A stretch of 38,429 bases of DNA from positions 1-38,429 of the forward strand of contig JAFPLH010000028.1 of NCBI GenBank assembly GCA_017402845.1, in the 5' to 3' direction. The notes under the pieces were generated by a model. That model searched no databases and had not been told where the DNA came from. It saw nothing but the letters and a program-made list of their open reading frames with translations. This document shows positions 1 to 38,429 of this stretch, piece after piece. Each line of letters begins with the position of its first letter. Position 1 is the first letter of the stretch. A program made the translations under genes and the position numbers. Source of the stretch: Clostridia bacterium. GTDB taxonomy: Bacteria > Bacillota > Clostridia > Oscillospirales > Acutalibacteraceae.

Positions 1-1
1 A

Positions 2-60
2 GTCTGCCGGTGGCAGACGTTGCCGCAAGGCAACAGCACCGACCGAGCCGGCAGGCGAGA
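2..60 (+). repeat. Dispersed palindromic repeat core, copy 1 (at window edge)
   Basis: This is a GC-rich double hairpin: TCTGCC-GGT-GGCAGA followed at once by GTTGCC-GCAA-GGCAAC, then a conserved GC-rich tail ending in GGCAGGCGAGA. The same core recurs in inverted orientation at 18730-18787. The copies differ only in the loop of the second hairpin (GCAA versus GTA), so the stems are conserved. The left part of this copy lies outside the window. Between it and the mreB stop at 237 I see no gene. Bases 152-163 (GGCAACACCGTA) resemble the ends of the other small elements in the window. Confidence 0.8.
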
Positions 61-236
61 CTCATACTGACGTATGTCAAGATTTTTTGTGCAAGATGAC
101 GGCTGAAGATACGGTGCAGATGGACGGCGTGAGGTTTTTAGTGGTGCCCTTCAGGCAACACCGTACAATTGACCTGAGGTCACCTTAAATCTGTGTCTGC
201 TTTATTTTTTTATTTGAATTTCGGGTGCTTTGCAGA

Positions 237-1253
237 TCAATACGGCGAGCTTAACGGATTAACTGCACCGTTTTCGTCCACTTCGTCCTGCCCAATATAT
301 CTGAGTGCGTAACCGCAGCCGTTAATAACGCAGTCGCCGGGTTTGTCGGCTATGCGAACATTTAGCTTAACGTGTTCTTTTATTACCTGATCGAGACCGT
401 ATATGAGCGAACCGCCGCCGGTGAGAATAATGCCGTCTTTGTAGATGTCGCCAACAAGCTCAGGCGGAGTTTCTTCAAGAACGTCCTGCACCTGCTGAGC
501 AATAGTGACGGCGATCTCGTTAAGCGACTCTACCATTTCTGAGGAAGATAATTCAACCGACTGCGGCAGACCTGTTACAGTGTTTCTGCCTTTGATTATA
601 ATTTTTTTGTCGGTTTCAGGCTTTATTACTGCGCCGATCTCTTTTTTTGTGTTTTCGGCAGTAACCTTTCCGATTATCAGATTATATGTTTTTCTTACGT
701 ACTTGATTATTTCGTCGTCAAAATTATTTCCTGCGATCTTCATTGACCGTGAAGCGGAAATATCGCCCAAAGAAATAACTGCAATTTCGGTAGTACCGCC
801 GCCGATATCAAGAATAAGACGTCCGTGAGGGCTTCTGATATCAAGTCCTGCGCCGATAGCAGCAGCTTTTGAAGCTTCTATCAGACTTACACTTCTTACG
901 CCTATTGAAAGAATTGCATTTACTACCGCACGTTTTTCTACGTCGGTAATTTCTCCCGGAATACAGGCAACAACTCGCGGCTTGATAACTCTGCTTATGT
1001 TGGCTTTACCGAGCTGAATTTTTATCATGTTTTCAACTAAGAAAAAATCTGAAATAACGCCGCCGACAATAGGTTCAATAGAGCTTAATCTCTGAGATGT
1101 ACGCCCGATCATTTTGTAAGCGTCACTGCCTACTGCGATTATGTCGTCATTATCGAGATTTATTGTTACAACGGAGGGTTCGTCCAGAAACTTACCCTTG
1201 TCTGCAACGTAAATTCTTGTATTTGATGTTCCCAAATCTATTGCTATATCCAT
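237..1253 (-). CDS. mreB: Rod shape-determining protein MreB/Mbl family
   Basis: This is a bacterial actin homologue of 338 residues, the usual length for MreB/Mbl. MreB filaments lie under the membrane and guide elongation-mode peptidoglycan synthesis. The N-terminal phosphate-1 motif (AIDLGTSNT), the phosphate-2 motif (LDIGGGTTEIAV, near residue 147) and the adenosine motif (GIILTGGGSLIYGLD, near residue 275) are all present. The start is supported by AGGAG about 11 bases upstream of the ATG. It is the last gene of the recD2-comF-mreB run, 18 bases after comF. No mreC or mreD neighbour is visible. I cannot separate MreB from the paralogue Mbl by sequence alone. Confidence 0.93.
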   Translation of the reverse strand: MDIAIDLGTSNTRIYVADKGKFLDEPSVVTINLDNDDIIAVGSDAYKMIGRTSQRLSSIEPIVGGVISDFFLVENMIKIQLGKANISRVIKPRVVACIPGEITDVEKRAVVNAILSIGVRSVSLIEASKAAAIGAGLDIRSPHGRLILDIGGGTTEIAVISLGDISASRSMKIAGNNFDDEIIKYVRKTYNLIIGKVTAENTKKEIGAVIKPETDKKIIIKGRNTVTGLPQSVELSSSEMVESLNEIAVTIAQQVQDVLEETPPELVGDIYKDGIILTGGGSLIYGLDQVIKEHVKLNVRIADKPGDCVINGCGYALRYIGQDEVDENGAVNPLSSPY

Positions 1254-1271
1254 ATATTATACATCTCCTGA

Positions 1272-1910
1272 TCAACAGTTGTTTTTCTCTGCACGATTAA
1301 CGACAATGCTGTAAACATTCAAAGCGCCGCCTTCCTTTAGTATTAGGCAGCATTCGTGCAAGGTTGCTCCTGTGGTAACAACGTCGTCAAAAACAAGAAT
1401 GTTTTTCTCCTTGACAACGGCTTCGGGAGCAAGCTTAAAAATATTTTTAACATTTTCTTTTCTTTTTTCACTTGTAAGAAGGTGCTGCTTTTTGCAAAGC
1501 TGATACTGTACAAGAAGCTGTTTATATTTTACTCTTTGTATGCGTGAAGCTTCTTTGGCAATACTTATTACCTTTTCAAAGCCGTGTGTTTTTTCTTTTC
1601 CGTATGAGGGTACTGCGGTAAAATAATCGAACTTTATGTCAGCGTAGTATTTGTCTATCAATTCGCATAATATCATAGCGAAATTGTCGTAGTATTCTTT
1701 ATGTCCGTGATACTTATAATCAAGCATAATGTTTCTAAATGTACCGTAATGTTCAAATGCGCTTACACATTCAAATTCACCGCCGATGATCTGTTTATTC
1801 GGAGAATAAGCAGGTGCGTTTTTGCACTCTTTGCACAATGGAAGATCAATGTCTATCATCTTTCCGCAAACGGGACAAAAGTTGCCGGTAAAGAGCTTTA
1901 ACCAGTACAT
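1272..1910 (-). CDS. comF: ComF family protein (phosphoribosyltransferase fold)
   Basis: This 212-residue protein has the ComF layout: an N-terminal zinc-ribbon-like region with CPVC near residue 12 and a second CKEC near residue 27, then a type I phosphoribosyltransferase domain with the PRPP-binding signature NILVFDDVVTTGATL near residue 170. ComF proteins take part in natural transformation and DNA processing in Firmicutes, but many clostridial homologues lie outside competence operons. It starts 6 bases after the recD2 stop, with AGGAG 9 bases before the ATG, so the two are probably co-transcribed. Pairing with the DNA helicase RecD2 fits a DNA-metabolism role. Its substrate is not deducible. 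Confidence 0.88.
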   Translation of the reverse strand: MYWLKLFTGNFCPVCGKMIDIDLPLCKECKNAPAYSPNKQIIGGEFECVSAFEHYGTFRNIMLDYKYHGHKEYYDNFAMILCELIDKYYADIKFDYFTAVPSYGKEKTHGFEKVISIAKEASRIQRVKYKQLLVQYQLCKKQHLLTSEKRKENVKNIFKLAPEAVVKEKNILVFDDVVTTGATLHECCLILKEGGALNVYSIVVNRAEKNNC

Positions 1911-1916
1911 AATATA

Positions 1917-4148
1917 CTACTCCTGAGAACCAAATTCAGATAAAAAGCTTTGGAAGTTTGTGTATCGCTGTTTCTTTTTATAATTCTCGATCATTTTATA
2001 AACTGTTTCGGGTTTGCCTACAAAAATAATCAGCTTTTTGGCACGAGTTACAGCTGTATACAAAAGATTTCTGTAAATAAGCGGCTGCGGCGGCGTATGT
2101 ACGGGTATAACGACAGCCTCAAATTCGTTGCCTTGACTTTTATGCACGGTCATACAGTAGGCGTGTTCAATATCGTTAAGACTTTCGTTAGTATATACCG
2201 CTGTTTTGTCGTCAAACCTGATCTTAACAGATTTCGAGGATTTTTTGATCTCCTGCAAAATACCTATATCGCCGTTAAAAATACCTTCTCCTATAACACC
2301 GTCGTCACGAGTCCATGAGATATTATAATTGTTTTTGCATTGCATTACCTTGTCGCCTTCTCTGAATACCCGTGTTCCGACTATCAATTGTTTTTTATTG
2401 TCAGAGGGCGGATTAATAACCGCCTGTAATGCTCTGTTCATCTCGGTTGTGCCTAAGTCGCCCACACGGGAAAAAGAAATAACCTGTATATCCTTGACCG
2501 GAGAGTACCCGTAAGCTTTGGGCAGACGTTTGGAGTATAGATCTAAAACAGTGTTTTTGATCGAAGCAATATCATAATCAGGCAGGAAGAAGAAATCGTT
2601 ATCACGGTCATTCATAATAGGCATTTCGCCTGAGTTGATGCGGTGAGCATTAGTTATGATAAGACTTTTCATAGACTGACGAAATACTGTATCGAGAGTT
2701 ACTGTCGGCAGTACTCCGGACTCTTTCAGATCTGCAAGAATATTGCCTGCACCAACGCTCGGCAGCTGATCGCTGTCACCTACAAGAATAAGACGGCAGC
2801 CAAGAGGCAGGGCTTTTACAACGCTTTCAAACAGCATGGTGTCTATCATAGAAACTTCATCGAGAACAAGAGCGTCACAGTTAAAAGGATTTCTTTCATT
2901 TCTTCTGAAAATAGGCTTTTCGGTAAAAGACCACTCAACCTCTAAAAGTCTATGTATAGTTTTTGCTTCACAGCCCGTAAGCTCTTCCATTCGCTTTGCG
3001 GCTCTGCCGGTAGGCGCACCTAAGAGAACTTTATTATTGTTGTCTTTTAATATTTTGATTATTGCTTTAAGGGTAGTAGTTTTACCCGTACCGGGACCGC
3101 CTGTAAGTATGAGCGCTCCTTTTGTAAGTGCGTCGGTGATCGCTTCTTTCTGAATAGGAGCGTATGATATATTATTTGTTTTTTCTACGATCTGAATTTG
3201 ACTGTCAATATCACTGATAGGCTGCGGCGGATACTGCAAGAGCAGACCAAGACGATCTGCTGTGTATGATTCCGCATTGTAATAAGACGGCAGAAAGGCA
3301 AATTCTTCGTCATAAGCATAGTTGATATCGGAAAAAATATTCCCCTGTTCGATCATCATATCCAAAGCGTTGCGAGCGTCTTCTTCAGAACATTCGAGAT
3401 ATTCAGTGCAGGTTTTGAGCAGCTTTCTCACAGGCAGACAAGTATGTCCGTTAGCAAGATTATGTGTCAGAATATAAGTCAGTGCTGCGCCTATTCTTGA
3501 ATGTTCGTCATACTCGTATTGATTGCTTTGCACGAGATTGTCAACCGCTTCAAAATCAATGTTCAGTTCTTCCGAACAGAGAATAAAGGGATTTTCCGTA
3601 ATAGTTTTCTTTGCGTCATTTCCGAGTGCTTTCCAGATAGTCACACACTCGTCCGAGGAGATATTGTATTTTCTCAAAAACATAAACAGTCTGTTAAACT
3701 CAAAGGTTTTTGATACTTGTTCGTGTATCGACTTTGCTTTTTCCTCTGTAATACCTTTAACCTGAGTAAGCTTTTCGGGTTCGTTTTCAATTACTTCCAT
3801 GGTATTTTCCCCGAACTTTTCAACGATCCTGAGAGTCACTGATTTTCCCAAGCCTTTAATCACACCGCTTGAAAGAAATCTGTATGCGGTATCGGCGTTA
3901 TTCGGTTCGGATTGTTCATACTCGGTAACATTTATCTGCTCGCCGTATGTGGGATCTTTCTTTACAGTTCCTTTGACTTTTATATACTCGCCTTCGTGAA
4001 CAGTCGGCATTTTTCCTACGGCGCAAACAATATCGCTGCCTTGGTCAATATCTATGACAGTGTAACCGTTTGTCACGTTTCTATATCTTACGCTGTCAAT
4101 AATGCCTTCTAATTCAATAGCTGCTCCTTCGGTTAAATTAGTATCCAT
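1917..4148 (-). CDS. recD2: RecD2-type ATP-dependent 5'-3' DNA helicase
   Basis: This superfamily 1B helicase of about 743 residues is of the RecD2 (RecD-like, RecBC-independent) type. It has an N-terminal OB-like region, a helix-hairpin-helix region (SSGVIKGLGKSVTLRIVEKFG and later ITEEKAKSI), Walker A (GGPGTGKTTTL), Walker B (DEVSMIDT), motif III (VGDSDQLPSVGAG) and a C-terminal UvrD-like segment with MTVHKSQGNEFE and YTAVTRAKK. RecD2 acts in replication-linked repair. I chose the second ATG (4148) because the first (4184) has no ribosome binding site and overlaps the likely -10 box. The chosen start has AAAAGGGG upstream, though with wide spacing. It is first in the recD2-comF-mreB run. 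Confidence 0.92.
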   Translation of the reverse strand: MDTNLTEGAAIELEGIIDSVRYRNVTNGYTVIDIDQGSDIVCAVGKMPTVHEGEYIKVKGTVKKDPTYGEQINVTEYEQSEPNNADTAYRFLSSGVIKGLGKSVTLRIVEKFGENTMEVIENEPEKLTQVKGITEEKAKSIHEQVSKTFEFNRLFMFLRKYNISSDECVTIWKALGNDAKKTITENPFILCSEELNIDFEAVDNLVQSNQYEYDEHSRIGAALTYILTHNLANGHTCLPVRKLLKTCTEYLECSEEDARNALDMMIEQGNIFSDINYAYDEEFAFLPSYYNAESYTADRLGLLLQYPPQPISDIDSQIQIVEKTNNISYAPIQKEAITDALTKGALILTGGPGTGKTTTLKAIIKILKDNNNKVLLGAPTGRAAKRMEELTGCEAKTIHRLLEVEWSFTEKPIFRRNERNPFNCDALVLDEVSMIDTMLFESVVKALPLGCRLILVGDSDQLPSVGAGNILADLKESGVLPTVTLDTVFRQSMKSLIITNAHRINSGEMPIMNDRDNDFFFLPDYDIASIKNTVLDLYSKRLPKAYGYSPVKDIQVISFSRVGDLGTTEMNRALQAVINPPSDNKKQLIVGTRVFREGDKVMQCKNNYNISWTRDDGVIGEGIFNGDIGILQEIKKSSKSVKIRFDDKTAVYTNESLNDIEHAYCMTVHKSQGNEFEAVVIPVHTPPQPLIYRNLLYTAVTRAKKLIIFVGKPETVYKMIENYKKKQRYTNFQSFLSEFGSQE

Positions 4149-4184
4149 TTTAAATGCAATACCCCTTTTTAGTTGATAATACAT

Positions 4185-4213
4185 ATTATAATCAATTTTT
4201 GCAAAAAAGTAAA
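4185..4213 (-). promoter_or_regulatory. Putative SigA promoter of recD2-comF-mreB
   Basis: On the minus strand TTTACT (4208-4213) and a perfect TATAAT (4185-4190) are separated by 17 bases. Transcription would start near 4178, giving a leader of about 30 bases before the recD2 ATG. The -35 box matches TTGACA weakly. Confidence 0.5.
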
Positions 4214-4280
4214 TATGTTATAATAGTGTTCACATCTTTTTTAAAAATCGAATAATTCTGATAAGATCTGACTTTAATAA

Positions 4281-4296
4281 GTACTCTCAGAGGTAC
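4281..4296. promoter_or_regulatory. Short imperfect palindrome between divergent promoters
   Basis: The 16-base near-palindrome GTACTCTCAGAGGTAC has arms GTAC flanking CTC/GAG-like halves. It lies between the recD2 promoter and the promoter of the MORN gene, in the 306-base gap 4149-4454. An operator is possible, but nothing else supports it. The rest of the gap is AT-rich and holds only the promoters and leader hairpin listed here. Confidence 0.25.
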
Positions 4297-4353
4297 CCGA
4301 TATTTATAAAATATTAAAAAAATGTTAAATTCGACAATTTTTATACAAACACC

Positions 4354-4382
4354 TTGAATTAAATATGTGAGTAACCTATAAT
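4354..4382 (+). promoter_or_regulatory. SigA promoter of the MORN-mscS unit
   Basis: TTGAAT (4354-4359) and a perfect TATAAT (4377-4382) are 17 bases apart. Transcription should start near 4389, leaving a leader of about 65 bases before the start codon at 4455. Confidence 0.75.
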
Positions 4383-4386
4383 TAAG

Positions 4387-4436
4387 AAAGCACATAAAGC
4401 TGTTGGCGAACAATGCCCTGAAAAATGTGCTTTTTG
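4387..4436 (+). promoter_or_regulatory. Terminator-like hairpin in the leader of the MORN gene
   Basis: Arms AAAGCACAT (4387-4395) and ATGTGCTTT (4425-4433) pair perfectly over 9 bases, and the T run reaches 4435. The 29-base loop contains a smaller GGC/GCC hairpin. It covers nearly the whole leader between the predicted transcription start and the ribosome binding site (GGGGAGGT, 4441-4448). The shape suggests attenuation or mRNA protection. It does not match any riboswitch class I recognise. Confidence 0.5.
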
Positions 4437-4454
4437 ATGTGGGGAGGTACAATA

Positions 4455-7400
4455 ATGGCAGGAGATCTAACACTGTTTAAGAAAAATTCGATCAACTATT
4501 ACGGAGTTTTTTGCAGTAAATTTGATAAAATTAACCCATACAACGATATGCTTACTAAGGTCAGAAAACAATACTACGAATCGGGACTAAAACCGCAAAA
4601 GAATAAATTCAACGCCAGAGATACAAACGGCGGCGTTTACAGATATAATTATAATCTCAATGAAGACAGCGTGCTTAAATGGCGTGTATATAATGAATCT
4701 CATTTTATTGAGAAGGTAATTTCAAAAAATGATGAAGATTACCGTGTAGAAATTCGTGACAGAACAGGTAAAATTCTTCAGAAATGTATATATTTCGGAA
4801 CTTTTCACAACTGGGAAAAGACAAAATATTATGATGAAAAGAATAAGGATAACCCTGCGCTTGAACTCGTTCTGCACGAAAAAAGCGGAATTATGGTCAT
4901 CTTGAAATATACCCCCGAAATAGATCTGTTAAAACCTGAAATTCTCTATCCCTGTACTGTGGTCAGCGATCCTATGATAAGACAAAAGATCACAGATAAA
5001 CTCGGCACACCTGATGTTTACGCTTTGTGTACCGACGGACTTGTATATTTTGCAGATCATAAAACATCAGTACTCTGGAATAAATATGCAAACGAGTTTA
5101 AAAACTCGGCAATATCTGCGCAGCAGACCGCAAATGAAGCTGCACCGCAGATAGAGAAAACAGCACAAGAGCCGGTCAAACCCGATACAGCGGTAAATAA
5201 TACCGTTGCTCCTAAGATGAAAATTGATCTGACACAAACACAGGATATAATTATTCCCAATGTCGTAAAGCCCGACAGCGTGGTAATACATACAGGTATC
5301 ATAGAGAACAGCTCAAAGTCAGAAGCTGCAGGAAAACCGTTTAGTATTGACCGAGAAGCTATTGCCGCAAAAACTCAGCAGGAAAATGATACTCCGACAG
5401 AGGCAAAGGTTCATTCCGATTCCTTAAAGAGTTATGAGGAAATAAAGAGCGAGCCTGTATATGACGAAGAAATAACACAGAGTACAAATACACAGGTGAC
5501 TGTAAGTGAAAAGGCACCCGATATTTTTGATGCTCCGTTACAGGATATGAGCGAGCTTGAAAAAGATTTGAAATCTGAAAATAACGGTATTGACCTTTCC
5601 GGACTTGACGATTTTGAAACACTTGAAAATCTTGATGAGCTTGATAATATGAAGAATAGTATTGAAAATCATTCTGATGATGTACAGCACGATACACAAA
5701 GCCGAGATAACGACAGTGAAAACGAGCTTGAGATCACTCTTGATAAGACATATAATTATAAGAGAGTGCGTCCGTCATACGGAAAGAAAGATATGTTTGC
5801 AGATTATTCAGAGTCAGGCAGTACGATAAAGGGCTTTGATAAGCAGAAATTCAGAGAGCCTGTTCCGCTTATTAAAGAGAATGAACTGCCTGTTAAGAAT
5901 ACGGCTTCATTTGTTTCGATCGATGAGAAAACCGCAAAGAAGCCGACAGAGATCACGCCTGCTGCACCGAACAATTCGTTCAGAGCTGCAAGACCTGATA
6001 AAATAATTCGTCATACTGATGATGTGTATTATTATTACGGCAAACTTGACGCCGAGGGCAAACGTGCAGGTTACGGAAGAACGGTTATGAGCAGCGGTCA
6101 TACTGCTTATGACGGAGAGTATTCTGATGATAAGCGCAGCGGCTTTGGTGTGTATTATTACAGAAACGGAAAAATATGCTATGCAGGCAACTGGGATAAA
6201 AACCATAAAAGCGGCGCTGGAGTATCTTTTGTTCCGAAAGATCAGAGTATGATAATCGGAAAATGGGAAAATAACAAAACATCAGGTCCTATCGCAGCCG
6301 CAGACCGCAGCGGAAATATTACAATTGCAGGCAGTTACTCCGACGGCAAATGCGAAGGTATCGGAATGAAGTTTCTGAAAAATAAAGAAACATTCTTGGT
6401 TTCTTCATGGGATAATAATACATTGTCATCAAAGGGTACTGTCTTTAATAAAGACGGCGAGCTGTTATACCACGGTGAGCTTAAAGACGAGCGCTTTGAC
6501 GGTCAGGGAATATCATACAAAAACGGAATGGTAGTATATTCGGGACAGTGGAAAAACAATGTATACAACGGCAAGGGCGTGCTTCATCTTGCCAGCGGAA
6601 GAACTGTTTCGGGCGACTTCAAAGCAGGCAGTATAAACGGAAACGCCGTGTTTACCGATAAGAACGGTCAGATAATCTACGAGGGCGAATGGCGAGACAA
6701 CAGATATCACGGCGAAGGCCGCCGATTCTGCGAGGAAAGCGGCTTGTGGTGCGAAGGAACATTTTGCGATGGTCTGCCCAGCGGAGTATTATACGGTTAT
6801 GATAATGAAGGCGAACCCGTATATAAAGGCGAATGGAAGGATTTCCGTTTTCACGGCAGAGGTATTCTTTTCAATAACGGCGATATGGAATATGAAGGCA
6901 GTTTTGAAAAGGGTATCAAAGAAGGCTTTGGCACAGAGTATAAAAACAATAAGAGAGTATACGGGGGAAGATTCTCAAAAAATAAACGCAACGGTTTTGG
7001 AATAAGCTATACCCCCGACGGTGCTGCTGAATACTGCGGCGCATGGTCAGACGGCTTGTATGACGGAATAGGCATACTTTACGAGGCAGGAGAGCCTAAA
7101 TACTTCGGTGAGTTTCAGTCGGGTAAAATGCACGGCAGAATAAACGAGGTTTCAGGCGGTATCATCATTAAAGAGTGCGTATGCAAAAACGGTGAGATAA
7201 CCTATATGCGTGAGTATTCAAACGACGGTCTTAATCTTATATATGAAGGTCACGTAAAAAAGGGCTTGTATGACGGCATGGGCTGCAAATTTACCGAATA
7301 CGGTGAAAAGCGCTTCGAGGGTATTTTCAGAAACGGCGAAATGTTCAAAAATATGAAGGTCCGCTTGAAAGAGCTGGATAAGCTGCCGAGTGCCGACTAT

Positions 7401-7712
7401 ATGAAAAAGACCTGCTATAACGAATTTGTTGACGGCAACAGCTACGTTATTGAACAGGAATACTGCGGAGGTTCGTATTCCGGTATGCTCATTGACGGAA
7501 AACCTGAGGGCAAAGGTACGATCTTGTATTTCGATCATGGATATACGGGAGCATTTTCACACGGCAAGCCTTGTGGTGTAGGTGTGATCTACGAATGGAA
7601 CGGTGACGAGATCACAGGAACATTTGTTGATTCTCCGTCATATAATACCGGAACAATCAAATTTTCAAATGATGTTGTATACTATCTTGTAACAGACGGT
7701 GGAGAGAACTAA
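4455..7712 (+). CDS. Large MORN-repeat protein, function unknown
   Basis: This protein of about 1085 residues has three parts. Residues 1 to about 215 form a folded-looking, aromatic-rich region that I do not recognise. Residues about 215-525 are acidic, Ser/Thr/Glu-rich and probably disordered. From about 530 to the end there are roughly 20 MORN-type repeats of about 22 residues (YEGEW-, YSGQW-, YKGEW-like cores followed by DGxGxxY-like turns). MORN arrays fold as extended beta sheets that bind proteins or lipids. There is no signal peptide or membrane segment, so it should be cytoplasmic. I chose ATG 4455 over an in-frame upstream ATG at 4425 because GGGGAGGT sits 6 bases before 4455 and the upstream ATG lies in the leader hairpin. 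The mscS-like gene begins directly after its stop codon. Confidence 0.85.
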   Translation: MAGDLTLFKKNSINYYGVFCSKFDKINPYNDMLTKVRKQYYESGLKPQKNKFNARDTNGGVYRYNYNLNEDSVLKWRVYNESHFIEKVISKNDEDYRVEIRDRTGKILQKCIYFGTFHNWEKTKYYDEKNKDNPALELVLHEKSGIMVILKYTPEIDLLKPEILYPCTVVSDPMIRQKITDKLGTPDVYALCTDGLVYFADHKTSVLWNKYANEFKNSAISAQQTANEAAPQIEKTAQEPVKPDTAVNNTVAPKMKIDLTQTQDIIIPNVVKPDSVVIHTGIIENSSKSEAAGKPFSIDREAIAAKTQQENDTPTEAKVHSDSLKSYEEIKSEPVYDEEITQSTNTQVTVSEKAPDIFDAPLQDMSELEKDLKSENNGIDLSGLDDFETLENLDELDNMKNSIENHSDDVQHDTQSRDNDSENELEITLDKTYNYKRVRPSYGKKDMFADYSESGSTIKGFDKQKFREPVPLIKENELPVKNTASFVSIDEKTAKKPTEITPAAPNNSFRAARPDKIIRHTDDVYYYYGKLDAEGKRAGYGRTVMSSGHTAYDGEYSDDKRSGFGVYYYRNGKICYAGNWDKNHKSGAGVSFVPKDQSMIIGKWENNKTSGPIAAADRSGNITIAGSYSDGKCEGIGMKFLKNKETFLVSSWDNNTLSSKGTVFNKDGELLYHGELKDERFDGQGISYKNGMVVYSGQWKNNVYNGKGVLHLASGRTVSGDFKAGSINGNAVFTDKNGQIIYEGEWRDNRYHGEGRRFCEESGLWCEGTFCDGLPSGVLYGYDNEGEPVYKGEWKDFRFHGRGILFNNGDMEYEGSFEKGIKEGFGTEYKNNKRVYGGRFSKNKRNGFGISYTPDGAAEYCGAWSDGLYDGIGILYEAGEPKYFGEFQSGKMHGRINEVSGGIIIKECVCKNGEITYMREYSNDGLNLIYEGHVKKGLYDGMGCKFTEYGEKRFEGIFRNGEMFKNMKVRLKELDKLPSADYMKKTCYNEFVDGNSYVIEQEYCGGSYSGMLIDGKPEGKGTILYFDHGYTGAFSHGKPCGVGVIYEWNGDEITGTFVDSPSYNTGTIKFSNDVVYYLVTDGGEN

Positions 7713-8537
7713 ATGAATACTACATTAGAAAAGTTTTTTGATATGGCGATCAATTGGCTGAGCGATTTTCTGCCGCATCTGCTGGGGGCAATAATAATTC
7801 TTATCGTCGGTATGTGGCTTTCGGGGATAATAGCAAGGCTTACTTCAAAAACTCTTAAACGTGCCAAGGTAGGAGAAACTGTAATAAGCTTTGCTCATTC
7901 CTTTGTAAAAATAGGGATAAGAGTGCTTGTGATAATAGCCGTTATAGGTACGTTGGGATTTAATATTGCCTCGCTTATTACAGCATTGGGCGCTGCAACT
8001 GTTGCGATAGGTCTTGCATTGCAGGACGGACTCAAAAATATTGCAAGCGGTATCACTATACTTATTAACAAGCCGTTTCAGGTCGGAGATTATCTGTCGA
8101 TAAACAATCTTGAAGGTACTGTATCACGCATTGATATACAAAGCACCCGAATGCTTACCCTCGATAATAAAGAAGTGATAATTCCCAATTCGAGTATGTC
8201 AACAGGAAATATAATCAATTATTCTTCTCAGGATAAAAGAGGAGTTTTCCTTACATACCATGTTGCATACAGTTCAGATATAGATAATGTAAAAAAAGTG
8301 ACAAAAAGCGTTATTGATAATAATGAAATGATCTTGAAAACGCCTGAACCTGTTATTGCCGTTGGAAATCACGGCGAAAGCAGTATGGAAATAATAGTCA
8401 AGGTATGGTGCAAAACTGCTGATTACTGGTCGGTGTATTATTATATGCAGGAGAATGTCAAAAAGGCTTACGATAAACACAAAATCGAAATACCCTTTAT
8501 GCAGGTTGATATACATAGTTCAAAAGAAAAAAAGTGA
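7713..8537 (+). CDS. mscS: Small-conductance mechanosensitive channel, MscS family
   Basis: This 274-residue membrane protein has the core MscS layout: three membrane segments (about residues 18-40, 60-80 and 85-110), the pore-lining TM3 with Gly/Ala packing (ITALGAATVAIGLALQDGLKN), then the cytoplasmic beta domain (FQVGDYLSIN, EVIIPNSSM) and the C-terminal alpha-beta vestibule. MscS channels open under membrane tension and release solutes during hypo-osmotic shock. The length is close to E. coli MscS. The ATG follows the MORN stop codon with no gap, and GGTGGAGAG lies just upstream in the MORN gene, so the two are translationally coupled. Confidence 0.92.
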   Translation: MNTTLEKFFDMAINWLSDFLPHLLGAIIILIVGMWLSGIIARLTSKTLKRAKVGETVISFAHSFVKIGIRVLVIIAVIGTLGFNIASLITALGAATVAIGLALQDGLKNIASGITILINKPFQVGDYLSINNLEGTVSRIDIQSTRMLTLDNKEVIIPNSSMSTGNIINYSSQDKRGVFLTYHVAYSSDIDNVKKVTKSVIDNNEMILKTPEPVIAVGNHGESSMEIIVKVWCKTADYWSVYYYMQENVKKAYDKHKIEIPFMQVDIHSSKEKK

Positions 8538-8543
8538 ATACTT

Positions 8544-8592
8544 AAAAAGGTGCTGTCGCAAAATGTTTCTTTTGCGGCAGCACCTTTTTTTA
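8544..8592 (+). terminator. Rho-independent terminator after mscS
   Basis: A strong hairpin (AAAAAGGTGCTGTCGCAAAA paired with TTTTGCGGCAGCACCTTTTT, one G-T wobble) ends in a T run 7 bases after the mscS stop codon. It closes the MORN-mscS unit. Confidence 0.9.
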
Positions 8593-8654
8593 AAAAAAGT
8601 ATATGTAAATAAACTGATCGCCAAATTTTCAGGACTTGGTTTGAGCAGCGTTTT

Positions 8655-9803
8655 TTAATCGTTACTGTGCGGTTTGATTATTAATCTTTCGTCACTGCTG
8701 TAATAGTGAACGCTCTGCACTATCCCCATACAAAGCATCAGCACCATAAGCGATGTGCCGCCTGCGCTGAAAAACGGCAGAGTTACACCTACAACGGGCA
8801 AAAAGCCCAGAACCATTCCCAGATTTACTGCAACCTGCGATAATATAAGAGCAAATACACCTATACAGAGATTTTGTCCGAACTCATCTCTCGCATTTGC
8901 AGACTTATAAAATATTCTTAACAAAAGCACCAAGAACAACAGCAAGATCACGCAGCAGCCTATAAATCCCAATTCTTCGCCGGCAACGGTAAAAATAAAG
9001 TCGTTTTCCTGTTCGGGTACTATTGCATATCCTACACGTCTGCCCTGAAACAGTCCCTCGCCTTTATATCCGCCCGATACTATCGAAAGCTTTCCTTGAT
9101 ACTGCTGCCAACCGTATACCGATTTTGCATTCTCGTCAAGATCAAGCAGTACCATAAATCTGCTCCTTTGGTCATTATTCAGTATACGAGTCCAAACAAA
9201 AGGAATACTCAGAGCTGCAACAGCCGATACACCCAAATAATAACGAAGCTGTACTCCTGCGCAAAATGTCATCACTCCAAAAATAAGTGCAAATATAAGC
9301 GCTGAGCCGTCATCGCCCTGCAAATGTATAAGCATAACAGGTAATGCACCGTGTACCGCCAACAAACAAACATTCAGAAAATCGGTGATTTTTCCGCTTT
9401 TCATCAACCAGCTCAAATGTGCCGAAAGTGTTACAATAAAGCATACCTTTACTATCTCTGACGGCTGCAAGGAAAAACCGCCTATGTTTATCCATGCCAT
9501 ATCGTCTGTACCTTCAACCGTTATACCGTATATGAATACAACGCCTATCAGTCCAACTCCCGCAATTGCCGCAAGCCACCAGAACTTACGCAAAAACTTA
9601 TAGTCTATTACCGAAAGCATAAAAGCTCCCACAATACCTATGCACAATGCTATTGACTGTGTTCTTAAATAATTATACTCGCCTGCTCGCTGCATGCTTG
9701 CTATAAGCAGCAGACTTAACGTATTCAGCGCAATAATCAGCACCCAAAGCAGCCTGTCTGTATATTTAAAATAATTTGATATTTTTTCTCCTATCTTTTT
9801 CAT
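8655..9803 (-). CDS. rodA: SEDS-family peptidoglycan glycosyltransferase, RodA-like
   Basis: This 382-residue polytopic membrane protein has about ten hydrophobic segments and typical SEDS motifs: GGFSLQPSEIVKV, SGGYKGEGLFQGRR, VPEQENDFIFTVAGEELGFIG and the C-terminal LPFFSAGGTSLM. SEDS proteins polymerise glycan strands from lipid II with a partner class B PBP. The length and short N terminus favour RodA (elongation) over FtsW or SpoVE, but those cannot be excluded. The start has GGGGAGG 4 bases upstream. It is separated from the spoIIIA genes by a terminator (9861-9899), so it is probably a single-gene unit. Confidence 0.9.
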   Translation of the reverse strand: MKKIGEKISNYFKYTDRLLWVLIIALNTLSLLLIASMQRAGEYNYLRTQSIALCIGIVGAFMLSVIDYKFLRKFWWLAAIAGVGLIGVVFIYGITVEGTDDMAWINIGGFSLQPSEIVKVCFIVTLSAHLSWLMKSGKITDFLNVCLLAVHGALPVMLIHLQGDDGSALIFALIFGVMTFCAGVQLRYYLGVSAVAALSIPFVWTRILNNDQRSRFMVLLDLDENAKSVYGWQQYQGKLSIVSGGYKGEGLFQGRRVGYAIVPEQENDFIFTVAGEELGFIGCCVILLLFLVLLLRIFYKSANARDEFGQNLCIGVFALILSQVAVNLGMVLGFLPVVGVTLPFFSAGGTSLMVLMLCMGIVQSVHYYSSDERLIIKPHSND

Positions 9804-9860
9804 TTGACCTCCCCTTTTTCACCGCTCCAAAACAGTTTTCCTCCCTTGTTAGGTATACGC

Positions 9861-9899
9861 AAAAAAATTGCGGTATAATAATTATATATCATACCGCAA
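9861..9899 (-). terminator. Rho-independent terminator downstream of spoIIIAH
   Basis: On the minus strand TTGCGGTAT and ATACCGCAA (9 base pairs) are followed by seven T. It lies between the spoIIIA genes and rodA and should end the sporulation transcript. Confidence 0.8.
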
Positions 9900-9911
9900 A
9901 GCATATCAAGA

Positions 9912-10069
9912 GCAATACCGCACAAAGATTGTGCCGAAGATGTACAGTAGATTTTTTCAGCATAGCTCATAATATAGCCTACCATATTCTAAGCGAATTT
10001 TGTATACTATGCCGTAAATATAAAACACATTTGGCTCAAAGCCGTAAGGCAGTCTTTGTGTGGTGCTGC
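9912..10069. mobile_element. Small MITE-like inverted-repeat element
   Basis: The ends GCAATACCGCACAAAGATTG (9912-9931) and the reverse complement of 10050-10069 (GCAGCACCACACAAAGACTG) match at 16 of 20 positions. The sequence between codes for nothing. The end sequence resembles those of the element at 30315-30457. I see no clear target-site duplication. It lies between the spoIIIAH stop and its terminator, so it would be transcribed as 3' UTR. Confidence 0.55.
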
Positions 10070-10084
10070 ACAAACTGTTTTTGA

Positions 10085-10690
10085 TCAAATATGCGTGACT
10101 CTTATTTTATCAAAGGATATGCCCGTCTGACTTATCACAATATCCTTTATAGCTATAAGCGTATCCGATTTAAGCTCTTTTCCCGTAACTACAACGCTGC
10201 ATTCTCCGTTTTGAATAAACACGGCGCAATCATCAAAGCCCTTGGCAATTATCAGGTTTTCAACATTAGTCTGCTGCTGTATTATATCCGATAATTCATT
10301 CAGATGTGCAACCGCCTCCTCTTTTCCCTTTGATGAAGAATCGGCTGCCTCTACTATCTCTTTGGCAAGTTCTATAAGATCATCTTGTATCTTTTTTCGT
10401 TCAAGGCGTACCTTTGCAAAATATTCCTCCTCATTTGAAAGCGGTACACTTGATTTTTCTTCGTTTACCGTTATATCTGTTTCCGTTTTTTTGCTGCTGA
10501 CATTTGAAGAAACTGAATCTGTGGTTGCGATCTCCGCATTTACATAATGCACCTGCCCCAATTCATCATCACTGATATTTTCGGCTCGTGTATTCTCTGC
10601 GTTTGCGCCAAACTGCCAATTCAGATATACCGCCGCACCCAATGTTACAACCAATGCAGACATTATCAATTCCTTTTTTCCAAAGCTCAT
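10085..10690 (-). CDS. spoIIIAH: Stage III sporulation protein AH
   Basis: This 201-residue bitopic protein has an N terminus typical of SpoIIIAH: a short basic stretch then one membrane helix ending in AAVYLNWQFG. A Glu/Lys-rich, coiled linker follows (about residues 45-115), then a YscJ/FliF-like ring-building domain (about 120-201). SpoIIIAH in the mother-cell membrane binds SpoIIQ from the forespore, forming the channel across the two membranes around the engulfed forespore. It follows spoIIIAG by 18 bases, with GGAGG before the ATG. It is the last gene of the AE-AF-AG-AH block. Confidence 0.93.
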   Translation of the reverse strand: MSFGKKELIMSALVVTLGAAVYLNWQFGANAENTRAENISDDELGQVHYVNAEIATTDSVSSNVSSKKTETDITVNEEKSSVPLSNEEEYFAKVRLERKKIQDDLIELAKEIVEAADSSSKGKEEAVAHLNELSDIIQQQTNVENLIIAKGFDDCAVFIQNGECSVVVTGKELKSDTLIAIKDIVISQTGISFDKIRVTHI

Positions 10691-10708
10691 ATTTTTTCCT
10701 CCAATTAG

Positions 10709-11275
10709 TTAATCGGTAACAAATACCTTACCGCTTGAAATATTCAGAACACCTGCAACTGCCTGTGTTATCTTTTCTTTTGTTACAGGATCGCCTCCTC
10801 CGTCACACACTACAAGCACGCCTCTTATCTTAGGCATTACCTGTTTGAGTAATACCGCCTGTTCAGTGCCGTTTTTATTCTTTATAACTACATATACCTG
10901 CCCCTCCTTATATTCGGTTTCACTGTCGGTTAAATATTCGTCATTTTTATTCTGACGCCGTTCGGTTATGTTTTTTTCTACTGCGTATATATCCTCTGTA
11001 CCCGACTCCATGGTTATCATTATTTTTACATTTCCTGCACCTTCGATCGAAGATATTATATCTGAAAGCTCTGCTTCAAGCTGCTGCTTGTATTCCTTTG
11101 CTGAAATAAAATTATCGGGGAGCACGTTTTCTTCCGTTGCCTTTGTATTATCAGATGTACTCATATAATTTGAAATGAATATCAAAGCCATACCTGCAAT
11201 ACCCATGATCACTAAAGCCATTCTCTTTTTATCGGGCGAAATATTTCTAAAAAAGCTTTTTATATCCATTTTCAT
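10709..11275 (-). CDS. spoIIIAG: Stage III sporulation protein AG
   Basis: This 188-residue protein has a cytoplasmic N terminus, one membrane helix near residues 19-36 and an extracytoplasmic region with the secretin-ring-like core of SpoIIIAG (SIEGAGNVKIMITMESG, then GVLVVCDGGGDPVTKEKITQAV). In Bacillus, SpoIIIAG forms a large ring in the mother-cell side of the SpoIIIA-SpoIIQ complex. The start is supported by GTGAGG 7 bases upstream. It lies 10 bases after spoIIIAF and 18 before spoIIIAH. Confidence 0.93.
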   Translation of the reverse strand: MKMDIKSFFRNISPDKKRMALVIMGIAGMALIFISNYMSTSDNTKATEENVLPDNFISAKEYKQQLEAELSDIISSIEGAGNVKIMITMESGTEDIYAVEKNITERRQNKNDEYLTDSETEYKEGQVYVVIKNKNGTEQAVLLKQVMPKIRGVLVVCDGGGDPVTKEKITQAVAGVLNISSGKVFVTD

Positions 11276-11285
11276 TTTTTATTCC

Positions 11286-11756
11286 TCACCTTACATTAAC
11301 GTCTGCGTCAAGCTCCAGCTCTTTTTTTATCGTTTCACATATTTCATCTATTCTGTTTTTATAGCGTTGATCAACTGTTATTCTCACCTTGTCTATAAAT
11401 ATGCACTCGTCATCAGTAATATCCGTATAAACATAAATTGTTTTTGCTTTAACATTAATACCGTCGAGAACATTTTCTATTAATGCCCTTACATTACCTT
11501 CAAATATTTCTGCTGTTTTTCTGTTCAGCCAGTCGGTATTTTCTTCATATTTACTATCACTTACAGAAAAATCAAGCATTTGTTCTTCTAACTGTCTGAT
11601 CGGTTCGGTAAAGCATGAGAGTACAATAAGAGAAGAAACAAAATATACTGCCCCTTTAACATTCCCCTCAGGCAAAAGATTTTCAGCGATAGTCACGGCG
11701 AATATGCAAGCACAAAGGCTTAGTACAAAAGCATTAAGGTTTTCCATTTCAGCCAC
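11286..11756 (-). CDS. spoIIIAF: Stage III sporulation protein AF
   Basis: This 156-residue protein has two N-terminal membrane helices (about residues 7-24 and 33-50) and a C-terminal extracytoplasmic domain (about 70-156) that in this family resembles a ring-building motif. It belongs to the SpoIIIA feeding-tube/secretion-like complex. Its start overlaps the end of spoIIIAE by 8 bases, indicating translational coupling. Confidence 0.9.
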   Translation of the reverse strand: MAEMENLNAFVLSLCACIFAVTIAENLLPEGNVKGAVYFVSSLIVLSCFTEPIRQLEEQMLDFSVSDSKYEENTDWLNRKTAEIFEGNVRALIENVLDGINVKAKTIYVYTDITDDECIFIDKVRITVDQRYKNRIDEICETIKKELELDADVNVR

Positions 11757-12897
11757 CTACAAGGATTATTACAGTCGTACTTATGATATACATTACCATA
11801 GCACAAAGCTCGATCGCACAAATCGACGAAACAACATCTGACAAAGAACTCAGCAGACTCGCTGTTTTGTTATCGCTGAATATACCGCAGACCGAAACAC
11901 CTGCTGAAAGAACTATCTGCCACAGCAGACATTTAACTACCGCAGGGAGAAATATTGCGAATACAGCGATCATCGCAGTAACTCCAACGCCCGATTTCAG
12001 AACCTTCACGCAGCTTAAAACCGTTTGATATGCGTCGCTAAGCGCACCGCCCACAAGCGGTACAAAATTGCTTATCGCAAATTTAACGGCACGATTTGAC
12101 AAGCTGTCCTCTGATGTTGTTATTATCGTTCTCATTGTAAGAAATGCCGTGAATATAGACATACAAAAAGTTAAAGCTATACGCAAACTCTTTTTGAAGA
12201 ACTCTACAACGCCTGTAAACTTCACTTTGTCTGATACCGAACCGACTGCCGATAACGCTGTTACAGATTTTAACAATGGTATAACAACCATTGAAACTAT
12301 TTTTAATATACCGCTGCACACATAGATCATTACTCCATAGTACATTGAGGCACTCAAAGGCTTTCCCGACGAGGCTATAAGCACAGAGATAACGGGAATA
12401 TACATAAGCATAAAATCAGACGCAGTTTTTATTGAATCGGTAAGAGATGATATCAGCAGCAGTACAGGCGGTGACACTATCGCCACTGTACATAGAATTG
12501 TTACTGTTGAAAGCGTCAGCTCAAACGCTCCGCCCAGACTGCCTGATCTGAGAGATGTAAATATTGCGTTGATAAAAATTATACATATTATGCTTATGAA
12601 TATTCTCAAAGGTTCGATATAGTTACTGCTTATCATATATGTAAGAGCTTTTATCAATGAATCGGGAGTAAATCCCGAATCACTGTCCATTCTGAAGTCG
12701 TCTATATCAAGCATACTCAAAAAATCTCGTACCTCGTCGGGTATTATATCTATAAGCTCGTCTGCACCCGAATCATAATACAATCTTGTCAGTATTTCGT
12801 CTGTATCGGTATAATTTTCTTCTGCATTTGCCGAGGCGGAAAAAAGGCTTGTCAAAAATAGCACAAGCATAACGATAAGAATATTTTTTATCCTCAT
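11749..12897 (-). CDS. spoIIIAE: Stage III sporulation protein AE
   Basis: This 382-residue protein has an N-terminal signal-like segment, a short extracytoplasmic region (DTDEILTRLYYDSGADELIDIIP) and about seven to eight membrane helices with the family's polytopic pattern (FVPLVGGALSDAYQTVLSCVKVLKSGVG). SpoIIIAE is the largest membrane component of the SpoIIIA complex, with a permease-like appearance. Here it is the first gene of the block. A terminator (12956-12996) and dpaB lie directly upstream, instead of spoIIIAA-AD as in the usual eight-gene operon. Translation probably uses AGGGA about 10 bases upstream of the ATG. Confidence 0.93.
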   Translation of the reverse strand: MRIKNILIVMLVLFLTSLFSASANAEENYTDTDEILTRLYYDSGADELIDIIPDEVRDFLSMLDIDDFRMDSDSGFTPDSLIKALTYMISSNYIEPLRIFISIICIIFINAIFTSLRSGSLGGAFELTLSTVTILCTVAIVSPPVLLLISSLTDSIKTASDFMLMYIPVISVLIASSGKPLSASMYYGVMIYVCSGILKIVSMVVIPLLKSVTALSAVGSVSDKVKFTGVVEFFKKSLRIALTFCMSIFTAFLTMRTIITTSEDSLSNRAVKFAISNFVPLVGGALSDAYQTVLSCVKVLKSGVGVTAMIAVFAIFLPAVVKCLLWQIVLSAGVSVCGIFSDNKTASLLSSLSDVVSSICAIELCAMVMYIISTTVIILVGG

Positions 12898-12955
12898 TTT
12901 TATAATTCCCTGTTATCTATTGTTCCAGATTATATAATATATATATTCATTCAAT

Positions 12956-12996
12956 AAAAAAAATATTCCCGACAGAGAGAATATCTCTATCGGGAA
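12956..12996 (-). terminator. Rho-independent terminator after dpaB
   Basis: Arms TTCCCGATAGAGA and TCTCTGTCGGGAA (minus strand; one G-T wobble) form a 13-pair stem followed by a T-rich tail over 12956-12965, including eight consecutive T. It ends the dpaA-dpaB transcript and separates it from spoIIIAE. Its tail also contains GAATATT (12962-12968), which matches the SigE -35 consensus. A poor SigE-like -10 follows about 14 bases later, so a spoIIIAE promoter here is possible but weak. Confidence 0.85.
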
Positions 12997-13014
12997 AGCA
13001 ATAATTATTACAGC

Positions 13015-13587
13015 TCAGTTAAACACGGGCTGAAGCTGTTTGTGCTCCAGCGCATATTCCGCTGCTAAGGGTATCAGTGAAAAATCGGCAACGAGCGAAT
13101 TGGGCTTTTTTTCGTAATCGTCCTGTTTCATGGGTACAAAGAATATATTCTTTCTGTTTAGCATATAACCTATGTTTTTTGCGGCAGCGCCCAAAGCGTC
13201 ATTCGTTGCAAGCGTTATAAGAACGGGACGCAGTATTCTTAAATGCGATTTTACCGCCATTGTAACCGCTGTATCAGTAATTCCGTTTGTAAGCTTTGCA
13301 AGCGTGTTTCCCGTACAAGGCGAAATTATTATTATGTCACACATCTTTTTCGGTCCTATCGGTTCGGCGTCTTTTATGGTATGAATTATTTTTTGTTTAC
13401 AAATGCTTTCTATCTTTTCTGCAAAGTCCTGACTTTTTCCGAAGCGTGTGTCGGTGCTGTATGCATTTTCCGACATTATCGGCAATACATCATAACCTGT
13501 TTCAACAAGCTTTTCAAGCTGTTTTATTGATTTATCGAAAGTACAGTAAGAACCGCACATTGCATAACCTATTGTCACATTTTCCAA
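13015..13587 (-). CDS. dpaB: Dipicolinate synthase subunit B
   Basis: This 190-residue flavoprotein of the SpoVFB/DpaB family (flavoprotein fold related to PPC decarboxylase) has GYAMCGSYCTFDKSI at the N terminus, IIISPCTGNTLAKLTNGITDTAVTMAVKSHLR in the middle and the conserved PLVLxLATNDALG-like segment. DpaA and DpaB convert dihydrodipicolinate to dipicolinic acid, the calcium chelator of the spore core. The start codon is TTG: AGGGAGG lies 7 bases upstream and the protein begins (M)ENVTIGYAMCG exactly there. It follows dpaA by 2 bases. Many Clostridium species lack dpaAB and use EtfA instead, so its presence is lineage-informative. Confidence 0.93.
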   Translation of the reverse strand: MENVTIGYAMCGSYCTFDKSIKQLEKLVETGYDVLPIMSENAYSTDTRFGKSQDFAEKIESICKQKIIHTIKDAEPIGPKKMCDIIIISPCTGNTLAKLTNGITDTAVTMAVKSHLRILRPVLITLATNDALGAAAKNIGYMLNRKNIFFVPMKQDDYEKKPNSLVADFSLIPLAAEYALEHKQLQPVFN

Positions 13588-13589
13588 TC

Positions 13590-14447
13590 TTATTCCTCCC
13601 TGATCATATTATAAATTGTATTTTTTATGATCTCGCCGGCTGTTACCGGAGCTACTTTTCCGGGAAGTGACAATGCGTGTATAGCTTTTATCTCCAATTT
13701 TGCGCAGGCGTCGAAATCAACTCCGCCCGGTGCTGACGCTAAGTCTATTACAAGCGATCCTACCGCAGTTTTCGACAGTGTTTCTTCGTCAAAGATCAGT
13801 GACGGTACAGTATTAAAAATAATATCGTATTTACCGCTTTTTGCGATCTCGCAGGTGTGTATGGGATTATATCCGTTTAGTCTTATCCAAGTAAGATCGT
13901 TGAGCTTTCTTGCGCTTACCGTAACATTTGCGCCAAGAGAATACAGCATTTTTGAAAGCACCTTGCCTATTCTTCCGTAGCCTGCCACAAGACAATTACT
14001 TGAATTGATAGTCTTTTGATAATTTCGCATAGCAATTTCAAGCGCACCCTCAGCCGTAGGAACAGCGTTGAATACGGCAAGTTCTTCTCTGTCGAGATAA
14101 TCCAGAACAGTAGAGTTATCGTAACTGCCTGTGCGTTTTAACAATCGGCTGTTGGTACAAAAGATCGGCTTTGAAGATATTATCTCACACAAGCTGTTAT
14201 CAAGCGGGATCACCATATCACTCAACGGGGTATACAATGTTTTTCCGTCTTTTGACAAAGGCATAGGAAGTATTACGCAGTCGCTTTTTTGTACGGATTG
14301 TTTCAAGCTGCTGTAATCTTCGTCAACTAAAGTACAATTATCAACACCGTAGAAAATGACGTTAATGCCGTCTTTAAGCATTGAAAGTCCCATAAAGATC
14401 TGTCTTTTGTCGCCGCCGACAATACATACTGTATCTATATCAAACAC
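13590..14447 (-). CDS. dpaA: Dipicolinate synthase subunit A
   Basis: This protein of about 285 residues (SpoVFA/DpaA) has a substrate-binding N-terminal domain (VCIVGGDKRQ) and a Rossmann domain with the NAD(P) motif VAGYGRIGKVLSKMLYSLGANVTVSAR near residue 145. I chose GTG at 14447 over an upstream in-frame ATG because GGAGGT lies 6 bases before it and the extension would start inside the upstream terminator and promoter. The length agrees with Bacillus SpoVFA. It forms a two-gene unit with dpaB, probably made in the mother cell late in sporulation. Confidence 0.93.
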   Translation of the reverse strand: MFDIDTVCIVGGDKRQIFMGLSMLKDGINVIFYGVDNCTLVDEDYSSLKQSVQKSDCVILPMPLSKDGKTLYTPLSDMVIPLDNSLCEIISSKPIFCTNSRLLKRTGSYDNSTVLDYLDREELAVFNAVPTAEGALEIAMRNYQKTINSSNCLVAGYGRIGKVLSKMLYSLGANVTVSARKLNDLTWIRLNGYNPIHTCEIAKSGKYDIIFNTVPSLIFDEETLSKTAVGSLVIDLASAPGGVDFDACAKLEIKAIHALSLPGKVAPVTAGEIIKNTIYNMIREE

Positions 14448-14460
14448 ACTGTTACCTCCA

Positions 14461-14505
14461 GAAAAAAATATATCAATATAACCACTTAGATTATATTGAT
14501 ATATT
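14461..14505 (-). terminator. Perfect inverted repeat plus T run: terminator of the deoD-cdd operon
   Basis: Fifteen-base arms (14467-14481 and 14491-14505) pair perfectly around a 9-base loop. On the minus strand the second arm continues directly into a T run ending one base before the GGAGGT of dpaA. It should stop transcripts arriving from cdd 31 bases upstream. Confidence 0.75.
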
Positions 14506-14526
14506 ATGTTAAGTATTAAAAAATGT
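14500..14526 (-). promoter_or_regulatory. Putative SigK-type promoter of dpaA-dpaB
   Basis: On the minus strand AC (14525-14526), 16 bases, then CATAATATA (14500-14508) fits the SigK pattern AC-N16/17-CATAnnnTA. SigK control of the dipicolinate synthase genes is established in Bacillus subtilis. The -10 box overlaps the first arm of the terminator. A transcript starting near 14493 would lack most of that arm and so escape termination. Confidence 0.55.
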
Positions 14527-14536
14527 GATATATAAA

Positions 14537-14932
14537 TCAAAAAGAATCAAAAGCAAACGGCAGCAACTGAGAAAGTGTTGTTTTGCATAGTCCTTTGTCG
14601 TTTTCAGTTATCACCTCAAACGAACTGCCGCAAAACTCACTTAATACCTGACGGCATACTCCGCAGGGTAATGTTCTTTGATAGTCTTTTCCTTCACGAG
14701 CTCCGGAAATTGCTATCTTCTCAAACTCACGGCAGCCCTCTGCTATCGCCGCAAATACAGCCGTTCTCTCTGCGCAGTTTGTTGCTCCGAATGATATATT
14801 CTCTACATTACAGCCGCAAAATACTCTGCCGTCTTTACAAAGCAGCGCAGCGCCTACTCTGAAATGCGAATACGGCGAATAACTGTTTTGTCCGGCTTTT
14901 TTTGCAAGCTCCATAAGCTCAATATCTGTCAT
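14537..14932 (-). CDS. cdd: Cytidine deaminase
   Basis: This protein of about 131 residues is the normal size for the homotetrameric bacterial cytidine deaminase, which converts cytidine or deoxycytidine to uridine or deoxyuridine in pyrimidine salvage. It has YSPYSHFRVGAALL, the catalytic zinc motif (CNVENISFGATNCAERTA, with the C-A-E active site) and the second zinc motif PCGVCRQVLSEF. I chose ATG 14932 because AAGGAG lies 6 bases upstream; earlier in-frame starts would overlap the ligase gene and make the protein too long. It is last in the deoD-ligase-cdd operon. Confidence 0.95.
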   Translation of the reverse strand: MTDIELMELAKKAGQNSYSPYSHFRVGAALLCKDGRVFCGCNVENISFGATNCAERTAVFAAIAEGCREFEKIAISGAREGKDYQRTLPCGVCRQVLSEFCGSSFEVITENDKGLCKTTLSQLLPFAFDSF

Positions 14933-14942
14933 ACTCTGCTCC

Positions 14943-16274
14943 TTACTTTGAAAAATCAGCATAGATATGTTTAAATTTTCCGCTTGTTTTATTTGCCTGC
15001 GGCAATTCATTCGATAATGATATTTCTATGTTGTGAACGCCCTTGCTTTCAAAAAATTCTATCAAGTCTGCCTTGCACTGTGAAAATGCCGATTCTCTGT
15101 CTGACGTTATCAGCAGTAATTCAAGCTTATTGACCGCCCTTTGCACAAGCTGGAATCTTTGAACCGACTTTACCTTCTCAAGTATCTTATATAGTGACAT
15201 CGGGGCAACGCTTACTCCGTTTTCAAAGCTCAGAATATCATCTGTTCTGCCCTCTATTTCAAGCCAATGCATTTTTCTTCCGCACTTGCACTGTTCGTCA
15301 TGCACGATAATACGGTCTGTCAACTCATAACGTATAAACGGCTGAATATAGTTTGACAAGTTAGTTATCAGCACCTTGTCAGACATCTCTCCGAAAGCAA
15401 CCGGTTTATTATTCTTGTCCACCGGCTCAACTATCACCCAGTCTTCATTAATGTGCAGATGTCGTTCGCTGCATTCGCAGGCTATCTCCCCTGCCTCGGT
15501 GCAGGAATAATGAGTCTGAACGTAGCAGCCGAACTTGTCTGAAAGCTTTTTTCTTATATCATCAGTCAGCAGCTCACCGCCCGTTATTATTACATCAGGC
15601 TTGATATTCAGTTCTTTCTGATCTGCAAGAAGCGACAAATTCGACGGATAACCACTTAGCATACAGGGCTGAAAATCGTTTAGCTTCTTCACTATCTCGG
15701 TTTCGGGTGCATTTACGTCAACGGTTATCTTTGTCTTTTTATGCGGCATTTGCAGTTGAAGATAGCGTGACATACCACACGCAAGATAAAAGCCGTAATT
15801 TGCAAAAACTCCGGCAGTTTTCTTGCCGTGCTTCATAAAGGCTTTATAATCTTCGTGTCTTGCAAACGTGCGGAACGCTGCAACGGCAGATGATACATCA
15901 ATATTCTGTTTATCGTACAGAACAACGGCAGTATTTCCCGTTGAACCCGATGTTTTGAATATAAGATACTTTCCGTCGATCATTTGCCCTACATTGTCAA
16001 TATCGCTTGTGAATTCGTCTATACGGCTCATAGTTATACTTCTGTCGGTAAGAATATCGTCAAAGTTTTTCATCATTTCCGGTTTGCTTACAGCCGGAAG
16101 TTCTTCAAGAGAAAATTCGCTGCCAATGTTTTCGTAAAGCTTCTTATAAAACGGACTCTCCGAACGTGCAAAATCCACAAGCTTTTTTAGCCTTCTTTTA
16201 CGTATTTTATCTATCGTTTCTCTGTCGGAATCGTTATTGCGATACGTTTTTATCATAGCGAAAGCTAAACTCAT
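14943..16274 (-). CDS. PaaK/CapK-like adenylate-forming ligase
   Basis: This 443-residue member of the ANL superfamily is close to phenylacetate-CoA ligase and CapK-type proteins. The N terminus (FARSESPFYKKLYE, then LPAVSKPEMMKNFDDIL) is typical of the family. The phosphate-binding loop is FKTSGSTGNTAVVLYD near residue 107. A second core motif, HYSCTEAGEIACEC, follows near residue 255, then the hinge segment LEIEGRTDDILSF near residue 336. Such enzymes activate a carboxylate as acyl-AMP, sometimes passing it to CoA. The substrate is unknown here. It sits between deoD and cdd, 11 bases after deoD and with its stop overlapping the cdd ribosome binding site, so it is surely co-transcribed. AAGGGG precedes its ATG. 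Confidence 0.85.
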   Translation of the reverse strand: MSLAFAMIKTYRNNDSDRETIDKIRKRRLKKLVDFARSESPFYKKLYENIGSEFSLEELPAVSKPEMMKNFDDILTDRSITMSRIDEFTSDIDNVGQMIDGKYLIFKTSGSTGNTAVVLYDKQNIDVSSAVAAFRTFARHEDYKAFMKHGKKTAGVFANYGFYLACGMSRYLQLQMPHKKTKITVDVNAPETEIVKKLNDFQPCMLSGYPSNLSLLADQKELNIKPDVIITGGELLTDDIRKKLSDKFGCYVQTHYSCTEAGEIACECSERHLHINEDWVIVEPVDKNNKPVAFGEMSDKVLITNLSNYIQPFIRYELTDRIIVHDEQCKCGRKMHWLEIEGRTDDILSFENGVSVAPMSLYKILEKVKSVQRFQLVQRAVNKLELLLITSDRESAFSQCKADLIEFFESKGVHNIEISLSNELPQANKTSGKFKHIYADFSK

Positions 16275-16285
16275 AAATATTCCCC

Positions 16286-17002
16286 TTAAAGCCTGATCGC
16301 TGTTTCAAGAGCAGCCGTTATCATATTCTCAAATTTTGTCTGACGTTCTTGAGCTGTTGTTTCTGTACCCTTGAATGGACAATCGGAAATGGTACAAACT
16401 GTAAGTGCGCTCTTGCCTGCACGGTGCGCATTCATATATAGACCTGCCGCCTCCATTTCAACTGCAAGAACACCCATTTTCTGCCATTTTTCATTTGCCG
16501 TTTCATTATCATTATAAAAGCTGTCAGACGTGAGAATGTTGCCTATATGTATATTTATACCCAACTCTTTGCAAGCCTCGTCAAAAGTCTTTAGCAGTCT
16601 ATAATCAGCCGTAGGTGCAAACACACCGTTTAGTCCGAATTGAGAGGCGTAATTTGAATCAGTACACGCTCCGATAGCAGCGACTATATCATAAAGATCA
16701 AGCTTATCGCTAATAGCACCGGCAGAACCTATTCTTATGATGTTTTGTACATCATAGAAATTAAAAAGCTCATAGCTGTAAATACCTATCGACGGTATTC
16801 CCATACCGCTTGCCATTACCGAAACAGGCACACCCTTGTATTTGCCCGTGTAGCCGTAAATGCCTCGAATATCAGTTACTTTAACGGCATAGTCCATAAA
16901 CTTTTCCGCAATAAGCTTTGCCCTCAGCGGATCGCCCGGCATTAATACTGTTTTTGCAAAATCGCCCTTTTCTGCTGAAATATGCGGTGTAGGTATACTC
17001 AT
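16286..17002 (-). CDS. deoD: Purine nucleoside phosphorylase, DeoD type
   Basis: This 238-residue protein is the usual length for hexameric DeoD. It opens with the DeoD signature (PTPHISAEKGDFAKTVLMPGDPLRAK), carries RIGSAGAI near residue 87, the nucleoside-binding EMEAAGLY near residue 180, and the catalytic Asp in ISDCPFKGTETT near residue 206. It cleaves purine (deoxy)ribonucleosides with phosphate to base plus ribose-1-phosphate. It is first in the operon with the ligase and cdd, which makes a nucleoside salvage unit. AAGGAGGAG lies just before the ATG and a near-consensus promoter lies at 17032-17060. Confidence 0.96.
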   Translation of the reverse strand: MSIPTPHISAEKGDFAKTVLMPGDPLRAKLIAEKFMDYAVKVTDIRGIYGYTGKYKGVPVSVMASGMGIPSIGIYSYELFNFYDVQNIIRIGSAGAISDKLDLYDIVAAIGACTDSNYASQFGLNGVFAPTADYRLLKTFDEACKELGINIHIGNILTSDSFYNDNETANEKWQKMGVLAVEMEAAGLYMNAHRAGKSALTVCTISDCPFKGTETTAQERQTKFENMITAALETAIRL

Positions 17003-17031
17003 AAAAACTCCTCCTTTATATTAATAATAAT

Positions 17032-17060
17032 ATTATATAGTTACTTTCAATAATTGTCAA
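17032..17060 (-). promoter_or_regulatory. Perfect consensus SigA promoter of deoD
   Basis: On the minus strand TTGACA (17055-17060), 17 bases, then TATAAT (17032-17037). Both boxes match the consensus exactly. Transcription would start near 17025. Confidence 0.9.
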
Positions 17061-17067
17061 TTTAATT

Positions 17068-17096
17068 TTGACCAATTAATGTAGATATGCTATAAT
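17068..17096 (+). promoter_or_regulatory. SigA promoter of recQ
   Basis: TTGACC (17068-17073), 17 bases, then TATAAT (17091-17096) with an extended -10 TGC directly upstream. The -35 box lies 7 bases from the -35 box of the divergent deoD promoter, so the two may compete for polymerase. Confidence 0.88.
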
Positions 17097-17124
17097 AGTA
17101 TATCATATTGAAAAGGTTATATTT

Positions 17125-18675
17125 ATGAATAATAAAGAAATAATGCTTAAATTACTGAAAAAACACTTTGGCTACGATTCCTTTAAAAAGGGACAGGAAA
17201 AGATCATAAACACTCTTTTATCAAAAAAAGACGTGCTTTGCGTTATGCCCACGGGCGGCGGAAAATCCGTCTGCTTTCAGATACCAGCATTAATGCTTGA
17301 CGGTATTACCGTTGTTGTATCTCCGCTCATCTCTCTGATGAACGATCAGACTAAGTCACTGAACAGTAAAGGTATATCTGCTGTATCTATATCGGGTAAA
17401 CAGGAGTACGCTGCTCTGAAAACTGTTTTTAAAGACGCTGCCGAGAATAAATACAAAATACTCTACATCTCTCCGGAAAAGCTTGAAAACGACAATTATA
17501 CGTCATACCTCTTATCTCTTGATATCTCTATGATAGTAATTGACGAGGCTCATTGTGTATCTCAATGGGGACAAAGCTTTCGACCAAGTTATCTTAAAAT
17601 CAGATCATTTATAAGCAAGCTTTCAAAACGTCCTGTTATTTCTGCTTTTACTGCTACGGCGTCTGTTGTTGTACGAAAAGATATTATAAATCTTTTGGGG
17701 CTTACTAATACTTATACATATATAGCAGGCTTTGACCGCCCGAATATTTATTACAGTATCATCAGCCCTAAAAACAAAAACACCGAGCTGTTAAGTATTA
17801 TAAAGAACCGTTTTGCATTATGCGGTATTGTTTACTGCTCCACACGTTTTATGACTGATAAGGTTTATGATTTTCTTGAAATAAACAATATTCCCGTTGT
17901 AAAATATCATGCAGGTATGACTGACAAAGAACGCACACAAGCTCAGAATGCATTTTTATCTGGTGAGAAAACCGTTATGACTGCAACTGTTGCTTTCGGT
18001 ATGGGAATTGACAAACCCGATATCTCTTATATTGTACACTACAATATGCCTCTGAGCTTTGAAAACTATTACCAGGAAACAGGGCGTGCAGGCCGTGACG
18101 GAGAAAAAGCGGAATGTATTATGATGTATAACGATAAAGATCTGGAAACAAACCAAAAGATCATCTCAAACTGCGAAAATATCAAGGACAAAAGTATACA
18201 AAAAAAGCTCGTGAAAAGCAGCCTGAAAAAGCTTGATAAAGTATACAGGTTTTGTCATACAAAAAAGTGTCTGCGAAATGAAATGCTTGCTTTTTTCGGG
18301 GAGTATCATATCTCAAAATGCGGAAAATGCTCAAGCTGTAAAATCAGATATCAACAAAAAAACATCACCTTATCTGCACAGAAGATACTGTCGTCTGTTG
18401 CCCGTACAGAACAGAGAGCTCCGCTTTCAGAAAACATTTATGTACTTAAAGGAATAAAAACACCATACATTGTTTACAATAAATTTGATACTCTTTCTAC
18501 ATTTGCTATTATGCAAGACCTTAAAGTAAGCCAAATACGGATACTGATTAACGCACTAATAAATCTCGGATATTTAAGAATACGCCAAAACAAACACCGC
18601 ATAATTTTACAGCTTACCGAAAACGCTGTTCCTGTACTAAAGGGTGAAAAGGAAGTTTTTGCAGAATTCTTATAA
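17125..18675 (+). CDS. recQ: RecQ-family ATP-dependent 3'-5' DNA helicase
   Basis: This 516-residue superfamily 2 helicase has motif 0 (FGYDSFKKGQEKII), Walker A (MPTGGGKSVCFQIPAL), DEAH box (VIDEAHCVSQWGQSFRPSY), motif III (SAFTATAS), motif V (ATVAFGMGIDKPDIS) and motif VI (YYQETGRAGRDGE). The RecQ zinc-binding region follows, with four cysteines (CHTKKC, then CGKCSSC near residue 395), and a short winged-helix-like tail. There is no HRDC domain, and the protein is about 90 residues shorter than E. coli RecQ, so it is a compact RecQ. RecQ unwinds stalled-fork and recombination intermediates. The ribosome binding site (AAAAGG) is weak. A MITE is inserted just after its stop codon. Confidence 0.92.
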   Translation: MNNKEIMLKLLKKHFGYDSFKKGQEKIINTLLSKKDVLCVMPTGGGKSVCFQIPALMLDGITVVVSPLISLMNDQTKSLNSKGISAVSISGKQEYAALKTVFKDAAENKYKILYISPEKLENDNYTSYLLSLDISMIVIDEAHCVSQWGQSFRPSYLKIRSFISKLSKRPVISAFTATASVVVRKDIINLLGLTNTYTYIAGFDRPNIYYSIISPKNKNTELLSIIKNRFALCGIVYCSTRFMTDKVYDFLEINNIPVVKYHAGMTDKERTQAQNAFLSGEKTVMTATVAFGMGIDKPDISYIVHYNMPLSFENYYQETGRAGRDGEKAECIMMYNDKDLETNQKIISNCENIKDKSIQKKLVKSSLKKLDKVYRFCHTKKCLRNEMLAFFGEYHISKCGKCSSCKIRYQQKNITLSAQKILSSVARTEQRAPLSENIYVLKGIKTPYIVYNKFDTLSTFAIMQDLKVSQIRILINALINLGYLRIRQNKHRIILQLTENAVPVLKGEKEVFAEFL

Positions 18676-18688
18676 AGAGCACCTCTAA

Positions 18689-18864
18689 GGAGCCACTGAA
18701 TAAATCACGTCCTGCGGACTGAGTACCCATCTCGCCTGCCGGCTCGGTCGGTGCTGTTGCCTACGGCAACGTCTGCCACCGGCAGACCGCACCCTGCGTG
18801 ATTTTCGCACAATTTGCCTGAAAATTTCTAAGCGATACGGGCACTCGATTTAATCAGTGTTTCC
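18689..18864. mobile_element. MITE with 18-bp terminal inverted repeats and a CTAA target duplication
   Basis: The ends GGAGCCACTGAATAAATC (18689-18706) and the reverse complement of 18847-18864 (GGAAACACTGATTAAATC) match at 15 of 18 positions. Directly outside both ends is the same CTAA (18685-18688 and 18865-18868), a 4-base target duplication. The 176-base element codes for nothing and carries the inverted copy of the double-hairpin core also seen at 2-60 (here 18730-18787). It is a non-autonomous element; no transposase is visible in the window. It lies 13 bases after the recQ stop codon. Confidence 0.8.
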
Positions 18865-18875
18865 CTAAAAAATAA

Positions 18876-18903
18876 CCTCTCTTGTGAAAAAATCACAGAG
18901 AGG
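18876..18903. terminator. Bidirectional terminator between recQ and the serine-hydrolase gene
   Basis: Arms CCTCTCTTGTGA and TCACAGAGAGG pair around five A, with one bulged base. Downstream of it the minus-strand sequence runs TTATTTTTT and the plus-strand sequence CTTATTTTA. It can serve both converging genes, and better the minus-strand one. Confidence 0.75.
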
Positions 18904-18909
18904 CTTATT

Positions 18910-20169
18910 TTATCGTTTTTTTACTGCATTAACAAGAGGCAGATATATTTTGTATGACAACTCGTTGAGATTCTCATAAAATGCAACGTTTGTAAGAATG
19001 ACAAGATGCGTATCGGTTTTGTAATCGGAGTATACCTGCGAGGAGTAGCAATATGTACGTCCGCTGTGATGCCAGAGATTATCGCCTGTGTTCCAGCCGT
19101 AGTTATAGCACCACAAAGCATTCTCAACCTTTTTTCTGTCGGCAAGAGTAAAAATATCATCTGACGCTACTACTCTCATCCACTTGTCAACATCTTCAAC
19201 AGTTGATACCACGCTGCCTGCGGAGAATAAATACGGATAATCGCCCTCTGCTTTCAGATATTTATCGTCATTATCAGAAACGTATTTCAGCATTGCACCT
19301 GAATAACCCGTTTGGTTGTCTTTTCCTTCACCAACAAAAAAAGTATTTGTCATATTTGCGTAGTCAAAGAAATAAGTTTGCAGATAATCTCTGTATGACA
19401 TTCCCGAAAGCTGTTCTATAATTACACCTAAAAGATAATATGCGGAATTTGAATAGGTGTATACCTTTCCGGGATCAGTTACTAATCCGTCATTCATAAT
19501 TATATCAACAATAAACTTTTTTGCCTCTGCCTCACCCTTTGAAGCAGCCTTCAAGTAATTGTCAAGTATCTCCTGAGTACCCTCTATCGTTGTCATATAA
19601 TCTCCCAGACCTGCGGTCATCTGCAAAAGCTGAGATATTGTTACCTGCTTCAAAAACTCTGCGTCATACTCCGGAAAATACTTATCAAGAGTATCATTTA
19701 CATTTAGCTTTCCCTCTTTTTCAAGCATAAATATTGCCGTACCCGTAAACTGTTTTGTTACAGAGCCGATCTGATAAATGGTATCGTTGCTGTTTTCGCC
19801 GCCTCGTCCGTTAGTGCTGCCTACCGATTCTTCATATATTATTCTGTTTCCTGCCGAAAGCAGTACTGTTCCTGAAAAGTCCGGATACTGAGCCAGAACA
19901 AGCTCTGTATTGTTTACAATAGCGTCTATCTCCTGCTGTGACAGCGTACACGTTGAAGGTTCGTCAATTTGCGGTTCTTCCGGTTTTGTTTCAGGTTGTT
20001 GATAAGTAAACTCGACTTCTCCGTCATCATTTGCCTGTGAAGATACGCTCTCAGTTGTTGATACTCCTTCATTATTCTTTACGATCATATTAAAATTGTC
20101 AAGACAGCCTGTAAGCATTGATGATGCCAATAAGGCTGTAAGAAGAATTGCCGAAACACATTTTTTCAT
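18910..20169 (-). CDS. Class C beta-lactamase-fold serine hydrolase, lipoprotein
   Basis: This 419-residue protein has a lipoprotein signal peptide (hydrophobic stretch then LTGC, Cys near residue 22), a low-complexity Ser/Glu/Pro linker to about residue 75 and a beta-lactamase family domain. All three catalytic motifs are present: SxxK in GSVTKQF (near residue 136), YxN in YSNSAYYLLG (near residue 243) and HSG near residue 367. The family covers class C beta-lactamases, DD-peptidases and esterases. The divergent, lipid-anchored form suggests an envelope esterase or peptidase rather than an antibiotic-resistance enzyme, but the substrate is not predictable. Its promoter is at 20212-20240. Confidence 0.88.
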   Translation of the reverse strand: MKKCVSAILLTALLASSMLTGCLDNFNMIVKNNEGVSTTESVSSQANDDGEVEFTYQQPETKPEEPQIDEPSTCTLSQQEIDAIVNNTELVLAQYPDFSGTVLLSAGNRIIYEESVGSTNGRGGENSNDTIYQIGSVTKQFTGTAIFMLEKEGKLNVNDTLDKYFPEYDAEFLKQVTISQLLQMTAGLGDYMTTIEGTQEILDNYLKAASKGEAEAKKFIVDIIMNDGLVTDPGKVYTYSNSAYYLLGVIIEQLSGMSYRDYLQTYFFDYANMTNTFFVGEGKDNQTGYSGAMLKYVSDNDDKYLKAEGDYPYLFSAGSVVSTVEDVDKWMRVVASDDIFTLADRKKVENALWCYNYGWNTGDNLWHHSGRTYCYSSQVYSDYKTDTHLVILTNVAFYENLNELSYKIYLPLVNAVKKR

Positions 20170-20211
20170 AATTTTACACCCTATATCTCTTCTTTTTATA
20201 AAACCAAATGT

Positions 20212-20240
20212 ATTTTACCAAATATCATACAAATAGTCAA
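20212..20240 (-). promoter_or_regulatory. SigA promoter of the serine-hydrolase lipoprotein gene
   Basis: On the minus strand TTGACT (20235-20240), 17 bases, then TAAAAT (20212-20217). The predicted start is about 35 bases before the ATG at 20169. Confidence 0.7.
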
Positions 20241-20264
20241 GTAGTTACAATCTGTATATACAAT

Positions 20265-20306
20265 AAAAAAAACACACCTTAAAGTATTATGCGCTTTAAG
20301 GTGTGT
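20265..20306 (-). terminator. Rho-independent terminator after the P-loop gene
   Basis: Perfect 13-base arms (ACACACCTTAAAG / CTTTAAGGTGTGT) around 9 bases, with a T run on the minus strand. It ends the pgi-P-loop transcript. Confidence 0.9.
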
Positions 20307-20344
20307 CTAAAATCTGTCAATATCAATTAAGATACAACGAACGA

Positions 20345-20761
20345 TCAGAGTTCTTCAAGAGTTGCATTGATATCTGTTGGAAGATCCTCTTTTGCGGAAG
20401 ATATAAGAAGAACGATAGCTGTGCTGAACTCATCAGCGAGATAGTTGAGCTTGTTTACAAACTCTTTAAGCTGCTCGCCGTCGTTTCCGGCAATCTTAAA
20501 GGTGGAATCTACAAAAATATCGGTAACGTCATAGTTGCTTGCGCAAATGCCGCTGAGCAAACCATAAAGAGCGTCGTAACCGCTGATCTTGCACTCGTCT
20601 GAATCGATCAAGCGTGCCTTATGTGTGAGGTCAAATGTGAGCTTTGAACCCTTCTCAACAACAACTACACTTCCCTTTGAAGTTTCAACTGCTGCGTTTG
20701 CCTCTTCGATCAATCTTTTTGTCTTGCCTGAACCTTTTTTGCCAATCAATAATGTAACCAT
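20345..20761 (-). CDS. Small P-loop ATP-binding protein, function unknown
   Basis: This protein of about 138 residues begins with VTLLIGKKGSGKTKRLIE, a Walker A motif at the very N terminus. A likely Walker B region is TDIFVDSTFKI near residue 85 (hydrophobic run then Asp), and AIVLLISS near residue 119 may be a sensor strand. I chose the ATG at 20761 because AAAGGA lies 9 bases upstream; ATGs further upstream overlap that site or lack one. Similar short nucleoside-triphosphatase-like proteins occur in many Clostridia without a known role. It follows pgi by about 50 bases and is co-transcribed with it. Confidence 0.75.
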   Translation of the reverse strand: MVTLLIGKKGSGKTKRLIEEANAAVETSKGSVVVVEKGSKLTFDLTHKARLIDSDECKISGYDALYGLLSGICASNYDVTDIFVDSTFKIAGNDGEQLKEFVNKLNYLADEFSTAIVLLISSAKEDLPTDINATLEEL

Positions 20762-20812
20762 TATTATCATTCCTTTCGATTTATTTTTACTGTAACACAA
20801 ATAATTCTTTAA

Positions 20813-22150
20813 TTAACCGAGTCTTGCCTCAAGCGCTGCTTTTGCGTCCTCATAACCCGGCTTGCCCAGCAGAGCAAACATATTCTTTTTATAGCTTTCT
20901 ACACCGGGCTGATTAAACGGATTTACACCCAAAAGATAACCGCTTATAGCGCAAGCCTTCTCAAAGAAATAGATCATATAGCCAAGCTCGGCTTCGTTCA
21001 TTTCGGGAACGTTCAATACGATATTCGGAACGCCACCGTCATTGTGTGCAAGAATAGTACCCTCAAAAGCCTTGCGGTTTACGTAAGACATACCCTTGCC
21101 TGCAAGGAAATTAAGACCGTCTACGTTTGTAGGATCTTCACCGATGATAAGCTCTTTCTTCGGCTTGTCAAAAGAAACAACTGTTTCAAACAGATTTCTT
21201 CTTCCCTCCTGGATATACTGTCCCATGGAATGAAGATCGGTCGAGAAAGTAACAGAAGCCGGGAAAATACCCTTGTTGTCTTTGCCTTCACTCTCTCCGA
21301 AAAGCTGCTTATACCACTCCGACATCATTGTAAATGACGGCTCGTACGATACAAGAATCTCTGTTGTATAGCCCTTTGCATAAAGTACGTTTCTGATTGC
21401 TGCGTACTTATAGCAATCGTTTGTTTTAAGATCGGGGTTTGCAAGCTCGTCGCAAGCCTTAGCTGCACCCTGCATAAGAGCGTCTACATCTGCGCCTGAA
21501 ACTGCGATCGGCAAAAGACCTACTGCGGTAAGAACGGAATAGCGTCCGCCTACATCATCCGGAACAACAAATGTTTCGTAGCCCTCTTTATCTGCAAGCT
21601 GCTTGAGCGTACCTTTTGCCTTGTCTGTTGTACAGAAAATTCTCTCTTTTGCGCCTTCTTTGCCGTACTTCTTTTCAAGCATTTCTCTGAATACTCTGAA
21701 AGCGATCGCAGGCTCGGTCGTTGTACCGGATTTTGAGATCATATTGATAGAAACATCTCTGCCCTCGCAGATCTCCATAAGCTCTGCCAAAGCTGTTGAG
21801 CTTATACTGTTGCCTGTATAGTAGATATCCGGTGTATCTTTCTTGAGTGCGTTGTAGTTGGGCGACTTGATAAACTCGATCGCAGCTCTTGCACCGAGGT
21901 ACGATCCGCCTATACCGATAACAACAAAGACATCGGAATTACCTTGTATTTTCTTTGCAGCAGCCTTTATGCGTGCAAACTCATCTTTATCATAAGCCTT
22001 AGGAAGCTTGAGCCAACCGATAAAATCGTTGCCTGCGCCTGTACCATCAGTAAGCGCATCGTGTGCAGCTTTGACCTGTACAGCGATATTATCAAGCTCT
22101 TCTTCATTCATAAAAGCGGATAAATACTTTGTATTTATATTTGTGGACAT
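20813..22150 (-). CDS. pgi: Glucose-6-phosphate isomerase
   Basis: This protein of about 445 residues is typical of the shorter Firmicute PGI. It interconverts glucose-6-phosphate and fructose-6-phosphate. Visible family signatures include [18 protein letters not shown] near residue 72, [19 protein letters not shown] near residue 140, [19 protein letters not shown] near residue 200 and the C-terminal [20 protein letters not shown] chose the ATG at 22150 because AAGGAGG precedes it; the ORF extends further upstream without a ribosome binding site and overlaps the promoter. It is first of a two-gene transcript with the P-loop protein. Confidence 0.97.
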
Positions 22151-22183
22151 TAATAGTTCCTCCTTATATACGACTATGAATAT

Positions 22184-22212
22184 ATTGTACAATATTCTGC
22201 AAATATTTTCAA
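22184..22212 (-). promoter_or_regulatory. SigA promoter of pgi
   Basis: On the minus strand TTGAAA (22207-22212), 17 bases, then TACAAT (22184-22189). The leader before the pgi ATG would be about 27 bases. Confidence 0.75.
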
Positions 22213-22278
22213 GTGATTTTTCGCTTTTTTGATATTTATTTCATAAATAACCGAAAGTTAATGGTTTAAGCAGCATTA

Positions 22279-22320
22279 AAGCAGCGGTATTCTTCTCATT
22301 AGGAAAATATACCGCTGCTT
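22279..22320 (-). terminator. Strong hairpin between dacF and pgi, probable terminator
   Basis: Perfect 12-base arms (AAGCAGCGGTAT / ATACCGCTGCTT) around an 18-base loop lie just after the dacF stop. The T tail is short (TTTAATG), so termination may be partial. Confidence 0.55.
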
Positions 22321-22327
22321 CTCCTGT

Positions 22328-23470
22328 TTACAGCGACAGAAAAGCATTTAGTACAATTAAGAATACATCTTTAAAGTTGATTTTTTTCACTTCTTCAACC
22401 GCAACTATCGGATATTCGCCCAAAACATTCTCGCCGCATTTATAAAGCACTCTGCCGACCTCTGTACCCTTTGTTACCGGTGCTTCTATGTTCTCCTTTA
22501 TTGTTGACTGTGACGTAATCTCCGATTCGCACCCTTTCTCCAACAAAAATTTACCGCCTATCTCAGCTTTTACCGCAACGGTATCTTTCATACCCTTTGA
22601 AACATCAACCGAAGTAATATTATTTTCAGGCTTTTGCGGAGTTACGGCGCTGTAATTTGCAAAACCGTAGTTCAACAATGCTGCGGCGTCGTTGAATCTG
22701 TCTGTGGTATTATCAGCACCGAGTACAACAGCTATCAAGTGCATATCGTCACGCTTTGCGGTTGCTGATATACAGCAGCCTGCTATACTTGTAGTACCCG
22801 TTTTAAGACCTGTTATTCCGTCATAGCTTTTAAGAAGTTTATTTGTATTTACGATCTGCGTTGCGCCGTCACGAAGATAATCAAGCCAGATAGATGTAAA
22901 CTCAAATACATCATCATGCTTCATAAGCTCTCTTGACATCAACGCCACATCGTAAGCACTCGTTAAGTGACCGTCTTCATCAAGCCCGTTACAGTTTTTA
23001 AAGACGGTGTCTTTCATTCCAAGCTGTTTTGCTTTTTCGTTCATACTCTTTACAAATGACTGTTCGCTGCCGCTTACAAATTCTGCCATTGCAACTGAGG
23101 CGTCGTTTGCTGAGGCAACTGCTATTGCTTTTATCAAGTCATGCACAGTCATCTGCTCGCCCTCTACAAGCCAGATATCCGAGCCGCCCGCCGCCGCTGC
23201 AAACGGTGACGCAGTTACTATTGAATCATAGCTTATTTTACCGGATTCCAGCGCTTCAAATATCAGACAAAGCGTCATGATTTTTGTAACAGACGCACAC
23301 GCTCTTTTTTCGTGAGCATTCTTTGCAAAGATGACCTTGCCTGTTTCCTGCTCCATAAGCAATGCTGACGGTGCGGAAATATTCAAGGCTTCCTCACCTG
23401 ATACAGATAATGATACTGCGTAAACCGCAAAGTACAATACAAGAATACACGATATTATTTTTTTAAACAT
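22328..23470 (-). CDS. dacF: D-alanyl-D-alanine carboxypeptidase, DacF/PBP5-like
   Basis: This 380-residue secreted penicillin-binding protein of the S11 family has a signal peptide at residues 1 to about 28, then the catalytic triad of motifs: SVTK (in CASVTKIMTL, near residue 61), SAN (in ASANDASVAMAE, near residue 118) and KTG (in LKTGTTSIAGCC, near residue 221). A C-terminal PBP5-C-like beta domain and a final hydrophobic/amphipathic stretch (INFKDVFLIVLNAFLSL) follow. It trims the terminal D-Ala from peptidoglycan stems. DacF forms act in spore cortex synthesis and DacA forms in growth; the sequence alone does not separate them. GGGAGG lies 6 bases before the ATG. Confidence 0.9.
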   Translation of the reverse strand: MFKKIISCILVLYFAVYAVSLSVSGEEALNISAPSALLMEQETGKVIFAKNAHEKRACASVTKIMTLCLIFEALESGKISYDSIVTASPFAAAAGGSDIWLVEGEQMTVHDLIKAIAVASANDASVAMAEFVSGSEQSFVKSMNEKAKQLGMKDTVFKNCNGLDEDGHLTSAYDVALMSRELMKHDDVFEFTSIWLDYLRDGATQIVNTNKLLKSYDGITGLKTGTTSIAGCCISATAKRDDMHLIAVVLGADNTTDRFNDAAALLNYGFANYSAVTPQKPENNITSVDVSKGMKDTVAVKAEIGGKFLLEKGCESEITSQSTIKENIEAPVTKGTEVGRVLYKCGENVLGEYPIVAVEEVKKINFKDVFLIVLNAFLSL

Positions 23471-23545
23471 AGCCTGCCTCCCTGATATACGTAAGTATAT
23501 TTAATTATATTCACAAAAACAGCCATATATTCAAGGCAACACTTC

Positions 23546-23573
23546 AAAAAAACCGGGAGCGATCAACTCCCGG
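23546..23573 (-). terminator. Rho-independent terminator after the DUF2828/vWA gene
   Basis: On the minus strand CCGGGAG-TTGATCG-CTCCCGG is followed by seven T. It ends the transcript that carries the vWA gene and possibly the RNA array upstream of it. Confidence 0.9.
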
Positions 23574-23610
23574 CTATGCTTTTTGGCAGATTTTCAGTTC
23601 TACCCGTATA

Positions 23611-25122
23611 TTACGCTTTTATTTTTTCGTATCTTTCGCTCATTGCAACAGACAGCATCATGCTTTCAGGGTTCAGATCATGATTAACTATCATATTGAA
23701 CAGCTTAGGTGATGAACCGCTTACAAGTGCAACTCCCTGCTCATTTTTTGTAACGGGCACTTGATTATTTCTTGCATTTACATTCCAGAAAACGACCTGC
23801 GGCAGCTTATATCCGTTTTCTTCAAACAGTTTTTTTGCATACTCGAAATTTGTTATATCAGCGTCTTCTGTACATCTGTTAAACTCCATATCTGATATAA
23901 TATAAATCGTTGCAGGCAGTTCGTTCTGCGGAACTTTGTTTTCGATCGCCGTATTAAGTATAAGCTCGAACACGGCTTGAATATTTGTATCTGCAACCTC
24001 ATTATAGCTCATACAATAATAGATCTTTTCTGCAATATCGCTGCCCTTTATTTCTACAAGCTGCGGAGTTTCGGAAAAGGTTATGAAGTGGTTATTGAAC
24101 ACGCCCTTATTTCTCTCGGCAAAATACATACCTAATGAAATCGCAACGTCAATAGGAGCAGGAGTTCCGACGTACATAGAGCCGGAGCCGTCAACTACAA
24201 CTAATGCGTTTTCATCATTGGTATAGTCCTCAAGGGCGTTCCACGTTGTATTTAACGCAGCTCTTTCCTCTGCGGTCAATAATGAATCAACTTTTTTCAA
24301 ATCGACCTCATCCGAATACCATTCGTAACCATAGTTCATCTTCAGAATTACGGGGTGCACTATATCGTAGGGCGTCAAAGTGCCTGTATTCATTTTTGCT
24401 TCGCCCTTAGCAACACTATTTAAGAATGTGGTGTATCTTTCGTTGTCATTTCTGATAAATGCTTTTCTGTATTTAAGCATTGCTTTTGAAGGCTGAACGG
24501 AATAATCAAAGGTATAATCGGACTCTCGAAGTCTGTTCTCAATTATATCGGTATATTTACGCAGGGGTGAAAGAGTCTTGCGGTATTCTGCGCTGTTAAA
24601 ACCCAGAGCTTTTGCTATTCTTTTTGCGTCTGCTACTGTTTTTGTGTTTGATGCGTTTACTGAGGGCAACCATTTTGCAAGCAAAGAAACCGGCTCGCCT
24701 TTCTGCATAGCGGCAACATCTTTTTCAAGCTGTGCTTTTATCAAAGAAACTGCATCTTTTTCGCATGGAGTTTCCAACAGTGCGATCAGATCGTCATATC
24801 TGCCGTACTCTGCTATATACCCGATATTCTTTTTTACGGACTCCGGCTTGTATTTTGCAAGCCATTTCAGAATAACTTTGAATATTCTTCTCTCGCCCAT
24901 ACCCTGACGAACATCTCTTGTAAAAAAGAGAAGCTTCATTGCTATGTCGGGGTTTTCGGCATACGCACGCAAGAAAAGTGTAATAATATCGTCGTCTTCT
25001 TCATAACGCTTTCCGCCTATCAGCGCAAAAAAGTCTACGCACTGAGAAAGTGTGCTTCTGAGAGTTACTGCTCCGTTTTCAGTATAGGTTTTGTTTGTTT
25101 CATTCTTTAAATACTCCAACAT
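23611..25122 (-). CDS. DUF2828-type protein: helical N-terminal domain plus vWA, Ro60-like architecture
   Basis: This 503-residue protein has two parts. Residues about 20-290 are helical and carry motifs typical of DUF2828: KLLFFTRDVRQGMGERRIF (63-81), NIGYIAEYGRYDDLIALL (99-116), LLAKWLPSVNASN (147-159), LSPLRKYTDIIENRL (184-198) and the segment around PSKAMLKYRKAF. Residues about 303-480 form a von Willebrand factor A domain with an intact metal site: D311-x-S313-x-S315 (VVVDGSGSM), T379 and D411 (IIISDMEF). A helical ring-like region followed by a metal-binding vWA domain is the Ro60/TROVE layout, and Ro60 binds Y RNAs. AAAGGGAGG lies 8 bases before the ATG. The gene has its own terminator and lies directly downstream of the six-unit array at 25248-25885. 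The RNA-binding role is inference. Confidence 0.8.
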   Translation of the reverse strand: MLEYLKNETNKTYTENGAVTLRSTLSQCVDFFALIGGKRYEEDDDIITLFLRAYAENPDIAMKLLFFTRDVRQGMGERRIFKVILKWLAKYKPESVKKNIGYIAEYGRYDDLIALLETPCEKDAVSLIKAQLEKDVAAMQKGEPVSLLAKWLPSVNASNTKTVADAKRIAKALGFNSAEYRKTLSPLRKYTDIIENRLRESDYTFDYSVQPSKAMLKYRKAFIRNDNERYTTFLNSVAKGEAKMNTGTLTPYDIVHPVILKMNYGYEWYSDEVDLKKVDSLLTAEERAALNTTWNALEDYTNDENALVVVDGSGSMYVGTPAPIDVAISLGMYFAERNKGVFNNHFITFSETPQLVEIKGSDIAEKIYYCMSYNEVADTNIQAVFELILNTAIENKVPQNELPATIYIISDMEFNRCTEDADITNFEYAKKLFEENGYKLPQVVFWNVNARNNQVPVTKNEQGVALVSGSSPKLFNMIVNHDLNPESMMLSVAMSERYEKIKA

Positions 25123-25247
25123 AATAAATGCCTCCCTTTAATAAGTTAATTTGATAATATATAAAAGTGTTGTATACATAAAAAAGGTGTATCTCTTTAA
25201 AATATACGGATTAAAAAAACATTGTTAATTTATTTTATTAAATCATA

Positions 25248-25331
25248 AACCGATAGTAATAAAAAGATACACAGGTGTATATGCAAAAAGACACAAAGGA
25301 AAAAATCTTTTTGCATTGCTGCTGATCGGTT
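25248..25331 (-). ncRNA. Array unit 1 (nearest the gene)
   Basis: Closing stem AACCGAT (25325-25331) / ATCGGTT (25248-25254), 7 pairs, unlike the GGCAC stems of the other units. CAGCA is at 25317-25321, three bases after the stem. Inside are two clear hairpins: ATGCAAAAAGA/TCTTTTTGCAT (25281-25291 with 25306-25316, 11 pairs) and ATACAC/GTGTAT (25267-25280). It is the best-structured unit. It starts 2 bases after unit 2 ends and ends about 125 bases before the protein's ATG. Confidence 0.7.
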
Positions 25332-25333
25332 AC

Positions 25334-25388
25334 AAGGCACAGCCAAAAAAAACAATTCATTCCATAAATAAGCTGCTGTGTGTGCCTT
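25334..25388 (-). ncRNA. Array unit 2
   Basis: Closing stem AAGGCAC (25382-25388) / GTGCCTT (25334-25340). CAGCA is at 25374-25378. This shortest unit (55 bases) has an open AT-rich centre and can extend its stem by pairing CAGC with GCTG. A predicted promoter (25395-25423) would start transcription right at its first bases. Confidence 0.7.
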
Positions 25389-25394
25389 ACTTTC

Positions 25395-25423
25395 ATTAAA
25401 AAGTCCGATTATTCAGTTTTCAA
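25395..25423 (-). promoter_or_regulatory. Putative promoter of array units 2-1 and the vWA gene
   Basis: On the minus strand TTGAAA (25418-25423), 17 bases, then TTTAAT (25395-25400). Six bases follow before AAGGCAC of unit 2, so the transcript would begin at the unit's own 5' end. Confidence 0.5.
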
Positions 25424-25439
25424 GGTTCCATTAAGAAAC

Positions 25440-25510
25440 AAGGCACACTTATACAATGACTCCGTGGAGTTCATTTAACCATAAAATGAAATAACTGCTG
25501 TTCGTGCCTT
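25440..25510 (-). ncRNA. Array unit 3
   Basis: Closing stem AAGGCAC (25504-25510) / GTGCCTT (25440-25446). CAGCA is at 25496-25500. The variable domain holds two hairpins: TCATTT/AAATGA (25471-25489) and ACTCC/GGAGT (25459-25470). Gaps of about 50 and 84 bases separate it from units 2 and 4. Confidence 0.7.
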
Positions 25511-25594
25511 TATATGACAACTCCCGAAAGAGCAAGTCACCTTTACTCGATAAGTATATGCCGACTTTAAGAGCTTTCTTTGATTTTTTATACA

Positions 25595-25651
25595 CGGCAC
25601 TCAAAGAAAGCTTCCATCAACTCCAATAAAAAAGATTTGCTGTTTGTGCCG
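25595..25651 (-). ncRNA. Array unit 4
   Basis: Closing stem CGGCAC (25646-25651) / GTGCCG (25595-25600); the C-G pair replaces the A-T pair of other units. CAGCA is at 25638-25642. A perfect 12-base competing helix, AGCTTTCTTTGA (25572-25583) with TCAAAGAAAGCT (25601-25612), would place the 3' closing strand in a loop. It begins 7 bases after unit 5 ends. Confidence 0.65.
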
Positions 25652-25658
25652 AAAAGTC

Positions 25659-25716
25659 AAGGCTCGTTCAATTTTAACGTGAAAGGTTAAATTTAATACT
25701 TTGCTGCTTGAGCCTT
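25659..25716 (-). ncRNA. Array unit 5
   Basis: Closing stem AAGGCTC (25710-25716) / GAGCCTT (25659-25665): both strands changed relative to GGCAC/GTGCC, keeping the pair. CAGCA is at 25702-25706. The variable domain has one hairpin, AATTTAAC with GTTAAAATT (25670-25693, one bulged base). Beyond it, at 25725-25748, is a GCAGCTC/GAGCTGC hairpin in the spacer to unit 6. Confidence 0.68.
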
Positions 25717-25800
25717 TATATTTGGGCAGCTCAAAAAACAGAGCTGCATAATCTTTTATAACATGCTCCCTTTGATCCAATACATACACCGTCAACTAAC

Positions 25801-25885
25801 AAGGCACTGACAATATATGTATTCTAACGGATCAAAGAGAGAACGTCATCCAATCCTCATCGTAAAGAATCGCTGTATGTGCCTT
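25801..25885 (-). ncRNA. Array unit 6 (promoter-proximal)
   Basis: Closing stem AAGGCAC (25879-25885) / GTGCCTT (25801-25807). The motif is CAGCG (25871-25875), the only departure from CAGCA. A competing helix exists: CTTTGATCC/GGATCAAAG plus AATACATA/TATGTATT places the 3' closing strand in a loop, much as in unit 4. A TATACT box lies 11 bases upstream. Confidence 0.65.
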
Positions 25886-25886
25886 T

Positions 25887-25926
25887 CGTGATTATTAGTA
25901 TACACCATTTTATCCCAATAATCACG
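25887..25926 (-). promoter_or_regulatory. Array promoter region with bracketing inverted repeat
   Basis: Perfect 10-base arms CGTGATTATT (25887-25896) and AATAATCACG (25917-25926) flank a 20-base spacer that holds TATACT (25897-25902, minus strand), a good -10 box. No good -35 lies at 16-18 bases. The arms are centred 30 bases apart, about three helical turns. An operator that shuts the array promoter is the simplest reading; an RNA hairpin is the alternative. Confidence 0.5.
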
Positions 25927-25948
25927 GAAAAAAAGTTGCGAATTCAAA

Positions 25949-26040
25949 AAATAAATTACGTCCTGCGAACCGAACACACATTTTGCTTGCTTTTCTGATA
26001 TCGCCTGCCGGCGATATCTGCGACACACCTGAATGACGGC
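25949..26040. repeat. Degenerate copy of the dispersed repeat
   Basis: The segment ATAAATTACGTCCTGCGAAC parallels ATAAATCACGTCCTGCGGAC of the MITE at 18689-18864, and CGCCTGCCGGC is shared. Its centre is a perfect hairpin GATATCGCC-TGCC-GGCGATATC (25997-26018). The right part is not recognisable, so it is a decayed or rearranged copy. It lies between the GNAT gene and the array promoter. Confidence 0.55.
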
Positions 26041-26064
26041 AGTTTTTTTGTTTATAAAGCGCTC

Positions 26065-26847
26065 CTATTTTGCATACTCTGCCCACTCTCCGCACTTCTT
26101 AAAGCCTAAGGTATCGTAAAGAGTGATAGGAGCTTCTCTTTGAAGAAAGATCTTTTTGTTGTCTGTATTATGCTTTTTGAGTATCACTTTCAGTATTTCC
26201 TCTGCCATACCTCTTTTTCTGTAAGGCTTTTCAGTGGCGACACTGCTTATATGCAAAGCCTGATCGGTTTTATAGATCACAAAAGCCGTTGATACGGGCT
26301 CATTTTTCTCATTATAAACAGCATATATTTCTGCGGTATTGTGACGTATCATGTGCGACATACTTAAGAAAAAATCCTCAAAAACAATGCGGTCAAGTCC
26401 GAACACATGGTCAAGGAGCTGATATATTTTCTTTAGCTCTGACATTGAGCTTGATACCAAAGATACTTTATACATACCGCTTTCACAAACAGTATTACCG
26501 CCAAACATCATTATTTCCCCCGATCTTTTATTCATACCAAGAATATCGGGCTGCAAAGCAATACTGTTTCTGCACATTATTTTAGACGGTGACAGCATTT
26601 GAAGAAACTCCGACGCTTCGATAAGATCAAAAGGTTCACCGCAGATTATCATCGTACTTGAATACAAACAAAAGCATGAGTACGACTTATTATTATCATC
26701 TCTCTGTATCCAGAAATCAAGAAAATCATACTTTTTACCGCTGTATGCGCTTCTGAGTGCAAGTATTCTTGTACCAAACGGATCTGATACGCACAATCTT
26801 TTAAGATCAGCGTCAAATTCAGCGGTCATATCGTCTATATTTATCAT
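26065..26847 (-). CDS. GNAT-family N-acetyltransferase
   Basis: This 260-residue protein has its C-terminal third (about residues 170-260) as a GNAT domain. The acetyl-CoA-binding motif A is ISSVATEKPYRKRGMAEEILKVIL near residue 204 (the R-x-x-G/A loop is R-K-R-G-M). The final LYDTLGFKKCGEWAEY is the usual motif B end. The N-terminal 160 residues are a divergent region without a motif I can name. The substrate is unknown. Its ATG overlaps the stop of the M42 peptidase gene by four bases (ATGA), so translation is coupled. It is the last gene of the murD-M42-M42-GNAT operon. Confidence 0.85.
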   Translation of the reverse strand: MINIDDMTAEFDADLKRLCVSDPFGTRILALRSAYSGKKYDFLDFWIQRDDNNKSYSCFCLYSSTMIICGEPFDLIEASEFLQMLSPSKIMCRNSIALQPDILGMNKRSGEIMMFGGNTVCESGMYKVSLVSSSMSELKKIYQLLDHVFGLDRIVFEDFFLSMSHMIRHNTAEIYAVYNEKNEPVSTAFVIYKTDQALHISSVATEKPYRKRGMAEEILKVILKKHNTDNKKIFLQREAPITLYDTLGFKKCGEWAEYAK

Positions 26848-27869
26848 ATTTTTCCGCCTGCAACAGTTTCGGCAAGGTCTTTCACTATACCGAATACCGC
26901 CTGAATGTCATCTTTATATGCAACTGTATGAGCAGAGTGTAAATATCTGCACGGCAGCGAAACTGCAATTGTTCGCACACCGCCTCTGCTTGTCGAAATA
27001 ACGCCTGCGTCGTTGCCGCCTGCAACGGCTTTTTTTGCCTGCGCCTTTACTCCGGCACGTCTTGCAGACTTGAATGCCTCGTTATACATTGCCTTATCGT
27101 AAATTGTTCTTCTGTCCATAAAAGATATTACAGCGCCCTCGCCCAGAGTGCAAACGTGCTTCGTTTCGTCAACGCCGGGTATATCTGCGGCTGTGGTAGT
27201 TTCAACTACGATAGCAAAATCGGGTTCTACCGTATATGCGGCAGTTTTTGCTCCCCTGAGTCCTACTTCTTCTTGTACAACAAATGTAAAGTACATATCA
27301 AAAGGAAGTTCGCTTTTTATCATCTCTATCAGTACAAGACAGCCTACTCTGTCGTCAAGGGCTTTTGTTATTACAGCCTGATCTGTTTCTTCATAATAGC
27401 CCTCAAAAGCAACTAACTCACCTATTTCGATATTATCCTCGGCGTTATTCTTATCCGACGCACCAATGTCTATATACATGGAACTAAGCTTTGGTATTTC
27501 GTTTTTACTGCTGCCCGAAAGATGAACAGGCTTTATACCGAAAACACCACTTAAACCGGAACTGCAAAGACGCACTCTTTTTCCTGAGATAACTCTCCTG
27601 TCAATTCCGCCCACTTCGTCAACTAATAATGTGCCGTCACTGTTTACGCCAGTTACTATAAAGCCTACTTCGTCCATATGAGCTGAAAGCATGAGCTTTT
27701 TTTCGGCACGCTCTTTGCCTCTTTTAAATACAATAATATTGCCGCTGTTATCTATTGTTATTTCATCTGCATAAGCTTTTATCTCCGACAGTATTATCTG
27801 ACGGACTTCTTCTTCTCCGGATGAAACACCGTTTGCCAGACATAGCTTTTTCAACAATTCCATATTCAT
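26844..27869 (-). CDS. M42-family metallo-aminopeptidase (second copy)
   Basis: This protein of about 341 residues belongs to peptidase family M42 (glutamyl aminopeptidase/TET/FrvX type), dinuclear zinc enzymes that form dodecameric shells and remove N-terminal residues from peptides. Zinc and catalytic signatures are visible: SAHMDEVGFIV near residue 60, ALDDRVGCLVLIEM near residue 178, VVQEEVGLRGAKTAAY near residue 207 and RYLHSAH near residue 310. A GTG at 27878 is also in frame, but ATG 27869 has AAGGGTG at good spacing and starts 1 base after the previous stop. It shares its family with the gene directly upstream, probably from tandem duplication. Confidence 0.9.
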   Translation of the reverse strand: MNMELLKKLCLANGVSSGEEEVRQIILSEIKAYADEITIDNSGNIIVFKRGKERAEKKLMLSAHMDEVGFIVTGVNSDGTLLVDEVGGIDRRVISGKRVRLCSSGLSGVFGIKPVHLSGSSKNEIPKLSSMYIDIGASDKNNAEDNIEIGELVAFEGYYEETDQAVITKALDDRVGCLVLIEMIKSELPFDMYFTFVVQEEVGLRGAKTAAYTVEPDFAIVVETTTAADIPGVDETKHVCTLGEGAVISFMDRRTIYDKAMYNEAFKSARRAGVKAQAKKAVAGGNDAGVISTSRGGVRTIAVSLPCRYLHSAHTVAYKDDIQAVFGIVKDLAETVAGGKI

Positions 27870-27870
27870 G

Positions 27871-28890
27871 TTATTCACCCTTACAGCACGACCTTATATA
27901 CTCATATATCAATTGTGACACGTTCTCAATATCATTTACACTGATTATTTCAGCGTTGGTATGCATATTTCTCTGCGGAACAGATATTACCGCCGTCGGT
28001 ATTCCGCTGCGTGTAACCGATATTTTATCCGCATTAGTACCCGTAACACCGCCTGTTACCTCATACTGATAGGGAATATTCTTTTCTTTTGCCAATTTGG
28101 TAAGCTTTTTATTCATAGCTTTTGACAATACAGGCGAAATACAGATCATACCGCCTTTGTCAAGCTCGCCGCTTTCACTTGGCGATACTCCGCTTTGCAT
28201 TGCAAAACTTACATCAACACAAACAGCCTCATCAGGGTTAATTTCATAAGCTGCTGTAACTGCGCCTTTTCCGTATGTTTCCTCTTGTGCAGTAAAAGCA
28301 AACGTTACTCCGCTTTTTACAGGATTTTCCTTTATAAGCTGAGCCACTCTTATAAGAACGGCACAGCCTGCCCTGTTATCAGCAGAACAGCATGAAAAAC
28401 GATTATTCAGGAGTACAGCAGGAGAAACATCAAAAGCAGCGATGTCACCCAAAGATACTATTTCTTTGACCTTTTGGGCAGGCAGACCTGTATCTAAATA
28501 GATACTGTCGGCAGACGGCGCTTTATCCTCTCCGCCGTCGGATAAATGCGGCGGCATACAGCATGAAACTGCTGTAATTTCTCCGTTGTCTGTCTGCACC
28601 TTAAAGCGGGTATCGGGTATTACTCTCATATCCATACCGCCGCATGACGAAACCTTCAGAAAACCTCTCTCGTCAATATAAGTTACTATGAAGCCTATCT
28701 CGTCAAGGTGTGCGTCCAACATAATATTATGCTTTTTTATATCTCCGACTTGAGCTATTACGTTATTATTTTTGTCAACAGACACTGTATCGGACAATTG
28801 CTTCATTTCGTCATAAATAAGCCTGCAAATGCTTTCCTCTCTGCCCGAAACACCCTTTGCTGTGCAAAGTCTTTCAAGTAATTCTATCAT
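27871..28890 (-). CDS. M42-family metallo-aminopeptidase (first copy)
   Basis: This 339-residue paralogue of its downstream neighbour has the same motif order: DAHLDEIGFIVT near residue 59, SADNRAGCAVLIRV near residue 172, FTAQEETYGKGAVTAAYE near residue 202 and VPQRNMHTNAE near residue 309. In place of the usual D-D-R it has D-N-R, which is common in some M42 subgroups. The copies have diverged well beyond the motifs, so the duplication is old or the two have different specificity. It starts about 10 bases after murD with GAGG before the ATG. Confidence 0.9.
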   Translation of the reverse strand: MIELLERLCTAKGVSGREESICRLIYDEMKQLSDTVSVDKNNNVIAQVGDIKKHNIMLDAHLDEIGFIVTYIDERGFLKVSSCGGMDMRVIPDTRFKVQTDNGEITAVSCCMPPHLSDGGEDKAPSADSIYLDTGLPAQKVKEIVSLGDIAAFDVSPAVLLNNRFSCCSADNRAGCAVLIRVAQLIKENPVKSGVTFAFTAQEETYGKGAVTAAYEINPDEAVCVDVSFAMQSGVSPSESGELDKGGMICISPVLSKAMNKKLTKLAKEKNIPYQYEVTGGVTGTNADKISVTRSGIPTAVISVPQRNMHTNAEIISVNDIENVSQLIYEYIRSCCKGE

Positions 28891-28900
28891 ATTAATAACC

Positions 28901-30292
28901 TCACAGAGCGTTTACTATTCTCTTAAAGTGTTCTCCTCGTTCCTCAAAGTTTTTATAAAGATCAAAGCTTGCGCTTGCAGGCGACATAGATACAATATCA
29001 CCCTTCTGTGCGGCTTTTCGTGCAGCCTCAACTGCCTGCTCCATATTTTCAACTTCAACGATAACAGGGTTATTTTCGCTGTATCCTTCAGCAGAGAGAA
29101 TAGCAGCCTTTATCTTTGGTCCTGTTGCACCCATGATAATTGCTGTTTTTACCTTTTTTGTTATCAGTTCGCCTAACTCGGTATAATCAAGGTGTTTATC
29201 ATAGCCGCCCAATATTACAATTATCTTTTCATCATACAGCGAAAGAGTACCAAGAGCCGTTCTTGTGGGACTTGAAGCGATTGAGTCGTTATAATACTTA
29301 ACGCCGTTGATCTCTCTTACAAATTCGTTTCTGTGAGCAACTCCGCCGAACTCCTTTGCTACCTTTACGATCGCAGAAACGGACACAATACCCCATACTG
29401 CGCAAATAGCAGCAAGATAATTCTCTACGTTGTGAAGTCCGGGAATTTTGATATCATCTTTATTCATAATGAAGGTTTCAGCACCGTTTTCGACAAAAAG
29501 CATATCTCCGTTTTCGTTCATATATGCGCCGTTTTCAACACTTTGTATGCGTGAGAATTTATACAGAGTACCTCTTACATCCTGCGAAAAGCTGTTTGAA
29601 ATATTATTGTCAAGATTCAACACGCTTCTTGAAAAAGCATTCTGATGAAGTACTATATTTCTTTTGGAGTCGATATACTCCTGCATATCTTTATGTATAT
29701 CAAGATGATTCGGTGCAAGGTTTGTCACTACCGCAATATCAGGACTGTTTCTCATTGAGATAAGCTGAAAGCTTGAAAGCTCGACAACTGCATAGTCGCC
29801 GCTTTCTATCGTTTCGATCTCAGGCAGAAGCGGCTTGCCGATATTACCGCCCAGATGAACAGTTTTTCCCTCTGCTTTAAGCATTTCTGAAATGACAGTC
29901 GTTGTGGTGGTTTTTCCGTCGCTGCCTGTTACTGCAATAATCTTGCAGGGGCACAAATCGAAGAATACCTCCATTTCAGAAGTAACAACTACGCCTCTTT
30001 TGCGCATTTCTACAAGCTCATCCATATAAAAGCGCATTCCCGGAGTACGGAATACAATGTCTGCGTCAAGCTCTGTCAAGTATCCCTCGCCAACGCTCAA
30101 CTCTGCGCCTGCGTTTACGGCTTCTAATGCCTGCTGACCGAGCTGTTCTTTTGTTCTTTTATCGCAGGCAGTAACCTTTGCGCCGTATTTTGTAAACAAA
30201 GAGATAAGCGGAAGGTTACTTCTGCCTATGCCTATCAGTGCAACTTTTTTTCCGTTAAGACTATTTAAAAAGCTTTTTGTTCTGTTATCCAT
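28901..30292 (-). CDS. murD: UDP-N-acetylmuramoylalanine-D-glutamate ligase
   Basis: This protein of about 463 residues is typical of MurD, which adds D-glutamate to UDP-MurNAc-L-Ala in cytoplasmic peptidoglycan precursor synthesis. It has the N-terminal Rossmann-like domain (VALIGIGRSNLPLI), the ATP-binding loop (AVTGSDGKTTTTTVI), SSFQL and NLAPNHLDIH of the central domain, and the C-terminal segment YNDSIASSPTRTALGTL and VILGGYDKHLDY. I chose ATG 30292: the ORF extends upstream only because it runs through a MITE. It is first in an operon with two M42 peptidases and a GNAT protein rather than in the usual dcw cluster. Confidence 0.95.
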   Translation of the reverse strand: MDNRTKSFLNSLNGKKVALIGIGRSNLPLISLFTKYGAKVTACDKRTKEQLGQQALEAVNAGAELSVGEGYLTELDADIVFRTPGMRFYMDELVEMRKRGVVVTSEMEVFFDLCPCKIIAVTGSDGKTTTTTVISEMLKAEGKTVHLGGNIGKPLLPEIETIESGDYAVVELSSFQLISMRNSPDIAVVTNLAPNHLDIHKDMQEYIDSKRNIVLHQNAFSRSVLNLDNNISNSFSQDVRGTLYKFSRIQSVENGAYMNENGDMLFVENGAETFIMNKDDIKIPGLHNVENYLAAICAVWGIVSVSAIVKVAKEFGGVAHRNEFVREINGVKYYNDSIASSPTRTALGTLSLYDEKIIVILGGYDKHLDYTELGELITKKVKTAIIMGATGPKIKAAILSAEGYSENNPVIVEVENMEQAVEAARKAAQKGDIVSMSPASASFDLYKNFEERGEHFKRIVNAL

Positions 30293-30314
30293 TTCTACAA
30301 CCTCACTAAGTAAA

Positions 30315-30457
30315 GGCAACACCGCACAAAGAACGCCTGACGTATTCTCCAATCTGTGTAAATACTCTCTGACATAGTACAAAACCTTGTAATACGTCAG
30401 GTCACTTTATGTACTCTGCTAAAACAACTTATTGCACATATTCGGTGCGGTATTGAC
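30315..30457. mobile_element. MITE in the murD leader, with TAAA target duplication
   Basis: The ends GGCAACACCGCAC (30315-30327) and the reverse complement of 30445-30457 (GTCAATACCGCAC) match at 11 of 13 positions. TAAA flanks both sides (30311-30314 and 30458-30461). Inside is an 11-base perfect inverted repeat, CCTGACGTATT (30336-30346) / AATACGTCAGG (30391-30401). It codes for nothing. It lies between the predicted murD promoter and the murD start codon, so it would be transcribed as leader RNA. Confidence 0.75.
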
Positions 30458-30484
30458 TAAAATTAAATTACTATCTAAAATAAT

Positions 30485-30513
30485 ATTATATGCGAATTTT
30501 CCAAAAATTTCAA
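30485..30513 (-). promoter_or_regulatory. SigA promoter of the murD operon
   Basis: On the minus strand TTGAAA (30508-30513), 17 bases, then TATAAT (30485-30490). The predicted start near 30478 gives a leader of about 185 bases, most of it the MITE. The 318-base gap 30293-30610 thus holds the MITE and two divergent promoters. Confidence 0.75.
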
Positions 30514-30548
30514 TCCTGCTTTTTAATAAATTGCAAAAAAATACACAC

Positions 30549-30577
30549 TTGATATTATTGCTTATATGTATTATTAT
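30549..30577 (+). promoter_or_regulatory. SigA promoter of the MocR-type regulator
   Basis: TTGATA (30549-30554), 17 bases, then TATTAT (30572-30577). The leader would be about 27 bases. Confidence 0.55.
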
Positions 30578-30610
30578 TATATCATAATACATACCAAAGA
30601 GGTCAGCATT

Positions 30611-31981
30611 ATGATATACGACTTTTTCGAAATCGACAAGAGCGCCGATACTCTATTATACGAGCAATTATACGAAAAAATAATACAAGCTATATCAGCA
30701 AAGCAGCTTTCAAAGGGTGACAAACTGCCCTCGATAAGACAGCTTTCCGAAAATCTGCACATCAGTCGTACAACCGTACAAACTGCATACGATCAGCTAT
30801 GCGCAGAGGGCTATATTAACAACGCACCTAAAAAGGGCTATTTTATCGAAGCCAACACTGAGATCATTCCCTCAAAAAAAAAATCGGAAGGCTTACAGCC
30901 CAGCGATACGGAAATAAACATTCCGATAAAATACGACTTTTCAAGCTCAGGCATTGATCCGAAATATATTGACATCAAATATTGGAGAAGATGTGTTTCG
31001 GAAATACTTACAAGGCAATATGAAATTTCGTCCTACGGTGATCCGCAGGGTGAGCATGCTTTGCGTGAGGCACTCTGTTCATATTCAAAAAACATTAGAG
31101 GAACAATAGTTTCTGCCGACAGAATTATTATCGGTGCAGGTACTCAGGCGCTGTTATCTATACTGCTCGGAATTTGCGGAGAGTACGGAAAAAACGTTGC
31201 GATCGAAAAAGGGTTCTTCCCTCAGGGCGAACAGATCTTTAAAGACCACGGCTTTGAAATGACTCCGCTTAAAGCCGACAAAAACGGTATTATACTCGAT
31301 AATACCGTTAAAAGCAGAATTCTTTTTATTAATTCGTCGGGAAGTATAAGAGGTTCTGCGCCGCTTTCTATAAACAAACGCAGCGAGATCATTTCTTGGG
31401 CAAAAAAGCATGACGCTATTATTATCGAGGACGATTACAACGGCGAACTTCGCTACACCTCAAAGCCTGTGCCCGCACTTCAAGGCTTGTGCAGTGAAAG
31501 AGTTGTATATATAGGCAGCTTTTCAAAACTGCTTTTGCCGTCTGTAAGGATCGGTTATATGATAATTCCTGATACGCTTACGAATACATACTCTGCATAC
31601 AGCAAATATTACAATCAGACTTCATCTAAGATCGAACAACTGGCTCTTGCTGAGTATATCAATGCAGGCAGATTAGACAAGCAGTTAAGAAAGCTCAGAA
31701 AAATATATGCCGAAAAGTGCGATATTCTTGTAAAAAGCATAAAAGCACATTTCGGCAATTGCGTATCAATAGATATTATAGAAACTGCGCTCTGCGTAAG
31801 AATAAAGCTCAGATCAGAAAATAGTCTTGATATGCACAAAGAACAGGCATTAAAAAACGGCATTATTTTAGGTAAATGCCGAGAAAAAAACGGTCTAAAA
31901 TATTTTTACCTCTCTTTTTCGGGCATTAGTGCGGAGAATATCGACTCCGCCGCTGCTGCGCTCAAAAAAGCATGGGAATAA
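30611..31981 (+). CDS. MocR-family transcription regulator (GntR wHTH plus aminotransferase-like domain)
   Basis: This protein of about 456 residues joins a GntR winged helix (about residues 10-75; KGDKLPSIRQLSENLHISRTTVQTAYDQL) to a fold-type I aminotransferase domain. The PLP site is visible: GAGTQALLSIL, IIEDDYNGELRY and the Schiff-base lysine in GSFSKLLLPSVRIGY. MocR proteins such as PdxR and GabR use PLP or an amino acid-PLP adduct as effector. The target genes cannot be named, since neither neighbour is a vitamin B6 or GABA gene. I chose ATG 30611 because AAAGAGG lies 8 bases upstream; the ORF runs further back into the promoter. Confidence 0.9.
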   Translation: MIYDFFEIDKSADTLLYEQLYEKIIQAISAKQLSKGDKLPSIRQLSENLHISRTTVQTAYDQLCAEGYINNAPKKGYFIEANTEIIPSKKKSEGLQPSDTEINIPIKYDFSSSGIDPKYIDIKYWRRCVSEILTRQYEISSYGDPQGEHALREALCSYSKNIRGTIVSADRIIIGAGTQALLSILLGICGEYGKNVAIEKGFFPQGEQIFKDHGFEMTPLKADKNGIILDNTVKSRILFINSSGSIRGSAPLSINKRSEIISWAKKHDAIIIEDDYNGELRYTSKPVPALQGLCSERVVYIGSFSKLLLPSVRIGYMIIPDTLTNTYSAYSKYYNQTSSKIEQLALAEYINAGRLDKQLRKLRKIYAEKCDILVKSIKAHFGNCVSIDIIETALCVRIKLRSENSLDMHKEQALKNGIILGKCREKNGLKYFYLSFSGISAENIDSAAAALKKAWE

Positions 31982-31986
31982 TACAG

Positions 31987-32020
31987 CGGCTGCATTTTTT
32001 AGAATGCAGCCGTCTTTTTT
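31987..32020 (+). terminator. Rho-independent terminator after the MocR-type gene
   Basis: Perfect 10-base arms CGGCTGCATT and AATGCAGCCG are followed by a T-rich tail. It closes the plus-strand gene and faces the converging ligA. Confidence 0.9.
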
Positions 32021-32040
32021 CTTTAGAGCCCCTATAACAA

Positions 32041-34044
<2,004 letters not shown>

Positions 34045-34047
34045 TTA

Positions 34048-34623
34048 TCAATTATTTACTGTTGATGTATTTCTTTCTCTTAGATATGTAGACTCAAGAT
34101 CTGCCAGATGAAGCTTTACTGCCAACGGATATTTTTCATATGCCTGACTTACAGAAAAGCCGTTTGGTCCGTCAAATTCGCCCATGTGCCAGCGAATTGC
34201 AATTGCCTCATCAGGTTTAAGACGCATAAAACGTTCGATGAGAAAAACGGATTTTTCACCGTGACCAAATGGAAATTTATCCTCGATCGCATAATACGGC
34301 ACCTTCTCCCATTTTCCTGTTTCTTCATTTTTCACGTTTCGTGTAGATGTTTTATAGAAGCCAGTTTTACACAAATCGTGCAGCAAAGCGCAAATTGCAA
34401 AGCTTTCGGGATTATCGCCCTCCTCGAAATGCTTTTCTACCATAACCTTATAGACGCTTATACTGTGCATAACAAGCCCCTCATGACACGCACAATGATA
34501 TTTCGTACTTGCGGGAGCCGTAAAAAAATCTGTTTTATTTTCAAGCCAATCTAACAGATCATTAACACCCGGACGATCTACCTTTTCTCTGAATATTTCC
34601 AGAAACTCATCTTTATAACTCAT
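34048..34623 (-). CDS. HD-domain phosphohydrolase-like protein
   Basis: This protein of about 191 residues has HD-superfamily metal ligands in order: H in HEGLVMHSISV (near residue 48), the HD pair in ALLHDLCKTG (near residue 83), then HGEKSVFLIERF and IRWHMGEFD. HD proteins hydrolyse phosphate esters, nucleotides or cyclic nucleotides. No partner domain or motif narrows the substrate. Related HD proteins of this size are common in Clostridia and phages. GGAGGAG lies 5 bases before ATG 34623; a GTG two codons earlier overlaps that site and is not preferred. It precedes ligA. Confidence 0.82.
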   Translation of the reverse strand: MSYKDEFLEIFREKVDRPGVNDLLDWLENKTDFFTAPASTKYHCACHEGLVMHSISVYKVMVEKHFEEGDNPESFAICALLHDLCKTGFYKTSTRNVKNEETGKWEKVPYYAIEDKFPFGHGEKSVFLIERFMRLKPDEAIAIRWHMGEFDGPNGFSVSQAYEKYPLAVKLHLADLESTYLRERNTSTVNN

Positions 34624-34660
34624 TTTCACTCCTCCTAAACTTCTTATGATCTATATATAT

Positions 34661-34687
34661 AAAAAGGCACCCAAAAAGGATGCCTTA
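34661..34687 (-). terminator. Rho-independent terminator after ispH-rpsA
   Basis: On the minus strand AAGGCATCC-TTTTT-GGGTGCCTT is followed by TTTAT. It separates the cmk-plsC-ispH-rpsA transcript from the HD-ligA pair. Confidence 0.8.
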
Positions 34688-34711
34688 TTATTATATAGTC
34701 TAATAGAGATA

Positions 34712-36676
34712 TTATTCGTCTGCTGCTTCTGTTTCTTCAGCTTTTTCTGCAAGAAGAGCTCTGATTGAAAGAGAAACCTTCTTCTCCTCGTTCTTGATCT
34801 CTGTGATCTTAGCCTTAACAACTTCACCGATCTTGAGCTCATCTTCGGGCTTGTCGATTCTGCGATCTGCGATCTGCGAGATGTGGATAAGTCCCTTAAC
34901 GCCGGGAATAATTACAGCAAATGCACCGTAAGATGTCATGCCGTCGATCGTAACGTCAACAACATCACCAACCTTGTAGTTAGTTACAAAGATGTTCCAC
35001 GGATTCTCCTCGTCTTTTCTGTAACCCAGAGAAATATTCCTCTTTTCAGTGTCGATTGCCTTTACGTATACTTCTACTGTATCGCCCTCTTTAACAACCT
35101 CTGACGGAGTTTTGATCTTGTTCCAAGAAAGCTCGGAAATGTGAATAAGACCGTCTACGCCGCCCAAGTCAACAAATGCACCGAATTTTGCAAGGTTCTT
35201 TACAGTACCTGTATACTTTTTGCCAACCTCAACGCTGTTCCAGAATTCTTCCTTTGCAGCCTTGTTTCTCTCGCTGAGTACGCTGCGAATAGAACCTACT
35301 GCGTTCTTTCTTCTGTTTTTGTCGTTGATCTCAATGATTCTGAACTCAACTGTTTTCTTTACAAGCTCTTCCAACGGCTCGCTTCTTCTCAATGTTGCCT
35401 GAGAAGCAGGAATGAATACTCTTACATCATTAGAAACGACATTAAGACCGCCCTTTGTAAGACCTGTTACAACGCCTGTGATAATATCTTTGTTGTTGTA
35501 AGCATTCTCAATAGTTTCCCAGCCCTTGTTAGCGTCTACACGCTTCTTTGAAAGCTTCATAATACCGTCTTGGTCGTTTGTCTTCATGATGAGAAGCTCA
35601 AGCTCGTCGCCGGGCTTAACCAAGTCTTCGGGCTTTGCGTTGGGATCGTTTGAAAGCTCTTCAGCAGGAATGTAACCTGTCTGCTTTCTGCCCACTACAT
35701 CAACATAAACGCCATTAGGCTCAATGCTTGCAACTGTACCTTTTACTTTGTCGCTGGTAGACGTACTATACTCCTCCATCTCCATCATTTCTGCAAAACT
35801 TTGCTCGTTTTCAGCTACTCCTTCGGATCCAATACTCATTCTATCCAGTACCTCCTTAATTATGCTTGCCGGCGTGGATGCCCCGGCAGTAATGCCTATT
35901 TTTTCGTCCCCCCGGAAAGAAATGTGCTCAAGCTCGTTAGCTGCTTCGATTAGATATGTGGTCTTACACGATTCACTGCATATCTTATACAGCTTATTCG
36001 TGTTGGAACTGTGACGTCCGCCTATTACTATCATTACATCTGATTCTTTTGCCAACTCTTTCGACGCAAATTGTCTTTGTGAGGTCGCATTACATATTGT
36101 ATCAAAAAATTTAGCGTTTGTACATAGGTTTTTGAATATTTTTTTACATTTTTTCCATTCTTCTACGTCAAATGTTGTCTGAGCCACTACACAAAGCGGT
36201 TCATTTTTCTTTTCAGGAAATTTCTGTAATAAATTCTCCAATTCATTCTGACTCTTAAAGGTATACACATCTGATGTACAATGACTCATTATCCCCTTGA
36301 CCTCGGGGTGCTCGCAGTCGCCTGCAATAAATACGTCATTGTTCAAAGCAGACTGCTGAGCCACTATCTTATGTATTTTTGCTACAAAAGGACAGGTAGC
36401 GTCTGCATACTCAATGTGATTTTCTTCAAGACACCTATATACATCTTTGCCTACTCCGTGTGATCGTATCACAAGAGTTTTGCCGTTTTCTGTTTTCAGC
36501 GGATCATCCACGGCGAAAATGCCCCGCTTTTCAAGCTCGTTTACAACTTGCTTGTTATGAATAATAGGTCCAAGCGTACATACGCTTATACCTTTATCGG
36601 CTAATTCATTTACCATATTGACAGCACGGTTTACTCCAAAGCAAAACCCGGCGCTGTCTGCAACTCTGACTTTCAT
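34712..36676 (-). CDS. ispH-rpsA: Fusion of IspH (HMBPP reductase) and ribosomal protein S1
   Basis: This 654-residue protein joins two enzymes. Residues 1 to about 285 are IspH, which makes IPP and DMAPP from HMBPP at the end of the MEP pathway. The three iron-sulfur cysteines are C12 (GFCFGVNRA), C95 (ATCPFV) and C195 (DTICNAT), with conserved His at about 40, 73 and 123 and SSNTNKL near residue 223. Residues about 308-638 hold four S1 RNA-binding domains (about 308-378, 395-465, 481-551, 568-638), ending in an acidic tail. The IspH-S1 fusion is known from many Clostridia and is not a sequencing artefact. AAAGG lies 7 bases before the ATG. It follows plsC. Confidence 0.95.
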   Translation of the reverse strand: MKVRVADSAGFCFGVNRAVNMVNELADKGISVCTLGPIIHNKQVVNELEKRGIFAVDDPLKTENGKTLVIRSHGVGKDVYRCLEENHIEYADATCPFVAKIHKIVAQQSALNNDVFIAGDCEHPEVKGIMSHCTSDVYTFKSQNELENLLQKFPEKKNEPLCVVAQTTFDVEEWKKCKKIFKNLCTNAKFFDTICNATSQRQFASKELAKESDVMIVIGGRHSSNTNKLYKICSESCKTTYLIEAANELEHISFRGDEKIGITAGASTPASIIKEVLDRMSIGSEGVAENEQSFAEMMEMEEYSTSTSDKVKGTVASIEPNGVYVDVVGRKQTGYIPAEELSNDPNAKPEDLVKPGDELELLIMKTNDQDGIMKLSKKRVDANKGWETIENAYNNKDIITGVVTGLTKGGLNVVSNDVRVFIPASQATLRRSEPLEELVKKTVEFRIIEINDKNRRKNAVGSIRSVLSERNKAAKEEFWNSVEVGKKYTGTVKNLAKFGAFVDLGGVDGLIHISELSWNKIKTPSEVVKEGDTVEVYVKAIDTEKRNISLGYRKDEENPWNIFVTNYKVGDVVDVTIDGMTSYGAFAVIIPGVKGLIHISQIADRRIDKPEDELKIGEVVKAKITEIKNEEKKVSLSIRALLAEKAEETEAADE

Positions 36677-36688
36677 TTGCTTATCCTT

Positions 36689-37345
36689 TTACTCGTCCTT
36701 TTTGCGCTTTTCCTTTTTGCCTTCAAACTCTTCACGATGTTTTTTACGCATATCGGCAATGATCTCCATAACCTTTTTTGCGGCTTCTCTGTATTCTCTA
36801 TTTGTACCCTCTTTTACGCCAAGTTCTTCACAGGTTATTGGTTCACCAAACATTACCTTTGTCTTTTTGAAGGGCGTAAAGAATCCTGTTCTCGGAGTAA
36901 TACAGCAGGGGGTTATCGGAGTATTCGTCTGATGCGCGATCAGAATAGCGCCTGCATGGGCACGTCCCAATTCACCTGTTTTAGAACGTGTTCCCTCTAT
37001 AAAAACACCTACACAGTCATTATCGTCAAGAAGCTTTTTCGCATTTTCAATAGCTTTGCCGCCGTCGTTGCCTCTTGTTACGGGAAAAGCACCAAGCGAT
37101 CTTATAAAATCAGCGCCCCACTTATTTCCCTCAAAAAGCTCGGTTTTTGCCATAAAACAGATCATTCTCCACTGGCTGTAATCCAAGATCGCAGGATCAA
37201 GAACATGAACATGGTTGCTGCAAACTATCATTTTTCCCTTTTTCGGCAGCTTATAGCCGTTTTGAACCTCCAGCGGATAAATAACACTAAAAAGAATAGC
37301 TGCTGCCACCCTTGCAAAAGGGTAATACAAAGGTTTTCTTGTCAT
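36689..37345 (-). CDS. plsC: 1-acyl-sn-glycerol-3-phosphate acyltransferase
   Basis: This 218-residue membrane-associated acyltransferase has the acceptor motif H-x4-D (SNHVHVLDPAIL near residue 38), the glycerophosphate-binding block GAFPVTRG (near residue 87) and the EGTRS motif (FIEGTRSKTGEL near residue 117). PlsC makes phosphatidic acid from lysophosphatidic acid in phospholipid synthesis. The N terminus is hydrophobic. The C-terminal tail is very Lys/Glu-rich (KKHREEFEGKKEKRKKDE), probably surface-exposed. The gene order cmk-plsC-ispH-rpsA is common in Clostridia. Confidence 0.93.
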   Translation of the reverse strand: MTRKPLYYPFARVAAAILFSVIYPLEVQNGYKLPKKGKMIVCSNHVHVLDPAILDYSQWRMICFMAKTELFEGNKWGADFIRSLGAFPVTRGNDGGKAIENAKKLLDDNDCVGVFIEGTRSKTGELGRAHAGAILIAHQTNTPITPCCITPRTGFFTPFKKTKVMFGEPITCEELGVKEGTNREYREAAKKVMEIIADMRKKHREEFEGKKEKRKKDE

Positions 37346-37406
37346 ACTATCAATACCTCACTAACAATACACAGATAAATTTTATATCGCTCGCTGCAAT
37401 AATGCG

Positions 37407-38075
37407 TTACTGCTTATATTTTTCTCGAATAGTATCTAACACAGCATTGACCGATTGAGAAAAATCAAGCTCCGAGGTATCTATAATAACAGCATTCTCG
37501 CAGGGTTTTAACGGTGCAATTTCTCTGTGAGTATCCTGATGATCTCTATAAACAAGCTTCTCTAATATATCATTATACACTACTTTTTCGCCTTTTGCAA
37601 GTAGTTCTTTGTATCTTCTTTCAGCTCTTTGTTCCGGAGAGGCGGTAATAAATATCTTCACATCAGCATTCGGGAGTACTACCGAACCGATATCACGTCC
37701 GTCCATAACAACATTATTTTCATTTGCGAGATCACGCTGCAGATCAAGCAAAAATGCACGTATCATGGGGATTTTTGATATATCCGAAGCAGCCTTGGAC
37801 ACCTGCTCTGTACGAATTTTGTCATTGACATTTTCTTGATTTACAAAAACGTTTTGAGTACCGTCTTTAAATTCAATGCTGATTTTTGTCATATTCAACA
37901 TTTTTTTCAATGAAATTTCGTCATTTATATCCACATCATTTTTCATAGCTGCATAAGCAAGCGATCTGTACAGAGCGCCTGTGTCAACATGAATAAATCC
38001 TAATCTTTTTGCAGCCTCTTTGCTGACAGAACTTTTGCCGGCACCGGAAGGACCGTCTATTGCTACATTAAACAT
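37407..38075 (-). CDS. cmk: Cytidylate kinase
   Basis: This 222-residue protein is typical of bacterial CMP kinase, which phosphorylates CMP and dCMP. It has the P-loop AIDGPSGAGKSSVSKEAAKRLG at residue 5, DTGALYRSLAY near residue 32, VVMDGRDIGSVVLPNADVKIFITA near residue 130 and the lid-side arginines of RAERRYKEL near residue 160. TGAGG lies before the ATG. It lies 61 bases upstream of plsC and 12 bases after the flavoprotein gene, all in the same direction. Confidence 0.96.
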   Translation of the reverse strand: MFNVAIDGPSGAGKSSVSKEAAKRLGFIHVDTGALYRSLAYAAMKNDVDINDEISLKKMLNMTKISIEFKDGTQNVFVNQENVNDKIRTEQVSKAASDISKIPMIRAFLLDLQRDLANENNVVMDGRDIGSVVLPNADVKIFITASPEQRAERRYKELLAKGEKVVYNDILEKLVYRDHQDTHREIAPLKPCENAVIIDTSELDFSQSVNAVLDTIREKYKQ

Positions 38076-38087
38076 AATAACACCTCA

Positions 38088-38429
38088 TTAAATTGATATT
38101 CCCGCAAGATAACCTGTTGAAAAGGCTATCTGCAAATTAAATCCGCCTGTATAAGCGTCAACATCTATTACCTCACCCGCAAAATACAGATTTTCGCAAA
38201 GCTTTGATTCCATAGTCTTTGGGTTTATCTCTTTCACACAAACTCCGCCAGACGTGACAATAGCTTCTTCAATGGGGCGGAATTCTTTAAAAGTCATGGT
38301 AAGGTTCTTTAAGACCTCTGCCAAAGAGTTTCTCTGTGCTTTAGTTAATTCGTTGCACTTTGTATGAGGGGGTATTTCAGAAAGCCCGACAATTGTCGGA
38401 ATTATTTTTTTCGGCAAAAGCTGCGAAAG
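38088..38429 (-). CDS. BaiN/HI0933-type NAD(P)/FAD-dependent oxidoreductase, C-terminal part
   Basis: Only the last 113 codons or so are in the window; the reading frame is open to the right edge (38429). The segment TSGGVCVKEINPKTMESKL followed by NLYFAGEVIDVDAYTGGFNLQIAFSTGYLAG is the C-terminal FAD-contacting region of the HI0933/BaiN flavoprotein family. The natural substrate is unknown for most members. It precedes cmk, as in many Clostridia. Confidence 0.88.
   Translation of the reverse strand, partial: LSQLLPKKIIPTIVGLSEIPPHTKCNELTKAQRNSLAEVLKNLTMTFKEFRPIEEAIVTSGGVCVKEINPKTMESKLCENLYFAGEVIDVDAYTGGFNLQIAFSTGYLAGISI

What the first reader, a model, noticed from the sequence alone, without database searches (positions are those of the whole stretch)
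23611..25885. Candidate Ro60/Y-RNA-like system: DUF2828-vWA protein with a six-unit RNA array
Six units (25248-25331, 25334-25388, 25440-25510, 25595-25651, 25659-25716, 25801-25885) fill the space upstream of a vWA protein with Ro60-like layout. All share paired ends and a fixed internal motif but differ in length and interior. Closing stems change on both strands together (GGCAC/GTGCC, GGCTC/GAGCC, CCGAT/ATCGG), as expected for selected RNA structure. Y RNAs of Ro60 also have a paired-ends helix bound by the protein and a variable distal domain, and bacterial Y RNA genes often sit beside the Ro gene. A cluster of six for one DUF2828 protein is not something I know to be described.
Basis: partly seen in the sequence, partly recalled or inferred. 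Interest (0 to 1): 0.93.

Follow-up and report, generated by a model that had tools for sequence, protein, structure and literature searches.

The report
Ro-like protein with RNA-mimic array
Next to a gene for a ring-shaped RNA-binding protein related to the human Ro60 autoantigen lies a row of small RNA genes that share one "handle" but display different copies of pieces of tRNA and ribosomal RNA; hundreds of phages carry the same protein, many with such RNAs, which suggests that bacteria and viruses use sets of decoy or bait RNAs in fights over tRNA and ribosome damage.

Summary
Confirmed and extended. The six units are real (6 found, 0 of 2000 shuffles reach 6). They lie on the minus strand, between a dedicated promoter element and a DUF2828/DUF7788 protein whose predicted fold matches Ro60/Rsr over its whole length. 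The same clamp (AAGRCRC-NNA-CAGCAA ... GYGYCUU-GU) occurs in 1-10 units beside DUF2828 in 78 of 80 bacterial loci and in many phages. In a scan by RNA pattern alone, 118 of 128 viral loci examined lie in records that also encode DUF2828. Unit interiors are RNA mimics: acceptor-less tRNA cloverleafs, permuted tRNAs (the YrlA effector module), anticodon stem-loops, and in bacteria 23S rRNA H71 and A-site-finger segments. In this window one unit displays the tRNA-Glu anticodon loop; the matching unit of the sister genome displays tRNA-Asp. Bacterial loci usually also carry two WYL regulators and the RNA ligase RtcB. Best reading: Y-RNA-like RNPs, held by a Ro-like ring, that present tRNA/rRNA mimics as decoys or baits in RNA-damage conflict. 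Binding, expression and decoy action are inferred. Only one of the six window mimics could be identified. The clamp also resembles dictyostelid Class I RNAs (not tested further).

The parts
23611..25122 (-). DUF2828 + DUF7788 (vWA) Ro60-like protein, 503 aa, MIDAS residues DGSGSM/T379/D411 conserved
   Evidence: Pfam hits; conserved MIDAS columns in alignment A1; predicted fold matches Ro60/Rsr over full length; PHROG 850 RNA-binding protein E 6e-143
25247..25332 (-). unit 1 (last in the transcript): clamp AACCGAT/ATCGGTT, spacer CAG, CAGCA
25334..25389 (-). unit 2: clamp AAGGCAC(A)/(T)GTGCCTT, CAGCA; homologue in sister genome
25440..25511 (-). unit 3: clamp AAGGCAC/GTGCCTT, CAGCA
25594..25652 (-). 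unit 4: clamp CGGCAC/GTGCCG, CAGCA
25658..25717 (-). unit 5: clamp AAGGCTC/GAGCCTT, CAGCA; displays anticodon stem-loop TTAAC-CTTTCAC-GTTAA with the loop of tRNA-Glu(UUC)
   Evidence: sister genome G001 has CTGTCAC, the tRNA-Asp(GUC) loop, in the matching unit
25801..25886 (-). unit 6 (first in the transcript): clamp AAGGCAC/GTGCCTT, CAGCG; homologue in sister genome
25897..25902 (-). -10-like TATACT, about 10 nt before the first unit
   Evidence: same placement in relatives
25920..25940 (-). conserved promoter/operator element CGCAACTTTTTTTCCGTGATT, only exact copy in this genome
   Evidence: element in 40 of 76 loci, none on the opposite strand, usually 52-54 nt before the first unit

Best explanation
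The array encodes a set of small, Y-RNA-like RNAs. SHOWN by sequence comparison: all share a terminal clamp (7-8 bp stem, NNA, CAGCAA); the clamp is tied to DUF2828 genes in bacteria and phages; the DUF2828 protein has a Ro60-like predicted fold; many interiors are diversified copies of tRNA parts and, in bacteria, of 23S rRNA helices; in most bacterial loci the neighbours are two WYL regulators and the RNA ligase RtcB. INFERRED: the ring protein binds the clamp and stabilises each RNA, so that the interior sticks out as bait. The RNPs are induced, through the shared promoter element and the WYL regulators, when tRNA or rRNA is being damaged. The displayed mimics then compete for (decoy) or capture (sensor) enzymes that attack tRNA anticodons, tRNA bodies or 23S H71/A-site finger, while RtcB reseals RNA that was cut. 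Phages would carry the same device against host nucleases that cut tRNA. A new specificity would arise by changing the interior of a unit while keeping the clamp, as in the Glu-to-Asp loop change between the window and its sister genome.
For: Clamp real and beyond chance. 289 units in 78 of 80 bacterial DUF2828 loci. Interiors match real tRNA/23S: 81 of 289 against 2-6 shuffled; 15 units above the Rfam tRNA gathering score in 13 loci; cloverleaf closed by the clamp, with covariation above both controls. Anticodon-type loops: 33 of 75 identical to real tRNA loops against 8.3 expected, maximum 18. Anticodon swap in an orthologous unit. 23S hot spots at H71 and the A-site finger. Phages: 115 distinct units in 58 IMG/VR loci, 0 on the opposite strand; 17 of 27 anticodon-like loops there are real tRNA loops, led by Lys CTTTTAA (27 loops against 2.7 in shuffles). 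667 phage records encode the protein and units sit beside it in phages of Bacillus, Listeria, Mycobacterium, E. coli, Klebsiella and Campylobacter. RNA-first test: 91 and 77 stretches against 2 for the control pattern; 88 of 162 loci have DUF2828 in the held stretch (units 100 same strand, 1 opposite), and 30 of 40 further ones have it elsewhere in the record. Ro60 fold. WYL, WYL and RtcB neighbours. [quoted passage not shown]
Against: No expression, binding or competition data for any DUF2828 RNA. In this window only unit 5 has an identifiable mimic; the other interiors are AT-rich and unassigned. 138 of 289 bacterial interiors have no relative in the set. Some cloverleaf units have loops that are no natural anticodon loop (L033, L034, L075), so not all can be anticodon decoys. 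The main known ribotoxin targets (sarcin-ricin loop, decoding site) are not mimicked. In the window genome RtcB and the WYL pair are not adjacent. In Listeria phage CKA15 the published most abundant RNAs are not these units.
Confidence: 0.6

Rival explanations
1. Adaptor or tether, not decoy: as in the Deinococcus RYPER particle, the clamp holds the Ro-like ring while the mimic module recruits a nuclease or repair enzyme (PNPase, RtcB, a modification enzyme), so that the RNP degrades, repairs or modifies tRNA and rRNA.
For: Published YrlA architecture and function: basal stem binds Rsr, tRNA-like domain binds PNPase and is modified by DusA and TruB (PMC8394870). RtcB adjacent in most bacterial loci. 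H71 lies at a known rRNA modification region (own knowledge).
Against: One adaptor should need one effector module, but modules here are many and diversified, with interchangeable anticodon loops. Several class III mimics lack the T-loop U-C that the tRNA modification enzymes use.
Confidence: 0.25
2. Cis-acting leader: the units are regulatory hairpins in the 5' UTR of the DUF2828 mRNA, for example autoregulatory binding sites for the protein.
For: Most units lie directly upstream on the same strand (median 316 nt); L007-L009 have a terminator-like hairpin between unit and gene.
Against: Units occur downstream of the gene (Lolly9, tootiki), kilobases away or elsewhere in the same phage record, and alone in another contig (L200). 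The first unit begins about at the predicted transcription start. A leader does not need tRNA and rRNA mimics.
Confidence: 0.05
3. The units are RNA substrates or memory: fragments of damaged cellular tRNA and rRNA captured into the locus, read out as sensors whose cleavage signals damage to the WYL regulators.
For: Interiors derive from cellular tRNA and rRNA; WYL regulators are predicted ligand-sensing defence regulators (PMC4012209); RtcB acts on cleaved RNA.
Against: Interiors are stem-conserving mimics and permutations with changed stems, not copied fragments; no integrase or reverse transcriptase was seen among the commonest recurrent neighbours.
Confidence: 0.08
4. Selfish or recombination repeats (attC-like or REP-like sites) with no RNA function.
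For: Tandem organisation with paired ends and variable interiors.
Against: Strict strand bias relative to one gene (100 to 1), dedicated promoter, RNA-type covariation including cloverleafs, no open reading frames as cassettes.
Confidence: 0.02

Closest known systems
Ro60/Rsr protein with Y RNAs (YrlA, Rfam RF02553)
   Same: Ro-fold ring protein with vWA domain; RNA with paired ends and tRNA-mimic effector module; gene next to RNA repair genes; some units match the YrlA effector module (model 23-87)
   Different: Protein is DUF2828/DUF7788, not detected by Pfam TROVE; clamp is NNA-CAGCAA, not the YrlA clamp; arrays of up to 10 different effectors, including anticodon loops and 23S mimics
rsr-yrlBA-rtcBA RNA repair operon of Salmonella (RtcR-controlled)
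   Same: Ro-like protein, Y-RNA-like RNAs, RtcB and a dedicated regulator in one locus
   Different: Two WYL regulators instead of the CARF-sigma54 activator RtcR; no RtcA among recurrent neighbours; arrays; WYL/SPFH/nucleotidyltransferase/RtcB loci in the same genus share the promoter element
ROT/TROVE proteins of phages (PMC7824862) and mycobacteriophage 'Ro-like RNA binding protein'
   Same: Same protein family: 667 phage records hit, cluster L mycobacteriophages annotated Ro-like
   Different: No clamp RNA array or rRNA/anticodon mimic described there, as far as could be read
Dictyostelid Class I RNAs (Rfam RF01414, PMC7919456)
   Same: 42-65 nt, start AAG, terminal stem with compensatory changes, motif CCUUACAGCAA directly after the 5' stem, variable interior, end CUGU: same layout and spacing as C-NNA-CAGCAA ... 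CUU-GU
   Different: Eukaryotic single genes; known partner is the RRM protein Rnp1A; only a weak Rfam score on a phage unit (22.6 bits, gathering 41.5) and none on the window

Membership tests
Ro60/Rsr (TROVE) proteins | Ro fold: alpha-helical ring plus vWA domain | tested here: met
   Foldseek top 12 (9kop 1.2e-9, 1yvr 9e-8, 2nvo 3e-7) and VIA-align top 10 (Z 11.0-13.9, 307-405 aligned) all Ro60/Rsr; on a predicted model of mean pLDDT 79, with large rmsd (5.5-8.9 A)
Ro60/Rsr (TROVE) proteins | Pfam TROVE (PF05731) sequence match | tested here: not met
   hmmscan lists DUF2828 and DUF7788 but not TROVE; no TROVE gene in the whole genome
Ro60/Rsr (TROVE) proteins | binds Y RNA on the outer surface and 3' ends in the cavity | not testable with these tools
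   needs biochemistry
YrlA Y RNA (RF02553) | Rfam model at gathering score (69 bits) | tested here: not met
   best 41.6 bits (L056), 40.1 (KP2025), 37.7 (Lolly9); window array: none
YrlA Y RNA (RF02553) | effector module: T-arm, acceptor hairpin, D-arm (permuted tRNA) | tested here: met
   met in a subset of units only, mostly matching model positions 23-87, E to 7e-6; not found in the six window units
YrlA Y RNA (RF02553) | clamp ggCga-AUGCU ... AAcUuGucGcc | tested here: not met
   units have RRYRC-NNA-CAGCAA instead
bacterial RNA repair operon | RtcB RNA ligase adjacent | tested here: met
   44 loci in the comparative set (PF01139 E to 2e-60); in the window genome RtcB is on the same contig but 49 kb away
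bacterial RNA repair operon | RtcR (CARF-sigma54) regulator and RtcA | tested here: inconclusive
   not among recurrent neighbours; two WYL proteins take that place
Dictyostelid Class I RNA (RF01414) | Rfam model at gathering score (41.5 bits) | tested here: not met
   22.6 bits on one phage unit; none in window
Dictyostelid Class I RNA (RF01414) | terminal stem, then motif ending ACAGCAA at fixed spacing, AAG start | tested here: met
   consensus of 288 bacterial and 114 phage units compared with PMC7919456 and the RF01414 consensus
Dictyostelid Class I RNA (RF01414) | DUF2828 partner in Dictyostelium | not testable with these tools
   no eukaryotic genomes held

The most novel reading that the evidence does not exclude
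DUF2828 RNPs are a general, modular 'bait-display' platform. One clamp, read by one Ro-like protein, is combined with an evolvable library of tRNA and rRNA mimics, used by bacteria and by hundreds of phages as decoys against RNA-targeting nucleases. Dictyostelid Class I RNAs, so far thought to be unique to social amoebae, would be the eukaryotic branch of the same RNP superfamily.
Probability: 0.3. Interest if true: 0.97.

Novelty: new variant of a known kind. Interest (0 to 1): 0.87.

Why it matters
Y RNAs of bacteria are known mainly as one or two tRNA-mimic RNAs per genome. Here a Ro-like protein is paired with a whole set of RNAs that keep one handle and exchange the displayed module: different anticodon loops, whole tRNA bodies without acceptor end, and 23S rRNA segments. 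That makes the old question of what the tRNA mimicry of Y RNAs is for directly testable, because the displayed modules name the suspected targets. The system is present in cultured phages of laboratory hosts (B. subtilis, M. smegmatis, E. coli K-12), where it can be deleted and challenged. It also gives a functional lead for DUF2828, found in more than 600 phage records, many annotated only as hypothetical or RNA-binding.

Tried and rejected
Rfam gathering scan of the window: no family; permissive scan of the array: only chance-level models. DUF2828 protein against PDB sequences: no hit. PADLOC: no hit for DUF2828 or RtcB. 16S, sarcin-ricin loop and decoding-site mimics: not found. tRNA-like hit at G000:C80:15530 is a tRNA cut by the contig end, not a mimic. 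Other exact clamp 5' matches in genus mates without DUF2828 (L203-L207) do not pair and are taken as chance. The published abundant RNAs of Listeria phage CKA15 were tested as possible clamp RNAs and are not: they coincide with a ROOL match. RtcB near phage DUF2828 was found in only 1 of 80 IMG/VR loci. KVP40, SE_PL and Vibrio phage 1.081 show no convincing units near the gene. Viral scan with the window protein alone found nothing; the alignment was needed. Papers that may describe parts of this but are not held: Burroughs and Aravind 2016, Chen 2014, Sim 2020, Wang 2018; prior description there cannot be excluded. A covariance model of the clamp was not built, because the long variable interior suits pattern search better.
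Full report
WHAT IS THERE. The window is part of a 2.1-Mb genome of a gut/rumen Clostridia relative (G000; its closest relatives are Ruminococcus/Clostridia MAGs). On the minus strand the order is: a GNAT gene (26065-26847), the element CGCAACTTTTTTTCCGTGATT (25920-25940), a -10-like TATACT (25897-25902), six clamp units (25886 down to 25247), and the DUF2828/DUF7788 gene (25122 down to 23611). The unit count is far above chance: 6 observed, shuffled mean 0.03 and maximum 2 in 2000, none on the other strand.

THE UNITS ARE CONSERVED WITH THE PROTEIN. Eight of 22 genus genomes carry the protein. Where enough upstream DNA is held, units are there: three in L006, one each in L007-L009. A scan of GTDB genomes gave 80 further loci: Oscillospiraceae, Lachnospiraceae, Synergistaceae, Fretibacterium and MAGs labelled Chloroflexi. 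In 78 of them 289 canonical units were found, 1 to 10 per locus, median 83 nt. With the 5' motif alone as the criterion, 276 occurrences were counted (2 on the opposite strand); 265 have a 7-bp partner within 160 nt, against about 25% when arms are swapped between units. The consensus is AAG[G/A]C[A/G]C-NNA-CAGCAA ... G[U/C]G[C/U]CUU-G-U.

PROMOTER. The element TCGCARCTTTTTTTCCRTG is found in 40 of 76 loci, never on the opposite strand, and the first unit starts 52-54 nt after it in most of them, about 10 nt after a TAWAAT box. In the window genome it has one exact copy. This places the transcription start at the first clamp (inference from promoter geometry).

WHAT THE INTERIORS ARE. Interiors were compared with tRNAs and rRNAs of Oscillibacter valericigenes, a complete genome that has the system. 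81 of 289 interiors match, against 2-6 in shuffles and 10 on the reverse complement; 68 match tRNA and 12 match 23S rRNA. The Rfam tRNA model scores 15 units above its gathering threshold in 13 loci; in several, such as L047 1429-1492 (columns 4-67 of 71), the acceptor stem is replaced by the clamp. RNAalifold on 16 such units recovers clamp, D-arm, anticodon arm and T-arm. The pairs covary beyond both controls: 31 double-change cells against 9.9, covariation 0.284 against 0.136, 0 of 500 shuffles, and all slid versions far lower. A second tRNA class is permuted: anticodon arm or T-arm first, then an acceptor hairpin closed by a short loop, then the D-arm (L056, L066; phages L247, L273, L274, L281). 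A third group displays little more than an anticodon stem-loop; over all bacterial units 33 of 75 anticodon-like loops are exactly loops of real tRNAs against 8.3 expected. 23S rRNA mimics cluster at two places, nt 1890-1912 (helix 71; three units include the preceding GAAATTCC of helix 70) and nt 894-960 (A-site finger region), with some permuted (for example H71 followed by GCGAAATTC in L022, and GAATGCCG...CGGAGGTAAAGC in L063). The helix names are from general knowledge.

THE WINDOW'S OWN UNITS. Only unit 5 could be assigned: its hairpin TTAAC-CTTTCAC-GTTAA has the loop of tRNA-Glu(UUC) of the same genome. The sister genome G001 (protein 84% identical) has its array on another contig (L198), with the same promoter and homologous units; there the matching unit has TTAAC-CTGTCAC-GTTAA, the tRNA-Asp(GUC) loop. 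The clamp and hairpin stem are kept and the anticodon is changed. The other five interiors remain unassigned.

THE PROTEIN. The AlphaFold2 model (9 sequences, mean pLDDT 78.8, pTM 0.66) matches Ro60/Rsr/TROVE structures first and over the full length, by Foldseek and VIA-align (Z 11.0-13.9, against 10.7 for the first vWA-only hit). Pfam TROVE itself is not detected, and the genome has no TROVE gene. MIDAS residues are invariant in nine homologues.

THE BACTERIAL LOCUS. Three gene families recur: two WYL-domain proteins (53 and 52 loci) and RtcB (44 loci). Of 57 loci with enough flank, 28 have all three, 13 have one or two, and 16 (the window among them) have none. The window genome has RtcB on the same contig 49 kb away and a WYL pair on another contig. 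In genus mates without DUF2828 the WYL pair, the same promoter element (L164, L165, L166) and an SPFH/Band-7-like protein form a locus, followed in L164 by a nucleotidyltransferase-like protein and RtcB (domain names by inspection). This resembles the Salmonella rsr-yrlBA-rtcBA operon, which is induced by tRNA fragments (PMC7790460).

PHAGES. DUF2828 relatives are common in IMG/VR (115 found) and in 667 of 50,697 phage records, including Felix O1-type coliphages, cluster L mycobacteriophages ('Ro-like RNA binding protein'), Listeria P100 and Bacillus FADO. 115 distinct clamp units were found upstream in 58 viral loci, none on the opposite strand, with lysine, asparagine, arginine and other real anticodon loops (17 of 27 loops). 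Units also lie beside the gene in cultured phages, sometimes downstream of it. The reverse test starts from RNA alone: two clamp patterns give 91 and 77 stretches in IMG/VR, a complement-arm control gives 2. Of 162 such loci 88 hold a DUF2828 gene in the stretch kept, with 100 units on its strand and 1 opposite. Of 40 loci without it in the stretch, 30 lie in records that have it elsewhere; the base rate among phage records is 1.3%. Units far from the gene argue for RNAs acting in trans.

MECHANISM. Shown: a clamp RNA family tied to a Ro-like protein, with interiors that mimic tRNA and rRNA elements and change independently of the clamp. Inferred: the protein binds the clamp; the RNP displays the mimic; the purpose is to occupy, capture or recruit enzymes acting on tRNA and rRNA under attack. 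I favour decoys (about 0.45 within the overall 0.6) because of the variety of anticodon loops, the loss of acceptor ends, RtcB and phage carriage. The adaptor model known from RYPER (PMC8394870) is the main rival.

RELATION TO KNOWN SYSTEMS. It works like a Ro60/Y RNA particle. It is not a member of YrlA by score or clamp, although permuted units share the YrlA effector module. Published work describes ROT/TROVE proteins in phages as RNA-repair platforms with tRNA-like partners (PMC7824862). A 2025 study of the P100-like phage CKA15 suggested that nearby abundant RNAs might be Y RNAs (PMC12282133); those RNAs are not the clamp units but coincide in position with a ROOL match. The layout of dictyostelid Class I RNAs is strikingly similar (AAG start, terminal stem, C-NNA-CAGCAA at the same spacing, CUGU end), but the model score is weak and no eukaryotic data could be searched.

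LIMITS. No transcript or binding data; MAG assemblies; the swapped-arm control is inflated because arms recur; E-values of mimic searches depend on one reference genome; several key reviews could not be read, so some of this may have been noted before.

Noticed in passing
L294:956-1507 (Listeria phage P100) and OR088597.1 about 26388-26698: The most abundant, unexplained transcripts of Listeria phage CKA15 (CKA15_059-061, PMC12282133) coincide in position with a ROOL RNA match in P100 (86 bits, E 5.5e-16, just below gathering 99.1).
   Followed up: partly
RF01414 consensus; L296:4114-4167: Dictyostelid Class I RNAs share the clamp layout and the ACAGCAA motif at the same spacing from the stem as the bacterial and phage units; reported so far as unique to social amoebae.
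   Followed up: partly
L011 (-770 to -580) and L012 (-770 to -570), relative to the gene start: DUF2828 paralogues 44-48% identical have one longer unit of about 190-200 nt (GGCACACACAGCAGCGA..., GACGCGTACAGCAGCGA...) inside a larger structured-looking region with GACAGGAG...CTCCTGTC.
   Followed up: no
L164, L165, L166 (G018, G011, G009): WYL pair, then promoter element CGCAGCTTTTTTTCCGTGA, then SPFH/Band-7-like protein (nucleotidyltransferase-like and RtcB follow in L164): a sister RNA-repair locus under the same element.
   Followed up: partly
L200, about 1445-1515 minus (G006 contig C49): A solitary clamp unit between two unrelated genes, on another contig than the DUF2828 gene of that genome.
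   Followed up: no
PMC12282133, protein CKA15_055: The DUF2828 homologue of Listeria phage CKA15 was detected in purified virions (57% coverage), so phages may deliver the protein with the particle.
   Followed up: no
L082:6663-7084 minus: CRISPR repeats (CRISPR-DR3) downstream of a DUF2828 locus in a Lachnospiraceae MAG.
   Followed up: no
L004 / L198 (G001 contigs C67 and C96): The sister genome's array and gene are on two contigs broken at the array, probably an assembly break at repeats.
   Followed up: partly
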